Positions 1-45,987 of a stretch of 45,987 nt of DNA are shown piece after piece. Both the position numbers and the translations under genes were made by a program. A model generated the notes under the pieces. The model made no database searches. It saw nothing but the letters and a program-made list of their open reading frames with translations, and was not told the DNA's origin. Location of the stretch: contig CP016202.1 in assembly GCA_003433295.1 (NCBI GenBank), forward strand, positions 83,941-129,927, written 5' to 3'. The stretch's first letter is position 1, and every line of letters begins with the position of its first letter. The DNA is from Eubacterium minutum ATCC 700079 (GTDB lineage Bacteria; Bacillota; Clostridia; Peptostreptococcales; Anaerovoracaceae).

Positions 1-1
1 A

Positions 2-862
2 CTGGAGTGCGGAAAAGATTTTTATCTCGGCTTTTCACCTGAACGCGTGGATCCGGGCAATGCGGTATATAAGACGAAGAATACGCCGAAGGTTGTGGGC
101 GGAATCGGAAAGGATGCGGTCGATGTAATTGCGGCAGTGTATGAAGCGGTGCTGGACAGCGACGTATTCAAGGCATCGAGTCCTGCAGTGGCCGAGATGG
201 AAAAGATTCTGGAAAACACCTACAGGAACATCAATATCGGTCTTGCCAACGAGATGGCGATTCTCTGTAACAAGATGGGAATCGATTACTGGGAGGTGGT
301 CGATGCGGCGAGCACGAAGCCATACGGATTTCAACCTTTCTATCCGGGACCGGGCCTTGGCGGACACTGCATACCGCTCGATCCGTATTACCTTTCATGG
401 AAGGCGAGGGAATACGGTTTTCATACTTCAATGATAGAGAGTTCGATGATGGTGAACGATAAGATGCCTGAATACTGCGTGGAGAGAGCAGCAAGGATAC
501 TGAACGAAAAAAAGAAACCTTTAAATGGATCCAAGGTGCTGGTTCTCGGCGTGGCGTACAAGGCGGACATAGATGACTACAGAGAAAGTCCCGCTCTCGA
601 TCTTATAGATATTTTTAAAAGGCGCGGTGCCGATGTGGATTTTTACGATCCGTATATATCTGAATACAAGTATCACGGAGAATTGCATAAGGGACTTGGT
701 TCAGTGGACGGGACGCTGATCGGAAGGTATGACCTTGTTGTAATAGCGGCTTCCCACAGCAATGTGGATTATGATATGATTAACAAAAATGCAAGCAGTG
801 TGTTCGATACTAAGAATGCCATGAAAAAGATAACTGAACGCGACAAGATAGAGGTGCTGTGA
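2..862 (+). CDS. wbpA: UDP-N-acetylhexosamine 6-dehydrogenase, 3' part (WbpA/WecC type)
   Basis: The reading frame is open from base 2, so the N-terminal NAD-binding Rossmann half lies outside the window. The visible part begins in the family signature DFYLGFSPERVDPGN. It continues through the central helical domain to the catalytic-cysteine motif GPGLGGHCIPLDPYY (about residues 118-132 of the visible part) and the C-terminal UDP-binding domain (VLVLGVAYKADIDDYRESPA). The family oxidises C6 of UDP-GlcNAc or UDP-ManNAc to the uronic acid in two NAD-dependent steps in the cytoplasm. With the WbpB- and WbpE-type genes downstream, UDP-GlcNAc is the more likely substrate; with the neighbouring 2-epimerase, UDP-ManNAc (WecC role) is possible. 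The stop codon overlaps the start of the next gene (TGATG), which indicates an operon. Confidence 0.9.
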   Translation: MECGKDFYLGFSPERVDPGNAVYKTKNTPKVVGGIGKDAVDVIAAVYEAVLDSDVFKASSPAVAEMEKILENTYRNINIGLANEMAILCNKMGIDYWEVVDAASTKPYGFQPFYPGPGLGGHCIPLDPYYLSWKAREYGFHTSMIESSMMVNDKMPEYCVERAARILNEKKKPLNGSKVLVLGVAYKADIDDYRESPALDLIDIFKRRGADVDFYDPYISEYKYHGELHKGLGSVDGTLIGRYDLVVIAASHSNVDYDMINKNASSVFDTKNAMKKITERDKIEVL

Positions 863-1746
863 TGTATCACATAGGTGATATTCTTGATGAACTTCAAATA
901 GAATATGTTTTGAGAGGAGATGGTACATTTGAGGTACTCGGACTTTTGGCGAGTCGTACGGACAAGAAACTCTGTTCGTTTGTCATGTCCAGAAAGTTTG
1001 TCGGTGATGTGCCGGAAAATGTTTCGGTGCTCCTGACCAACGAGGAGACTGCGCCGGCATGTGGTGCTAACTGCTGCATAGTGGACGATCCGAGAAATGT
1101 TTTGTTCAAGATTCATAATTATCTGTCGGAACGAGCGGATTACAGAGCCTCCGAAATCAGGGACTCAAGGGGGAAAAACTGCGATATCAGTCCTTTGGCA
1201 CATATAGAAAAGGGAGTTGAAATCGGGGACAATGTTGTTATTGAGCCTTTTGTCACAATCAAGACCAATACTTTTCTGGGGAATGATGTAGTCGTCAGAT
1301 CCGGAAGCGTGATCGGGGGAGAGGGCTTTGAGTTCAAACGAGAAGGCGAGGAGATTTTTCCCGTAAAGCACGTAGGTAAAGTTATAATAGAAGATAATGT
1401 GGAAATACAACAGAATGCATGTATAGACAAGGCGATATACCCTTGGGACAGCACGGTTATAGGCAGATATACAAAGATAGATAATTTCGTACACATTGCG
1501 CACGGGGTTAAAATAGGGAAGTTGACCTTGATAGTGGCAAACAGCGGAATAGGCGGGAGAGTGACGATAGGAAACGAGTGCTGGATAGGTTTTGGAGTCA
1601 CAATAAGAAACGGAATATCGATAGGAGACAATGCAAGGGTCAACATGGGGGCCGTCGTGACGAAAGACGTTGCGGCGGGACAGGCGGTGAGCGGTAATTT
1701 CGCGATACCGCATGACGAGTTTCTGAAAAAGCTCAAAGGAGAATAA
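862..1746 (+). CDS. LpxD-like left-handed beta-helix N-acyltransferase
   Basis: The 294-residue product starts at the ATG overlapping the previous stop codon (TGATG); an in-frame GTG sits one codon earlier, and GAGG lies 7 bases upstream. Residues 1 to about 100 form a separate N-terminal domain. From about residue 110 hexapeptide repeats of the I-G-x-x-x-x type run to the C-terminus. They include GSVIGGEGFEF, a VIIEDNVEIQQNACID stretch and NFVHIAHGVKIG, the LpxD-type segment that carries the catalytic histidine. LpxD acylates UDP-3-O-acyl-glucosamine in lipid A synthesis, but the setting here is a Gram-positive-type polysaccharide locus. The likely job is N-acylation of an amino group on a nucleotide sugar, perhaps the 3-amino group made by the WbpE-type enzyme. 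It does not look like the roughly 190-residue WbpD/WlbB acetyltransferase, so the acyl donor is unknown. Confidence 0.8.
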   Translation: MYHIGDILDELQIEYVLRGDGTFEVLGLLASRTDKKLCSFVMSRKFVGDVPENVSVLLTNEETAPACGANCCIVDDPRNVLFKIHNYLSERADYRASEIRDSRGKNCDISPLAHIEKGVEIGDNVVIEPFVTIKTNTFLGNDVVVRSGSVIGGEGFEFKREGEEIFPVKHVGKVIIEDNVEIQQNACIDKAIYPWDSTVIGRYTKIDNFVHIAHGVKIGKLTLIVANSGIGGRVTIGNECWIGFGVTIRNGISIGDNARVNMGAVVTKDVAAGQAVSGNFAIPHDEFLKKLKGE

Positions 1747-1825
1747 TCGGCAACGGCAGAAATCCTACTGTTGAGTTCAGGCGGATTTCAGGAAAAAGAC
1801 CGGGAGGAAATGACCTTGACTTAAC

Positions 1826-1847
1826 CGCCGGTTCGGCGTGACCGGCG
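1826..1847 (+). repeat. Stem-loop ahead of wbpB
   Basis: CGCCGGT and ACCGGCG form a perfect 7-bp stem with an 8-base loop. No T-run follows, so it is not an obvious terminator. It lies in the 131-bp gap before the oxidoreductase gene. Just upstream, GGGAGG is followed by ATG at 1810 and a stop after four codons. Confidence 0.4.
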
Positions 1848-1877
1848 ATGTGGACGATGAAAGGATGTGATGTAAAC

Positions 1878-2951
1878 ATGAAATATGCTTTGATAGGCTG
1901 CGGCAGAATTGCGACAAATCACATGACTGCGGCGGTGAACAACAAGTTGCGGATTGTGGCCGTATGTGATGTCATGGAAAAAAAGACGGAGGATCTGCTT
2001 GTAAAGCATGAACTGAGCGATAATCCGGACATAAAGAGATATGTTGACTATAAACTGATGATAGAAAAAGAGAAGCCGGAGCTTGTCAGCATTGCGACGG
2101 AAAGCGGAAACCATGCGGCAATTGCGCTTGATGTTATCAAAATGGGAATCAATGTTATAATAGAAAAACCCATGGCTATGAGTATAGCGGATGCGGATGC
2201 GATCATCGATGCCGCCGAAAAATACGGTGTAAAGGTTTCCGCATGTCACCAGAACAGGTTTAACATAGCCATACAGAAACTCAGAAAAGCTTTGGAAGGC
2301 GGGAGATTCGGGAAACTGTCGCACGGCTCCATACATGTTAGATGGAACAGAAACCGCGGATACTACGATCAGGCTCCGTGGAGGGGAACATGGAAAGAGG
2401 ACGGCGGCGCCCTGATGAACCAGTGTATACACGGCATAGATCTTCTTCGCTGGATGATGGGCGATGAGATCGAAGAGATCTACGGCGCGACGCGACAGCG
2501 GTTTCACGGTTACCTTGAGGCCGAGGATGTCGGAATGGCGGTCATAAAGTTCAAAAACGGAGCTATAGGAACTATAGAGGGAACGACCAACGTATATCCG
2601 AAAAACTTGGAGGAAACGCTTTATATATTCGGAGAGAACGGGACCGTGAAGATAGGCGGAACTTCCACAAATAACATAGATGTGTGGGATTTTGCCGATG
2701 AGACTGCCGAAGACGCGGAAAACAAGGGGCTTTGCGAGCAGACCAGCAACGTATACGGCAACGGCCACACCAGTCTGTTTGCAGATATGACGGACGCCAT
2801 AAAAAATGACAGAAAACCGTACGTGGACGCGGTGGCGGGAAGAAATGCACTGGAAGCGGTTCTGTCGATATACAAGAGTCAAAAGACGGGAAAACCCGTA
2901 AGATACCCTCTGTCGGATTTTGCGAGTATCGACATGAAAGGTGAGTTTTGA
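1878..2951 (+). CDS. wbpB: Gfo/Idh/MocA oxidoreductase, WbpB/WlbA type (UDP-GlcNAcA 3-dehydrogenase)
   Basis: The 357-residue cytoplasmic enzyme has an N-terminal Rossmann fold starting MKYALIGCGRIATNHM and the EKPMAMS motif of the Gfo/Idh/MocA family near residue 105. A substrate-binding segment follows (GYYDQAPWRGTWKEDGGALM, then NQCIHGIDLLRW), typical of WbpB/WlbA proteins. Those enzymes oxidise C3 of UDP-N-acetylglucosaminuronic acid to the 3-keto sugar, which a WbpE/WlbC aminotransferase then aminates. A WbpE-type gene is present at 10792. I chose the ATG at 1878 because the protein then begins directly at the Rossmann fold and AGGATGTGA lies just upstream. An in-frame ATG at 1848 would add ten residues without a good ribosome binding site. 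Confidence 0.85.
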   Translation: MKYALIGCGRIATNHMTAAVNNKLRIVAVCDVMEKKTEDLLVKHELSDNPDIKRYVDYKLMIEKEKPELVSIATESGNHAAIALDVIKMGINVIIEKPMAMSIADADAIIDAAEKYGVKVSACHQNRFNIAIQKLRKALEGGRFGKLSHGSIHVRWNRNRGYYDQAPWRGTWKEDGGALMNQCIHGIDLLRWMMGDEIEEIYGATRQRFHGYLEAEDVGMAVIKFKNGAIGTIEGTTNVYPKNLEETLYIFGENGTVKIGGTSTNNIDVWDFADETAEDAENKGLCEQTSNVYGNGHTSLFADMTDAIKNDRKPYVDAVAGRNALEAVLSIYKSQKTGKPVRYPLSDFASIDMKGEF

Positions 2952-3036
2952 GGGCGGTAAAAATCAGGATATTTATTGCGAAATTTATTGCGAACTTTTG
3001 AATCCCGGAAGCGGAAGTGTAATTTAGGAGGAACAG

Positions 3037-4131
3037 GTGAAAAAAATACTGTCTATTTTCGGAACCAGACCCGAGGCCATAAAGATGGCTCCCGTTGTCA
3101 AGGCGATAGAGAAAAGTAAGGGCATTGAGAGCCGTATTTGCATTACCGCGCAGCACAGGGAGATGCTGGATCGAATAATGGAACGCTTTGATATAAAAGC
3201 TGACTACGATCTGGATATAATGAAACACAGGCAGAGTATTTCGGATATAACGTGCAGAGTTTTGAGCGGTATCGAGAAGTTGCTTGCCGAGGTCGGACCC
3301 GATATGGTTCTGGTTCATGGAGATACGACGACCACTTTTGCGGGGGCGCTTGCGTCTTTTTACGCGCAGATACCTGTGGGGCATGTGGAAGCCGGTCTTC
3401 GAACGGGAAATCTCTATTCTCCGTACCCCGAGGAATTCAACAGACAGGCTGTCGGAATCGTGGCGAATTATCATTTTGCGCCAACTGAAACGGCAAAGCG
3501 GAACCTGCTCGACGAGGGTAAGACGAAAAATATTTTTGTCACGGGAAATACGGCGATAGATGCTCTCAAGGCGATGGTCGAAAAAGATTATACATCTCCT
3601 CTCTTGGACTGGGTCGGAGATAAGAAACTTATTTTGATAACGGCTCATCGTCGTGAAAATTTAGGTGAGCCGATGGGACACATGTTCAGAGCGATAAGAA
3701 GACTGGCAGAGGAACGGGATGACATAAAGGTGGTTTATCCTATACACAAAAACCCTTTGGTTCGCGAAAAGGCGAGAGAAGTTTTCGGCCATAGCGAAGT
3801 TGTGAAACTTATAGAACCTATGGATGTGTATGACTTTCAGAACACGATGGCGAAGAGTCATCTTATACTTACCGACAGCGGAGGAATACAGGAAGAAGCG
3901 CCGTCGCTCGGCATACCGGTTCTCGTCATGAGAGACACCACGGAAAGACCTGAAGGGGTTGCAGCGGGCACGTTGAAGCTTGTCGGTACCGATGAGGAAA
4001 ATATATATAAGAACTTCAAACTTCTTTTGGAAGATGAGGCGGAGTATCTTGCGATGAGCCGGACGAAAAATCCATACGGCGATGGTTTCGCGAGCGACAG
4101 GATCGTTGAGATATTGGAAAAGGCTTTATGA
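3037..4131 (+). CDS. wecB: UDP-N-acetylglucosamine 2-epimerase, non-hydrolysing
   Basis: The product has 364 residues, the normal length for WecB/MnaA. The gene starts with GTG, supported by TAGGAGG five bases upstream. Motifs seen are IFGTRPEAIKMAPV at the N-terminus, VLVHGDTTTTFAGA, GHVEAGLRTGNLYSPYPEE (UDP-GlcNAc binding and catalysis), LITAHRRENLG and LTDSGGIQEEAPSLG. The family interconverts UDP-GlcNAc and UDP-ManNAc in the cytoplasm. In this cluster it either supplies UDP-ManNAc to the dehydrogenase at the left edge or acts on a 2,3-diacetamido-uronate as WbpI does. The sequence looks closer to the general WecB/MnaA type, so I keep that name. Confidence 0.92.
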   Translation: MKKILSIFGTRPEAIKMAPVVKAIEKSKGIESRICITAQHREMLDRIMERFDIKADYDLDIMKHRQSISDITCRVLSGIEKLLAEVGPDMVLVHGDTTTTFAGALASFYAQIPVGHVEAGLRTGNLYSPYPEEFNRQAVGIVANYHFAPTETAKRNLLDEGKTKNIFVTGNTAIDALKAMVEKDYTSPLLDWVGDKKLILITAHRRENLGEPMGHMFRAIRRLAEERDDIKVVYPIHKNPLVREKAREVFGHSEVVKLIEPMDVYDFQNTMAKSHLILTDSGGIQEEAPSLGIPVLVMRDTTERPEGVAAGTLKLVGTDEENIYKNFKLLLEDEAEYLAMSRTKNPYGDGFASDRIVEILEKAL

Positions 4132-4178
4132 AATCGCAAAACCGGTGCGGTATAAGTTATGCAAATGCGGTCAGATAT

Positions 4179-4210
4179 ATTTCAATCGATAATAATGCGT
4201 TGATTGAAAT
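4179..4210 (+). repeat. Inverted repeat ATTTCAATC/GATTGAAAT before wzy
   Basis: Perfect 9-base arms are separated by 14 bases in the 184-bp stretch between wecB and the polymerase start. No T-run follows, so it is a weak terminator candidate. An operator or an RNA hairpin is equally possible. Nothing else was recognised in this gap. Confidence 0.4.
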
Positions 4211-4315
4211 CAAACGATTCGACAATTGAACGAACCGTGCCCCTGAAGTGATGGACGCCTGAACAGGCATGTGTTCCCGACAGTTTTTAATGTCTACTTA
4301 ATACGGAGATATCAA

Positions 4316-5563
4316 TTGGTTATTTTTTTACTGATTCTACATGCGACAATAATCCTATATGAATGGAGCAAACGTTCAATAGCATTGTTTTTGTGGGCAA
4401 TGCTGTTTGTCGTTTTTACGTTCCCGCACCTGATGTATCTGTCGTTGAGAATATACCCGGAGCATGTGATGGAGAGGGTGAATCTGTTTGTCATTCTGTT
4501 CATGCTCGTTTACCTTGTGTTGAGATTTCTTTATTTTTATAAGATCCCGTCGGTAAGCAAACTCAAGGATTTCTCGGATTTAAAGAACGAACCCGAAGGA
4601 CTTATGAATTTTATCTTTCTTATAGAAATAGTGTCCATGGCCGTGGTATTGTTCTATATGCACCGTAGGGGGGGCACGATTTTGACAGCGGTTGCGTACG
4701 GCGACTATGAGGTCGGTATCGTGGAACAGATTGCGATGGTGACTTTCATAAGTCTTTCCGGGATAGGATTTGTATATCTGATGAGAAAGGAATATGTCAA
4801 GTTTATCGTAATTGCGGTTTGCTATGCGATGTATCTGATCATAACTCAGATAAGGTACAACATGGTAGGTTTCGTGGCACCGTTTCTCATATTTTTTATT
4901 TTCAGCACGGACAGAAAAAGAATAGCGCTCGGTGTGGGAATGGGTTTTATGGTGATATTTTTCGTATATCTTTTTCAACAGTTGCGTTGGCTCGGAGGCA
5001 TCGAAAATCTGTCAAAAGTCGGTTTTGAAACCGTGGTGGACCGCGCGATGGGATATTTCAGACAAGGGAACGGGGAGATCGGTCTTGTGAGAGCTTTTTA
5101 TTATTTTGTTAGACATAATAACCACTTTCCGAATTTCGGTCAGGGAAACGGCTTCGTAAGACTGGCGTTGATACTGTTTCCCGCAAGTGTATTCGCTTTC
5201 AAACCGCGTGATTTTGCCATCGACATGTATAAAGAATGGTTTGGAAAAGACGATCCGATGGGAACCATGCACCCGACATTGTTTGGCGACGCGTTCGGAA
5301 ACTTCGGCTATGCGGGGTGGATTACCGGTATTTTTTATGCGGGTCTGTTCATGTTGCTGGACGAAATGATAAATCATGAAGACTGTAAGACAGTATCCGT
5401 TTTAAAGGCGAGTCTTTGTTGTACCATGGCAATACTTATCGGGAGAGGAGCTATTTATAATGCGATCATAAATTTCCTGTTCGGCCTTGCCGTTATATAT
5501 ATGGTCAAAAAAGTATATTTTTATTGGCGCGGTCGAAAAAAGCGACACAGATCGTTTGCTTGA
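4316..5563 (+). CDS. wzy: Oligosaccharide repeat-unit polymerase (Wzy)
   Basis: The product is a very hydrophobic protein of about 415 residues with roughly ten or more membrane segments. A long loop in the second half contains RQGNGEIGLVRAFYYF and MHPTLFGDAFGNFGYAG, the soluble-loop pattern of O-antigen and capsule repeat-unit polymerases. Wzy joins lipid-linked repeat units on the outer face of the cytoplasmic membrane. The position among glycosyltransferase, Wzz and Wzx genes supports this. I placed the start at TTG 4316 because CGGAG lies seven bases upstream and the protein then begins directly with its first membrane helix. The alternative is GTG at 4271, which adds 15 residues but has no visible ribosome binding site. 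Wzy proteins are too divergent to predict the linkage made. Confidence 0.8.
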   Translation: MVIFLLILHATIILYEWSKRSIALFLWAMLFVVFTFPHLMYLSLRIYPEHVMERVNLFVILFMLVYLVLRFLYFYKIPSVSKLKDFSDLKNEPEGLMNFIFLIEIVSMAVVLFYMHRRGGTILTAVAYGDYEVGIVEQIAMVTFISLSGIGFVYLMRKEYVKFIVIAVCYAMYLIITQIRYNMVGFVAPFLIFFIFSTDRKRIALGVGMGFMVIFFVYLFQQLRWLGGIENLSKVGFETVVDRAMGYFRQGNGEIGLVRAFYYFVRHNNHFPNFGQGNGFVRLALILFPASVFAFKPRDFAIDMYKEWFGKDDPMGTMHPTLFGDAFGNFGYAGWITGIFYAGLFMLLDEMINHEDCKTVSVLKASLCCTMAILIGRGAIYNAIINFLFGLAVIYMVKKVYFYWRGRKKRHRSFA

Positions 5564-5660
5564 TACGTATCCGCCAATTTGAAGTTTGAGCGCCGGATTG
5601 TAAATTTCTGTTAAGAGATTGTTGTGTGGCACTACTTTAAAGGGAGTTTAAAGAGGAAAT

Positions 5661-6764
5661 ATGTTAAAAATTTTGTTTATAAGCGGTGCGAATAAGGAGT
5701 TTGACGGAAGGACCAGAGAACTGGAATCCGTACTGAAGAAAATAGGGGATGTTACGTCACTTACACCTCTGTCGGAAAAAACGACGGATGATGATATAAT
5801 AGTGAAAAACCCGGAGAAGGGCTACTTTTCTTTTCTCAGGAGCATATCCGCGGCCTGCGGGAACATAAAACATGTTGATATAATATTTGCGGACAACAGG
5901 AAGGCGAGTATACCTGCGTTGCGTATGAAAAAAAAGTATAAGGACGCGAAGCTGGTATATGACGCCAGGGAACTTTATTTTTACAGGGAAATGACTTCCG
6001 TATACGGCAGGATAGGATGTATCTTTGAGAAGAAGATGCTTGAAAAAGCGGACTTTGTGATATGCGCCAATCGGGAGCGAAAAGAGATAATGGAAAAGGA
6101 GTACAATCTCAAAAACCCCGTGATGGTATTTGAAAACTTCCGCAAACTGAACTACGACGGCGCGGATGCGGACGACTTTACCGAAAAATATGCGTATCTG
6201 TTTGACGACAACTGTTTCAATATAATTTCAACGGCGGGCTGTGAGCCTGACAGAGGAACTTCGGAACTTATAGAGGCGGTGGGGAAGATGAATTTTCCCG
6301 CCAGAGCAATCCTGGTGGGGTGTAAAGGCGACAATAATCAGCAGAAGATGGAACGGCTCGTTGCGGAATCAGGAAATCCTGAGGTTGCGTTTATACCGAG
6401 GGTCGGCATGAACGAACTTAAATACCTGATAGGCAGTTCCGATGCGGGCATTGCCGTATATCATAAGAGGAATATGAACAATAAGTACTGTTCCTCGGGC
6501 AAGATATACGAGTATCTCTATGAAGGCATACCTATAGTAACCTCGGACAATCCGCCGCTGCTGAATTTCAACAGTAGATATCACGTCGGCGAAAGTGGGG
6601 AAGATCTTGCGGCAGGTATAAAACTCGTCCATGACAATTACGATTTTTATAAGGATAATGTAAACAAAATCATAGAAGATAGAGTCGTGGAAAAAGGGCA
6701 AGAGGAATTCAGAGAGATTTTAGAAAAAAACTTGAAAGAGAAGATGAAGGAGATGGAGGTTTAA
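5661..6764 (+). CDS. GT-B fold glycosyltransferase (GT4-like)
   Basis: The 367-residue protein has two Rossmann-like halves. The N-terminal half shows LFISGANKEFDGRTRELE and KLVYDARELYFYREM. The C-terminal half shows FNIISTAGCEPDRGTSELIEA and a donor-binding segment ending SSGKIYEYLYEGIPIV (from about residue 278), a typical E-x7-E-like region of GT4 enzymes. It has no membrane helix and probably acts on the inner membrane face, adding one sugar to the lipid-linked repeat unit. It is the only glycosyltransferase gene in the window; the initiating transferase and others presumably lie left of base 1. It is separated by only 4 bases from the next gene. Confidence 0.8.
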   Translation: MLKILFISGANKEFDGRTRELESVLKKIGDVTSLTPLSEKTTDDDIIVKNPEKGYFSFLRSISAACGNIKHVDIIFADNRKASIPALRMKKKYKDAKLVYDARELYFYREMTSVYGRIGCIFEKKMLEKADFVICANRERKEIMEKEYNLKNPVMVFENFRKLNYDGADADDFTEKYAYLFDDNCFNIISTAGCEPDRGTSELIEAVGKMNFPARAILVGCKGDNNQQKMERLVAESGNPEVAFIPRVGMNELKYLIGSSDAGIAVYHKRNMNNKYCSSGKIYEYLYEGIPIVTSDNPPLLNFNSRYHVGESGEDLAAGIKLVHDNYDFYKDNVNKIIEDRVVEKGQEEFREILEKNLKEKMKEMEV

Positions 6765-6768
6765 ACCG

Positions 6769-7371
6769 ATGAACGAAAGCTTTGAGACTAAATTGATCAG
6801 TTCATTCAAAAGACATTTTATACTGATAGTGATCATATCACTGCTCACTGGAGGAGGTTTCTATGCATATAAGTCAAAGACTTACGTGCCTATGTACAGC
6901 GCCAAGTCCACCATACTGGTAATTAACAAAGATAAAAAGGGAAGAAACCTCAACAGCCTGAAAAAGGATAAGATGCTTTTGGATGTCTACGCCGGGCTTG
7001 TCAATACGACTTCCGTGATAAATCTGGTCAAGCAAAAAACAAACATAAGCGGCTATGATTATGCCGGTTTAAAAAGAAATATGGTGGTTGAACAAAAGTT
7101 GCAGTCGATTGATGTGTCCGTTGAAGACGGAAATTCCGACAATGCGATAAAGATTGTAAATGCCATAGTTGAGGCCGTGGATGAACAAGGAAGGAATATC
7201 GTGGGCGAAGATACGGTGGCCGATGTTGATAAAGCCGAAAGCACGGAAAATACCAATCCTCCGGAATTTCAGAAGTACTTCGTTGTAGGCCTGATGGGCG
7301 GATTGATCGTTCTTACCTTGCTTTGCTATCTCTTCGACAGTATTAAACAGACGAAAAGAGGCGAAAAGTAA
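6769..7371 (+). CDS. Wzz/CpsC-type chain-length determinant protein
   Basis: This 200-residue protein has one membrane helix near the N-terminus (HFILIVIISLLTGGGFYAY, about residues 16-34). An extracytoplasmic region of about 130 residues follows, then a second helix near the C-terminus (VVGLMGGLIVLTLLCYLF). That topology is the Wzz/CpsC polysaccharide co-polymerase pattern. It lacks the tyrosine-kinase (CpsD) domain found fused in BY-kinases, and no separate kinase gene is in the window. The family sets polymer length together with Wzy. The gene lies directly between glycosyltransferase and flippase genes with 2-4 base gaps. Confidence 0.85.
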   Translation: MNESFETKLISSFKRHFILIVIISLLTGGGFYAYKSKTYVPMYSAKSTILVINKDKKGRNLNSLKKDKMLLDVYAGLVNTTSVINLVKQKTNISGYDYAGLKRNMVVEQKLQSIDVSVEDGNSDNAIKIVNAIVEAVDEQGRNIVGEDTVADVDKAESTENTNPPEFQKYFVVGLMGGLIVLTLLCYLFDSIKQTKRGEK

Positions 7372-7373
7372 GA

Positions 7374-8663
7374 ATGGGGAGCCTGAGAGAAATCCCGAAG
7401 AAGTTGAAATGGCTGTACGATGCCGGGATGCTTCACATACTCAGCTCCAGCTTTTTCAATAAAGCGTGCACCTTTGTCGGCAACGTGTTTGTTGTGCGGA
7501 TACTACTGACAAAGGCCGAGTACGGAACGTTCGGCTACGCGGACAGTATAATGGCGTTCATAATAAACTTTGCCGGACTCGGCATGACGAGCGGGGTTTT
7601 GCAATTCTGCTCCGAGCAGAGAGACGAGCGGGAAAAACTGGCATATGCCAAATTCGGACTGAACTTCGGAGTCCTGTCCAGCTTTATATTGTCCGTCGGA
7701 TGTCTGGTATACGGAGCTTTCGGATCGTTTTCCATTCACGGTTCAAAGCTCGTTTTTATGGTGTATTCATTTTATCCGGTAACATACTTCCTCTTCTCAT
7801 ATTACTCTGTGGTGTTCAGATACAGAAAGGAAAACAAAAAATATGCCTTTCTGACCAATATAAATGCCGTGATATATGCGGTTGTCGAGATAATAGCCTC
7901 TTACTTTGTGAATGAATTCGGAATGGTGGTTGCCCTTTACCTTTCCACGATTATCGCATCAATGGTGGGAATGAGATACATGAAAAAGAATATGAACCCC
8001 AGTGAATCCAGACTCAACAGGGAGCAGAAACTCGGGATTATAAGGTATTCATCATATTCATTTCTAAGTTACGCCATGACCAATCTTCTTCTTGTTTTGG
8101 ATATTTTCCTGATAGGGACTTTGATAGCCGATCCCGCAACTCTGGCGGTATATAAGATAGCCGTCACAATACCGCTCACAATGATGATAGTTCCCAACAG
8201 CATAGTTGTGTTCGTGTATCCGTATTTTGCCGAGCATCAGAAAGAATATGATTGGCTGAAAGCCAACTTCAAAAAACTTATCGGGAACAGTATAATGGTA
8301 AATTTCCTAATTTCGGGATCACTTGTCATATTCGCCCCCTTCATAATTAGTACTATCTGGGGACAGGCATATATGGATGCGGTGACGCCGTTCAGAATAC
8401 TGTCGTTGAATTATTTCGTGCAGGGGACGTTCAGATTCACGACCATAAATATAATGAATGCGCTGAACCGGGTGGAGGTAGTCCTGATCGCAAATATAGC
8501 CGCGGTGGTTATAGATTTAGGTCTCGATCTCTGGCTGATTCCGAGATACGGCATGATAGGAGCGGCGGTCGCCACCCTTTCGACGGTGACGATCACGACA
8601 CTGATACTGCTACCGTCAATGGCGAAATACTTTTTGAAACTGAAAAGGGCGCAAGACCGTTAG
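7374..8663 (+). CDS. wzx: Polysaccharide flippase (Wzx, MOP superfamily)
   Basis: This 429-residue membrane protein has about 12 predicted helices. It begins with a short cytoplasmic segment, then FNKACTFVGNVFVVRILLTKAEYGTFGYAD in two parts, the usual first-helix pattern of the polysaccharide biosynthesis (RfbX/Wzx) branch. It ends with the paired C-terminal helices seen in 14-TM-type members (GMIGAAVATLSTVTITTLIL). Wzx moves lipid-linked repeat units across the cytoplasmic membrane for polymerisation by Wzy. The start is two bases after the Wzz stop codon. This is probably the last gene of the first transcription unit, since promoters for the next gene lie in the following gap. Confidence 0.88.
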   Translation: MGSLREIPKKLKWLYDAGMLHILSSSFFNKACTFVGNVFVVRILLTKAEYGTFGYADSIMAFIINFAGLGMTSGVLQFCSEQRDEREKLAYAKFGLNFGVLSSFILSVGCLVYGAFGSFSIHGSKLVFMVYSFYPVTYFLFSYYSVVFRYRKENKKYAFLTNINAVIYAVVEIIASYFVNEFGMVVALYLSTIIASMVGMRYMKKNMNPSESRLNREQKLGIIRYSSYSFLSYAMTNLLLVLDIFLIGTLIADPATLAVYKIAVTIPLTMMIVPNSIVVFVYPYFAEHQKEYDWLKANFKKLIGNSIMVNFLISGSLVIFAPFIISTIWGQAYMDAVTPFRILSLNYFVQGTFRFTTINIMNALNRVEVVLIANIAAVVIDLGLDLWLIPRYGMIGAAVATLSTVTITTLILLPSMAKYFLKLKRAQDR

Positions 8664-8710
8664 TTCCGGCAATACGCCGCCGGGACGGTGAGAACAGTGT
8701 AACGTATGTC

Positions 8711-8739
8711 TTGACAACTAAGACAAAAAATCTTAAATA
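8711..8739 (+). promoter_or_regulatory. Possible upstream sigma-A promoter of the dehydratase unit
   Basis: TTGACA at 8711-8716 is followed after 17 bases by TAAATA (8734-8739), or after 16 bases by TTAAAT. The -35 box is perfect and the -10 box is weak. It lies upstream of the stronger extended -10 promoter in the same gap. Confidence 0.4.
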
Positions 8740-8752
8740 ACAAAATTCACGG

Positions 8753-8781
8753 TTGGTTACTGCCTGACCTGATGGTATAAT
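8753..8781 (+). promoter_or_regulatory. Extended -10 promoter of the dehydratase unit
   Basis: TTGGTT (8753-8758), a 17-base spacer and a perfect TATAAT (8776-8781) preceded by TGG give an extended -10 promoter. The predicted start is near 8788. CTGACC (8764-8769) and GGTCAG (8787-8792) are inverted around the -10 box and could be operator half-sites. This suggests that genes 8810-14759 have their own transcript. Confidence 0.65.
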
Positions 8782-8809
8782 AGGTTGGTCAGAGAAGATT
8801 CAGGGATTT

Positions 8810-10669
8810 GTGTATAGGAAAATGAAAGAAATAATAAACAATAAAAAAGTAAGGCAAGGGATACTTATAGCAATAGACTTGGTCATAGTTGCACTGTGCA
8901 TATGGGTGAGTCTATTTATGCGTTTCAGATGGGGCCATATTCCGTATGAATACTATTCTGCGGCAAAGCAGAGTATGGTACTTGATATGGCGGTGACCGT
9001 GGTGGTCTTCTGGTATTTTAAACTTTATCACAGTGTCTGGACATATGCGTCAATAAACGAGTTGATAAAGGTCGTTGAAGCCGTTACGGTTGTAGTATTT
9101 TTGGAGATATCTTACAAGGCCATGCTTTTTCTGGTTCTTCCGCGCAGCGTATATTTCATGAACTATATCATGCTCCTTGTTCTTGTTTCCATGAGCAGAT
9201 TATCTGTACGCGCTCTCAGATTTTACATACACAGGTATTCCAAGGATGAAGAGGGTATTGTAAAGACAATGATAGTGGGAGCCGGATCCGCAGGCGCGAT
9301 GCTTTTGACCGAACTTGAGCGTAACCACGGGAATAACAACAAGGTTGTCTGCATAGTTGACGACAACCGGAACAAGTGGGGCAAGTATTTGTACGGTATA
9401 CCTATAAAAGGCGGCAGAGAAAACATAATCTCTCTGGTTTTACAGTACGGAATAGATGAAATCCTTATCGCCATACCGTCCGCCGGCAAGACAGAAGTGT
9501 CGGAAGTCGTTGAAGTTTGCAGCCGTACGGATGCAAGGGTAAAGATACTCCCGTCCATAACCAGCAGCCTAAAGGGTAACATATCATCGAATCTTCGCGA
9601 TATATCGTATAAGGATCTCCTGTACCGCGATGAGATCGATGTTAACGATGTCGGAATTGACGAGAACATACGAAACAAAGTGATAATGGTAACGGGGGGA
9701 GGAGGATCGATAGGTTCCGAACTCTGCAGGCAGATTGCAAAAAGAAACCCCAAAACACTGATAATACTGGATATATACGAGAACAACGCGTATGCCATCC
9801 AGATGGAGCTTAAGAATCTTTACAAGGACGAACTCGATCTCCGGGTAGTGATAGCGTCGGTAAGAGATTACGACAGACTGAAACTTCTGTTTGAAAAATA
9901 CAGGCCTGAGATGATATTTCATGCGGCAGCGCACAAACACGTGCCCCTCATGGAGATTTCTCCCAATGAAGCCATCAAAAATAACGTCAAGGGGACTTTT
10001 TACGCGGCAAAGCTTGCAGATGAATTTAAGGTTGAAAAGTTTATCCTGATATCTACGGATAAGGCGGTTCGACCGACCAACATAATGGGCGCAAGCAAGA
10101 GAATATGCGAGATGATTATACAGGATTGGGACAGGAAATCGGAGCATACCCATTATGCCGCGGTACGATTCGGAAATGTCCTCGGAAGTAACGGTTCGGT
10201 GATTCCGCTGTTCCTTGAACAGATTGAAATGGGAGGACCGGTGACCGTGACCCACAGGGATATAACCAGGTTTTTCATGACTATTCCGGAAGCGGTTTCT
10301 CTGGTTCTGCAGGCGAGCGTGTATGCGATGGGCGGCGAAATCTTCGTGCTGGATATGGGCAAACAGGTAAAGATATATGATCTGGCTGTAAGCCTCATCA
10401 AGATGAAAGGATTTAAACCAAACGAAGATATAAATATTGAAATAACGGGACTTAGGCCCGGAGAGAAGCTCTATGAGGAAGTTCTCATGGACGAAGAGGG
10501 ACTTGACGTCACCGAAAACAGACTTATTCACATAGGTAAGCCTATACAGATAGACTATGAAGTTTTTGAAAAAGGAGTCCTCGACTTAATGGATGCGGCG
10601 GAGAACAATTCGCCGGACATAAAGAAAAAGACGAAAAGCGTCTGCGACACGTATACGATAACCGAATGA
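8810..10669 (+). CDS. Membrane-bound UDP-GlcNAc 4,6-dehydratase (PglF/CapD type)
   Basis: The 619-residue protein starts with about four membrane helices (residues 10-140). A first Rossmann domain follows (GAGSAGA, about residue 157), then an extended SDR domain with MVTGGGGSIGSEL (about residue 295) and STDKAVRPTNIMGASKR (about residue 414). The catalytic tyrosine of ordinary SDRs is replaced by methionine in this last motif, as in PglF and FlaA1 enzymes. The long membrane-anchored form usually makes UDP-2-acetamido-4-keto-6-deoxy-glucose with retained configuration, the first step to bacillosamine, QuiNAc or FucNAc sugars. The start is uncertain between GTG 8810 and ATG 8822; neither has an ideally spaced ribosome binding site. 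Confidence 0.9.
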   Translation: MYRKMKEIINNKKVRQGILIAIDLVIVALCIWVSLFMRFRWGHIPYEYYSAAKQSMVLDMAVTVVVFWYFKLYHSVWTYASINELIKVVEAVTVVVFLEISYKAMLFLVLPRSVYFMNYIMLLVLVSMSRLSVRALRFYIHRYSKDEEGIVKTMIVGAGSAGAMLLTELERNHGNNNKVVCIVDDNRNKWGKYLYGIPIKGGRENIISLVLQYGIDEILIAIPSAGKTEVSEVVEVCSRTDARVKILPSITSSLKGNISSNLRDISYKDLLYRDEIDVNDVGIDENIRNKVIMVTGGGGSIGSELCRQIAKRNPKTLIILDIYENNAYAIQMELKNLYKDELDLRVVIASVRDYDRLKLLFEKYRPEMIFHAAAHKHVPLMEISPNEAIKNNVKGTFYAAKLADEFKVEKFILISTDKAVRPTNIMGASKRICEMIIQDWDRKSEHTHYAAVRFGNVLGSNGSVIPLFLEQIEMGGPVTVTHRDITRFFMTIPEAVSLVLQASVYAMGGEIFVLDMGKQVKIYDLAVSLIKMKGFKPNEDINIEITGLRPGEKLYEEVLMDEEGLDVTENRLIHIGKPIQIDYEVFEKGVLDLMDAAENNSPDIKKKTKSVCDTYTITE

Positions 10670-10791
10670 ACGGTATTGAAATCGCGTTCAATCTGATGAT
10701 TGACGTGAAGCGGCGTTGCCAGCAGACGCGGTTGTATTGAAAAGACATGAGGCAATGCGACATGAGGCAATGCGGAATGAAGGGATAGGAT

Positions 10792-11931
10792 ATGCAATTC
10801 AGGGATTTAAAAACACAGTATCGAAAATTGAAAGACAGAATTGACGAGGCGATTATAAGAGTTTCCACAGACTGCAATTTTATAATGGGAAAGCAGGTGA
10901 CGGAACTTGAAAAAAAACTTGCGGGATATGCGGGCACGGATCATTGCGTGACATGCGCGAACGGCACGGATGCACTCCAACTTGCGCTTATGGCTTGGGG
11001 TATAAAGTCCGGAGATGCCGTATTTGTACCGGACTTCACTTTCTTTTCTTCCGGTGAGGTGGTTCCGCTCACGGGTGCGACACCCGTATTTGTCGATGTC
11101 AACGCAAGAACTTTCAATATAGACTGTGATAAACTTGAAGGACAGATAGAAAGAGTTGTAAAAGAAGGAAGGCTCAAACCGCGGGTAATCGTTGCGGTGG
11201 ATCTGTTCGGACTGCCCGCCGATTTTGCGCGTCTTCGCGAAATCGCGGATAAATACGGCATGTACATTCTGGAAGATGGCGCTCAAGGCTTCGGAGGCGA
11301 AATTTCAGGAAGAAAGGCATGCTCTTTCGGCGATATTGCCACCACATCATTCTTCCCCGCCAAGCCTCTCGGCTGCTACGGCGACGGCGGAGCGCTGTTT
11401 ACCGACAACGATGAGTGGGCGGACCTGCTGAAATCGTATAGAGTTCACGGAAAGGGGGCAAACAAGTACGACAATATCCGCATAGGTCTCAACAGCAGAC
11501 TGGATACGGTACAGGCGGCGGTTTTGGACATAAAGCTCGATGCATTTGAAGAGTATGAACTTGAAGCAGTGAATGACGCATCAAGGAAGTATGACGAAAG
11601 GCTTAAAAAAATCGTTGAAACTCCATATGTTCCTGATAATATGCTCTCCTCATGGGCACAATATACGATCAAACTGAAAGACAGGGATACGCGCGATGAT
11701 CTTCAGCAATTCCTGAAATCCGAAGATATTCCGTCGATGATTTATTACCGGAAGTCCATGCATTGTCAGGATGCGTTCAAAGACAACGGTTATATTTACA
11801 GGGATGAGGATTATAAGGTTACCGTTGAGTTGTGCGACAGAGTGTTGTCTTTGCCGATGCACCCGTATTTAAGCGAGAGCGATATAGATACTGTGACCGG
11901 TGCCGTGAAAAGTTTCCTGGCGAGGAGATAG
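10792..11931 (+). CDS. wbpE: DegT/DnrJ/EryC1 aminotransferase, WbpE/WlbC type
   Basis: The 379-residue fold-type I PLP enzyme shows CANGTDALQLAL near residue 60, an aspartate for PLP in EDGAQGFGG, the Schiff-base lysine in SFFPAKPLGCYGDGGAL (about residue 190) and GLNSRLDTVQAAVL. The C-terminal SLPMHPYLS is also typical. The FFPAKPLGCYGDGGA and HGKGANKY..IRIGLNSRLDT pattern matches WbpE/WlbC enzymes, which aminate UDP-3-keto-GlcNAcA with glutamate. This fits the WbpA- and WbpB-type genes at the start of the window. Because it directly follows a PglF-type dehydratase, a PglE-like 4-amination is the alternative. The gene starts 122 bases after the dehydratase stop codon and ends 7 bases before the ligase gene. 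Confidence 0.87.
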   Translation: MQFRDLKTQYRKLKDRIDEAIIRVSTDCNFIMGKQVTELEKKLAGYAGTDHCVTCANGTDALQLALMAWGIKSGDAVFVPDFTFFSSGEVVPLTGATPVFVDVNARTFNIDCDKLEGQIERVVKEGRLKPRVIVAVDLFGLPADFARLREIADKYGMYILEDGAQGFGGEISGRKACSFGDIATTSFFPAKPLGCYGDGGALFTDNDEWADLLKSYRVHGKGANKYDNIRIGLNSRLDTVQAAVLDIKLDAFEEYELEAVNDASRKYDERLKKIVETPYVPDNMLSSWAQYTIKLKDRDTRDDLQQFLKSEDIPSMIYYRKSMHCQDAFKDNGYIYRDEDYKVTVELCDRVLSLPMHPYLSESDIDTVTGAVKSFLARR

Positions 11932-11938
11932 AATTCTT

Positions 11939-13366
11939 ATGCAATCACTTTTTATCAACATAACAAAGCCGGCGGCGGCGATAAATAAGAGGATTCATCC
12001 TGCGATACAGAAAACGCTTATATTCCTATGTATGCTTGGAATGATGATCCCGATAATGGGTAAATACGTCCATAAGGACAGGATGATATCATATAATACT
12101 TCAATATCCGATTTTTTCACTTCGTTACTTGATTTGGGCGATGGCGGCCGTGGGGTCACAGCGGTGATTCTAATGACCCTTATCGTTCTTTTCAGTGTGC
12201 GAAAACCCTTGAAAAAGATAGAATTCAACTGGTACATAAGCTTATTCTGGTTCGTCGGAAGTATCCTTATAATCATAGCCGGAATATTTCACGATATAGG
12301 TTCCGGATTTTTGATTGCTCAGATAGCGGTTTTGCTGCTTTTCCCCGCTTTGTACATCGCGTGGAATGAGAATCTGAAAGAACTTTACGATCTCATAGCG
12401 CTTGCCGCGCTCGCGTTTATACTGATTGAATGTATACTACTGCTGCATTATCCTTTCGACAGCGTGAGCGGTATCTCGGGAAAATACAGAGGACCTTATA
12501 TAGATTCCAATGTAATATCATATACTTTTGTGGCGGGTCTGTGTCCGGGACTGTATCTTATATCTCGAGAGTCAAAACTCAAAAGGCTGTTTGCATCCGT
12601 AATGCTTGGCCTGATACTGTGCGTTATACTGATAAGTTTTTCAAGAGGCGCATACCTTACGGCCGGTGTTGTTGTACTGTGCTGGTTCATACTTTACTTT
12701 AAGAAATCGGGAAAGCTTTTGTCGCTCATATTGTCGGTCGTCATAGCCGCGGTTTCTTTTTTCGGATATTACATGACTGTTTCAGGTGGGAATGATCCTC
12801 TTAACATCCGTTCCGTGACTGCCGCCGGCCAGACCGTGTATGCCGATGAGACGGTGTCCGAGCCTGACAGCCCTTCTTCCACTGACATACTGGGCAGACT
12901 TGAGAATTTCAATAACCTCAACCAGTACACTACAGGCAGAGTCGGAATCTGGAAGGTGTTCAGCAAGTACATAAACTGGACGGGAAACGATGTGACATAT
13001 ACGCTTCCGGTCAGGGTGCTTCACTATACGGGTCAGAGCGCAAGATACTATACAACTACACACAACAACGCATACGACATAGTCATACGCGCAGGTTTGC
13101 CAGCTGGAATAATATATCTTCTCATGCAGTTAATAGCGCTTGTCTATTCACTGAAAAAGATATTCGGCAGAAGAAAGAATGTGAAAGCGTATGATTTATT
13201 TGTGGTACCCGCGTTCATGATTTTTATAGTCGAGGGTAATATGGAAACGTATTCCCACATATTTTCCAGTCTGCCCACTCTGCTGTACTTCCTGTCATTG
13301 ACAGTGCTGCTCGGTTTTGGAGTAAAGACGAATAATCGGGAGGAGGTGTCTGTGGATGCGCAGTGA
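11939..13366 (+). CDS. O-antigen ligase/Wzy_C family membrane protein
   Basis: This 475-residue protein has about 10-12 membrane helices. A large extracytoplasmic loop follows the FSRGAYLTAGVVVLCW segment and contains TGRVGIWKVFSKYI and a His/Asn-rich stretch (THNNAYDIVIRAG). That loop, with R-G and H-N-x-Y residues, is the hallmark of the O-antigen ligase (WaaL)/Wzy_C family. Members either ligate undecaprenyl-linked polymer to an acceptor or polymerise repeats. Since a Wzy-type gene is already present at 4316, ligation or a second polymerisation is likely. The gene's last 11 bases overlap the LCP-like gene, so the two products are probably made together. Confidence 0.8.
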   Translation: MQSLFINITKPAAAINKRIHPAIQKTLIFLCMLGMMIPIMGKYVHKDRMISYNTSISDFFTSLLDLGDGGRGVTAVILMTLIVLFSVRKPLKKIEFNWYISLFWFVGSILIIIAGIFHDIGSGFLIAQIAVLLLFPALYIAWNENLKELYDLIALAALAFILIECILLLHYPFDSVSGISGKYRGPYIDSNVISYTFVAGLCPGLYLISRESKLKRLFASVMLGLILCVILISFSRGAYLTAGVVVLCWFILYFKKSGKLLSLILSVVIAAVSFFGYYMTVSGGNDPLNIRSVTAAGQTVYADETVSEPDSPSSTDILGRLENFNNLNQYTTGRVGIWKVFSKYINWTGNDVTYTLPVRVLHYTGQSARYYTTTHNNAYDIVIRAGLPAGIIYLLMQLIALVYSLKKIFGRRKNVKAYDLFVVPAFMIFIVEGNMETYSHIFSSLPTLLYFLSLTVLLGFGVKTNNREEVSVDAQ

Positions 13367-14759
13367 CAGGAATAAGAATAAGAGAGCATTGGGCAGAGCT
13401 TTTTCGAAACTTAACGGACTCAATGCGCTTCAAATAGTGATGGTCATGGGTGCAATGGTACTTCTGCTGATCACGTTTTCGTACAGTGTTCGAGACACCA
13501 TGGATATAAACAGATCGAAGAACATACTTAAGGTGGCCGCAGATCTGAAAATTTCCGGAGGAGCCGACTGTTCGGACCTTGCAATCATAGATGTAAATGA
13601 CAGAGATGATTTTAAAAAACGTGGAATAAGAGGCATTACGACGCTTAGATTCGGGAATCCTCTCCGGCAGTACGGTGTGGTCTCGGTGCTGCCCGACACG
13701 TATATAGATCTCAAAGATGACGGAGTTTGCAACGGAAAACCTCTGTACGATTCGTTTGATCCTGAACATCCGAACAGATTTTTGCGCAACATAAAAAGCG
13801 TGACGGATTTCGATACGTATGCTTATATCACGGTCGATGACGAAACAATCATGGAAGTGACCAACATGCTTGGAGTAATCAGGCTGAAAGTGAAAAAAGA
13901 AGATATATCCGACATAAACAAATACCAGAAAAAAATTGCGAAAAAGTACGGCGTATCGCATATAAAAAAAGTCAGAGAACCGGGCATTCAGGGAATGAAC
14001 GGACTTCAGGCAGCCGCATACGCAAGGCTCGGAAGGGGAGAGCACCCGAGCACAAAGCACGCAAAGTACATAAGAATGGTCATCAAAAGGATATTCAGAA
14101 ATTTAAGGAACGGAAGCCTCTCAGATCTTGCCATAGTCAGGAGAATGCTGTTGGACGGCCCCAATAATATAGATGACGATTATTTCATTCAGTTGGCCGC
14201 AAGGATAAAGGCGTATGAAGCGGGGAGGACCATGAAATGGCCTATGTCGTACAACAGGCGTACTTTGAACGATCTTGAGGGTGTGGTCTTCCCGATAAAG
14301 CTGGTAAAGGACAATAAAACTTTGCATAAGGACTGGCTTGGAGAATACTGGTACAAAAAAGCCGGTTCGAATGTAAGAATAGAGGCGCGCACGTCAAGAG
14401 AAGCCCTGGATGAGATATTGAGAATAAAGAAAGCGAAGAAAGAGGCCGCGAGACGGGCAAAAGAAGAACGGGAGCGAAAAGAAAAGGAAGAGCGGGAAAA
14501 AGAGCAAAACAAAAAGAATAAGGATGAGATGGATAAGCCGCGAAAGAATGGTCAGGACCTCGGCGGTGACGACGATGACGATGACGACGATGACGGCGGC
14601 GCGGGAGGAAACAGGAGTAACGACGGCAACCGCGGAAACGGCGGAAACAATAACGGCGGCGGAAATAACGGCGGAAATAACAACGGTGGCGGAAACAATG
14701 GCGGCGGTTCCGGAGGGGAAGATCCGGGAAAAGAAATTCCCGAGGGAGATATCGGGTGA
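13356..14759 (+). CDS. Divergent LytR-CpsA-Psr-like membrane-anchored protein with low-complexity tail
   Basis: GGAGGAGGTG precedes the ATG, which lies inside the end of the ligase gene. A basic N-terminus and one membrane helix (about residues 22-45) are followed by an extracytoplasmic domain to about residue 275. It keeps LCP-type landmarks: SVLPDTYIDL, DFDTYAYITVDD, a GVIRLKV strand and IQGMNGLQAAAYARLG. The arginine of the usual (I/V)PRDTY motif is missing, and the later D-x-x-R-x-x-RQ segment reads TKHAKYIRMVIKR. After about residue 345 comes a Lys/Glu/Arg helix, nine aspartates in a row, and a Gly/Asn tail. LCP enzymes attach polymers to peptidoglycan; this one looks catalytically altered and may instead guide or bind polymer. 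I am fairly sure of the LCP relationship, not of the function. Confidence 0.65.
   Translation: MRSDRNKNKRALGRAFSKLNGLNALQIVMVMGAMVLLLITFSYSVRDTMDINRSKNILKVAADLKISGGADCSDLAIIDVNDRDDFKKRGIRGITTLRFGNPLRQYGVVSVLPDTYIDLKDDGVCNGKPLYDSFDPEHPNRFLRNIKSVTDFDTYAYITVDDETIMEVTNMLGVIRLKVKKEDISDINKYQKKIAKKYGVSHIKKVREPGIQGMNGLQAAAYARLGRGEHPSTKHAKYIRMVIKRIFRNLRNGSLSDLAIVRRMLLDGPNNIDDDYFIQLAARIKAYEAGRTMKWPMSYNRRTLNDLEGVVFPIKLVKDNKTLHKDWLGEYWYKKAGSNVRIEARTSREALDEILRIKKAKKEAARRAKEERERKEKEEREKEQNKKNKDEMDKPRKNGQDLGGDDDDDDDDDGGAGGNRSNDGNRGNGGNNNGGGNNGGNNNGGGNNGGGSGGEDPGKEIPEGDIG
14568..14720 (+). repeat. Low-complexity coding repeat: Asp run and Gly/Asn repeats
   Basis: GAC/GAT codons encode nine consecutive aspartates (14568-14594), followed by irregular GGC-GGA-AAY triplet repeats encoding Gly/Asn. 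Such sequence is prone to slippage. It encodes the disordered C-terminus of the LCP-like protein. Confidence 0.85.
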
Positions 14760-14853
14760 GAAAAGGCCACCCGGTTTCACCGCATCTGTATAACGTGATC
14801 AAGGATACTTCCTCTTGGATGTTTATCGCATAACAGCCATTTTACCGAATAAA

Positions 14854-14914
14854 ATGATTAATCAATCAACATGGATTTTGTATTAAAAAAAATTATGGAT
14901 TTATTGATTATCAT
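14854..14914 (+). repeat. AT-rich imperfect inverted repeat upstream of the dipeptidase
   Basis: ATGATTAATCAAT (14854-14866) is inverted as ATTGATTATCAT (14903-14914) with one bulged base and 36 AT-rich bases between. It sits upstream of the dipeptidase promoter in the 224-bp gap and may be a regulator site or a long hairpin. A weak CGGGTG/CACCCG stem with no real T-run also lies at 14753-14773. Confidence 0.4.
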
Positions 14915-14935
14915 CTATACTTATCGGTTGAACAG

Positions 14936-14944
14936 TGTTATACT
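14936..14944 (+). promoter_or_regulatory. Extended -10 promoter of the C69 dipeptidase
   Basis: TGTTATACT is an extended -10 element (TG, one base, TATACT). No -35 box is seen at the right distance. A CCGATG/CATCGG stem-loop (14949-14970) would lie at the very start of the transcript, directly before the GAGAGGAG ribosome binding site. Confidence 0.5.
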
Positions 14945-14983
14945 AACCCCGATGATGTACTGCACATCGGAGAGGAGTAAAGA

Positions 14984-16714
14984 ATGAAGAAACTAAAATT
15001 ACTTATCACTGCGATCACTGTGTCGATGATCGCAACAACTGCCGGTGCGTTTGCCTGCACCGGGATGTACGTGGGAAAAGCAGTCAGCAAGGAGGGGACT
15101 CCGCTTATTGCGAGAAGTGAGGACCAGGGTACCGGTGCGTACAACAAGCTGTACAAGGTTCAGCCGCGTACCAAGAAGGCGGGAAGATACTTTAGAGATA
15201 CCGCAAACGGATTCAAAGCAAAGCTTCCTAAACTCACTTACAAATTTACCTATGTAAGAGATTCAAGTGACCACAATGACGGAATGTATCCGGCAACATG
15301 CACAAATGAATACGGAGTTGCCGTTGTGGGAACGGTGTCGACAGAGGTGGACCCTAAGTATGAAAAGGTCGATCCCACGATCGAAAAGAGCCTGAGAGAG
15401 GCTACTTTGCCGGGACTTATAGCATGCCAGGTGAAAACCGCAAAGCAGGCGGCGGAACTCTGCGCAAAATTGCACGATAAGTACGGCTCGGAAGAATGGA
15501 ACACGCTGTTCTTCATGGATAAAAAAGAAGCATGGATCTTTGAGAACTACGGCGGGCATACCTACTGTGCGATGAAGATGCCGGAAGATAAAGTGGCAGT
15601 GTTCGGAAACCAGTGCATGATAGGCGCCGTAGATCGCAATGACACCAAGAATTACATATTTTCAAAGGGCAAATACGATCTGTTCAACAAGATTGACCAG
15701 GCCGGTCTTGCGGTTAAGGAAAACGGACAGTACAACATTGCAAAATCCGTATCCGGCAATACCAGAAAAGAATACTCGAACATGAGAACATGGGAAGGTC
15801 ACAGAGTCCTTGCGCCTAACAGCGAGTGGGTAAAAGGCAAGGAATACAGCGACAAGACTTTCTATCCTCTGTTCTACAAACCTGAAGCAAAGGTTTCGGC
15901 ACTGCAGATCATGGATCTGTTCAGAGATCGTTACGAAGGAACGAAGTATGACATGAACAAGCCCGAAAACAAGAGCAGACGTCCTATAGGCGTTACGAAG
16001 TCTTCGGATATTCATATCATCCAGAACTTTGCAAACATGCCTAAAGAAGCGTCAAACCTTCAGTGGCTGTGCATGGGGAATGCGGAACATTCGGTGTTCG
16101 TTCCGGCATTCAGTTCGATTAACAAGACCGATAAGTCCTACAATGTAGACGGTGCTATGTACGATGCACGCAGTGCATACTGGCAGTTTAAACAGAACGA
16201 AACTCTGGCTCAGTCGGATCGTGCCAATTTAAGCAGCGGCACAAAGGATTTCTGGAAGAACCAGGAGAAGAAACAGTACGCAAGCATCTTGAAAGCCGTT
16301 AAGAAAGTCAACAAGGCTTATAAAAAATCGAAGAAAGCCGGCCGCAAGTACGTTACAAAGTTAGCGTCCAAGGCAATTGTTAAACAGCTTAAAAATGCAA
16401 GAGTGCTTTACAAGGCTCTCATGTACACCACCACGAGAAACGACAATGACAGGGTTGACAGAAAAGTGACGTTTGCAAGACCCGTTAATCTCAAAGCGGC
16501 TGCAAAGAACGCCGGATTCTCGTACAAGAAAAAGAAGAAGGACAACAAGGTTTACCTGAAAAAAGGCGGAGTTACATATAGATTGCAGCTCAAGTCAAAA
16601 GGAGTTCACAAGAACGGAGCTTATGCGGACGATCTGATCTATCCTATATTCAAGGACGGAAAGACGATTTACGCTCCTGCCAATGTGGCGACATCATTGA
16701 ATTCGATGAAATAG
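14984..16714 (+). CDS. pepD: Secreted C69-family dipeptidase
   Basis: The 576-residue protein starts with a signal peptide (KKLKLLITAITVSM, then an alanine-rich c-region ending AFA). The next residue is the cysteine of CTGMYVGKAV. In C69 peptidases this cysteine becomes the N-terminal nucleophile after processing, so signal-peptide cleavage here would expose the active site. The following GTPLIARSEDQG and YPATCTNEYGVAVVGT segments and the large alpha/beta core match the family. A C-terminal stretch (about residues 430-480) is rich in Lys, like cell-wall-binding or nucleic-acid-binding regions. C69 enzymes cleave dipeptides; an external enzyme would suit a peptide-fermenting anaerobe. The signal is not a proper lipobox (no Leu at -3). 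The gene appears monocistronic. Confidence 0.88.
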   Translation: MKKLKLLITAITVSMIATTAGAFACTGMYVGKAVSKEGTPLIARSEDQGTGAYNKLYKVQPRTKKAGRYFRDTANGFKAKLPKLTYKFTYVRDSSDHNDGMYPATCTNEYGVAVVGTVSTEVDPKYEKVDPTIEKSLREATLPGLIACQVKTAKQAAELCAKLHDKYGSEEWNTLFFMDKKEAWIFENYGGHTYCAMKMPEDKVAVFGNQCMIGAVDRNDTKNYIFSKGKYDLFNKIDQAGLAVKENGQYNIAKSVSGNTRKEYSNMRTWEGHRVLAPNSEWVKGKEYSDKTFYPLFYKPEAKVSALQIMDLFRDRYEGTKYDMNKPENKSRRPIGVTKSSDIHIIQNFANMPKEASNLQWLCMGNAEHSVFVPAFSSINKTDKSYNVDGAMYDARSAYWQFKQNETLAQSDRANLSSGTKDFWKNQEKKQYASILKAVKKVNKAYKKSKKAGRKYVTKLASKAIVKQLKNARVLYKALMYTTTRNDNDRVDRKVTFARPVNLKAAAKNAGFSYKKKKKDNKVYLKKGGVTYRLQLKSKGVHKNGAYADDLIYPIFKDGKTIYAPANVATSLNSMK

Positions 16715-16716
16715 AA

Positions 16717-16764
16717 CGGTCGCTTTGCGACCGAAAAAATGGATGTTGCGGCGAAATTAGCCGC
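16717..16764 (+). repeat. Two short GC-rich stem-loops after the dipeptidase gene
   Basis: CGGTCGC/GCGACCG (16717-16733, 3-base loop) is followed by a run of A rather than T. GCGGC/GCCGC (16748-16764, 7-base loop) follows 14 bases later. They may end or protect the dipeptidase mRNA but lack the T-run of an intrinsic terminator. Confidence 0.4.
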
Positions 16765-16784
16765 GGTCCGAATCCAAAAAACTA

Positions 16785-16812
16785 TTGAAGAGATATTCAA
16801 TAATGATATAAT
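16785..16812 (+). promoter_or_regulatory. Sigma-A promoter of the transporter gene
   Basis: TTGAAG (16785-16790), a 16-base spacer and a perfect TATAAT (16807-16812) preceded by TGA (extended -10). The predicted start, near 16819, is at the first bases of the downstream hairpin. Confidence 0.65.
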
Positions 16813-16815
16813 AAG

Positions 16816-16860
16816 CGTTGGATTAGTCGGGTTTTCAAAGCCCGATGAATCCGACGTTTT
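16816..16860 (+). terminator. Terminator-like hairpin at the 5' end of the transporter transcript
   Basis: The arms 16816-16831 and 16841-16856 pair almost throughout (core TCGGG/CCCGA and GGATT/AATCC, loop of 9) and are followed by TTTTGTT. It lies between the promoter and the GGAGG ribosome binding site (16868-16872). It could act as a promoter-proximal terminator/attenuator or as an mRNA-stabilising 5' hairpin. Confidence 0.6.
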
Positions 16861-16878
16861 GTTAATTGGAGGTTAATT

Positions 16879-18147
16879 TTGCATCAGGAGATTATAGCTG
16901 TTCTCATATTTGTTTTAGTGCTTGTGACAATTATGAGCGAAAAATTGCACAGAACGTCGGCAGCCCTTGGGGGGACGGTTTTGTTGTTGCTGACAGGGAT
17001 TTTAAACGTAGACAAGGCGATAAAGTACGTGGATTTCAATACGATAGGTGTGCTCGTGGGGATGATGCTGTTTGTTGCCGTAATAAAGCACTCGGGATTG
17101 TTTGAATATATCTCGATCAAGGCTGCCAAGATGGCAAAGGGCAACCCGTGGAAGATTATGGTGGCATTCATGCTGATTACTGCAATATGCTCGGCATTTC
17201 TGGACAACGTGACGACGGTTCTTTTGATGGGACCGATGACGATCACTATTGCAAAGATGATGAAAATCGATCCTCTGCCGATACTGCTCGGTCAGATTGT
17301 ATCATCCAACATCGGCGGAACGATGACCATGATAGGAGATCCGCCGAACATAATGATAGGAAGTGCGGCAAACTTTGCTTTTATAGACTTTATCCAAAAT
17401 ACGGGTATCGCCTGCCTGGCGGGTTTGGCGGTCACTATACTCGGCATGAAACTCGTGTACAAGAAAAAACTCGTTGCGGACGAGGCCGCAATAGAAGAGA
17501 TAATGAACTTGGATGAAGACAAGGCCGTCTCGGACAGAAAACTTATGCATATAAGCGTGTTTATGATTTGCATGGTAATAATAGCCTTTATGCTTCACGG
17601 AAACTTCGGCATAGAGAGTTCGTCCGTGGCACTTACCGCGGCCGCGGTGATGATGATAGTCGGGAGACAGGACATAGACGAGGTGGTATCCGATGTTGAA
17701 TGGCCGACGATACTCTTCTTTTTCTGCCTGTTCATAGTTGTCGGCGGACTTGTGGAAACCGGCGTCATATCTCAGATGGCAAAGTTTATCATGAATCTGT
17801 CCGGCGGGCATCTTGTCGTCACAATGTTGATATTGTTGTGGGCATCGGCATTCCTGTCCGCAATCCTTGATAACATACCTTTTGTTGCGACCCTGATTCC
17901 GCTTATCATCGCAATGGGAAAACAGGGAATAGATATAACTCCGCTTTGGTGGGCGATCTCTCTCGGAGCATGTTTAGGAGGTAACGGCACACAGATAGGA
18001 GCGTCCGCAAACGTGGTTCTGTGCGGAATCGCCGGCAAAAACGGATATCCGATTTCCTTTAACCAGTATCTCAAGGTCGGGATGCCTGTTATGATAGTTA
18101 CCGTATTTATAGCCATGTTGTTTCTTTTGGTCAGATTTGCAATATGA
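16879..18147 (+). CDS. ArsB/NhaD (SLC13/ion transporter superfamily) membrane transporter
   Basis: The 422-residue protein has about 11 membrane helices. The gene starts with TTG, supported by GGAGG six bases upstream. Two inverted-repeat hallmarks of the family are visible: DNVTTVLLMGPMTI followed by GGTMTMIGDPPNIMIGSA in the first half, and DNIPFVATLIPLI followed by GACLGGNGTQIGASANVV in the second. The pattern matches ArsB/P-protein permeases annotated as arsenite, Na+/H+ or anion transporters. No arsenic resistance genes (arsR, arsC, arsA) are nearby, so arsenite export is not supported. The substrate, probably an anion or Na+/H+ exchange, cannot be read from the sequence. The gene appears to be transcribed alone. 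Confidence 0.85.
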   Translation: MHQEIIAVLIFVLVLVTIMSEKLHRTSAALGGTVLLLLTGILNVDKAIKYVDFNTIGVLVGMMLFVAVIKHSGLFEYISIKAAKMAKGNPWKIMVAFMLITAICSAFLDNVTTVLLMGPMTITIAKMMKIDPLPILLGQIVSSNIGGTMTMIGDPPNIMIGSAANFAFIDFIQNTGIACLAGLAVTILGMKLVYKKKLVADEAAIEEIMNLDEDKAVSDRKLMHISVFMICMVIIAFMLHGNFGIESSSVALTAAAVMMIVGRQDIDEVVSDVEWPTILFFFCLFIVVGGLVETGVISQMAKFIMNLSGGHLVVTMLILLWASAFLSAILDNIPFVATLIPLIIAMGKQGIDITPLWWAISLGACLGGNGTQIGASANVVLCGIAGKNGYPISFNQYLKVGMPVMIVTVFIAMLFLLVRFAI

Positions 18148-18266
18148 CTCAAGGAATGTCTGCCTTTCCGCGATGAGAATTTGATGAGCGGGAAACCATG
18201 CCATTTATGTATTGAAACCGGAAATGATCAATTTAACTGTGAAAGATGAATATGAGGTGATAATTT

Positions 18267-18743
18267 ATGATCAGCAGTCAGGTTACCGACGGAATAGTGA
18301 ACACGATGCTAAGGCAGATGGGGGCGGTGAAAATCAAAACCCTGCCCGCCTATATAAACATCGTTACATTTCGAATCGAAGATGAGTTTGAAATTCAGTA
18401 TGTGTACGAAATGAAGGAAAACGATACCATATACCTGCAGAGAGTTACCCCTTATCCGTATTTTCTGGGCGAACCGGAAAACTCCGATGAGTTAATTGCA
18501 ATGATAAAAGAAGATCTCGACGGATATGTGAATGCGTATGAAAGTGACAACTTCCCGCTATATATGGAAATTTCCGATAAGGCGGAACTTGCGAGAAAGA
18601 AACTGGAAAAACTTCTTCTTGGAGAGAAGTACGCAAATCCGGAGGATCTGAAACATCTCTCTGACATGATGTCCAAGGTGATAGACATGTTTTCGCTTTC
18701 GGAAAACCATACCACCGACAAGAAACCGGTTCTGAAACTATGA
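18267..18743 (+). CDS. Hypothetical protein coupled to acyl-ACP thioesterase
   Basis: I do not recognise this 158-residue protein. It has no signal peptide and no membrane helix, is acidic overall, and looks like a small alpha/beta domain (residues 1-90) followed by a helical C-terminal half and a short charged tail. GAGGTGA lies at a good distance before the ATG, so it is well translated. Its TGA stop codon overlaps the thioesterase ATG (ATGA), implying translational coupling and perhaps a related role in lipid metabolism. The 119-bp gap before it holds no promoter I would defend. Confidence 0.7.
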   Translation: MISSQVTDGIVNTMLRQMGAVKIKTLPAYINIVTFRIEDEFEIQYVYEMKENDTIYLQRVTPYPYFLGEPENSDELIAMIKEDLDGYVNAYESDNFPLYMEISDKAELARKKLEKLLLGEKYANPEDLKHLSDMMSKVIDMFSLSENHTTDKKPVLKL

Positions 18744-19501
18744 AATACAGCGAGAAATACACGATCACATCTTTTGATGTCGATATAAACAACAATATGA
18801 GACCGACCAGCCTGATCAATTATTTGCAGGAAACCGCAAATCATCAGATGAGGGACAGAAAGCCGTCATATTATGATTTTTTCAGAGAGGGAAAGTCATT
18901 TGTGGTAACGAGAATGTCGATAGAGGTCATGGAACAGATCGGACAGTACGAAGAAGTGGAGGTAAGAACGTGGGCCTGCCCCGCCGGAGGAGCAACTTTC
19001 CCGAGAAGTTACGACATAGTGAGAGACGGCAGGGTTATAGTCAAGGCGTACAGCGAGTGGGCCGTGCCGAATCGCAACACGGGAAAACTGTGCAGACATG
19101 ACGAAATAGATATAAGCAACTACGAGAATGAAAAGGCGGTAGAACTTTCAATACCTAAAAAATATCGCTTTCCCGGAAATCTTGAGTTTGAAAGAAAGGG
19201 AGAACACGTGGTGTCGTACAGCGACTGTGATATGAACCTGCATGTAAACAATGCCAATTACTCCAATATGCTGTGGGACTACATACCCGGAATAGAAGAA
19301 AAGGAAATCACCTCGATAAATGTGAGATTCAACCACGAAGCGCAGCTCGGAAGTACCATAGATATATATATGCGTGCTTTTGACAACGAGTTCTCGAAAG
19401 ATCCGAGAGCGAGCGAAACCTTTGCTTTTAAAACTTTCGTCAAGGGGAAGAAGAACGTTGAATTTCTGATAGGCGTAAAAGAAGCGGGGCACCGAACCTA
19501 A
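18740..19501 (+). CDS. Acyl-ACP thioesterase (FatA/FatB-like, double hotdog)
   Basis: The 253-residue protein has two hotdog domains. The first begins SEKYTITSFDVDINNNMRP and contains LINYLQETANHQ. The second begins near residue 150 and contains SDCDMNLHVNNANYSNMLWD, the conserved D-x-N-x-HVNN-x-x-Y segment of bacterial and plant acyl-ACP thioesterases. The enzyme hydrolyses acyl-ACP to free fatty acid in the cytoplasm. In anaerobes it may adjust membrane lipid synthesis or release short and medium fatty acids. It overlaps the upstream unknown gene and is followed by a strong terminator, so the pair forms a closed unit. Confidence 0.9.
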   Translation: MKYSEKYTITSFDVDINNNMRPTSLINYLQETANHQMRDRKPSYYDFFREGKSFVVTRMSIEVMEQIGQYEEVEVRTWACPAGGATFPRSYDIVRDGRVIVKAYSEWAVPNRNTGKLCRHDEIDISNYENEKAVELSIPKKYRFPGNLEFERKGEHVVSYSDCDMNLHVNNANYSNMLWDYIPGIEEKEITSINVRFNHEAQLGSTIDIYMRAFDNEFSKDPRASETFAFKTFVKGKKNVEFLIGVKEAGHRT

Positions 19502-19556
19502 AAAAAACAGATACACCCCGTAAATAGATATTTACACAATTTGTGACATGAAATCG

Positions 19557-19586
19557 AAAAAGCCACCATATGTTGTGGCTTTTTTT
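19557..19586 (+). terminator. Intrinsic terminator after the thioesterase gene
   Basis: AGCCAC (19561-19566) pairs with GTGGCT (19575-19580) around an 8-base loop. Flanking AAAA pairs with the T-run, six T's at 19581-19586. It separates the thioesterase unit from the dcw cluster. Confidence 0.85.
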
Positions 19587-19604
19587 AGTGCTTTGAATGA
19601 AACA

Positions 19605-19629
19605 TGGGGGATGGTGGAGAAAAATGGGG
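19605..19629 (+). promoter_or_regulatory. MraZ operator, upstream cluster (three boxes)
   Basis: TGGGG, TGGAG and TGGGG start at 19605, 19615 and 19625, an exact 10-bp period with 5-bp spacers. This is the known arrangement of MraZ-binding direct repeats (TGGGN separated by 5 bp) upstream of dcw clusters. Confidence 0.8.
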
Positions 19630-19657
19630 AAAAAGTCATATAAATAGCAATAAAAAT

Positions 19658-19686
19658 TTGATAAGTGGGGTAAAGTGGTGTAAAAT
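19658..19686 (+). promoter_or_regulatory. Promoter of the dcw cluster (mraZ)
   Basis: TTGATA (19658-19663), a 17-base spacer, TAAAAT (19681-19686). The predicted start is near 19693, about 36 bases before the mraZ ATG. Two MraZ boxes lie inside the spacer. Confidence 0.7.
19666..19680 (+). promoter_or_regulatory. MraZ operator, promoter-spacer cluster (two boxes)
   Basis: GTGGGG and GTGGTG, with TGG starts at 19666 and 19676, keep the same 10-bp period as the upstream trio. They fill the spacer between the -35 and -10 elements, so bound MraZ should block RNA polymerase. Confidence 0.7.
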
Positions 19687-19728
19687 TGCCTTGTATAAAC
19701 TGAAAGGGTGAAAGAGGAGTTCAGCGAA

Positions 19729-20154
19729 ATGTTCATGGGCACATATTACAACTCCATAGATTCCAAGAACAGGCTGATAGTTCCGTCTAAGCACAGGAAC
19801 CGGCTTGCAGGCAAATGCGTCCTGACGAAGGGGTTGGATATGTGCCTGTACATTTATTCCATGGAGGAATGGGACAAACTCACAGAGAAGATATCTGAAC
19901 TCCCGGAATCCGACCCTAAGGTGAGGAAGTATATAAGAGATCACTATGCAAATGCCGTTGAATGTGAATTTGACAGGCAGGGCAGAATAGTAATTCCTCA
20001 GCAGTTGATAGAGTATGCACGCATAGAAAAAGAACTTGTGACCATGGGGGCGATGAAAAAGATCGAGATTTGGAGCAAAGAAGTGTGGGATTCTCCTAAA
20101 AATGACGAAAAAGATGAGGATTTCTCGGAGGCGCTGGCCAGATACAACTTCTAA
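19729..20154 (+). CDS. mraZ: Transcriptional regulator MraZ
   Basis: This is a 141-residue protein of the normal MraZ length, with two SpoVT/AbrB-like DNA-binding halves. The first starts MFMGTYYNSIDSKNRLIVPS. The second contains ECEFDRQGRIVIPQQLIEYA near residues 79-98. MraZ forms a ring-shaped oligomer that binds direct TGGGN repeats and represses the dcw operon, including its own gene. Five such repeats are present just upstream, so autoregulation is very likely. I chose ATG 19729 because the protein then begins with the family's conserved MFMG and GAGGAG lies nine bases upstream. In-frame GTG 19708 would add seven residues. Confidence 0.95.
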   Translation: MFMGTYYNSIDSKNRLIVPSKHRNRLAGKCVLTKGLDMCLYIYSMEEWDKLTEKISELPESDPKVRKYIRDHYANAVECEFDRQGRIVIPQQLIEYARIEKELVTMGAMKKIEIWSKEVWDSPKNDEKDEDFSEALARYNF

Positions 20155-20210
20155 GATTTCGTAGAAAGATTGCCGCCGGAAGGTTGCGCAGATAGATATT
20201 CAACGTAAAA

Positions 20211-20268
20211 CGATTGTCAAAAAGCGACAGTCGGACAGTCAATAGTGAAAGAACCGTCGCGCAGCGAC
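20211..20268 (+). repeat. Tandem stem-loops in the rsmH leader
   Basis: CGATTGTC (20211-20218) pairs with GACAGTCG (20226-20233) with one G-U pair and a 7-base loop. GTCGC (20256-20260) pairs with GCGAC (20264-20268). They lie in the 134-bp mraZ-rsmH gap without T-runs. Confidence 0.4.
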
Positions 20269-20288
20269 AGCAGGAAAGCGTATGGAGT

Positions 20289-21224
20289 ATGAATTTTGAG
20301 CATGTACCCGTTCTTCTTGAAGAATGCATCGACAGCCTTGATATAAGGTATGACGGAACATATGTGGACGGAACTGTCGGAGGAGCCGGTCATGCATCAC
20401 ATATCTGCGGGAAACTTTCCGAAGCCGGAACTTTCATAGGCATCGACAAGGATACCGATGCGCTTAAGACCGCCGAGGAGCGTCTCGCCGGGTACAATTG
20501 CGACAAGTATCTGAGGCATGGAAGTTTTGCGGATATAAAAGACCTGATCAGAGGAAGCGGAAAAGAGAAAATAGACGGAGCACTTTTGGATATAGGAGTT
20601 TCGTCTTACCAGTTGGATACACCTGAAAGAGGATTTTCTTATATGCATGATGCGCCGCTTGACATGAGAATGGACAGAAGTTACGGCAAAACGGCATACG
20701 ATGTCATAAATGAATACTCGGAAAATGAGCTTAAGGAAATAATTTCAGGATACGGAGAAGAAAGATGGGCATCGCGGATAGCGGGCCTTATCGTTAAGAG
20801 CCGAAAGGAAAATAGAATTGAAACGACGTTGCAACTTGCCGATTTGATAAAAGCGGCGATACCCGCAAAGGCCAGGAGAGAGGGGCCACATCCGGCAAAG
20901 CGGACGTTTCAGGCGATAAGAATAGAAGTAAATGAGGAATTGGAAGAACTGAAGAGAGCCATAGACGAGTACTTAGATATTCTGGCAAGCGGGGGGAGGC
21001 TTTGCATAATTACCTTCCATTCGCTTGAAGACAGAATTGTCAAGGAAAGCTTTCGCAGGCGGGCAAATCCGTGCACATGTCCACCGGAGTTTCCTGTATG
21101 TGTATGCGGAAAGAAGGGCGACGTAAGACTAATAACCGGAAAACCGATAATCGCCGGAGAAAAAGAACTCGATAATAACCCGAGAGCCAGGAGCGCGAAA
21201 CTCAGGGTTTGTGAAAAAGTATAA
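20289..21224 (+). CDS. rsmH: 16S rRNA (cytosine-1402-N4)-methyltransferase RsmH
   Basis: The 311-residue protein begins MNFEHVPVLLEECIDSL, the conserved RsmH start. It has the SAM-binding motif VDGTVGGAGHASHI, DGALLDIGVSSYQLDTPERGFSY (in two overlapping signatures), the ...RTFQAIRIEVNEEL segment and the C-terminal ITFHSLEDRIVK and NPRARSAKLRV motifs. It methylates N4 of C1402 in 16S rRNA, in the decoding centre. A CXCXX-P-x-C region (CTCPPEFPVCVCG) is present as in many homologues. The ATG at 20289 has AGGAAAG ten bases upstream. The longer in-frame TTG at 20214 would run through two leader hairpins. Confidence 0.96.
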   Translation: MNFEHVPVLLEECIDSLDIRYDGTYVDGTVGGAGHASHICGKLSEAGTFIGIDKDTDALKTAEERLAGYNCDKYLRHGSFADIKDLIRGSGKEKIDGALLDIGVSSYQLDTPERGFSYMHDAPLDMRMDRSYGKTAYDVINEYSENELKEIISGYGEERWASRIAGLIVKSRKENRIETTLQLADLIKAAIPAKARREGPHPAKRTFQAIRIEVNEELEELKRAIDEYLDILASGGRLCIITFHSLEDRIVKESFRRRANPCTCPPEFPVCVCGKKGDVRLITGKPIIAGEKELDNNPRARSAKLRVCEKV

Positions 21225-21243
21225 GTTTTAGCAGAGGTTGACA

Positions 21244-21576
21244 ATGAATATGAGTAAGAAAGACAAGAGAAGAATAATCTTTACAATCGTTCTGGCAGGT
21301 CTGATCTTTATCGCAATGGTGGTTATGACGGCCTATGCCGCAGAATTGAGATGCGAGAACAATGAACTGATCGCAAAAAACAAGACTTTGCAGGGAGAGG
21401 TGGATACCTTGGGGATAAAGATTAAGGCATCCAACAACGTTGCTCATATAGAAAAAGAAGCCAAAAGAAGACTCGGCATGGTTTACCCAACATCAAAAAA
21501 TTGTGTGTACCTCAAGGCGGATGACAGTCCCAAAAGAAATTTTGCCGCAGTCATAAAAAAAGAAGCATATAACTGA
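21244..21576 (+). CDS. ftsL: Cell division protein FtsL
   Basis: The 110-residue bitopic protein has a basic N-terminus (MNMSKKDKRR), one membrane helix (about residues 12-33) and an extracytoplasmic coiled-coil region. It ends in the FtsL/DivIC-type motif EAKRRLGMVYPTSKN. FtsL forms the FtsQLB complex, which activates the FtsW-FtsI septal synthase. The position between rsmH and the PBP gene is the classical ftsL slot. AGAGG lies six bases before the ATG; a TTG two codons earlier is the only alternative. A terminator follows the gene. Confidence 0.9.
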   Translation: MNMSKKDKRRIIFTIVLAGLIFIAMVVMTAYAAELRCENNELIAKNKTLQGEVDTLGIKIKASNNVAHIEKEAKRRLGMVYPTSKNCVYLKADDSPKRNFAAVIKKEAYN

Positions 21577-21627
21577 AAAATCGATTTTCAGAGTTTGCCG
21601 GGCAGGCATCAACTGAATAGATTACAG

Positions 21628-21664
21628 CCGGACAATTTCATAACTGAAGAATGTCCGGTTTTTT
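21628..21664 (+). terminator. Intrinsic terminator between ftsL and ftsI
   Basis: CCGGACA (21628-21634) pairs with TGTCCGG (21652-21658). A smaller inner TTCA/TGAA stem shortens the loop, and six T's follow. It should end or reduce transcription from the mraZ promoter. Confidence 0.75.
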
Positions 21665-21689
21665 GATAAGAGCGCAAGTCAAAGGAGCG

Positions 21690-21718
21690 TTGAAAAATGA
21701 GTGAAATAAGTATAAAAT
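21690..21718 (+). promoter_or_regulatory. Internal dcw promoter ahead of ftsI
   Basis: TTGAAA (21690-21695), a 17-base spacer, TAAAAT (21713-21718). It lies just after the terminator, so the murein synthesis genes can be transcribed separately from mraZ-rsmH-ftsL. Confidence 0.6.
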
Positions 21719-21841
21719 GCATATAAATGTCTAAGCATCGGACTGATTTATATGAGTGCGCACAGAAAATTGTAAGGCGTTCGGGACTTCATAGGAATCA
21801 CCCGCAAGGTGCTTGAGAACAAAGGGAGGCGACGCGGCAGG

Positions 21842-23818
21842 ATGGCAAGAGTAAGCGGCAAAAATAGAAAAAGAATATTGATAGTGTTTATAGCGCTGGC
21901 ATTGCTGATGACGGGGCTTGTTCTGCGTATTGCATGGATACAGGTCGTAAGAGCCGACAAATACAGAGAAAAAGCGGTAAATCAGCAGATGACCGATATG
22001 CCGCTGCAGGCCAACAGAGGTATTATCTATGACAGGAACGGCAAGGAACTTGCATCCAGCGCAATCTCCTATTCCGTCTGGGCAAGACCTTCTCAGATTC
22101 TGAAAAACTATACCACGGAGGAAAAACGACTGGAGCTGTCAAAGAAATTGGCTGCCATACTCGGAATAAAAGCTGAACAGGTGATGGCGAAATTGAATTC
22201 CGAAGCGGTGATAACGAGCATAGCAAAATATGTGGAAAAGAAGAGATGTGACAAGATAAGAGAACTGAAGGCTGCCGGGATAGAGATTTCAGAAGCCAAC
22301 AAGAGATACTATCCTCTCGGACGCTCCGCGGCACAGTTGCTCGGAAGCGTTACGGATGACAGTGTGGGACGCTCCGGGATTGAAGCGGAGTTTGACAATT
22401 ATCTCAGCGGAGTTTCCGGAAGGTGGCTGAAAGAAACGGATTTGAACGGAAACACATTGTCATATGGAAGTCAAAAGCTATACCGCGCAAAAGACGGATA
22501 CAATCTGTATCTTACCATCGACGAAGTACTTCAGAACTACGCAGAAAAAGCTGTTAAAAAAGCTATGGCAAAGACCGGGGCAAAGCGAATAATGTGCCTT
22601 GTGATGAACCCCGAAACGGGGGACATACTGTCCATGGTGACGAATCCGTCGTTCAACCCCAACAATCCTCTTGAACCCGTATCGCAGCTTGAAAAGAGGG
22701 AATTCGCAAAGCTTAGAACCTCTGAACAAGGCAAGTATCTGAGCCAGATGTGGAGCAATCCTCTTGTGAGCGATCTCTATGAGCCGGGATCCACGTTCAA
22801 GCTGATAACCACCTCGGCGGCGCTGGAAGAGGGTGTTACGACGCCTAAGCATCACTATTTCGACAGCGGCGGAATAAATGTTGACGGAACTGTTCTGCAT
22901 TGTTGGAATAAGGCGGGACACGGAAATCAGACCCTGGTGGAAGCCGTGGGAAATTCGTGCAATACAGTGCAGGTGCAGCTGGCATTGAAACTGGGGAAAA
23001 AAAAGTACTACAATTACCTTGACATGTTCGGAATAACGGACGCCACGCACGTAGATCTTCCCGCGGAAACAACCGCCATAATAAAGAACGAGGTGGGGCT
23101 TTCCAATGTCGATCTCGCGACGATGTCATACGGTCAGGGGATTGCGGTAACGCCTATGCAGCTTCTGACTGCGGTATGCGCCATAGGGAACGAAGGAGCC
23201 CTGATGGAACCGAGAATTGTTGACAGGATGACCGACAAAAACGGGGAAACCGTCAAGAAATACAAAACCAAGACGGTCAGAAAGGTGATTTCCGCCAAGA
23301 CTGCCAAAGAGATGAAAGATATAATGGAGTATGTGGTCGGCAAAGGCGGAGGCGCGAATGCAAAGGTGCCGGGATACAGAATCGGCGGGAAAACCGGAAC
23401 GGCGGATAAAGTTGTAAAAGGCAAATACACTAAAGATACATATTCTTCCTTTGTAGGTATGGCGCCTATGGAGAATCCGAAACTTGCGGTTCTTGTGGTG
23501 GTAGACAGTCCCAAAGGAGTTCAGTTCGGAAGTGCCGTCGCTGCACCGGTTGCACAGGACTTTTTAAAAAATGCACTCACATATATGGAAATAAGCCCAA
23601 GGTATACGAGCAGAGAAGACAGGAAAACCAATGTGGTCTACGTGCCGCAGCTCAAGGAAAAGACGTATGCCAAGGCCGTACACGAACTTTCAAAGGCAGG
23701 ACTCAGGTATAAAATGAGTCCGAAAACCGATGACAGGAATTTCAGGATAATAGATCAGTATCCAAAGGGAGGAGCGCGTGTAACGAAGGGTGAAACCGTA
23801 TATTTATACAGAAAATAA
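21842..23818 (+). CDS. ftsI: Septal penicillin-binding protein 2 (FtsI/SpoVD type, PASTA)
   Basis: The product is a class B PBP of 658 residues. An N-terminal membrane helix (about residues 10-32) is followed by the PBP dimerisation domain with RGIIYDRNGKELASS. The transpeptidase domain has S317-T-F-K320, S372-C-N374 and K517-T-G519. One PASTA domain lies at the C-terminus (from about residue 598, VVYVPQLKEKTYAKAV). It crosslinks septal peptidoglycan together with FtsW. The PASTA domain and cluster position match SpoVD/FtsI of Clostridia. I chose ATG 21842, with GGGAGG twelve bases upstream; GTG 21809 would add 11 residues and has no visible ribosome binding site. Confidence 0.94.
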   Translation: MARVSGKNRKRILIVFIALALLMTGLVLRIAWIQVVRADKYREKAVNQQMTDMPLQANRGIIYDRNGKELASSAISYSVWARPSQILKNYTTEEKRLELSKKLAAILGIKAEQVMAKLNSEAVITSIAKYVEKKRCDKIRELKAAGIEISEANKRYYPLGRSAAQLLGSVTDDSVGRSGIEAEFDNYLSGVSGRWLKETDLNGNTLSYGSQKLYRAKDGYNLYLTIDEVLQNYAEKAVKKAMAKTGAKRIMCLVMNPETGDILSMVTNPSFNPNNPLEPVSQLEKREFAKLRTSEQGKYLSQMWSNPLVSDLYEPGSTFKLITTSAALEEGVTTPKHHYFDSGGINVDGTVLHCWNKAGHGNQTLVEAVGNSCNTVQVQLALKLGKKKYYNYLDMFGITDATHVDLPAETTAIIKNEVGLSNVDLATMSYGQGIAVTPMQLLTAVCAIGNEGALMEPRIVDRMTDKNGETVKKYKTKTVRKVISAKTAKEMKDIMEYVVGKGGGANAKVPGYRIGGKTGTADKVVKGKYTKDTYSSFVGMAPMENPKLAVLVVVDSPKGVQFGSAVAAPVAQDFLKNALTYMEISPRYTSREDRKTNVVYVPQLKEKTYAKAVHELSKAGLRYKMSPKTDDRNFRIIDQYPKGGARVTKGETVYLYRK

Positions 23819-23844
23819 GCCTGAACGGCACAGATGGAGAAACT

Positions 23845-25296
23845 ATGGATCATATAACAGTAAGAGAATTGAAAGGTGCCACATCGGGGAAACTGATCTG
23901 CGGGGATGATGACGGGAGCTTTACGGGACTTTGCACGGATTCCCGAATATTTGAGGACGGAGACATGTTCGTCGCGCTTGCAGGAGAAAATACGGACGGA
24001 CACGATTACATCGAAGATGTTATAAAAAAGGGTTGCGGAGTGCTGCTTGTATCGGAAGAAAACTCGGCTGACCGATTGAAGAAGCTGTTTGAGGAAATGA
24101 ACTGCAGAGCCGGAAAAACCGAATCGTTAGACGAAAAAAGAACCTTTAGCGCGGTTTTAGTCCCGGACACACTTGTCGCGCTGCAGGCATTTACCGGATG
24201 GTATCTTGAAAAAATCGCGCCTGGGAAGATTGCTGTCACGGGGAGTGTCGGCAAAACCTCAACCAGGGATATGGTTTATCATATACTGAGCGAAAAGTAC
24301 AGAACGGGAAAACCGATAAAAAATTACAACAGCGATGTGGGGATACCGCTTACCGTAGCGGGGTTTTCCGGAGATACGGAGATGGCTGTATTGGAACAGG
24401 GGATGGAATTTCCGGGCGAAATACATCGCCTTGCGGCCATGACCAGACCGGACGTGGCGATAATCACGAACATTGGAATTTCACACCTTGAAAATTTAGG
24501 AACAAGAGAAAACATTTATAGAGCAAAGATGGAAATCACCGATTTTTTCGGGGAAAACAATGTCCTTATAATCAACGAATCCAACGATATGCTTTCAAAA
24601 GAAAAAATACTGAAAGAATGCGCGGGAAAATATAATGTCGTTTCCGTAGGAAAAACGGGGGTTGAGGACTATGTAGTGTCCGATATCGCGGACAAGGGAG
24701 TGGACGGCGTGGAGTTTACACTTGCCACGGGAGAAAAGCGTCAAAGGTTCGGTGTTCCGATCCCCGGAGCACACAATGCGATAAATGCGGCACTTGCAAT
24801 AGCAGCCTGCGACCTGTATGATGTTACGTGGAAACAGGCGGCTTCCGGGCTTTCAAAGGTGGAGCTTACGGGCAAGAGAATGAAGGTAAGGGAGACAGGC
24901 GGAATAAAAATTCTTGACGACTCTTACAATGCGGCCCCGGACTCCGTGAAGTCCGCCATAAGAACGATGGAAAACAGCGAATGCACTCGCAGAATCGCTG
25001 TTTTGGGGGCGATGAACGAACTTGGCGACGATACGCCCGCGTACCACCGCGAGGTCGGGGAATTTGCCGCAGATCACGGTGTGGATATACTTATAGGAAT
25101 CGGCAGGAAGGCAAAAGATATAGTGGAAGGAGCGAAAATGTACGGGATTGAAACCCTCTATTTTGAGAAGAAAGAGGAACTTTATCCCGAACTTTTGAAG
25201 ATTGTTGAGACGGGAGATCTCATACTTACCAAAGCTTCAATGACGGAACACTTCTGGGAAATCGCCGATAAGATAACGGAACTTGAGAGAGAATAA
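23845..25296 (+). CDS. murF: UDP-MurNAc-tripeptide--D-Ala-D-Ala ligase MurF
   Basis: The 483-residue Mur ligase has an N-terminal UDP-substrate domain with LCTDSRIFEDGDMFVAL, then the ATP-binding P-loop TGSVGKTSTRD at about residues 131-141. Further landmarks are the NYNSDVGIPLTV and EQGMEFPGEI motifs and a C-terminal domain with DDSYNAAPDSVKSAI. It adds D-Ala-D-Ala to the UDP-MurNAc tripeptide in the cytoplasm. In many dcw clusters murE precedes murF; here murF follows the PBP gene directly with 26 bases between. Confidence 0.96.
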   Translation: MDHITVRELKGATSGKLICGDDDGSFTGLCTDSRIFEDGDMFVALAGENTDGHDYIEDVIKKGCGVLLVSEENSADRLKKLFEEMNCRAGKTESLDEKRTFSAVLVPDTLVALQAFTGWYLEKIAPGKIAVTGSVGKTSTRDMVYHILSEKYRTGKPIKNYNSDVGIPLTVAGFSGDTEMAVLEQGMEFPGEIHRLAAMTRPDVAIITNIGISHLENLGTRENIYRAKMEITDFFGENNVLIINESNDMLSKEKILKECAGKYNVVSVGKTGVEDYVVSDIADKGVDGVEFTLATGEKRQRFGVPIPGAHNAINAALAIAACDLYDVTWKQAASGLSKVELTGKRMKVRETGGIKILDDSYNAAPDSVKSAIRTMENSECTRRIAVLGAMNELGDDTPAYHREVGEFAADHGVDILIGIGRKAKDIVEGAKMYGIETLYFEKKEELYPELLKIVETGDLILTKASMTEHFWEIADKITELERE

Positions 25297-25298
25297 AT

Positions 25299-26267
25299 AT
25301 GATTGTTTTCACTATTTTTATGGCAGCCACGGTTTTGGGCTTGCTGTTTACTTATTTTGAAATCCCTGTGATCAAGAGATTGCAGTTCGGACAGTACATA
25401 AGAGAGGACGGTCCGCAGTCTCACCTTAAGAAACAGGGAACACCGACAATGGGGGGGATCGGTATATACGCGGCAGTCGTCGTAACGGCGGCTGCGGGTT
25501 CGTTGTTGCTTGGAATGAACGGAAGTTCCGAGATATGGGTAATTATGCTCGTCGGGCTTTTGTACGGCATGATAGGTTTTACCGACGATTACATAAAAGT
25601 CGCCGCAAGGCATAATCTGGGGCTTCGCGCATGGCAGAAACTCGTACTTCAGATTGCGACGGGTCTGGCGTTCGGAATATACATAATGAAATTCACCCCG
25701 GCAGGCGGCAACGTCTGGGTGCCGTTTGTAAACATGGAAGTGGATCTCGGCATATTCTTTCCTGTATTTGTCACCTTTACGATGGCGGCAATGTCAAACA
25801 GTGTAAACCTTTCGGACGGAATGGACGGCCTATGCAGCGGCATAAGCGCGATATTTGCCTTGTTCTTTGCATGGATACTCGACACACCGCAGTTTAAAAG
25901 CAGTTCTTTGTATATGCTTGCGGTTGCGGGAGCATGTCTGGGATTCCTTTTCTTTAACAGATATCCGGCGAAGATATTCATGGGCGATACCGGGTCTATG
26001 GCACTTGGAGGAGGGATGACGGCGGCGATAATGCTGACCGGTAAGGAACTGCTGATACCCATAGCGGGCTTTGTCTTTGTTGCAGAGGCGCTTTCAGTTA
26101 TAATCCAGGTAATATCTTTTAAATTTACGGGAAAGAGGGTTTTTCGCATGGCTCCTCTTCACCACCACTTTGAGGAGGGCGGTACGAAAGAAACTGCGGT
26201 TGTCAAGGGCTTTTGGCTCGTGACCGTACTGTGCTGCGCTCTCACGTATGCTATATTGTCTGCCTGA
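25299..26267 (+). CDS. mraY: Phospho-MurNAc-pentapeptide translocase MraY
   Basis: The 322-residue protein has ten predicted membrane helices. Signature segments are GTPTMGGIGIYAA, GFTDDYIKV (catalytic Asp pair), NSVNLSDGMDGLCSG, FMGDTGSMALGG and PLHHHFEEGG. It transfers phospho-MurNAc-pentapeptide from UDP to undecaprenyl phosphate, making lipid I on the inner membrane face. The start lies three bases after the MurF stop codon, so the two are probably translated from one message. The length is typical. Confidence 0.97.
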   Translation: MIVFTIFMAATVLGLLFTYFEIPVIKRLQFGQYIREDGPQSHLKKQGTPTMGGIGIYAAVVVTAAAGSLLLGMNGSSEIWVIMLVGLLYGMIGFTDDYIKVAARHNLGLRAWQKLVLQIATGLAFGIYIMKFTPAGGNVWVPFVNMEVDLGIFFPVFVTFTMAAMSNSVNLSDGMDGLCSGISAIFALFFAWILDTPQFKSSSLYMLAVAGACLGFLFFNRYPAKIFMGDTGSMALGGGMTAAIMLTGKELLIPIAGFVFVAEALSVIIQVISFKFTGKRVFRMAPLHHHFEEGGTKETAVVKGFWLVTVLCCALTYAILSA

Positions 26268-26309
26268 TGCAGAACCGGGTACGGGGCGGAACGGACAGGA
26301 GAAATACAG

Positions 26310-27683
26310 ATGTCTAACAGAGAAAATTTGAAAAACACAAGGATCCTTGTTGTCGGGTTCGGCAAGTCGGGTATGGCGGCGGCGCAGGCGCTTCTGAAAC
26401 TCGGTGCCGTGGTTTCTGTGCAGGACTCCAAACCGGAAGAGGAGTTTGATCCGAATGTCCTGACATTTTTCAGAAATCAAGGTGTGGAATTCTATCTCGG
26501 AACGCTGCCTCTAAACATGGAAGCGTTTGATATGCTCGTGCTGAGCCCGGGAGTGAGTCCGGAACTTGATTTTATTTCGGATGCGGTGAAGACCGGAACC
26601 GAACTTGCGGGAGAACTTGAGATAGCGTACAGAATAGGGAAAGGCAACTATATAGCGATTACGGGTACAAACGGGAAGACGACCGTCACTTCTCTTGTGG
26701 GTGAAATCTTCGAACTTTCGGGAAGAAAAACTTCAGTTGTCGGAAACATAGGCGTTGCAGCAATTTCAGCTTCTGCCGAGTCAGAGGAAGGAGATTGGCT
26801 CGTTACCGAATGTAGCAGTTTTCAACTGGAAACGACAAGATATTTTAAGCCCGCGGTTTCGGCCATATTGAACCTGACGCCGGACCATCTCAACAGGCAC
26901 CACAGCATGAGCGCGTACGGTAAGGCCAAGGCGAAGATATTCGCAAATCAGACAGAAAATGAATATCTGGTAATAAACAAGGACGATGCCGATTGTTACA
27001 GGCTTGCCGCAGAATGCAAAGCCAAGATCGTGCCTTTCAGTACAAAGGAAAAACTGAATGTGGGAGTTTTTGTCGAGGATGAAAAAGTGGTCGTGGTCGA
27101 TTTTGACGGAAGCAGAACCACGATATGCGCATTGAATGACATAAGGATCATAGGCGGGCATAACATATCAAACGTTGTGGCTGCGGCGGGAATATGCTAT
27201 TTTGCGGGGATAGATGCAGAGATCATTGCAGCGGGAATCAGAGCGTTCAACGGCGTTGAACACAGGATAGAATACTGTGGGGAATACGACGGCGTAAGAT
27301 ATTACAATGATTCAAAAGGAACCAACACGGCTGCCGCCATAACGGCGATAAAGGCAGTCAACAAGAATATAATTCTGATTGCGGGCGGAGACGGTAAAGA
27401 GCAGGATTTTTCATCTCTTGCGGATGAGCTTGCGGGCAGAGTGAAAAAACTCGTACTGTTGGGAAGAGATGCGGAACTGATTGAAAACGCCGCGAACGAA
27501 GCGGGCTTTTACGACTGCGTGCGTTGCGGGGATATGCGTGAATGTGTGGAAAAAGCCTCGGAAATCTCCGCTGAGGGCGATTGTGTGCTTTTGTCGCCGG
27601 CATGCGCAAGTTGGGACATGTACGATAACTATGAACAGAGAGGCGAGCATTTCAAGAGATGCATTGCCGAACTCATGAAGTGA
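26310..27683 (+). CDS. murD: UDP-MurNAc-L-alanine--D-glutamate ligase MurD
   Basis: The 457-residue Mur ligase has an N-terminal Rossmann-like domain (RILVVGFGKSGMAAAQAL), the ATP-binding loop ITGTNGKTTVTSL at about residue 116, and the central ATPase segment ECSSFQLETT. Further landmarks are LNLTPDHLNRH and the C-terminal domain with HRIEYCGEYDGVRYYNDSKG. It adds D-glutamate to UDP-MurNAc-L-Ala. ACAGGAGAAA lies before the ATG. All catalytic landmarks look intact. Confidence 0.96.
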   Translation: MSNRENLKNTRILVVGFGKSGMAAAQALLKLGAVVSVQDSKPEEEFDPNVLTFFRNQGVEFYLGTLPLNMEAFDMLVLSPGVSPELDFISDAVKTGTELAGELEIAYRIGKGNYIAITGTNGKTTVTSLVGEIFELSGRKTSVVGNIGVAAISASAESEEGDWLVTECSSFQLETTRYFKPAVSAILNLTPDHLNRHHSMSAYGKAKAKIFANQTENEYLVINKDDADCYRLAAECKAKIVPFSTKEKLNVGVFVEDEKVVVVDFDGSRTTICALNDIRIIGGHNISNVVAAAGICYFAGIDAEIIAAGIRAFNGVEHRIEYCGEYDGVRYYNDSKGTNTAAAITAIKAVNKNIILIAGGDGKEQDFSSLADELAGRVKKLVLLGRDAELIENAANEAGFYDCVRCGDMRECVEKASEISAEGDCVLLSPACASWDMYDNYEQRGEHFKRCIAELMK

Positions 27684-27724
27684 ACGGGCATTTAAACTTA
27701 TGCATTGCCCGAAAGGTGGATTAA

Positions 27725-28924
27725 ATGAAGAAATCTTTTAGAAAAAATTTAAATTTCATGAGCGCCAAAGGCTCCTGCGACTTTGTTATAGTGGTGCTTG
27801 TCGCTCTTTTGGTGATATTCGGTACGGTGATGATTTTCAGCGCAAGCTATTATAAATCCATCAGCGAAAACGGATCTCCGTACAACTTTCTGACCAAACA
27901 GATTGCCTTTGCCCTCACCGGAGCAATTATAATGTATATCGCGTCATTTGTTGATTATAAGGTGTATGAAACAAAATTCACATATGGATTTACCATATTT
28001 TGTTTCATGCTCCTTTTGCTCCTTTACACGCCCGCCGGCTACACAGCCAACAATGCAACCAGATGGATATTGCTTGGCAAGGTGAGCATAATGCCGGGAG
28101 AATTTGCGAAACTCGGAGCCATATTGATGACGGCGAAATTTTTCTCCGACGACCCGACAAGAATAAGAAAGCCGAAAGAGGGACTGCTTCCCGCCGTGGG
28201 ACTGATGTGCGTTGCCGTACTTCTGATAGCGAAGCAGCCTAATCTTTCGACGGCTCTGACGCTTGCGGCAATAGTCTGCGGAATGCTTTTCATTGCAGGG
28301 ATAAGCCTGAAGTACGTTGCGGTAATTGCGGGGATCGGAGTGATTGGTCTTGTCGGAATACTGATGAGCGGCACTTTCTGGTCGAAGAGAATTTTCGGTT
28401 TTCTCGATCCGTTTGAATATGCAAAGGACAGGGGCTTTCAGGTAGCTCAATCTCTCCTTGCGATAGGAACGGGCGGTCTGACCGGCAGAGGATTGGGAGA
28501 GAGTATACAGAAGAATCTCTATCTTCCGGAACCGCAGAATGACTTTATATTCTCCATAGTAGGTGAAGAACTGGGTTTTATCGGCGCCTTGGGAGTACTG
28601 GTGGTGTTTATACTGCTGATATGGAGATGCCTCAGGGTAACGCTCAAAGCCCCCGATCTTCTCGGAATGCTGCTGTCGGGCGGCGCAACGATAATGATAG
28701 GAGTCCAGGTCGTATTCAATGTGGCGGTGGTCACATCCTCGATGCCGCCTACGGGAGTGGCGCTTCCGTTCATAAGTTTCGGGGGGAATGCACTCTGGGT
28801 ATGCATGGCTGCGATGGGGATAGTCCTAAATGTATCGAGAAATGTCGTCACGGAACCCGCGGAAGACGGGGGTAACGGCAGCTATTTGAAGAAAAAGCGC
28901 AGAAAGAGGAAAAGGCCGGCATGA
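27725..28924 (+). CDS. ftsW: SEDS peptidoglycan glycosyltransferase FtsW
   Basis: This 399-residue SEDS-family protein has about ten membrane helices. Characteristic segments are MIFSASYYKS in the first helix region, the extracellular loop with QSLLAIGTGGLTGRGLGES and PEPQNDFIFSIVGEELGF, and GVALPFISFGGNALW near the C-terminus. The last 30 residues are highly basic (KKKRRKRKR). FtsW polymerises lipid II at the septum together with its cognate PBP, here the upstream ftsI product. A CGGGCA/TGCCCG stem-loop (27685-27711) precedes the AAAGGTGG ribosome binding site. The stop codon overlaps the murG start (ATGA). Confidence 0.94.
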   Translation: MKKSFRKNLNFMSAKGSCDFVIVVLVALLVIFGTVMIFSASYYKSISENGSPYNFLTKQIAFALTGAIIMYIASFVDYKVYETKFTYGFTIFCFMLLLLLYTPAGYTANNATRWILLGKVSIMPGEFAKLGAILMTAKFFSDDPTRIRKPKEGLLPAVGLMCVAVLLIAKQPNLSTALTLAAIVCGMLFIAGISLKYVAVIAGIGVIGLVGILMSGTFWSKRIFGFLDPFEYAKDRGFQVAQSLLAIGTGGLTGRGLGESIQKNLYLPEPQNDFIFSIVGEELGFIGALGVLVVFILLIWRCLRVTLKAPDLLGMLLSGGATIMIGVQVVFNVAVVTSSMPPTGVALPFISFGGNALWVCMAAMGIVLNVSRNVVTEPAEDGGNGSYLKKKRRKRKRPA

Positions 28925-30024
28925 AAGCGATAATTACCGGGGGAGGAACCGGCGGACACATATATCCGGCGATTGCGATAGCCGATGAAATAAAGAAAAG
29001 AGAACCGGAATCGGAGATCCTTTATATAGGCAATGAGATAGGTCTGGAGAAGGATATAGTGCCGCGATCCGGATATGATATTAGATTCGTATCGGCAAAG
29101 TGGATAGACAGGCGAAATATCTTTAAGATTGCGGATACCGGATTTCATACGTTGAGAGGTATCGTTCAGGCTCACCGGATCGTGAAGAAGTTCAAGCCGG
29201 AGGTCGTTGTGGGGACGGGAGGCTACGTATGTTTTCCCGTAATATATGCGGCGCACCGTCTTGGCGTAAGATGCTATATACACGAACAGAACGCATTCCC
29301 CGGAATGGCGAACAAAGCGCTTGAAAGGTTTGTGGACAAAATCTTTCTGGGCTTTCCGGAGGCCGGCGCATACTTCAAAGAACCCGAAAAACACGTCGTG
29401 ACGGGAAATCCCGTCAGAGAAGAGTTTTTCGGCTCCGACAGAGCGGTCGCCCGTAAAAAACTTGAGATTCCGGCGGAGGCGTTTGTCGTATTTGTCTTTG
29501 GCGGAAGTCAAGGCTCCGAAGCCGTAAACTATGCGATGTTCGATCTTATCGATAAGGTGAGCGGGAGTGAAAACATATATCTGCTCTTTGCGACCGGCAG
29601 CATGTACTACGATGAAGTCATGGAAAAGATGAGTGCACTCGGGATAAAAAAATCGGAGCGCATAAGGATAAGCCCATATGTGGAAGATATGGCGGGATAT
29701 ATTGCCGCCGCGGACATAGTGGTGGGAAGGTCGGGAGCGCTGTCGGTCGCGGAAATCTGCGTCAGCGGCAGGGCGGCTGTCATGATCCCGTCTCCGAACG
29801 TGACAGGGAATCATCAGTTTTTTAATGCCAAATCCGTTGCGGACAGAGGCGGAGCGGTCATCATAGAAGAAAGAGATTTAACCCCCGGAAAACTTGCGGA
29901 TACGGTTTTGAATTTCGAGAAGAAACCCGAAATACTTGCCGAAATGGAGAAACAGAGCAGGAATGCGGTCCCGGATAACGGAGCGGAAAAAATATATGAA
30001 TGCATAAGAGAGGATTTATCTTGA
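28921..30024 (+). CDS. murG: Lipid II synthase MurG
   Basis: The 367-residue GT28/GT-B enzyme shows TGGGTGGHIYPAIAIADE at the N-terminus, VVGTGGYVCFPV, HEQNAFPGMANKAL, FGGSQGSEAVN and, in the C-terminal donor domain, VVGRSGALSVAEI and GNHQFFNAKSVADRGGA. It transfers GlcNAc from UDP-GlcNAc to lipid I on the cytoplasmic membrane face. Start and stop codons overlap both neighbours (ftsW and ftsQ), indicating coupled translation of ftsW-murG-ftsQ. Confidence 0.96.
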   Translation: MKAIITGGGTGGHIYPAIAIADEIKKREPESEILYIGNEIGLEKDIVPRSGYDIRFVSAKWIDRRNIFKIADTGFHTLRGIVQAHRIVKKFKPEVVVGTGGYVCFPVIYAAHRLGVRCYIHEQNAFPGMANKALERFVDKIFLGFPEAGAYFKEPEKHVVTGNPVREEFFGSDRAVARKKLEIPAEAFVVFVFGGSQGSEAVNYAMFDLIDKVSGSENIYLLFATGSMYYDEVMEKMSALGIKKSERIRISPYVEDMAGYIAAADIVVGRSGALSVAEICVSGRAAVMIPSPNVTGNHQFFNAKSVADRGGAVIIEERDLTPGKLADTVLNFEKKPEILAEMEKQSRNAVPDNGAEKIYECIREDLS

Positions 30025-30893
30025 ATATGAGCGGCAGGCACGGCGAAAAAACCGGTATGAGCGGCAGGCACGGCGAAAAAACTGAAAGGAACGTCAAGAC
30101 AACAGGGGAGGATGTTGAAAGAGCCGATCCCCTTGAGGTGTTGGACTGCGCGGAAATTCCCAGAAACAAAAAGAAGAGGAAGAAGAAGCACTACGGCAGG
30201 AATTTTATTATATTCCTGCTCATAATCGGAAGCGCCGTGGCATTTTCACTTTCCTCGGTTTTCAACGTTAAAAAGTTCACCGTTACGGGGAATTATTACT
30301 ACTCCGATGAAGAAGTGATCGCCATGAGCGGCGCCGAACCGGGGAACAATATATTTTTCGGAACCGGGGAAAAAAAGATTAGAAAGAAGCTTATGAAAGA
30401 TCCGTATTTCAGGGGCATCGACTTAAAACGTCATCTGCCCTCGACCCTTGAAATAAAGGTGGACGAAAGAAGACAGATAGCTACCGTAAAGTATGGAAAC
30501 AAATACATAGTGATTGCGGAAAACGGCATGGTTCTGAGAAAGGGAGGCATAGATCCGAAACTGACTCTTTTAAAGGGACTTACGCTCAGCAAAATAAAGG
30601 TCGGAGAGAAAGTCAGAGCGGAAGAAAAACTGACGCTCAAGGAAACACTTGCCGTTGTGGCTCTTATGAAAAAAGGAGATCTTTATTTCAAAAAAATAAA
30701 AGTTTCCGGAAGGTATATAAAAGCATTCATATATGATACACTGGTAGTCAGAGGAACTCCCGAACGGCTCAAAGAGTCAATAGAAAAGGGTAACCTGCAA
30801 AAAGTGGTCAATAAACTGTACCGCAACAAGACCAAAAGAGGTACGATAAATCTCGGCGAGAACAATTATATATCATTCTCACCGGCTTTTTGA
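30021..30893 (+). CDS. ftsQ: Cell division protein FtsQ/DivIB
   Basis: The 290-residue bitopic protein has a long, charged cytoplasmic tail (residues 1-60) ending in a Lys-rich patch, and one membrane helix (NFIIFLLIIGSAVAFSL). A POTRA domain follows (FNVKKFTVTGNYYYSDEEVI), then the FtsQ beta domain with STLEIKVDERRQIATVKY. It belongs to the FtsQLB complex, matching ftsL upstream. I prefer TTG 30021, which overlaps the murG stop codon and has AGAGAGG seven bases before it. ATG 30027 (spacing 13) is the alternative. The first codons lie in a 30-bp tandem duplication. No ftsA gene separates it from ftsZ. Confidence 0.88.
   Translation: MNMSGRHGEKTGMSGRHGEKTERNVKTTGEDVERADPLEVLDCAEIPRNKKKRKKKHYGRNFIIFLLIIGSAVAFSLSSVFNVKKFTVTGNYYYSDEEVIAMSGAEPGNNIFFGTGEKKIRKKLMKDPYFRGIDLKRHLPSTLEIKVDERRQIATVKYGNKYIVIAENGMVLRKGGIDPKLTLLKGLTLSKIKVGEKVRAEEKLTLKETLAVVALMKKGDLYFKKIKVSGRYIKAFIYDTLVVRGTPERLKESIEKGNLQKVVNKLYRNKTKRGTINLGENNYISFSPAF
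30027..30086 (+). repeat. 30-bp tandem duplication at the start of ftsQ
   Basis: Two adjacent 30-bp units (30027-30056 and 30057-30086) are identical over their first 26 bases. Each encodes MSGRHGEKT. The duplication is in frame and brings a second ATG. Confidence 0.9.
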
Positions 30894-30902
30894 AAAAAAA
30901 TC

Positions 30903-30931
30903 GTGAAAACTATTTTACTTTATGATAAAAT
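30903..30931 (+). promoter_or_regulatory. Possible ftsZ promoter
   Basis: GTGAAA (30903-30908), a 17-base spacer, TAAAAT (30926-30931), in the 70-bp gap before ftsZ. The -35 box is imperfect. AAGGAGG (30950-30956) is an optimal ribosome binding site for ftsZ. Confidence 0.45.
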
Positions 30932-30963
30932 TAGAACAATATGGGATCCAAGGAGGCATTTAA

Positions 30964-32097
30964 ATGTTGCAATTTGAAAACGAACAAACGAACGGTGCTG
31001 TCATTAAAGTAATCGGTGTCGGCGGCGGAGGATGTAACGCCGTGAACAGGATGTTAGAAACCAACCTCAAGGGTGTTGAGTATATTGCCATCAATACCGA
31101 TCAACAGGCACTCGGTCGCTGCAATGCGGAGACAAAGATACCGATAGGAGAGAAACTCACGAGAGGGCTCGGCGCAGGAGGCAATCCCGAGATCGGACAG
31201 AAGTCCGCCGAGGAGAGTCTGGACGCGCTCGCAGACCTTCTGGAAGAAACAGATATGGTTTTCATAACGGCAGGCATGGGAGGCGGAACCGGTACGGGCG
31301 CCGCGCCTATAATTGCGAAGGCTGCCAAAGATATGGGAATACTCACGGTCGGTGTTGTAACCAAACCGTTTTCGTTTGAAGGTCGCAAGAGGAAGTCACA
31401 GGCTGATTTGGGACTTGATTTCCTTAAGAAATATGTCGATTCGCTCGTCGTTGTTCCAAACGATAAACTGCTTGCCAACTGTGCCAAGGACACCTCGATG
31501 ATGCAGGCTTTTGCCATGGCGGACGATGTACTCCGTCAGGGAGTTCAGGGTATCTCCGATCTGATATCCGATTTCGCACTCATAAACGTGGACTTTGCCG
31601 ATGTCAGATCGGTAATGACAGACCGCGGCGTGGCGCACATGGGTGTAGGACACGGTACGGGAGACGACAGAGCCAAGGAAGCGGTCACCACGGCCATAGA
31701 GAGTCCCCTGCTTGAAACGAGGATCGGCGGAGCGAAAGCAATACTGCTGTACGTATCGGGCGGATATGACCTGGGTATGATGGAAGTGAACGAGATTGCA
31801 AGCCTCGTAGAGGAACAGGCTGACGATGAAGCCATTCTCATCTTCGGTGCGTCGGTAAGCGAAGACATGAATGATGAAATCTCCATTACCGTAATAGCTA
31901 CCGGTTTTGACGGAAGCGCCGATGGAAGCGCGGAAAATTTCAAGATGCCTGAAGGTGCCAAGTCACCTAAAACAGTTATCAACGAAGAAGGAATCGCGGG
32001 AACGGAAGTGACGTTGGAAGACATTTTCGAAGGAACCAGAGGAGAAGATCCTTCGGATTCGAAATTTGATATTCCGACATTCCTTAACACTAAATAA
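30964..32097 (+). CDS. ftsZ: Cell division protein FtsZ
   Basis: The 377-residue tubulin homologue shows [13 protein letters not shown] (nucleotide binding), the tubulin signature [12 protein letters not shown] at about residues 103-114, and the T7 loop region [10 protein letters not shown]. After a short linker it ends in the conserved C-terminal peptide [10 protein letters not shown], which binds FtsA, ZapA-type or SepF partners. It polymerises into the Z-ring at midcell with GTP. A rho-independent terminator follows. With ftsA not adjacent, the membrane anchor (FtsA or SepF) must be encoded elsewhere. ZapA, an FtsZ-bundling protein, lies 4.4 kb downstream. Confidence 0.98.
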
Positions 32098-32112
32098 GAC
32101 GTTTGCTTTATG

Positions 32113-32140
32113 AAAAGCCGGTGATTTCTGCCGGCTTTTT
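32113..32140 (+). terminator. Intrinsic terminator after ftsZ
   Basis: AGCCGG (32116-32121) and CCGGCT (32131-32136) form a stem with a 9-base loop, preceded by AAA and followed by TTTT. It ends the dcw cluster only 10 bases before the next start codon. Confidence 0.8.
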
Positions 32141-32150
32141 ACTGCTATAT

Positions 32151-32936
32151 ATGTACAGACCGATAACATCAAGAGAAAACAGCATATTCAAGCAGCTGCG
32201 GAAATTGAAACGCAAAAAGTACAGAGACAGGGAAAGCAGATATCTCATAGAGGGCGAAAATCTCATATGTGAAGCTTTGGATAATGAGGAGTGCATGGAG
32301 GAGATAATCCTCAGGGAAGATGTTGCACTCAAATTTGAAGCGATAGCAGATGAAACGAGCGTCCCCGTTTACACCCTGCCGCCGGAACTTTTTGACGATG
32401 TTGCCGACACCGAGACGTGTCAGGGTATTCTTGCGGTTGTTAAAAAACAAATATACAATATAAAAGATATGGTAAACCTATGTGGCGCCGGAACCAACCT
32501 TGTGGTCCTGGACAGGCTGCAGGATCCCGGGAATATCGGGACGGTGATCAGAACCGCGGAAGCATGCGGTTATTCTGCGGTCGTATGCATGAAGGGGACT
32601 TCGGATCCGTTCGCGCCCAAGGTTGTAAGGGCTGCTGCCGGATCTCTTTTCAGGCTTCCCGTGATTTTCGTCGAAAAACCGGAAGAACTCGTCGGTTTGG
32701 TGAGAATGCTCGGTAAGCGTCTGATAGTTTCGGGCATGCACGGGAAACAGAACTATTTTGATGTAGATTTAAGCAAGGACGTTGCAATCGTCGTAGGAAA
32801 TGAGGGGAATGGCTGCTCACGTGCCGTAATGACAGAAGCCGATACTGTGGTTTCCATTCCTATGCGGGGCAAACTTGAATCTTTGAATGCGTCGGTTGCC
32901 GCCGCCGTTTTGATGTATGAATCGGTGAGGAAATGA
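32151..32936 (+). CDS. TrmH/SpoU-family RNA 2'-O-methyltransferase
   Basis: The product has 261 residues. An N-terminal substrate-binding domain (RKYRDRESRYLIEGENLI-like, starting near residue 22) is followed by a SPOUT methylase domain. The SPOUT motifs are LDRLQDPGNIGTVIRTAEA, IVVGNEGNGCSRAV and SIPMRGKLESLNASVAAAV, forming the knotted SAM site. It methylates a ribose in rRNA or tRNA; the exact target cannot be told. This gene commonly precedes pheS in Clostridia. ATG 32151 starts the conserved N-terminus, but no ribosome binding site or promoter fits between it and the ftsZ terminator. A TTG at 32103 is in frame but also lacks a ribosome binding site. Confidence 0.88.
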   Translation: MYRPITSRENSIFKQLRKLKRKKYRDRESRYLIEGENLICEALDNEECMEEIILREDVALKFEAIADETSVPVYTLPPELFDDVADTETCQGILAVVKKQIYNIKDMVNLCGAGTNLVVLDRLQDPGNIGTVIRTAEACGYSAVVCMKGTSDPFAPKVVRAAAGSLFRLPVIFVEKPEELVGLVRMLGKRLIVSGMHGKQNYFDVDLSKDVAIVVGNEGNGCSRAVMTEADTVVSIPMRGKLESLNASVAAAVLMYESVRK

Positions 32937-32975
32937 ACTTCGATTGTAAATTTTATGGTTTAAGGGGTATAGTTT

Positions 32976-33998
32976 ATGCAGGAAAAACTGGAGAAAGTAT
33001 TGAAAGAAGCCGGGGAGAAGCTTGATAAGGCTGTCTCCGTGGCGGATGCCGAAGAGATACGTGTAAGCATTACGGGTAAAAAGGGCAAACTCACGCAGAT
33101 TTTGCGGAACATGGGAGGACTTTCCCCGGCGGAGAAGAAAGAATTGGGAAAAGCTGCAAACGAGGCGAAAGCGAAGTTTGAAAAGATGCTTGCGCAGAAA
33201 CTCGAACTTGTCAAAGAGGCAGCGAAGAAAGCACGCTTTAAGGCGGAAACTCTCGATGTGACTGAACCGGGCAAAGAGCCTGAAATAGGTGTAAGGCATC
33301 CGATAACTCAAGTTGTGGACGAGATAGTGGAGATTTTCCGCACTATGGGTTATTCCGTATATGAAAGTCCGGAAGTGGACACCGTCTTTAACAGTTTTGA
33401 CGGACTCAACTCGCCGGAATTTCATCCTGCGCGTGATATGACAGATACGTTTTATATAGATAAGGACGTGGTTTTACGACCACATACGTCCTCCGGAGAA
33501 GTGAGGGCCGAGAAAGAACTTCCGTTGCCGTACAAGGTGGTAATGCCGGGCAGGTGTTTCCGCTGCGATACTCCCGACGCAACTCATTCTCCAACCTTTC
33601 ATCAGGTGGAGATGATGGTGATAGGAGAAGATATAACCATGGCGGATTTAAAAGGTTCCCTGGATCACATGGCAAAGAAACTGTTCGGAGCCGACACGAA
33701 GACAAAGTTCAGACCGCACCATTTTCCGTTTACGGAACCCAGCGCCGAGATGGACGTATCGTGTTTCAAATGCGGCGGAAAGGGTTGCAATGTCTGCAAG
33801 GGCAGCGGCTGGATAGAGATACTCGGATGCGGGATGACGCATCCTCATGTTCACAAGGTCGGCGGAATAGACACGGAAAAATATACCGGCTTTGCGGTCG
33901 GGATGGGAGTTGAACGCATTGCCATGCTCAAATACGGAATCGATGACATAAGACTGTTCTATGAAAACGATATGAGATTCCTGAGACAGTTCAGGTAA
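32976..33998 (+). CDS. pheS: Phenylalanine--tRNA ligase alpha subunit
   Basis: The 340-residue class II synthetase subunit has an N-terminal coiled-coil arm (about residues 1-85) that contacts tRNA. The catalytic core follows with HPARDMTDTFYID, VVLRPHTSSGEVRA, HSPTFHQVEMMVIGE and the motif 3 segment GVERIAMLKYG. A four-cysteine knuckle, CFKCGGKGCNVCKGSGW, sits in the core, as in a subset of bacterial PheS proteins, and may bind zinc. It works as an (alpha-beta)2 tetramer with PheT, encoded directly downstream. The 39-bp upstream gap is too short for a T-box, so expression follows the methyltransferase. Confidence 0.96.
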   Translation: MQEKLEKVLKEAGEKLDKAVSVADAEEIRVSITGKKGKLTQILRNMGGLSPAEKKELGKAANEAKAKFEKMLAQKLELVKEAAKKARFKAETLDVTEPGKEPEIGVRHPITQVVDEIVEIFRTMGYSVYESPEVDTVFNSFDGLNSPEFHPARDMTDTFYIDKDVVLRPHTSSGEVRAEKELPLPYKVVMPGRCFRCDTPDATHSPTFHQVEMMVIGEDITMADLKGSLDHMAKKLFGADTKTKFRPHHFPFTEPSAEMDVSCFKCGGKGCNVCKGSGWIEILGCGMTHPHVHKVGGIDTEKYTGFAVGMGVERIAMLKYGIDDIRLFYENDMRFLRQFR

Positions 33999-34026
33999 AA
34001 ATACAGCGACGGAGGTTTATTGAGCG

Positions 34027-36471
34027 ATGATTGTATCGGTAAATTGGTTGAAAGATTATGTTGACATAAACGTTGATATAGATCGGTTCTGTGAAGGGAT
34101 GATAATGTCCGGTTCCAATATTGAAACCTGTGTGGGATTCGGAGACGAGATAAGAGGCGTCAAGATCGGAAGAATCGAGAAGATAGAAAAACACCCCGAT
34201 GCCGACCGGCTTAAAGTTTGCGGTGTGGATATCGGAAGAGACGAGAACATACAGGTGGTGACCGGCGCTGAAAATATATTTGAAGGGGCATACGTTCCGG
34301 TTGCACTTGATTCAAGCCATATCCCCGGTCCTCTTCACGGAAAACCGAAGACGGAGGGCGGCGTTGAAATCAAAGCGGGTATTCTGAGAGGCGTTCAAAG
34401 TGACGGTATGCTATGTTCGGCGTCGGAACTCGGTTTCCCCGAAAAGGTGGTTCCGATGCGTTCCAAGGACGGAATATGGATTCTGGAGGGTGACCGTAGA
34501 GAAGATCTCGGGAAAGAAGCGGCTGAGTGTCTCGGCCTGCGCGATCACATCATAGATTTTGAAATCACCCCAAACCGCTCTGACTGTCTTTCCATGATAG
34601 GAATGGCAAGGGAAGCCGCAGCCACGTTCGGGGAAAAACTTGTGTATCCCGAGTCGGAGTGCGAAACTTCCGATGAACGCGCCGAGGATTACATAGACGT
34701 GGAAATCAGATCCGACCTGTGCAGAAGATACACGGCGAGAGTTATAAAGGATGTCAAGATTATGCAATCACCGTGGTGGCTGCAAAAACGTCTTATGGCA
34801 GCGGGAATGCGGCCCATAAACAACATTGTGGACATAACGAATTTTGTCATGCTGGAATACGGTCAGCCGTTGCATGCCTTTGACATAAACAGCCTTGAGG
34901 GCGGCAGGATAATAATTGAAAACGCGCGCGACGGAGAGAAGTTCAAGACGCTCGACGGAACGGAAAGAACAATGGACGATACCATGCTCATGATAAAAGA
35001 CGCGGTAAAGCCGGTGGCGCTTGCAGGTGTCATGGGCGGACTGAACTCGGAGATAACCGACGAAACGGATACGGTGGTTCTGGAATCCGCAAACTTTGTC
35101 GATAACAGTGTGCGTATGACGTCGAAGAAACTGGGTCTGAGGACGGAATCTTCAGCGAGGTACGAAAAGGGCATTGATCCCAACCTGTGCGAAAAAGCAG
35201 CCGACAGAGTGTGCAGACTCATAGAACTGCTCGGTTGCGGCAAAGTTCTGACCGGAGCGGTTGACGTCTATCCGGACAAGGCGGAGGCATTGCCGGTGAG
35301 CGCAAGAGTCAGCAGAATCAATAAGGTTCTGGGCACTGAGCTTTCGAGAGAGGAAATGGAAAGGTACCTGACCGGCCTTGAGATGAAAGTTGACGGTAAA
35401 GGCGACGAAATGCTCGTGACACCTCCGACGGTCAGACTCGATCTGCTCGAAGAAGTGGACTTTGTGGAAGAGGTCGCAAGGATGTACGGATATGACAATC
35501 TTCCTATGACACTTCCGGATACTTCCTCAGAAGCGGATTCTCCGAAAGAATGGGAAATGCGAAGACTTCTGCGTGAAATTCTATGCGGCATGGGCGCAAG
35601 TGAGATTCAGACGTACTCGTTTTCAAACGACAGGCTTTTGGACAGGATAGGCATAGATGAAGACTCGTGGGAGCGGAATTTCGTGAGGATAATAAATCCG
35701 ATGGGAGAGGAAACTTCCGCGTTGCGCAGCCTGCTGACGCCCGGAATGCTGGAAACACTGGGACGCAATTATTCCAGGAATGTGGAAAACGTGCGCGCAT
35801 ATGAGATAGGAAACACGTTTGTCAAAAATCTTATTGAACCTGATGAACTTCCCGATGAAGCGTATAACCTCAGCATAGGCTGTTATGGCGCCGGAGAGGA
35901 TTTCTATACGCTGAAAGGCATGATAGAAGCGCTTCTCAGGAAATTCGGCATAACAAAATTGTACTTTGAGGCTGAAAGCGAATACGGCGTATATCATCCG
36001 GGCAGGTGTGCAAGGGTGATGAGCGAAGATTCACCGGGAAACAAGGTTGAGTTGGGAATCATGGGAGAAGTTCATCCCGATGTTGCGGAGAACTTCGGTA
36101 TCGATACAAGAGCTTACTGCGCGGAACTTTTCGCGGAGCTGATATTCGATATGTCCGACAGAGAAGTACACTTTGAACCTCTTCCGAAGTACCCGGCAAC
36201 CGTCAGAGACATGGCTCTCATAGTCGATGAGGATCTTGAAATCGGCAGAATCGAGCAGGCGGTGAGAGAACTTGCCCCGGATATACTTGAGAATATAAGA
36301 CTTTTTGATGTATACCGTGGAAAGCAGCTGGAAGACGGGAAGAAGAGCGTCGCATTCAGTTTGAGATACAGAGACAAGAACAAAACATTGACCGACAGTC
36401 GCGTGGATGAGGCTCACGGGAAAATCGTGGAGATGTTGAAAGAACGCTTCGGTGCGGTTTTGCGCGATTGA
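34027..36471 (+). CDS. pheT: Phenylalanine--tRNA ligase beta subunit
   Basis: This is an 814-residue protein of standard length. Domains in order: an N-terminal segment (VSVNWLKDYVDI), the tRNA-binding OB fold (about residues 40-150, HPDADRLKVCGVD and DGMLCSASELG), the B3/B4 editing domain (RYTARVIKDVKI), the B5 domain, a degenerate synthetase core, and the C-terminal FDX-ACB anticodon-binding domain (YPATVRDMALIVDE). It pairs with PheS to charge tRNA-Phe and proofreads Tyr-tRNA. GGAGG lies upstream of the ATG. The gene is close to zapA (41-bp gap). Confidence 0.97.
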   Translation: MIVSVNWLKDYVDINVDIDRFCEGMIMSGSNIETCVGFGDEIRGVKIGRIEKIEKHPDADRLKVCGVDIGRDENIQVVTGAENIFEGAYVPVALDSSHIPGPLHGKPKTEGGVEIKAGILRGVQSDGMLCSASELGFPEKVVPMRSKDGIWILEGDRREDLGKEAAECLGLRDHIIDFEITPNRSDCLSMIGMAREAAATFGEKLVYPESECETSDERAEDYIDVEIRSDLCRRYTARVIKDVKIMQSPWWLQKRLMAAGMRPINNIVDITNFVMLEYGQPLHAFDINSLEGGRIIIENARDGEKFKTLDGTERTMDDTMLMIKDAVKPVALAGVMGGLNSEITDETDTVVLESANFVDNSVRMTSKKLGLRTESSARYEKGIDPNLCEKAADRVCRLIELLGCGKVLTGAVDVYPDKAEALPVSARVSRINKVLGTELSREEMERYLTGLEMKVDGKGDEMLVTPPTVRLDLLEEVDFVEEVARMYGYDNLPMTLPDTSSEADSPKEWEMRRLLREILCGMGASEIQTYSFSNDRLLDRIGIDEDSWERNFVRIINPMGEETSALRSLLTPGMLETLGRNYSRNVENVRAYEIGNTFVKNLIEPDELPDEAYNLSIGCYGAGEDFYTLKGMIEALLRKFGITKLYFEAESEYGVYHPGRCARVMSEDSPGNKVELGIMGEVHPDVAENFGIDTRAYCAELFAELIFDMSDREVHFEPLPKYPATVRDMALIVDEDLEIGRIEQAVRELAPDILENIRLFDVYRGKQLEDGKKSVAFSLRYRDKNKTLTDSRVDEAHGKIVEMLKERFGAVLRD

Positions 36472-36512
36472 TCGCGTTTAAGTAAGATTATTTTGAGCAG
36501 AGAGGTGAGATG

Positions 36513-36974
36513 ATGAGTGATAAAGTAACGGTTAAGATTTTCGGACAGACATACAACATTTCCGGCGACAAAACGCAGGAAGAAATCGAGAGAATCGCAA
36601 AGTATGTGGATGAACGCATGAATCTTATTTCTAAAGTTGTGGGGCGCAATGCCGTCGGTTCAATTGCGGTTCTCACGTCTGTGAATATCGCCGAGGAGTA
36701 TTTCGATGACAAAAATGAGGTGGAAAGACTCAAAAGTGTCAATGAACAGCTGGACAAAGATACGGCGCATTACATAAAACTTTGGGAAGACGCGAAGAAA
36801 AATTATAAGCAGCTTCGCGAAGAAATGGATAAGATAAAGAAAGACGAGCAGAAGGAGAATATGAAATTCAAAGAACTGAAAGAGAGATGTTCGGAATTCG
36901 AGAACCAGATATTCGATCTGCAGATGGAGAATATCCAGCTTAAGAGCCAATTGGAAAAAGTCCAGAGAGGCTGA
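36513..36974 (+). CDS. zapA: Cell division protein ZapA
   Basis: The product is about 153 residues. An N-terminal ZapA globular domain begins near MSDKVTVKIFGQTYNISG and includes EIERIAKYVDERMNLI. A long coiled coil occupies residues 60-150. ZapA crosslinks FtsZ filaments in the Z-ring. The adjacent ATG ATG pair gives two possible starts; ATG 36513 is better spaced (7 bases) from AGAGG. The coiled coil is longer than in short ZapA proteins but usual for Clostridia. The pheT-zapA-mutS2 order is typical of the group. The mutS2 start lies six bases downstream. Confidence 0.9.
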   Translation: MSDKVTVKIFGQTYNISGDKTQEEIERIAKYVDERMNLISKVVGRNAVGSIAVLTSVNIAEEYFDDKNEVERLKSVNEQLDKDTAHYIKLWEDAKKNYKQLREEMDKIKKDEQKENMKFKELKERCSEFENQIFDLQMENIQLKSQLEKVQRG

Positions 36975-36980
36975 CACTCG

Positions 36981-39362
36981 ATGAATAAAAAAGCACTTGA
37001 TATTTTAGGGTACAATAAGATAGTGGAGCTTTTGCAGGCGGAAACGGAATGTCAGTTGTCGAGGGACATAATAGCAGAGCTTTATCCGGACACAAATATC
37101 CGTGCTGTAAGAAAAGAGTTAAGGTCAACCACGGAAGCGGTTGACCTTATTATGCGTAAAGGGGCGCTTCCGACCGGTGGAATAAACGATATAGAATCTG
37201 CGGCCGGTTTTGCGAAAAAGGGAGGCTGCCTGACGGCGGGCCAACTCCTGTCGGTTCGATACAATCTCACCGTGGCGGAGGATGTCAGGCGATTTCTCAA
37301 GACTGACGTGCCCGATGTACCTCTTATAATGTCACTGGCTGAACTGATACATGTAAACCGGCCTTTGGCCTCGGACATCGGGAGAGCCGTCCTGTCGGAA
37401 GATGAGATAGCGGATAACGCATCCTCCGAGCTTGGAATCATAAGGAAGAAGATAGCGCATCAACACGATGAGGTCAGAGATAAGCTGAACCGCATAGTAA
37501 ACAGCAGAGCGAACAAAGCTTATCTTCAGGAGAGCATAGTGACCGTTAAGGACGGCAGATACGTGGTTCCGGTGAAACAGGAACATCGAGCCAAATTCCC
37601 GGGTATAATCCATGACCGTTCAAGAGGCGGCACCACCCTCTTTATAGAACCGCAGTCCATAGTCAACATGAATAATGAACTCAGGGAACTTGAGATTGCG
37701 GAGCAGAGTGAGATAAGCAGGATTCTGACGGAGTTTTCCGGCAGAGTGGGAGAATGCGCAAAAGAACTTATCAATAATCAGATCATTCTCTCAAAACTTG
37801 AATTTATCATGGCTAAGGGGAGATTCTCTCTGAAATTGAAAGGCAGCGCTCCGGAAATTGACGAGAACGGAACCATGGATTTGAAAAATGCGCGGCATCC
37901 GCTGATAGAACCGGAGAAAGTCGTTCCCATATCCATGAGTCTGGGCAAAAACTTCAAGACACTTGTGATAACAGGACCGAATACGGGAGGAAAGACCGTA
38001 ACGCTTAAAACGGTTGGACTGCTGTCGCTGATGATGCAGTCGGGACTTCACATACCGGCATCGGAAACGAGCACCATGCCCGTGTTTAAAGAGGTTTTTG
38101 CGGATATTGGCGACGAGCAGAGCATAGAACAGAGTTTATCGACATTTTCTTCGCACATGAAGAATATAGTTGAAATCATTGAAAAAGCCGGGGATAATTC
38201 CCTTGTTCTACTCGATGAACTCGGAGCGGGCACGGATCCGACCGAGGGTGCTGCTCTTGCGATAGCGATATTGGAGAAAATCTCGTTATGCGGCGCGATG
38301 ACTGTGGCGACCACGCACTACAACGAGATAAAAAAGTATGCGATCGCGACAGATGGAGTTGAGAATGCTTCCATGGAATTTGACGTGGAAACCCTGAGTC
38401 CCACTTACCGCCTGCTCATGGGCGCAACCGGAAGTTCAAACGCATTTCTGATCTCCGGCAAACTCGGTCTGCCGGAAACGGTGATAGAGAGAGCGGGGGA
38501 TCTCCTACAAAGCGATGACATCAAATTTGAGCGGATCCTTGCGGCACTTGAACGCGACAAGAAAAAAGCGGAAGAGGAAAGAGACGAAGCGATCAACATT
38601 ACGCGTGAAATAAGAGCGGAGCAGCGGAAAGCGGAGCTGGAGCGGAAGGAATTCACAAACAAGAAAGAAAAACTTATGGAGGACGCCAAGACAGAGGCCC
38701 GCAGGATAATCCGCGAAGCAAAGCAAACCGCAGACGAAGTGAGGCGAGAACTGAAAGAATTGGCAAAGATGGAAAGCCTCGGAGAAAGAACGAGGAACTT
38801 TGACGAGAGCCGCAGAAAGCTGAAAGAAAAAGAGGGAGAGTATGCGCGGCGCATAGTCAGGCAGGTCAACAGCACTCCCGTAAAAGCGGAGGATCTCAAA
38901 ATAGGCGCCGCGGTCAAGGTGCTGTCACTGAATCAAAACGGTGAACTCATCGGTTTGCCGGACAATAACGATGAAGTGCAGGTGCAGCTTGGAATTATGA
39001 AAACAAAGGTCGGGATTGATGATATAATGCTTATAAGCGCCGGGAACAAAAAAGGACATAAAAAATCATATGCTCCCGGAATCGGATCGATGTTGAGCAG
39101 GAAAGCGCTGAATGTAAAGTCTTCCCTTGACGTCAGAGGGAAGAGCCTTGACAGCGCAATGATGGATGTAGGCAAATACATGGACGACGCGTTTGTCGCA
39201 GGTCTAAAGACAGTGACCGTTATTCATGGCAAAGGCGACGGGATTTTACGAAAAGGGATTAGAGACTTCCTGAGGAAAAACAGGAATATCGTTTCGTTCA
39301 GAGCCGGAAGTTACGGTGAGGGCGATGAGGGAGTTACCGTGATTACCCTTAAGACACGGTGA
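36981..39362 (+). CDS. mutS2: Endonuclease MutS2
   Basis: The 793-residue protein lacks the mismatch-recognition domain I of MutS. It has the helical core (residues 1-310), the ATPase domain with Walker A GPNTGGKTVTLKT (about residue 332) and Walker B-region LVLLDELGAGTDPTEG, and a long charged coiled coil (about residues 515-630). A KOW-like linker and a C-terminal Smr domain follow (SSLDVRGKSLDSAM, then VTVIHGKGDGILRKGI). MutS2 is implicated in suppression of recombination and in resolving stalled or collided ribosomes through Smr-mediated activity. All catalytic motifs seem intact. Confidence 0.96.
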   Translation: MNKKALDILGYNKIVELLQAETECQLSRDIIAELYPDTNIRAVRKELRSTTEAVDLIMRKGALPTGGINDIESAAGFAKKGGCLTAGQLLSVRYNLTVAEDVRRFLKTDVPDVPLIMSLAELIHVNRPLASDIGRAVLSEDEIADNASSELGIIRKKIAHQHDEVRDKLNRIVNSRANKAYLQESIVTVKDGRYVVPVKQEHRAKFPGIIHDRSRGGTTLFIEPQSIVNMNNELRELEIAEQSEISRILTEFSGRVGECAKELINNQIILSKLEFIMAKGRFSLKLKGSAPEIDENGTMDLKNARHPLIEPEKVVPISMSLGKNFKTLVITGPNTGGKTVTLKTVGLLSLMMQSGLHIPASETSTMPVFKEVFADIGDEQSIEQSLSTFSSHMKNIVEIIEKAGDNSLVLLDELGAGTDPTEGAALAIAILEKISLCGAMTVATTHYNEIKKYAIATDGVENASMEFDVETLSPTYRLLMGATGSSNAFLISGKLGLPETVIERAGDLLQSDDIKFERILAALERDKKKAEEERDEAINITREIRAEQRKAELERKEFTNKKEKLMEDAKTEARRIIREAKQTADEVRRELKELAKMESLGERTRNFDESRRKLKEKEGEYARRIVRQVNSTPVKAEDLKIGAAVKVLSLNQNGELIGLPDNNDEVQVQLGIMKTKVGIDDIMLISAGNKKGHKKSYAPGIGSMLSRKALNVKSSLDVRGKSLDSAMMDVGKYMDDAFVAGLKTVTVIHGKGDGILRKGIRDFLRKNRNIVSFRAGSYGEGDEGVTVITLKTR

Positions 39363-39383
39363 GAGAGGAAATCGGTAAGGAAA

Positions 39384-39818
39384 ATGTATGTTATAAGCAG
39401 CTGCCTTTTAGGCAATAATTGCAGATATGACGGCGGTAACAACCGTAACGACAGGATCGTGGATTTTTACCGGTGTCACTCGTGCTGCACGGTATGCCCG
39501 GAAACGTTCGGCGGACTTTCTTCGCCGAGAGAACCCGCTGAAATTTCGGGAGAAAGAGTGATAGACAGGACCGGGACGGACATGACGGACGCCTTTAAGA
39601 CCGGAGCGGAAAAATCATGGCGGCATGTCTTGAAGCAGGCGGAGAGGCGACGAGAAAAAATAGAGGGAGCCATTTTGAAATCAAAAAGCCCGTCGTGCGG
39701 CGCAGGGCGGATTTACGACGGGAGTTTCAGCGGAAGACTGACGGAGGGCAACGGCATGTTTGCTGAAATTCTAAGAAAGAACGGAATTGAAATCAGGACG
39801 GAAGAAGACTTTGAATAA
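39384..39818 (+). CDS. DUF523 family protein
   Basis: The 144-residue protein is cysteine-rich. The N-terminus reads VISSCLLGNNCRYDGGN, followed by CHSCCTVCPETFGGLSSPREPAEI and, in the C-terminal part, LKSKSPSCGAGRIYDG. These three segments define DUF523, a family sometimes fused to DUF1722. Its function is unproven; the cysteine pattern suggests metal or iron-sulfur binding. It lies between mutS2 and argS, with only a 21-bp gap before it, so it is probably co-transcribed. Confidence 0.85.
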   Translation: MYVISSCLLGNNCRYDGGNNRNDRIVDFYRCHSCCTVCPETFGGLSSPREPAEISGERVIDRTGTDMTDAFKTGAEKSWRHVLKQAERRREKIEGAILKSKSPSCGAGRIYDGSFSGRLTEGNGMFAEILRKNGIEIRTEEDFE

Positions 39819-39848
39819 ATTTCATCGAGAGTGTTCAGGAGGAAATAT

Positions 39849-41567
39849 ATGTTGAATTACAGAGAAGAAATAGGAAAAATAATAGGCGGGCAGCTTGAGG
39901 GGACTTCTGAGGAAGAAGTGCTTGAACTTATAGAGATCCCGCAGGATTCGAATATGGGTGACTATGCGTTTCCATGTTTTAGACTTGCAAAGATCATGAA
40001 AAAGTCACCTCAATCGATAGCTGCCGATATTGTGGAAGCCGTAAAAGGAAATGAACTGTTTGAGAAAGTAGAGCAGGTAAATGCTTATGTGAATATGTTC
40101 TTGTCAAAGCGGGACTATATAAAGAACACGCTGCGCGAGGCGCTCGATGCGGAGAATTTCGGAAAACTCGATATAGGCGAGGGCAAGATGGTAATCGTTG
40201 AATATTCTTCTCCCAATATAGCAAAGCCTTTCCACATAGGGCATATACGCAGCACGGTAATAGGAAACGCCATATACCTCATTTATGCCGCGCTGGGATA
40301 TAAAGTGAGAAGATTGAATCATGTGGGGGATTACGGTACTCAGTTCGGAAAGATGATAGTTGCATATCGCCATTGGGGGAACGAGGAAGATGTGAAAAAA
40401 TCCCCGATAACGACTCTTCTCGCTTACTATACAAAGTTCCACGTTGAAGCGGAGAAGCATCCGGAACTTGAAGACGAAGCGAGAAAGGCCTTTGCCGACC
40501 TCGAAAACGGAAAGCCGGAAGAGGTGAAACTCTGGAAGTGGTTCAGCGATGAGTCCATGAAGGAGTTCAACAAAGTTTATAAAATGCTCGGTATAGAGTT
40601 TGACGAGGTGGACGGAGAAAGCTTCTATTCCGACAAGATGCAGAGATTCATAGATGAACTGAAAGAAAAAGGGCTTCTTGAGGTTTCAAGAGGGGCACAG
40701 ATAGTGGATCTTGAAAAGTACTCCATGCCGCCCGCGCTCATCACAAAATCTGACGGATCTACTCTCTACTGTACACGGGATATCGCCACGGCAGTGTACA
40801 GAAAGGAAACATACAATTTTTACAGAAACATATATGTGGTTGCGACTCAGCAGAACCTCTATTTCCAGCAGTGGATGAAAGTTGTCGAACTTCTGGGGTA
40901 TGACTGGGTAAAAGATTGCGTTCACGTTCCGTTCGGAATGGTAAGTCTGGAAGCCGGCACCATGTCGACAAGATCCGGGAGAGTAGTTTTCCTGGAGGAC
41001 GTGCTGAACAAGGCGGTTGAAAAAACGCGTGAAATAATCGCGGAGAAAAATCCGGACGCAAGCGGTGAATTTATAGATTCCGTAGCGGAGCAGGTTGGCA
41101 TAGGAGCGGTTATTTTTCAGGAACTGTCAAATAACAAGATCAAAGACTACGTGTTTAAGTGGGACAAGGTTTTGAATTTTGACGGCGAAACAGGACCGTA
41201 TGTTCAGTATACTCATGCGCGCTCGGCAAGCGTTCTCGTAAAGGCGGGGGAAGAAGTGACGGCGAAAGCTCAAAGCGGCGATATAGATTACAGCTATCTT
41301 GAAAGCCCCGATGCGTATGAGCTCATAAAATTGATGTACGCGTTCCCCGATGTCATAGTTGAAGCGGGAGAGAAGTATGAACCGTCGATAATAACACGTC
41401 ATGTTGTGAACGTTGCGCAGGCATTCAACAGATTCTATCACAATGAGCATATCCTCACCGACAACGAGGATGAAAAGACGGCAAAAGTCGCACTGACGAT
41501 AGCGGCAAAGAACGCGATAAAAGCGGGTCTTTCACTCCTGGGAATCAAAGCGCCGGAGCGCATGTAA
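39849..41567 (+). CDS. argS: Arginine--tRNA ligase
   Basis: The 572-residue class I synthetase has an N-terminal Add1 domain (residues 1-90), the HIGH motif in NIAKPFHIGHIRSTVIGNA (about residues 122-140), NHVGDYGTQFGKM, and the region replacing KMSKS with MSTRSGRVVFLEDVL. A DALR anticodon-binding domain at the C-terminus (YTHARSASVL to LGIKAPERM) completes it. It charges tRNA-Arg. ATG 39849 is set by a perfect AGGAGG six bases upstream. The earlier in-frame GTG at 39831 would include the ribosome binding site itself. Confidence 0.96.
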   Translation: MLNYREEIGKIIGGQLEGTSEEEVLELIEIPQDSNMGDYAFPCFRLAKIMKKSPQSIAADIVEAVKGNELFEKVEQVNAYVNMFLSKRDYIKNTLREALDAENFGKLDIGEGKMVIVEYSSPNIAKPFHIGHIRSTVIGNAIYLIYAALGYKVRRLNHVGDYGTQFGKMIVAYRHWGNEEDVKKSPITTLLAYYTKFHVEAEKHPELEDEARKAFADLENGKPEEVKLWKWFSDESMKEFNKVYKMLGIEFDEVDGESFYSDKMQRFIDELKEKGLLEVSRGAQIVDLEKYSMPPALITKSDGSTLYCTRDIATAVYRKETYNFYRNIYVVATQQNLYFQQWMKVVELLGYDWVKDCVHVPFGMVSLEAGTMSTRSGRVVFLEDVLNKAVEKTREIIAEKNPDASGEFIDSVAEQVGIGAVIFQELSNNKIKDYVFKWDKVLNFDGETGPYVQYTHARSASVLVKAGEEVTAKAQSGDIDYSYLESPDAYELIKLMYAFPDVIVEAGEKYEPSIITRHVVNVAQAFNRFYHNEHILTDNEDEKTAKVALTIAAKNAIKAGLSLLGIKAPERM

Positions 41568-41591
41568 CTCAGTTGGATTAAGGAACGAAAA

Positions 41592-42464
41592 ATGAGATAT
41601 GAGGGAGATATTTACAGACCGCCAAGTGAAGCGTACAGCCTCCTGCTTCAGGTGACGGTGGGCTGTACGCACAACAAATGTACATTCTGCAGTATGTACA
41701 AGGACAAGAAATTCCATCTGCGCAAGATGGAAGAAGTTCTTGAAGACTTGGAAGAAGCCGGGAAATTATACAGACATGTCGAGCGTATTTTTCTCTGTGA
41801 CGGAGATGCTCTATGTCTTGGCAACGAGAAACTTATGGTCGTGCTGAACAAGATAAAAGAGGTTTTTCCCGGGTGCAGGCGTGTCAATGTCTACGGCAGG
41901 GCGAGCGATGTATTGCGCAAAACACCGCAGGAACTCAGACAGCTTTATGAAAACGGAGTCAGGATGGTGTATATCGGCGCTGAATCCGGAAGCGACAGGA
42001 TATTGAAGAAGATACAAAAAGGAGAAACGGCAGCCGAGTTGATCCGGGCGGTTCACATGATTGAAGAATCGGGAATCAAGGCGTCTGTTACATTTATTTC
42101 AGGGATTGCCGGAAAGGAAGGATGGAGGGAGCATGCCGTTGAAACGGGCAGGATGATAAGTGAAATGAATGCTTCATATGTTGCGCTGCTCACGCTGATG
42201 CTCGACCCGAGAGCACCAATAATGCAGGAAATAGAACGGGGAGAACTTGAACTTTTATCCCCGGAAGAGGTGATGGCGGAAACATATCTGATGATGGAAC
42301 ACATGAATCCGACAAAGCCGGTTGTGTTCAGGAGCAATCACGCATCCAACTACTTATCGCTCAAAGGAACTTTGCCGGCGGATAAGGAAAGGATGATGAG
42401 CATGCTCAAAAGGGCTATGGAAGATACGGGAATGCTTAAAGACGAAAGGTTTAGGATGCTCTGA
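41592..42464 (+). CDS. Radical SAM protein (CX4CX2C type)
   Basis: This 290-residue protein binds a [4Fe-4S] cluster through C25, C30 and C33 in VGCTHNKCTFCSMYKDK, a CX4CX2C variant found in this Clostridial family. The SAM-binding landmarks of the partial TIM barrel follow: FLCDGDALCLG (GGE-like position), VYIGAESGSDRILKKI and ASVTFISGIAGKEGW. A methionine/charge-rich C-terminal helical tail ends the protein. The substrate is unknown. Its stop codon overlaps the start of the next gene by one base (TGATG), so it is made together with the degenerate radical SAM homologue. It could act on a small molecule or on a protein partner. Confidence 0.85.
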   Translation: MRYEGDIYRPPSEAYSLLLQVTVGCTHNKCTFCSMYKDKKFHLRKMEEVLEDLEEAGKLYRHVERIFLCDGDALCLGNEKLMVVLNKIKEVFPGCRRVNVYGRASDVLRKTPQELRQLYENGVRMVYIGAESGSDRILKKIQKGETAAELIRAVHMIEESGIKASVTFISGIAGKEGWREHAVETGRMISEMNASYVALLTLMLDPRAPIMQEIERGELELLSPEEVMAETYLMMEHMNPTKPVVFRSNHASNYLSLKGTLPADKERMMSMLKRAMEDTGMLKDERFRML

Positions 42465-43939
42465 TGAGGCTGCTGCTTACCACGCTGAACAAAAAAAACA
42501 TATATGCGAATTTGACACTGAAATATCTTTATTGCATTGTTTCCAACTCCGGGTTGGATGTAACGCTCAAAGAGTATTCGACGGGAGATGATTTGGATTT
42601 CATATTTACCGAAATTGTAAGAGGCGGGTATGACCTTGTCTATTTCGATTGTTTCTCATGGAATATAAGCAGAACCGGAAAACTTTGCCGCGATTTGAAA
42701 AATGCGGAAGTCGGCATTGATATTTTGCTCGGCGGTCCTGAAACCGGAGTAGGAACCGAAGGATTCATGAGAGAAAATCCATGGGTTGATTTCGTCATAA
42801 GGGGTGAGTGTGAAAAACCGTTTTCGCAGTTTGTCGGAGAATACGTCCGCATTGAAAATGCCCGCAGGGAGAGCGGTACAGTTGCTTCTGAAGAGGGTAA
42901 CTACGACTTCGTGGATTCCCTTACATACAGAAAAAACGGAAAGATCGTCTCTACGCCGGGGGGATCGCTGCCTCCGATGGAGAATCTGCCTTTTCCGTAC
43001 ACGCATCTTGAAGTTGAGCAGGATAAAGTCATATGCTATGAATCGTCGAGAAGGCGAAGTGTCGGCGGCAAACAGGGTCCTTTCAAAAACATGTCGTTTG
43101 AGCGTGTGTGCAGGGATGTGGGATATCTGATGTATAAAGAAGTAAGAGAGGTCGAATTTACGGACGGCAACTTCAATCACAATCCCGCAAGAGCTGCCAA
43201 CATCTGGAAATATCTGATCGGCAAGGATAACGGAGTGACCGATTTCACTTTCCGGGTATCCGCGTCCAATCTCGACGATGAGGCATTTCGTATCCTCAGA
43301 AAAGCGAGAAAAGGAATGTTCAGGCTCAAGATGCGATTCAAGGAAACTTCTTTGCCTGAACTGGAACGACTTGCTTCAATGGATAACGTAGAAACATGCG
43401 TTAGTCTGACCGCAGGACTACCGGATGAAAATTACGGAGATTTTGCCCGCTCGTTTGACATGTTGCATGGTGTGGAACCGACACGCCTGAATATTGAATT
43501 CCTGAAAGTTACGGCGGATAAGGAGTTAAAAGATGTTTTGCGCGGATACGGTTACAGGTACAGGCAGGATGCCCCTCATGAAGTCCTTGCGACGGATTCC
43601 ATGTCGGCGTTGGACTTCGTCAAACTCAAGATGATCAAAAACGTCGTGGATATATTCCGGAACGGAAAAGGATTCCGGAAAAGCCTCGATTTTCTCATGG
43701 ATGAACTTGGCTTCGGCGCTTTCAACTTCTATCAAAGACTTGCGGATTTCTATTACGGGAAGGGTTTTCATACCATGAACCGTGACATGGAAAAGCTGTA
43801 TGAAGCGATTTGCGGATTTGCGGAGAACTTTGAGGAGACAAGTACGGGAATAGCGGGCAGAACAAAGGACTTTTTGACGATGGACATGCTGGAAACACCT
43901 GTTTCGGGTGAGTCCGGAAAAATTGATGACAATCGATGA
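42464..43939 (+). CDS. Degenerate B12-binding/radical SAM (DUF4080-type) protein lacking Fe-S cysteines
   Basis: The 491-residue product resembles DUF4080 proteins along its length. It has an N-terminal B12-binding-like domain (LLLTTLNKKNIYANL, ILLGGPETGVG, VIRGECEKPF; residues 1-130), then a radical-SAM-like barrel and a C-terminal helical domain. Where active members have YESSRGCPFxCxYC, this protein has Y192-E-S-S-R196 followed by RRSVGGKQGPFKN, with no cysteine at all. FVDRTFN-type and EIGVQST-type segments also read FTDGNFN and KMRFKET. The frame is open and codon use is normal, so it is not a recent pseudogene. It is probably a non-catalytic partner or cobalamin/SAM-binding scaffold for the upstream radical SAM enzyme. 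Confidence 0.75.
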   Translation: MRLLLTTLNKKNIYANLTLKYLYCIVSNSGLDVTLKEYSTGDDLDFIFTEIVRGGYDLVYFDCFSWNISRTGKLCRDLKNAEVGIDILLGGPETGVGTEGFMRENPWVDFVIRGECEKPFSQFVGEYVRIENARRESGTVASEEGNYDFVDSLTYRKNGKIVSTPGGSLPPMENLPFPYTHLEVEQDKVICYESSRRRSVGGKQGPFKNMSFERVCRDVGYLMYKEVREVEFTDGNFNHNPARAANIWKYLIGKDNGVTDFTFRVSASNLDDEAFRILRKARKGMFRLKMRFKETSLPELERLASMDNVETCVSLTAGLPDENYGDFARSFDMLHGVEPTRLNIEFLKVTADKELKDVLRGYGYRYRQDAPHEVLATDSMSALDFVKLKMIKNVVDIFRNGKGFRKSLDFLMDELGFGAFNFYQRLADFYYGKGFHTMNRDMEKLYEAICGFAENFEETSTGIAGRTKDFLTMDMLETPVSGESGKIDDNR

Positions 43940-43957
43940 TAAAGGATGGAGTTTACC

Positions 43958-45073
43958 ATGAACGGGAAGATACGCAAAGACAGAATAGCAAAATACCTGA
44001 TACCCAAACTGGAAGATGAGTTTCTTTTCGATGAGTTTTCGGATAATTATCTGAACAGATGCGGGTTGAAAGACGTATTGTCCGGGGTCCCCATACCCGT
44101 AAAAAAGACCGGAATCGGTGACTTGAGCGCATTGAATGTCGCAAAGAACATGGCATACGTAATGGGATGCGACATAAATTTCAGGTATGCGGAAAGTTAT
44201 ACTAAATATATAAAGAGAGTGTTTAAAGACGGCTTTGTGCCGTATTTCCTGCAGCAGGGGGTGGAGTGCGCCGAAAAAGACGATTATGAGGGAGCGTGTA
44301 TATTTTTCAGGGCATGCATACAGATCGATCCCGACAACAGGGATGGATTTTACTGCTACGGCAGAGCCTGCAAAGACGCATATGAAAACGGCGAAGAAGA
44401 AGAATACGTGGGAAGATTCAAGGCCGAATCTTTGGAAGCGTTTGAACATCTGACTTTAATGGCGAAAGACTTCGACAAGGGCTTTTATTTCCTCGGGTTC
44501 GGTTATCTCAACCTCGGACTTTACATAAAAGCAAAGCTGACATGGGAAAGATTTCTCGAGTTGTCCGCAGACAAGGATATGCGGGAAGAAATAGAATCGC
44601 TGCTCGATAAACTTGTGGAGCCGTGCAGAATAGAAGAGGGCTACAACGCCGTCATAAGCGGAAGATACGAAGAAGGGCTTGACATTCTTGAAACGTATAA
44701 GACCGACAGAAGATTCAACTCATGGTGGCCTCTCCGTTACTATATCGGTATAGCGTACAAGGAGGTCGGAAGAAATTCCGATGCAAAGAATATGTTTCTT
44801 GAAACCCTAAAGTTGTCGCCCAGCAACATTGACGCCATGAAAGAACTGGTGGATATTTATTCTTCCGACGGCGATGAAAAAAATGCTGAAAAATACAGAA
44901 ACAAGATTCGCATCGTTGAGGGGAATATTGAACTGGACAGACAGGATAGGGACAAACTGCAAAAACACAATGATGAACAGGGCAATGACAAACCGTACGA
45001 TGGCGAAGCGGAGAATGATAACACGGACAACGGCGAAGCGTGTAAGGAGAAACCGGCATCTTTATTGTCATAG
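43958..45073 (+). CDS. TPR-repeat protein with charged C-terminal tail
   Basis: The product of about 371 residues is cytoplasmic with no signal peptide. Residues 1-80 form an unrecognised domain. From about residue 90 helical tetratricopeptide-like repeats appear, for example AEKDDYEGACIFFRACIQID, FYFLGFGYLNLGLYIKAKLT and IGIAYKEVGRNSDAKNMFLE. The last 60 residues are acidic and low in complexity (Asp, Asn, Glu, Lys), ending KEKPASLLS. ATG 43958 is chosen because GGAG lies six bases upstream; ATG 43946 has almost no spacing. It follows the degenerate radical SAM gene by 18 bases. TPR proteins scaffold complexes, so it may hold the two upstream proteins together. Confidence 0.78.
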   Translation: MNGKIRKDRIAKYLIPKLEDEFLFDEFSDNYLNRCGLKDVLSGVPIPVKKTGIGDLSALNVAKNMAYVMGCDINFRYAESYTKYIKRVFKDGFVPYFLQQGVECAEKDDYEGACIFFRACIQIDPDNRDGFYCYGRACKDAYENGEEEEYVGRFKAESLEAFEHLTLMAKDFDKGFYFLGFGYLNLGLYIKAKLTWERFLELSADKDMREEIESLLDKLVEPCRIEEGYNAVISGRYEEGLDILETYKTDRRFNSWWPLRYYIGIAYKEVGRNSDAKNMFLETLKLSPSNIDAMKELVDIYSSDGDEKNAEKYRNKIRIVEGNIELDRQDRDKLQKHNDEQGNDKPYDGEAENDNTDNGEACKEKPASLLS

Positions 45074-45138
45074 ATGACGGGGTGAATTCATGGATGACGG
45101 AGGGAAAACTGCTTTTACGCGAAAGGAGGAGTCTGTCA

Positions 45139-45987
45139 ATGCTTGAAAAATTTGGACAATCAAGAGTCTTAAAGCCTAAAGGATATTTCCCCGTATTGTC
45201 GTGGAAGATCGACAATTCCGAAGAATTGCGAAGCGGTGAAATGCGAGTATCCATTGAAAGAATCAAAGTTGAAGAAGGCAGTTTTAGACAGCTATGCAAT
45301 TCATGCAACTACAAGGTCGAGTCGATAAGGGAAAGGATAATAAATCTTGTCGAGGAGAGAGGAAAGTTGCACAATCATTTAACCAACAGCGGAGGGATTT
45401 GCCTCGGCACCGTGGAAGAGATAGATGATGACTATCCCAATGAACAGAATTTAAAGGTTGGAGATAAAGTCATAGGAATTGTTTCACTGACGTCGATCCC
45501 GATCAAAATAGAAAAAGTAAAGAACATAAATTTTAATTACGGTCAAATCGAGGTTGAGGGATACGGCATTTTCTTTTCCACAAGCCCGGTGTCAAAATTG
45601 GACCTTCCCATACATGAAGAAATTCTCCTGTCTGCGTACGACGAGTCCGGTTCCATCGCGAAGGCGGGAAAACTTGCAAAAGACGGCAGCAGATTTCTCA
45701 TACTGAGCAGCAAAATCATGATGGCGCTTATATATGCTGCGGCGGTCAAGTTTTCCAACAACTCGCAGTGTCATATAACTGTTCTGCTTGAATTGGATCC
45801 CATGCCCAATCTTCCACACGGTGAAATAGAAAAGATGCTTAGAGATTATGTCGATGAACTCCACATAACCGCACCCGTATCTCCTGTCGAAAATTACAGA
45901 CTCTTAAACAAAAAAACGAATTATAACGATCCCAAGATGCTTTTTGACAGCAGCATAGTGTGTTCGAATATGCTCGGAGTCGAGGCG
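45139..45987 (+). CDS. kdd: L-erythro-3,5-diaminohexanoate dehydrogenase, 5' part
   Basis: The visible 283 residues run off the right edge without a stop codon. AAAGGAGGAG lies eight bases before the ATG. The N-terminus SRVLKPKGYFPVLSWKIDN and the segment VEERGKLHNHLTNSGGICLG match Kdd proteins of lysine fermentation, in which L-erythro-3,5-diaminohexanoate is oxidatively deaminated to 5-amino-3-oxohexanoate with NAD. A Rossmann-type nucleotide-binding region should include SRFLILSSKIMMALIYAAA. The remaining lysine pathway genes (kamA, kamDE, kce, kal) are not in the window and may lie to the right. The sequence may also be a Kdd paralogue with another role. Confidence 0.75.
   Translation, partial: MLEKFGQSRVLKPKGYFPVLSWKIDNSEELRSGEMRVSIERIKVEEGSFRQLCNSCNYKVESIRERIINLVEERGKLHNHLTNSGGICLGTVEEIDDDYPNEQNLKVGDKVIGIVSLTSIPIKIEKVKNINFNYGQIEVEGYGIFFSTSPVSKLDLPIHEEILLSAYDESGSIAKAGKLAKDGSRFLILSSKIMMALIYAAAVKFSNNSQCHITVLLELDPMPNLPHGEIEKMLRDYVDELHITAPVSPVENYRLLNKKTNYNDPKMLFDSSIVCSNMLGVEA

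Follow-up and report, generated by a model that had tools for sequence, protein, structure and literature searches.

Recognition of radical SAM proteins relies on their cluster motif. Among solved structures, the best matches to the protein analysed here were CysS, TokK, AprD4, MgmA, TsrM and OxsB, and the motif-bearing members of its own family, DUF4080, matched CysS at 5.9e-39 and TokK at 1.1e-34 by sequence. Family residue Trp66 aligns with TokK Trp76, which, like CysS Trp75, sits under the cobalt according to excerpts of PMC13331322 and PMC12846815. In the PMC literature searched, no paper on DUF4080 was found, and nothing listed there (PMC10754289 included) described radical SAM pseudoenzymes or Cys-lacking radical SAM proteins. 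A search on Elp3 likewise gave nothing on point, and no earlier description of a conserved Cys-less DUF4080 clade was listed.

A Cys-less DUF4080 homologue was analysed within a 45,987-nucleotide stretch of Eubacterium minutum ATCC 700079 (the window; coordinates are positions in it, and the homologue is called the window protein). We consider it fairly likely that a B12 radical SAM enzyme has become a folded pseudoenzyme at least twice, with a binding role tied to a TPR protein.

The window gene and its neighbours

The gene (42464..43939, plus strand) starts with ATG, is open and encodes 491 amino acids: an N-terminal B12-binding-like Rossmann domain (42464..42847, plus strand, aa 1–128), an in-frame linker insertion of about 15 aa (42848..42892, plus strand, limits from one alignment), the former cluster loop, shortened and without cysteine (43037..43090, plus strand, aa 192–209, from alignments and the model), the site of the canonical FQFEIGIQS strand (43322..43345, plus strand, aa 287–294) and the DUF4080 C-terminal region (43547..43894, plus strand, aa 362–477, from Pfam). 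Its ATG overlaps by one base the stop of an upstream gene for a small radical SAM protein of 290 aa with its cysteines present (41592..42464, plus strand), and a TPR protein gene (43946..45073, plus strand) begins 6 bases past its own stop; an earlier note on this DNA had described the gene as open and tightly coupled to its neighbours.

The window protein scored above the Pfam cut-offs for B12-binding (PF02310; 6.5e-10, 39.3 bits, gathering score 32.1) and DUF4080 (PF13311; 6.5e-23, 82.3 bits, cut-off 22.9) and under the cut-off for Radical_SAM (just 0.0058). No NCBIfam family was above cut-off for the window protein, one motif-bearing and one Cys-less homologue, the small radical SAM protein or the TPR protein. 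Searching the genome (1.9 Mb, two contigs) with the window protein at E 0.001 found a single DUF4080 copy and no second one; the clade-profile search described below gave a second, weak match in G000 (2 matches). A related-locus search queried with the window protein returned no relative.

The upstream radical SAM protein (41592..42464) carries GCTHNKCTFC, a CX4CX2C spacing as against the usual CX3CX2C, and its C25, C30 and C33 are invariant in all 8 aligned genus members. An ORF at 45082..45987, still open at the window end, had no Pfam match above cut-off; it presumably resembles a lysine-fermentation dehydrogenase.

Loss of the cluster cysteines

Residues 192–209 of the window protein are YESSRRRSVGGKQGPFKN, with zero cysteines, the cluster loop YESSRGCPFRCSYCLSS... 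having become the shorter YESSRRRSVGGKQG... In the family alignment the three cluster columns, all Cys in the 122 motif-bearing rows, hold gap, gap and Ser in the window row, so that the radical SAM CxxxCxxC motif is absent. A frameshift-aware alignment, made against a profile built from 27 relatives, scored equally with and without frameshifts and gave a single in-frame path; no alternative frame therefore restores cysteines. This confirmed the earlier note's reading of a YESSRGCPFxCxYC segment turned Cys-free, and the hidden cysteine-bearing frame that it had named as a possible refutation was not found by that alignment. A frameshift, or compensating frameshifts, as the cause of the loss was likewise unsupported, and a by-eye likeness of an alternative frame at about 43050–43110 to the ancestral loop was dropped, since the frameshift-aware alignment found none.

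The proposed end-to-end alignment with DUF4080 proteins stood insofar as the protein is a full-length homologue, but the profile alignment showed five net length differences from the profile majority: the linker is longer by about 15 aa, and there are deficits of 2 aa right behind it, 6 aa at the cluster loop, 12 aa following 'GMFR' and, in one more place, 4 aa. The 12-aa gap was placed later by MAFFT than by the profile alignment; for the FQFEIGIQS strand, MAFFT shows the conserved residues replaced and the profile alignment shows them deleted.

CxxxCxxC was present at the aligned place in all 29 other loci first fetched, including 7 congeners. Within the genus the gene occurs in 8 of 17 genomes, and the seven carriers besides the window all keep the three cysteines. 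The loss is therefore local and lineage-specific, an outcome that the earlier note had named as one that would refute its reading.

A separate Cys-less clade

The window protein matched 184 of 349 genomes of the family. The alignment set comprised 164 unique ORFs of at least 430 aa from 233 loci (3 of 167 were shorter and dropped), some rows being ended by contig edges or broken (G150). CxxxCxxC was present in 122 rows and absent from 42, namely the window and 41 others. The 122 rows of the motif-bearing group, which is defined by that very motif, represent 114 distinct genes; the 8 duplicates were kept and down-weighted in column counts. In a FastTree phylogeny with the cluster-loop columns removed (all supports are FastTree's), 41 of the 42 Cys-less rows came out as a single clade (support 1.0); the window grouped with its congener L002 (0.857) within the clade of its genus (1.0). 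A conserved Cys-less clade, which the earlier note had proposed to look for with a tree, thus exists, but the window lies outside it; membership of the window in this larger clade was rejected on that placement.

The 41 rows are all distinct and come from 40 genomes in six genera of the window's family: g50, in which all 32 copies read at that stage were Cys-less (9 of its 44 matching genomes were left out of the fetched set), and g42, g43, g79, g80 and g83. Five further Cys-less copies (g50, g79), read after tree building, are outside the tree. No cluster cysteine remains in 29 of the 41 rows, one in 10 and two in 2. A clade profile found matches in 327 of 393 genomes taken from the order; the 35 rows at or above 751 bits were all within the family, all read and all Cys-less, and the next row, well separated from them at 533 bits, was the motif-bearing G161 (L047).

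At all 13 Cys-less-clade loci that were read, the DUF4080 gene lies between argS on the upstream side and the TPR gene on the downstream side, as it does in the window, and the order argS, small radical SAM, DUF4080, TPR recurs at six complete loci of the window's genus besides the window itself. The clade proteins are positional orthologs of the window protein. The small radical SAM gene had no match at these 13 loci or at the G351 locus.

Two divergent mutS2-argS-DUF4080-TPR blocks (L240, L241), both Cys-depleted, occur in genome bin G262, which could be a mixed bin. Motif-bearing DUF4080 genes split into two ORFs each were seen at L110 (the same DNA as L225, G150), L292/L297 (G157) and L313 (G163), and are pseudogenes or assembly errors.

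Among the 15 closest disjoint pairs in each group, dN/dS was 0.040–0.111 for the clade (13 pairs with finite dS) and 0.031–0.111 for motif-bearing proteins (14 pairs), several dS values exceeding 1. The ranges are similar, and the Cys-less clade protein is therefore about as constrained as the enzyme. Because this independent clade is under strong purifying selection, retained Cys-less versions are real.

Conserved residues lost and gained

Reference columns were defined as those with a weighted conservation of 90% or more among motif-bearing rows, 93 in all. Of these, the window retains 22 of the 31 that fall in the B12 domain, both linker columns, 23 of the 53 barrel columns and 6 of 7 at the C-terminus; the sister L002 keeps 90 of 93. 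Losses in the window coincide with those in the clade: the window has lost 25 of the 32 columns lost in the clade vs 15 of the 61 kept there (Fisher p 8e-7; 9e-7 with the cluster loop excluded; 2e-4 for the barrel without the loop; 0.007 for the B12 domain, or 0.06 at a 0.5 threshold), p values that are guides only, as positions of a single protein depend on one another. At the 0.5 threshold the window keeps 42 of 56 clade-kept columns and 11 of 37 clade-lost ones.

The lost positions alternate along strands (Q222, K224; H255, E257; Q280, E282, G284, Q286; H321, D323, I325; Q352, G354), a sequence pattern that suggests that the lost side chains face the barrel interior, and their neighbours F225, D227, F254, G327, L328 and P329 are kept. 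In the B12 domain of the window protein Trp66 is kept, and the changed positions include H14, T39, I40, N41, S62 and Y64. Of the 122 motif-bearing rows, 120 have Trp66, as does the window, against none of the 41 clade rows.

Forty-five columns were scored as gained, that is, conserved in the clade (at least 0.8, weighted) and rare in motif-bearing proteins. They include His62 (39 of 41 clade rows vs 0 of 122; Asp in the window) and Cys209 (38 of 41 vs 1 of 122; also Cys in the window), and the clade carries an RGxxDR...P loop that the window is without. The window shares 13 of the 45, a number reached by 2 of the 122 motif-bearing rows and approached by congener L006 with 11, so these columns are at most a weak sign of convergent gains by window and clade.

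B12 use and a possible intermediate sequence

B12-related genes were counted in 35 hand-picked genomes, mostly chosen for completeness (PF02310 search at E 0.001). Matches to the B12-binding domain other than the DUF4080 protein numbered 3–7 in 14 motif-bearing genomes (excluding G351; some below the Pfam cut-off) and 0–2 in 15 clade genomes (Mann-Whitney p 4e-6), and CobS was found in 14 of 14 vs 5 of 15, being missing in 10 (Fisher p 2e-4); both tests ignore relatedness. The DUF4080 protein was the sole B12-domain match in 7 of the 15 clade genomes (G094, G117, G095, G065, G249, G250, G252) and in none of the 14 motif-bearing ones. Four DUF4080-less congeners had 1–5 such matches, and CobS in all four. 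The window genome keeps CobS and two other B12-binding-domain proteins; B12 loss therefore does not explain the window, and is not supported as the cause there.

G351 (L245, 2342–3865) is sister to the Cys-less clade. It keeps RDCLYTCSYC and differs at 34 of the 93 conserved columns, B12-domain ones among them; PF02310 and CobS searches of its genome found no other B12-binding-domain match and no CobS. Judged by these residues, G351 may represent a halfway state, with B12-domain and barrel residues gone and the cluster cysteines present.

The TPR protein as a proposed partner

The TPR gene follows the DUF4080 gene in the window's genus and at all 13 loci of the clade that were read, which makes its product the natural candidate partner. 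Within the genus the TPR gene and the upstream radical SAM gene each had a match in 17 of 17 genomes, and 9 of the 17 keep these two without a DUF4080 match between them; in those nine the TPR protein persists and hence does not need DUF4080, so it can work alone. The nine form one clade (support 0.996), for which one loss suffices and repeated loss within the genus is not needed. From this distribution, the DUF4080 protein may modulate the TPR protein or may have another client.

Retention or decay of the window gene

A two-omega codon model (6 taxa, hand-simplified topology, several branch lengths at the upper bound) gave omega 0.082 on the window branch vs 0.046 elsewhere and rejected omega 1 (p 1e-9), the window's synonymous sites being saturated. 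On the same branch omega was 0.068 for the small radical SAM gene (background 0.019) and 0.050 for the TPR gene (background 0.029), so the rise is not special to the DUF4080 gene. Loss of catalytic residues under purifying selection, the mark of a pseudoenzyme, was found in the clade, and for the window, a single genome, omega 1 was rejected with saturated dS. The description as a retained pseudoenzyme fits the clade clearly and the window probably; for the window, which has no close Cys-less relative, in-frame integrity and patterned residue loss argue for retention.

A serious rival for the window, although an unlikely one in our estimate, is that the gene is a decaying remnant, under relaxed selection once the activity had become useless and still open by chance. 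Its cysteines are gone, nine of the 17 genomes of the genus already have no DUF4080 gene at this place, and the gene, known from one genome, evolves as fast as a decaying gene would: its FastTree branch is 0.89 vs about 0.21 for L002 (about four times faster), the flanking radical SAM and TPR proteins together being just 1.5-fold apart (0.280 vs 0.182), and the window protein is 49% identical to L002, which is 67% identical to L003. The single loss that accounts for the nine absences speaks against decay, however, as do the preferential keeping of clade-kept columns and a frame without stop or frameshift. In neutral drift simulated from L002, only 5 of 2000 runs were stop-free at 20% changed residues and 1 of 2000 at 25%, which argues that selection acted on the window frame for much of that time, though not necessarily today. 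That the sequence is wrong through sequencing or assembly, or that the frame was misread, is extremely improbable: it is a bare possibility given one genome only, but no shift was found, the changes are spread across the protein, and the codon-position GC of the gene is like that of its neighbours.

That the protein has been neofunctionalised, its Rossmann domain and altered loop binding something else, overlaps with the preferred explanation and differs from it in the ligand. We regard this as somewhat doubtful: the 45 gained columns of the clade, with His62, Cys209 and the new loop, point towards it, but the window has Asp at 62 and no such loop, and its share of those columns is matched or nearly matched by motif-bearing proteins. 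A broader version, rather less likely than not, is that at least two conversions gave rise to a conserved protein that is free of cofactors and has a new binding function, the larger clade's together with the loss of B12 metabolism; the former cofactor pocket with its near-invariant His62 may then accommodate a different ligand and exert its effect by way of the TPR protein.

The reading that we favour remains a folded pseudoenzyme, retained. In the window lineage the cluster cysteines are gone, along with many of the conserved residues of the barrel and some of those of the B12 domain, and the same conversion took place independently in the clade of related genera, where it goes with reduced B12 use. 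That reduced B12 use suggests that the enzymatic role had become expendable, while a second, non-catalytic role may have kept the fold. Dozens of related species have lost the same parts yet keep the protein under strong selection, so it probably does some other job; we infer that this job does not involve catalysis, and favour a binding role in which the protein would serve the co-encoded TPR protein, or its client, as scaffold or regulator.

Here a group of species keeps a Cys-less ortholog under selection of about enzyme strength, and there is both a possible intermediate and a second, independent case. This makes it testable by what steps an enzyme with two cofactors gives up its chemistry, whether the loss of B12 use drives that change, and which second function the enzyme may have possessed from the start. 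DUF4080 proteins of the Cys-less-clade genera should not be annotated as radical SAM enzymes, because the one clade member that was scanned still passes the Pfam Radical_SAM cut-off (35.5 bits vs 29.5).

Predicted structure and comparison with known enzymes

The AlphaFold2 model of the window protein had pLDDT 89.9 and pTM 0.87 (93.4 and 0.90 for motif-bearing L054), an intact fold being favoured by the use of an alignment from motif-bearing homologues; the former cluster loop was modelled as a beta hairpin with moderate confidence (block pLDDT 73–79). Against CysS 9n1d the VIA Z score was 25.6 for the window model (463 residues, rmsd 3.5) and 31.3 for L054 (495 residues, rmsd 3.5), and against TokK it was 21.8 for the window model. 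By homology, synteny and barrel fold the window protein belongs by descent to the radical SAM superfamily and, within the pseudoenzyme reading that we hold fairly likely as a whole, is a folded derivative of a class-1 cobalamin-dependent radical SAM enzyme.

Its fold matches CysS and TokK over most of its length and its Trp66 aligns with TokK Trp76, but it is without the cluster cysteines, has many conserved barrel residues replaced and carries a DUF4080 tail. The motif-bearing DUF4080 proteins of Clostridia are orthologous to it and lie at the same locus in genus and family; they have CxxxCxxC, whereas the window protein and the 41-member clade do not. As in pseudoenzymes in general, the enzyme fold is kept with catalytic residues gone, the protein being conserved clearly in the clade and probably in the window.
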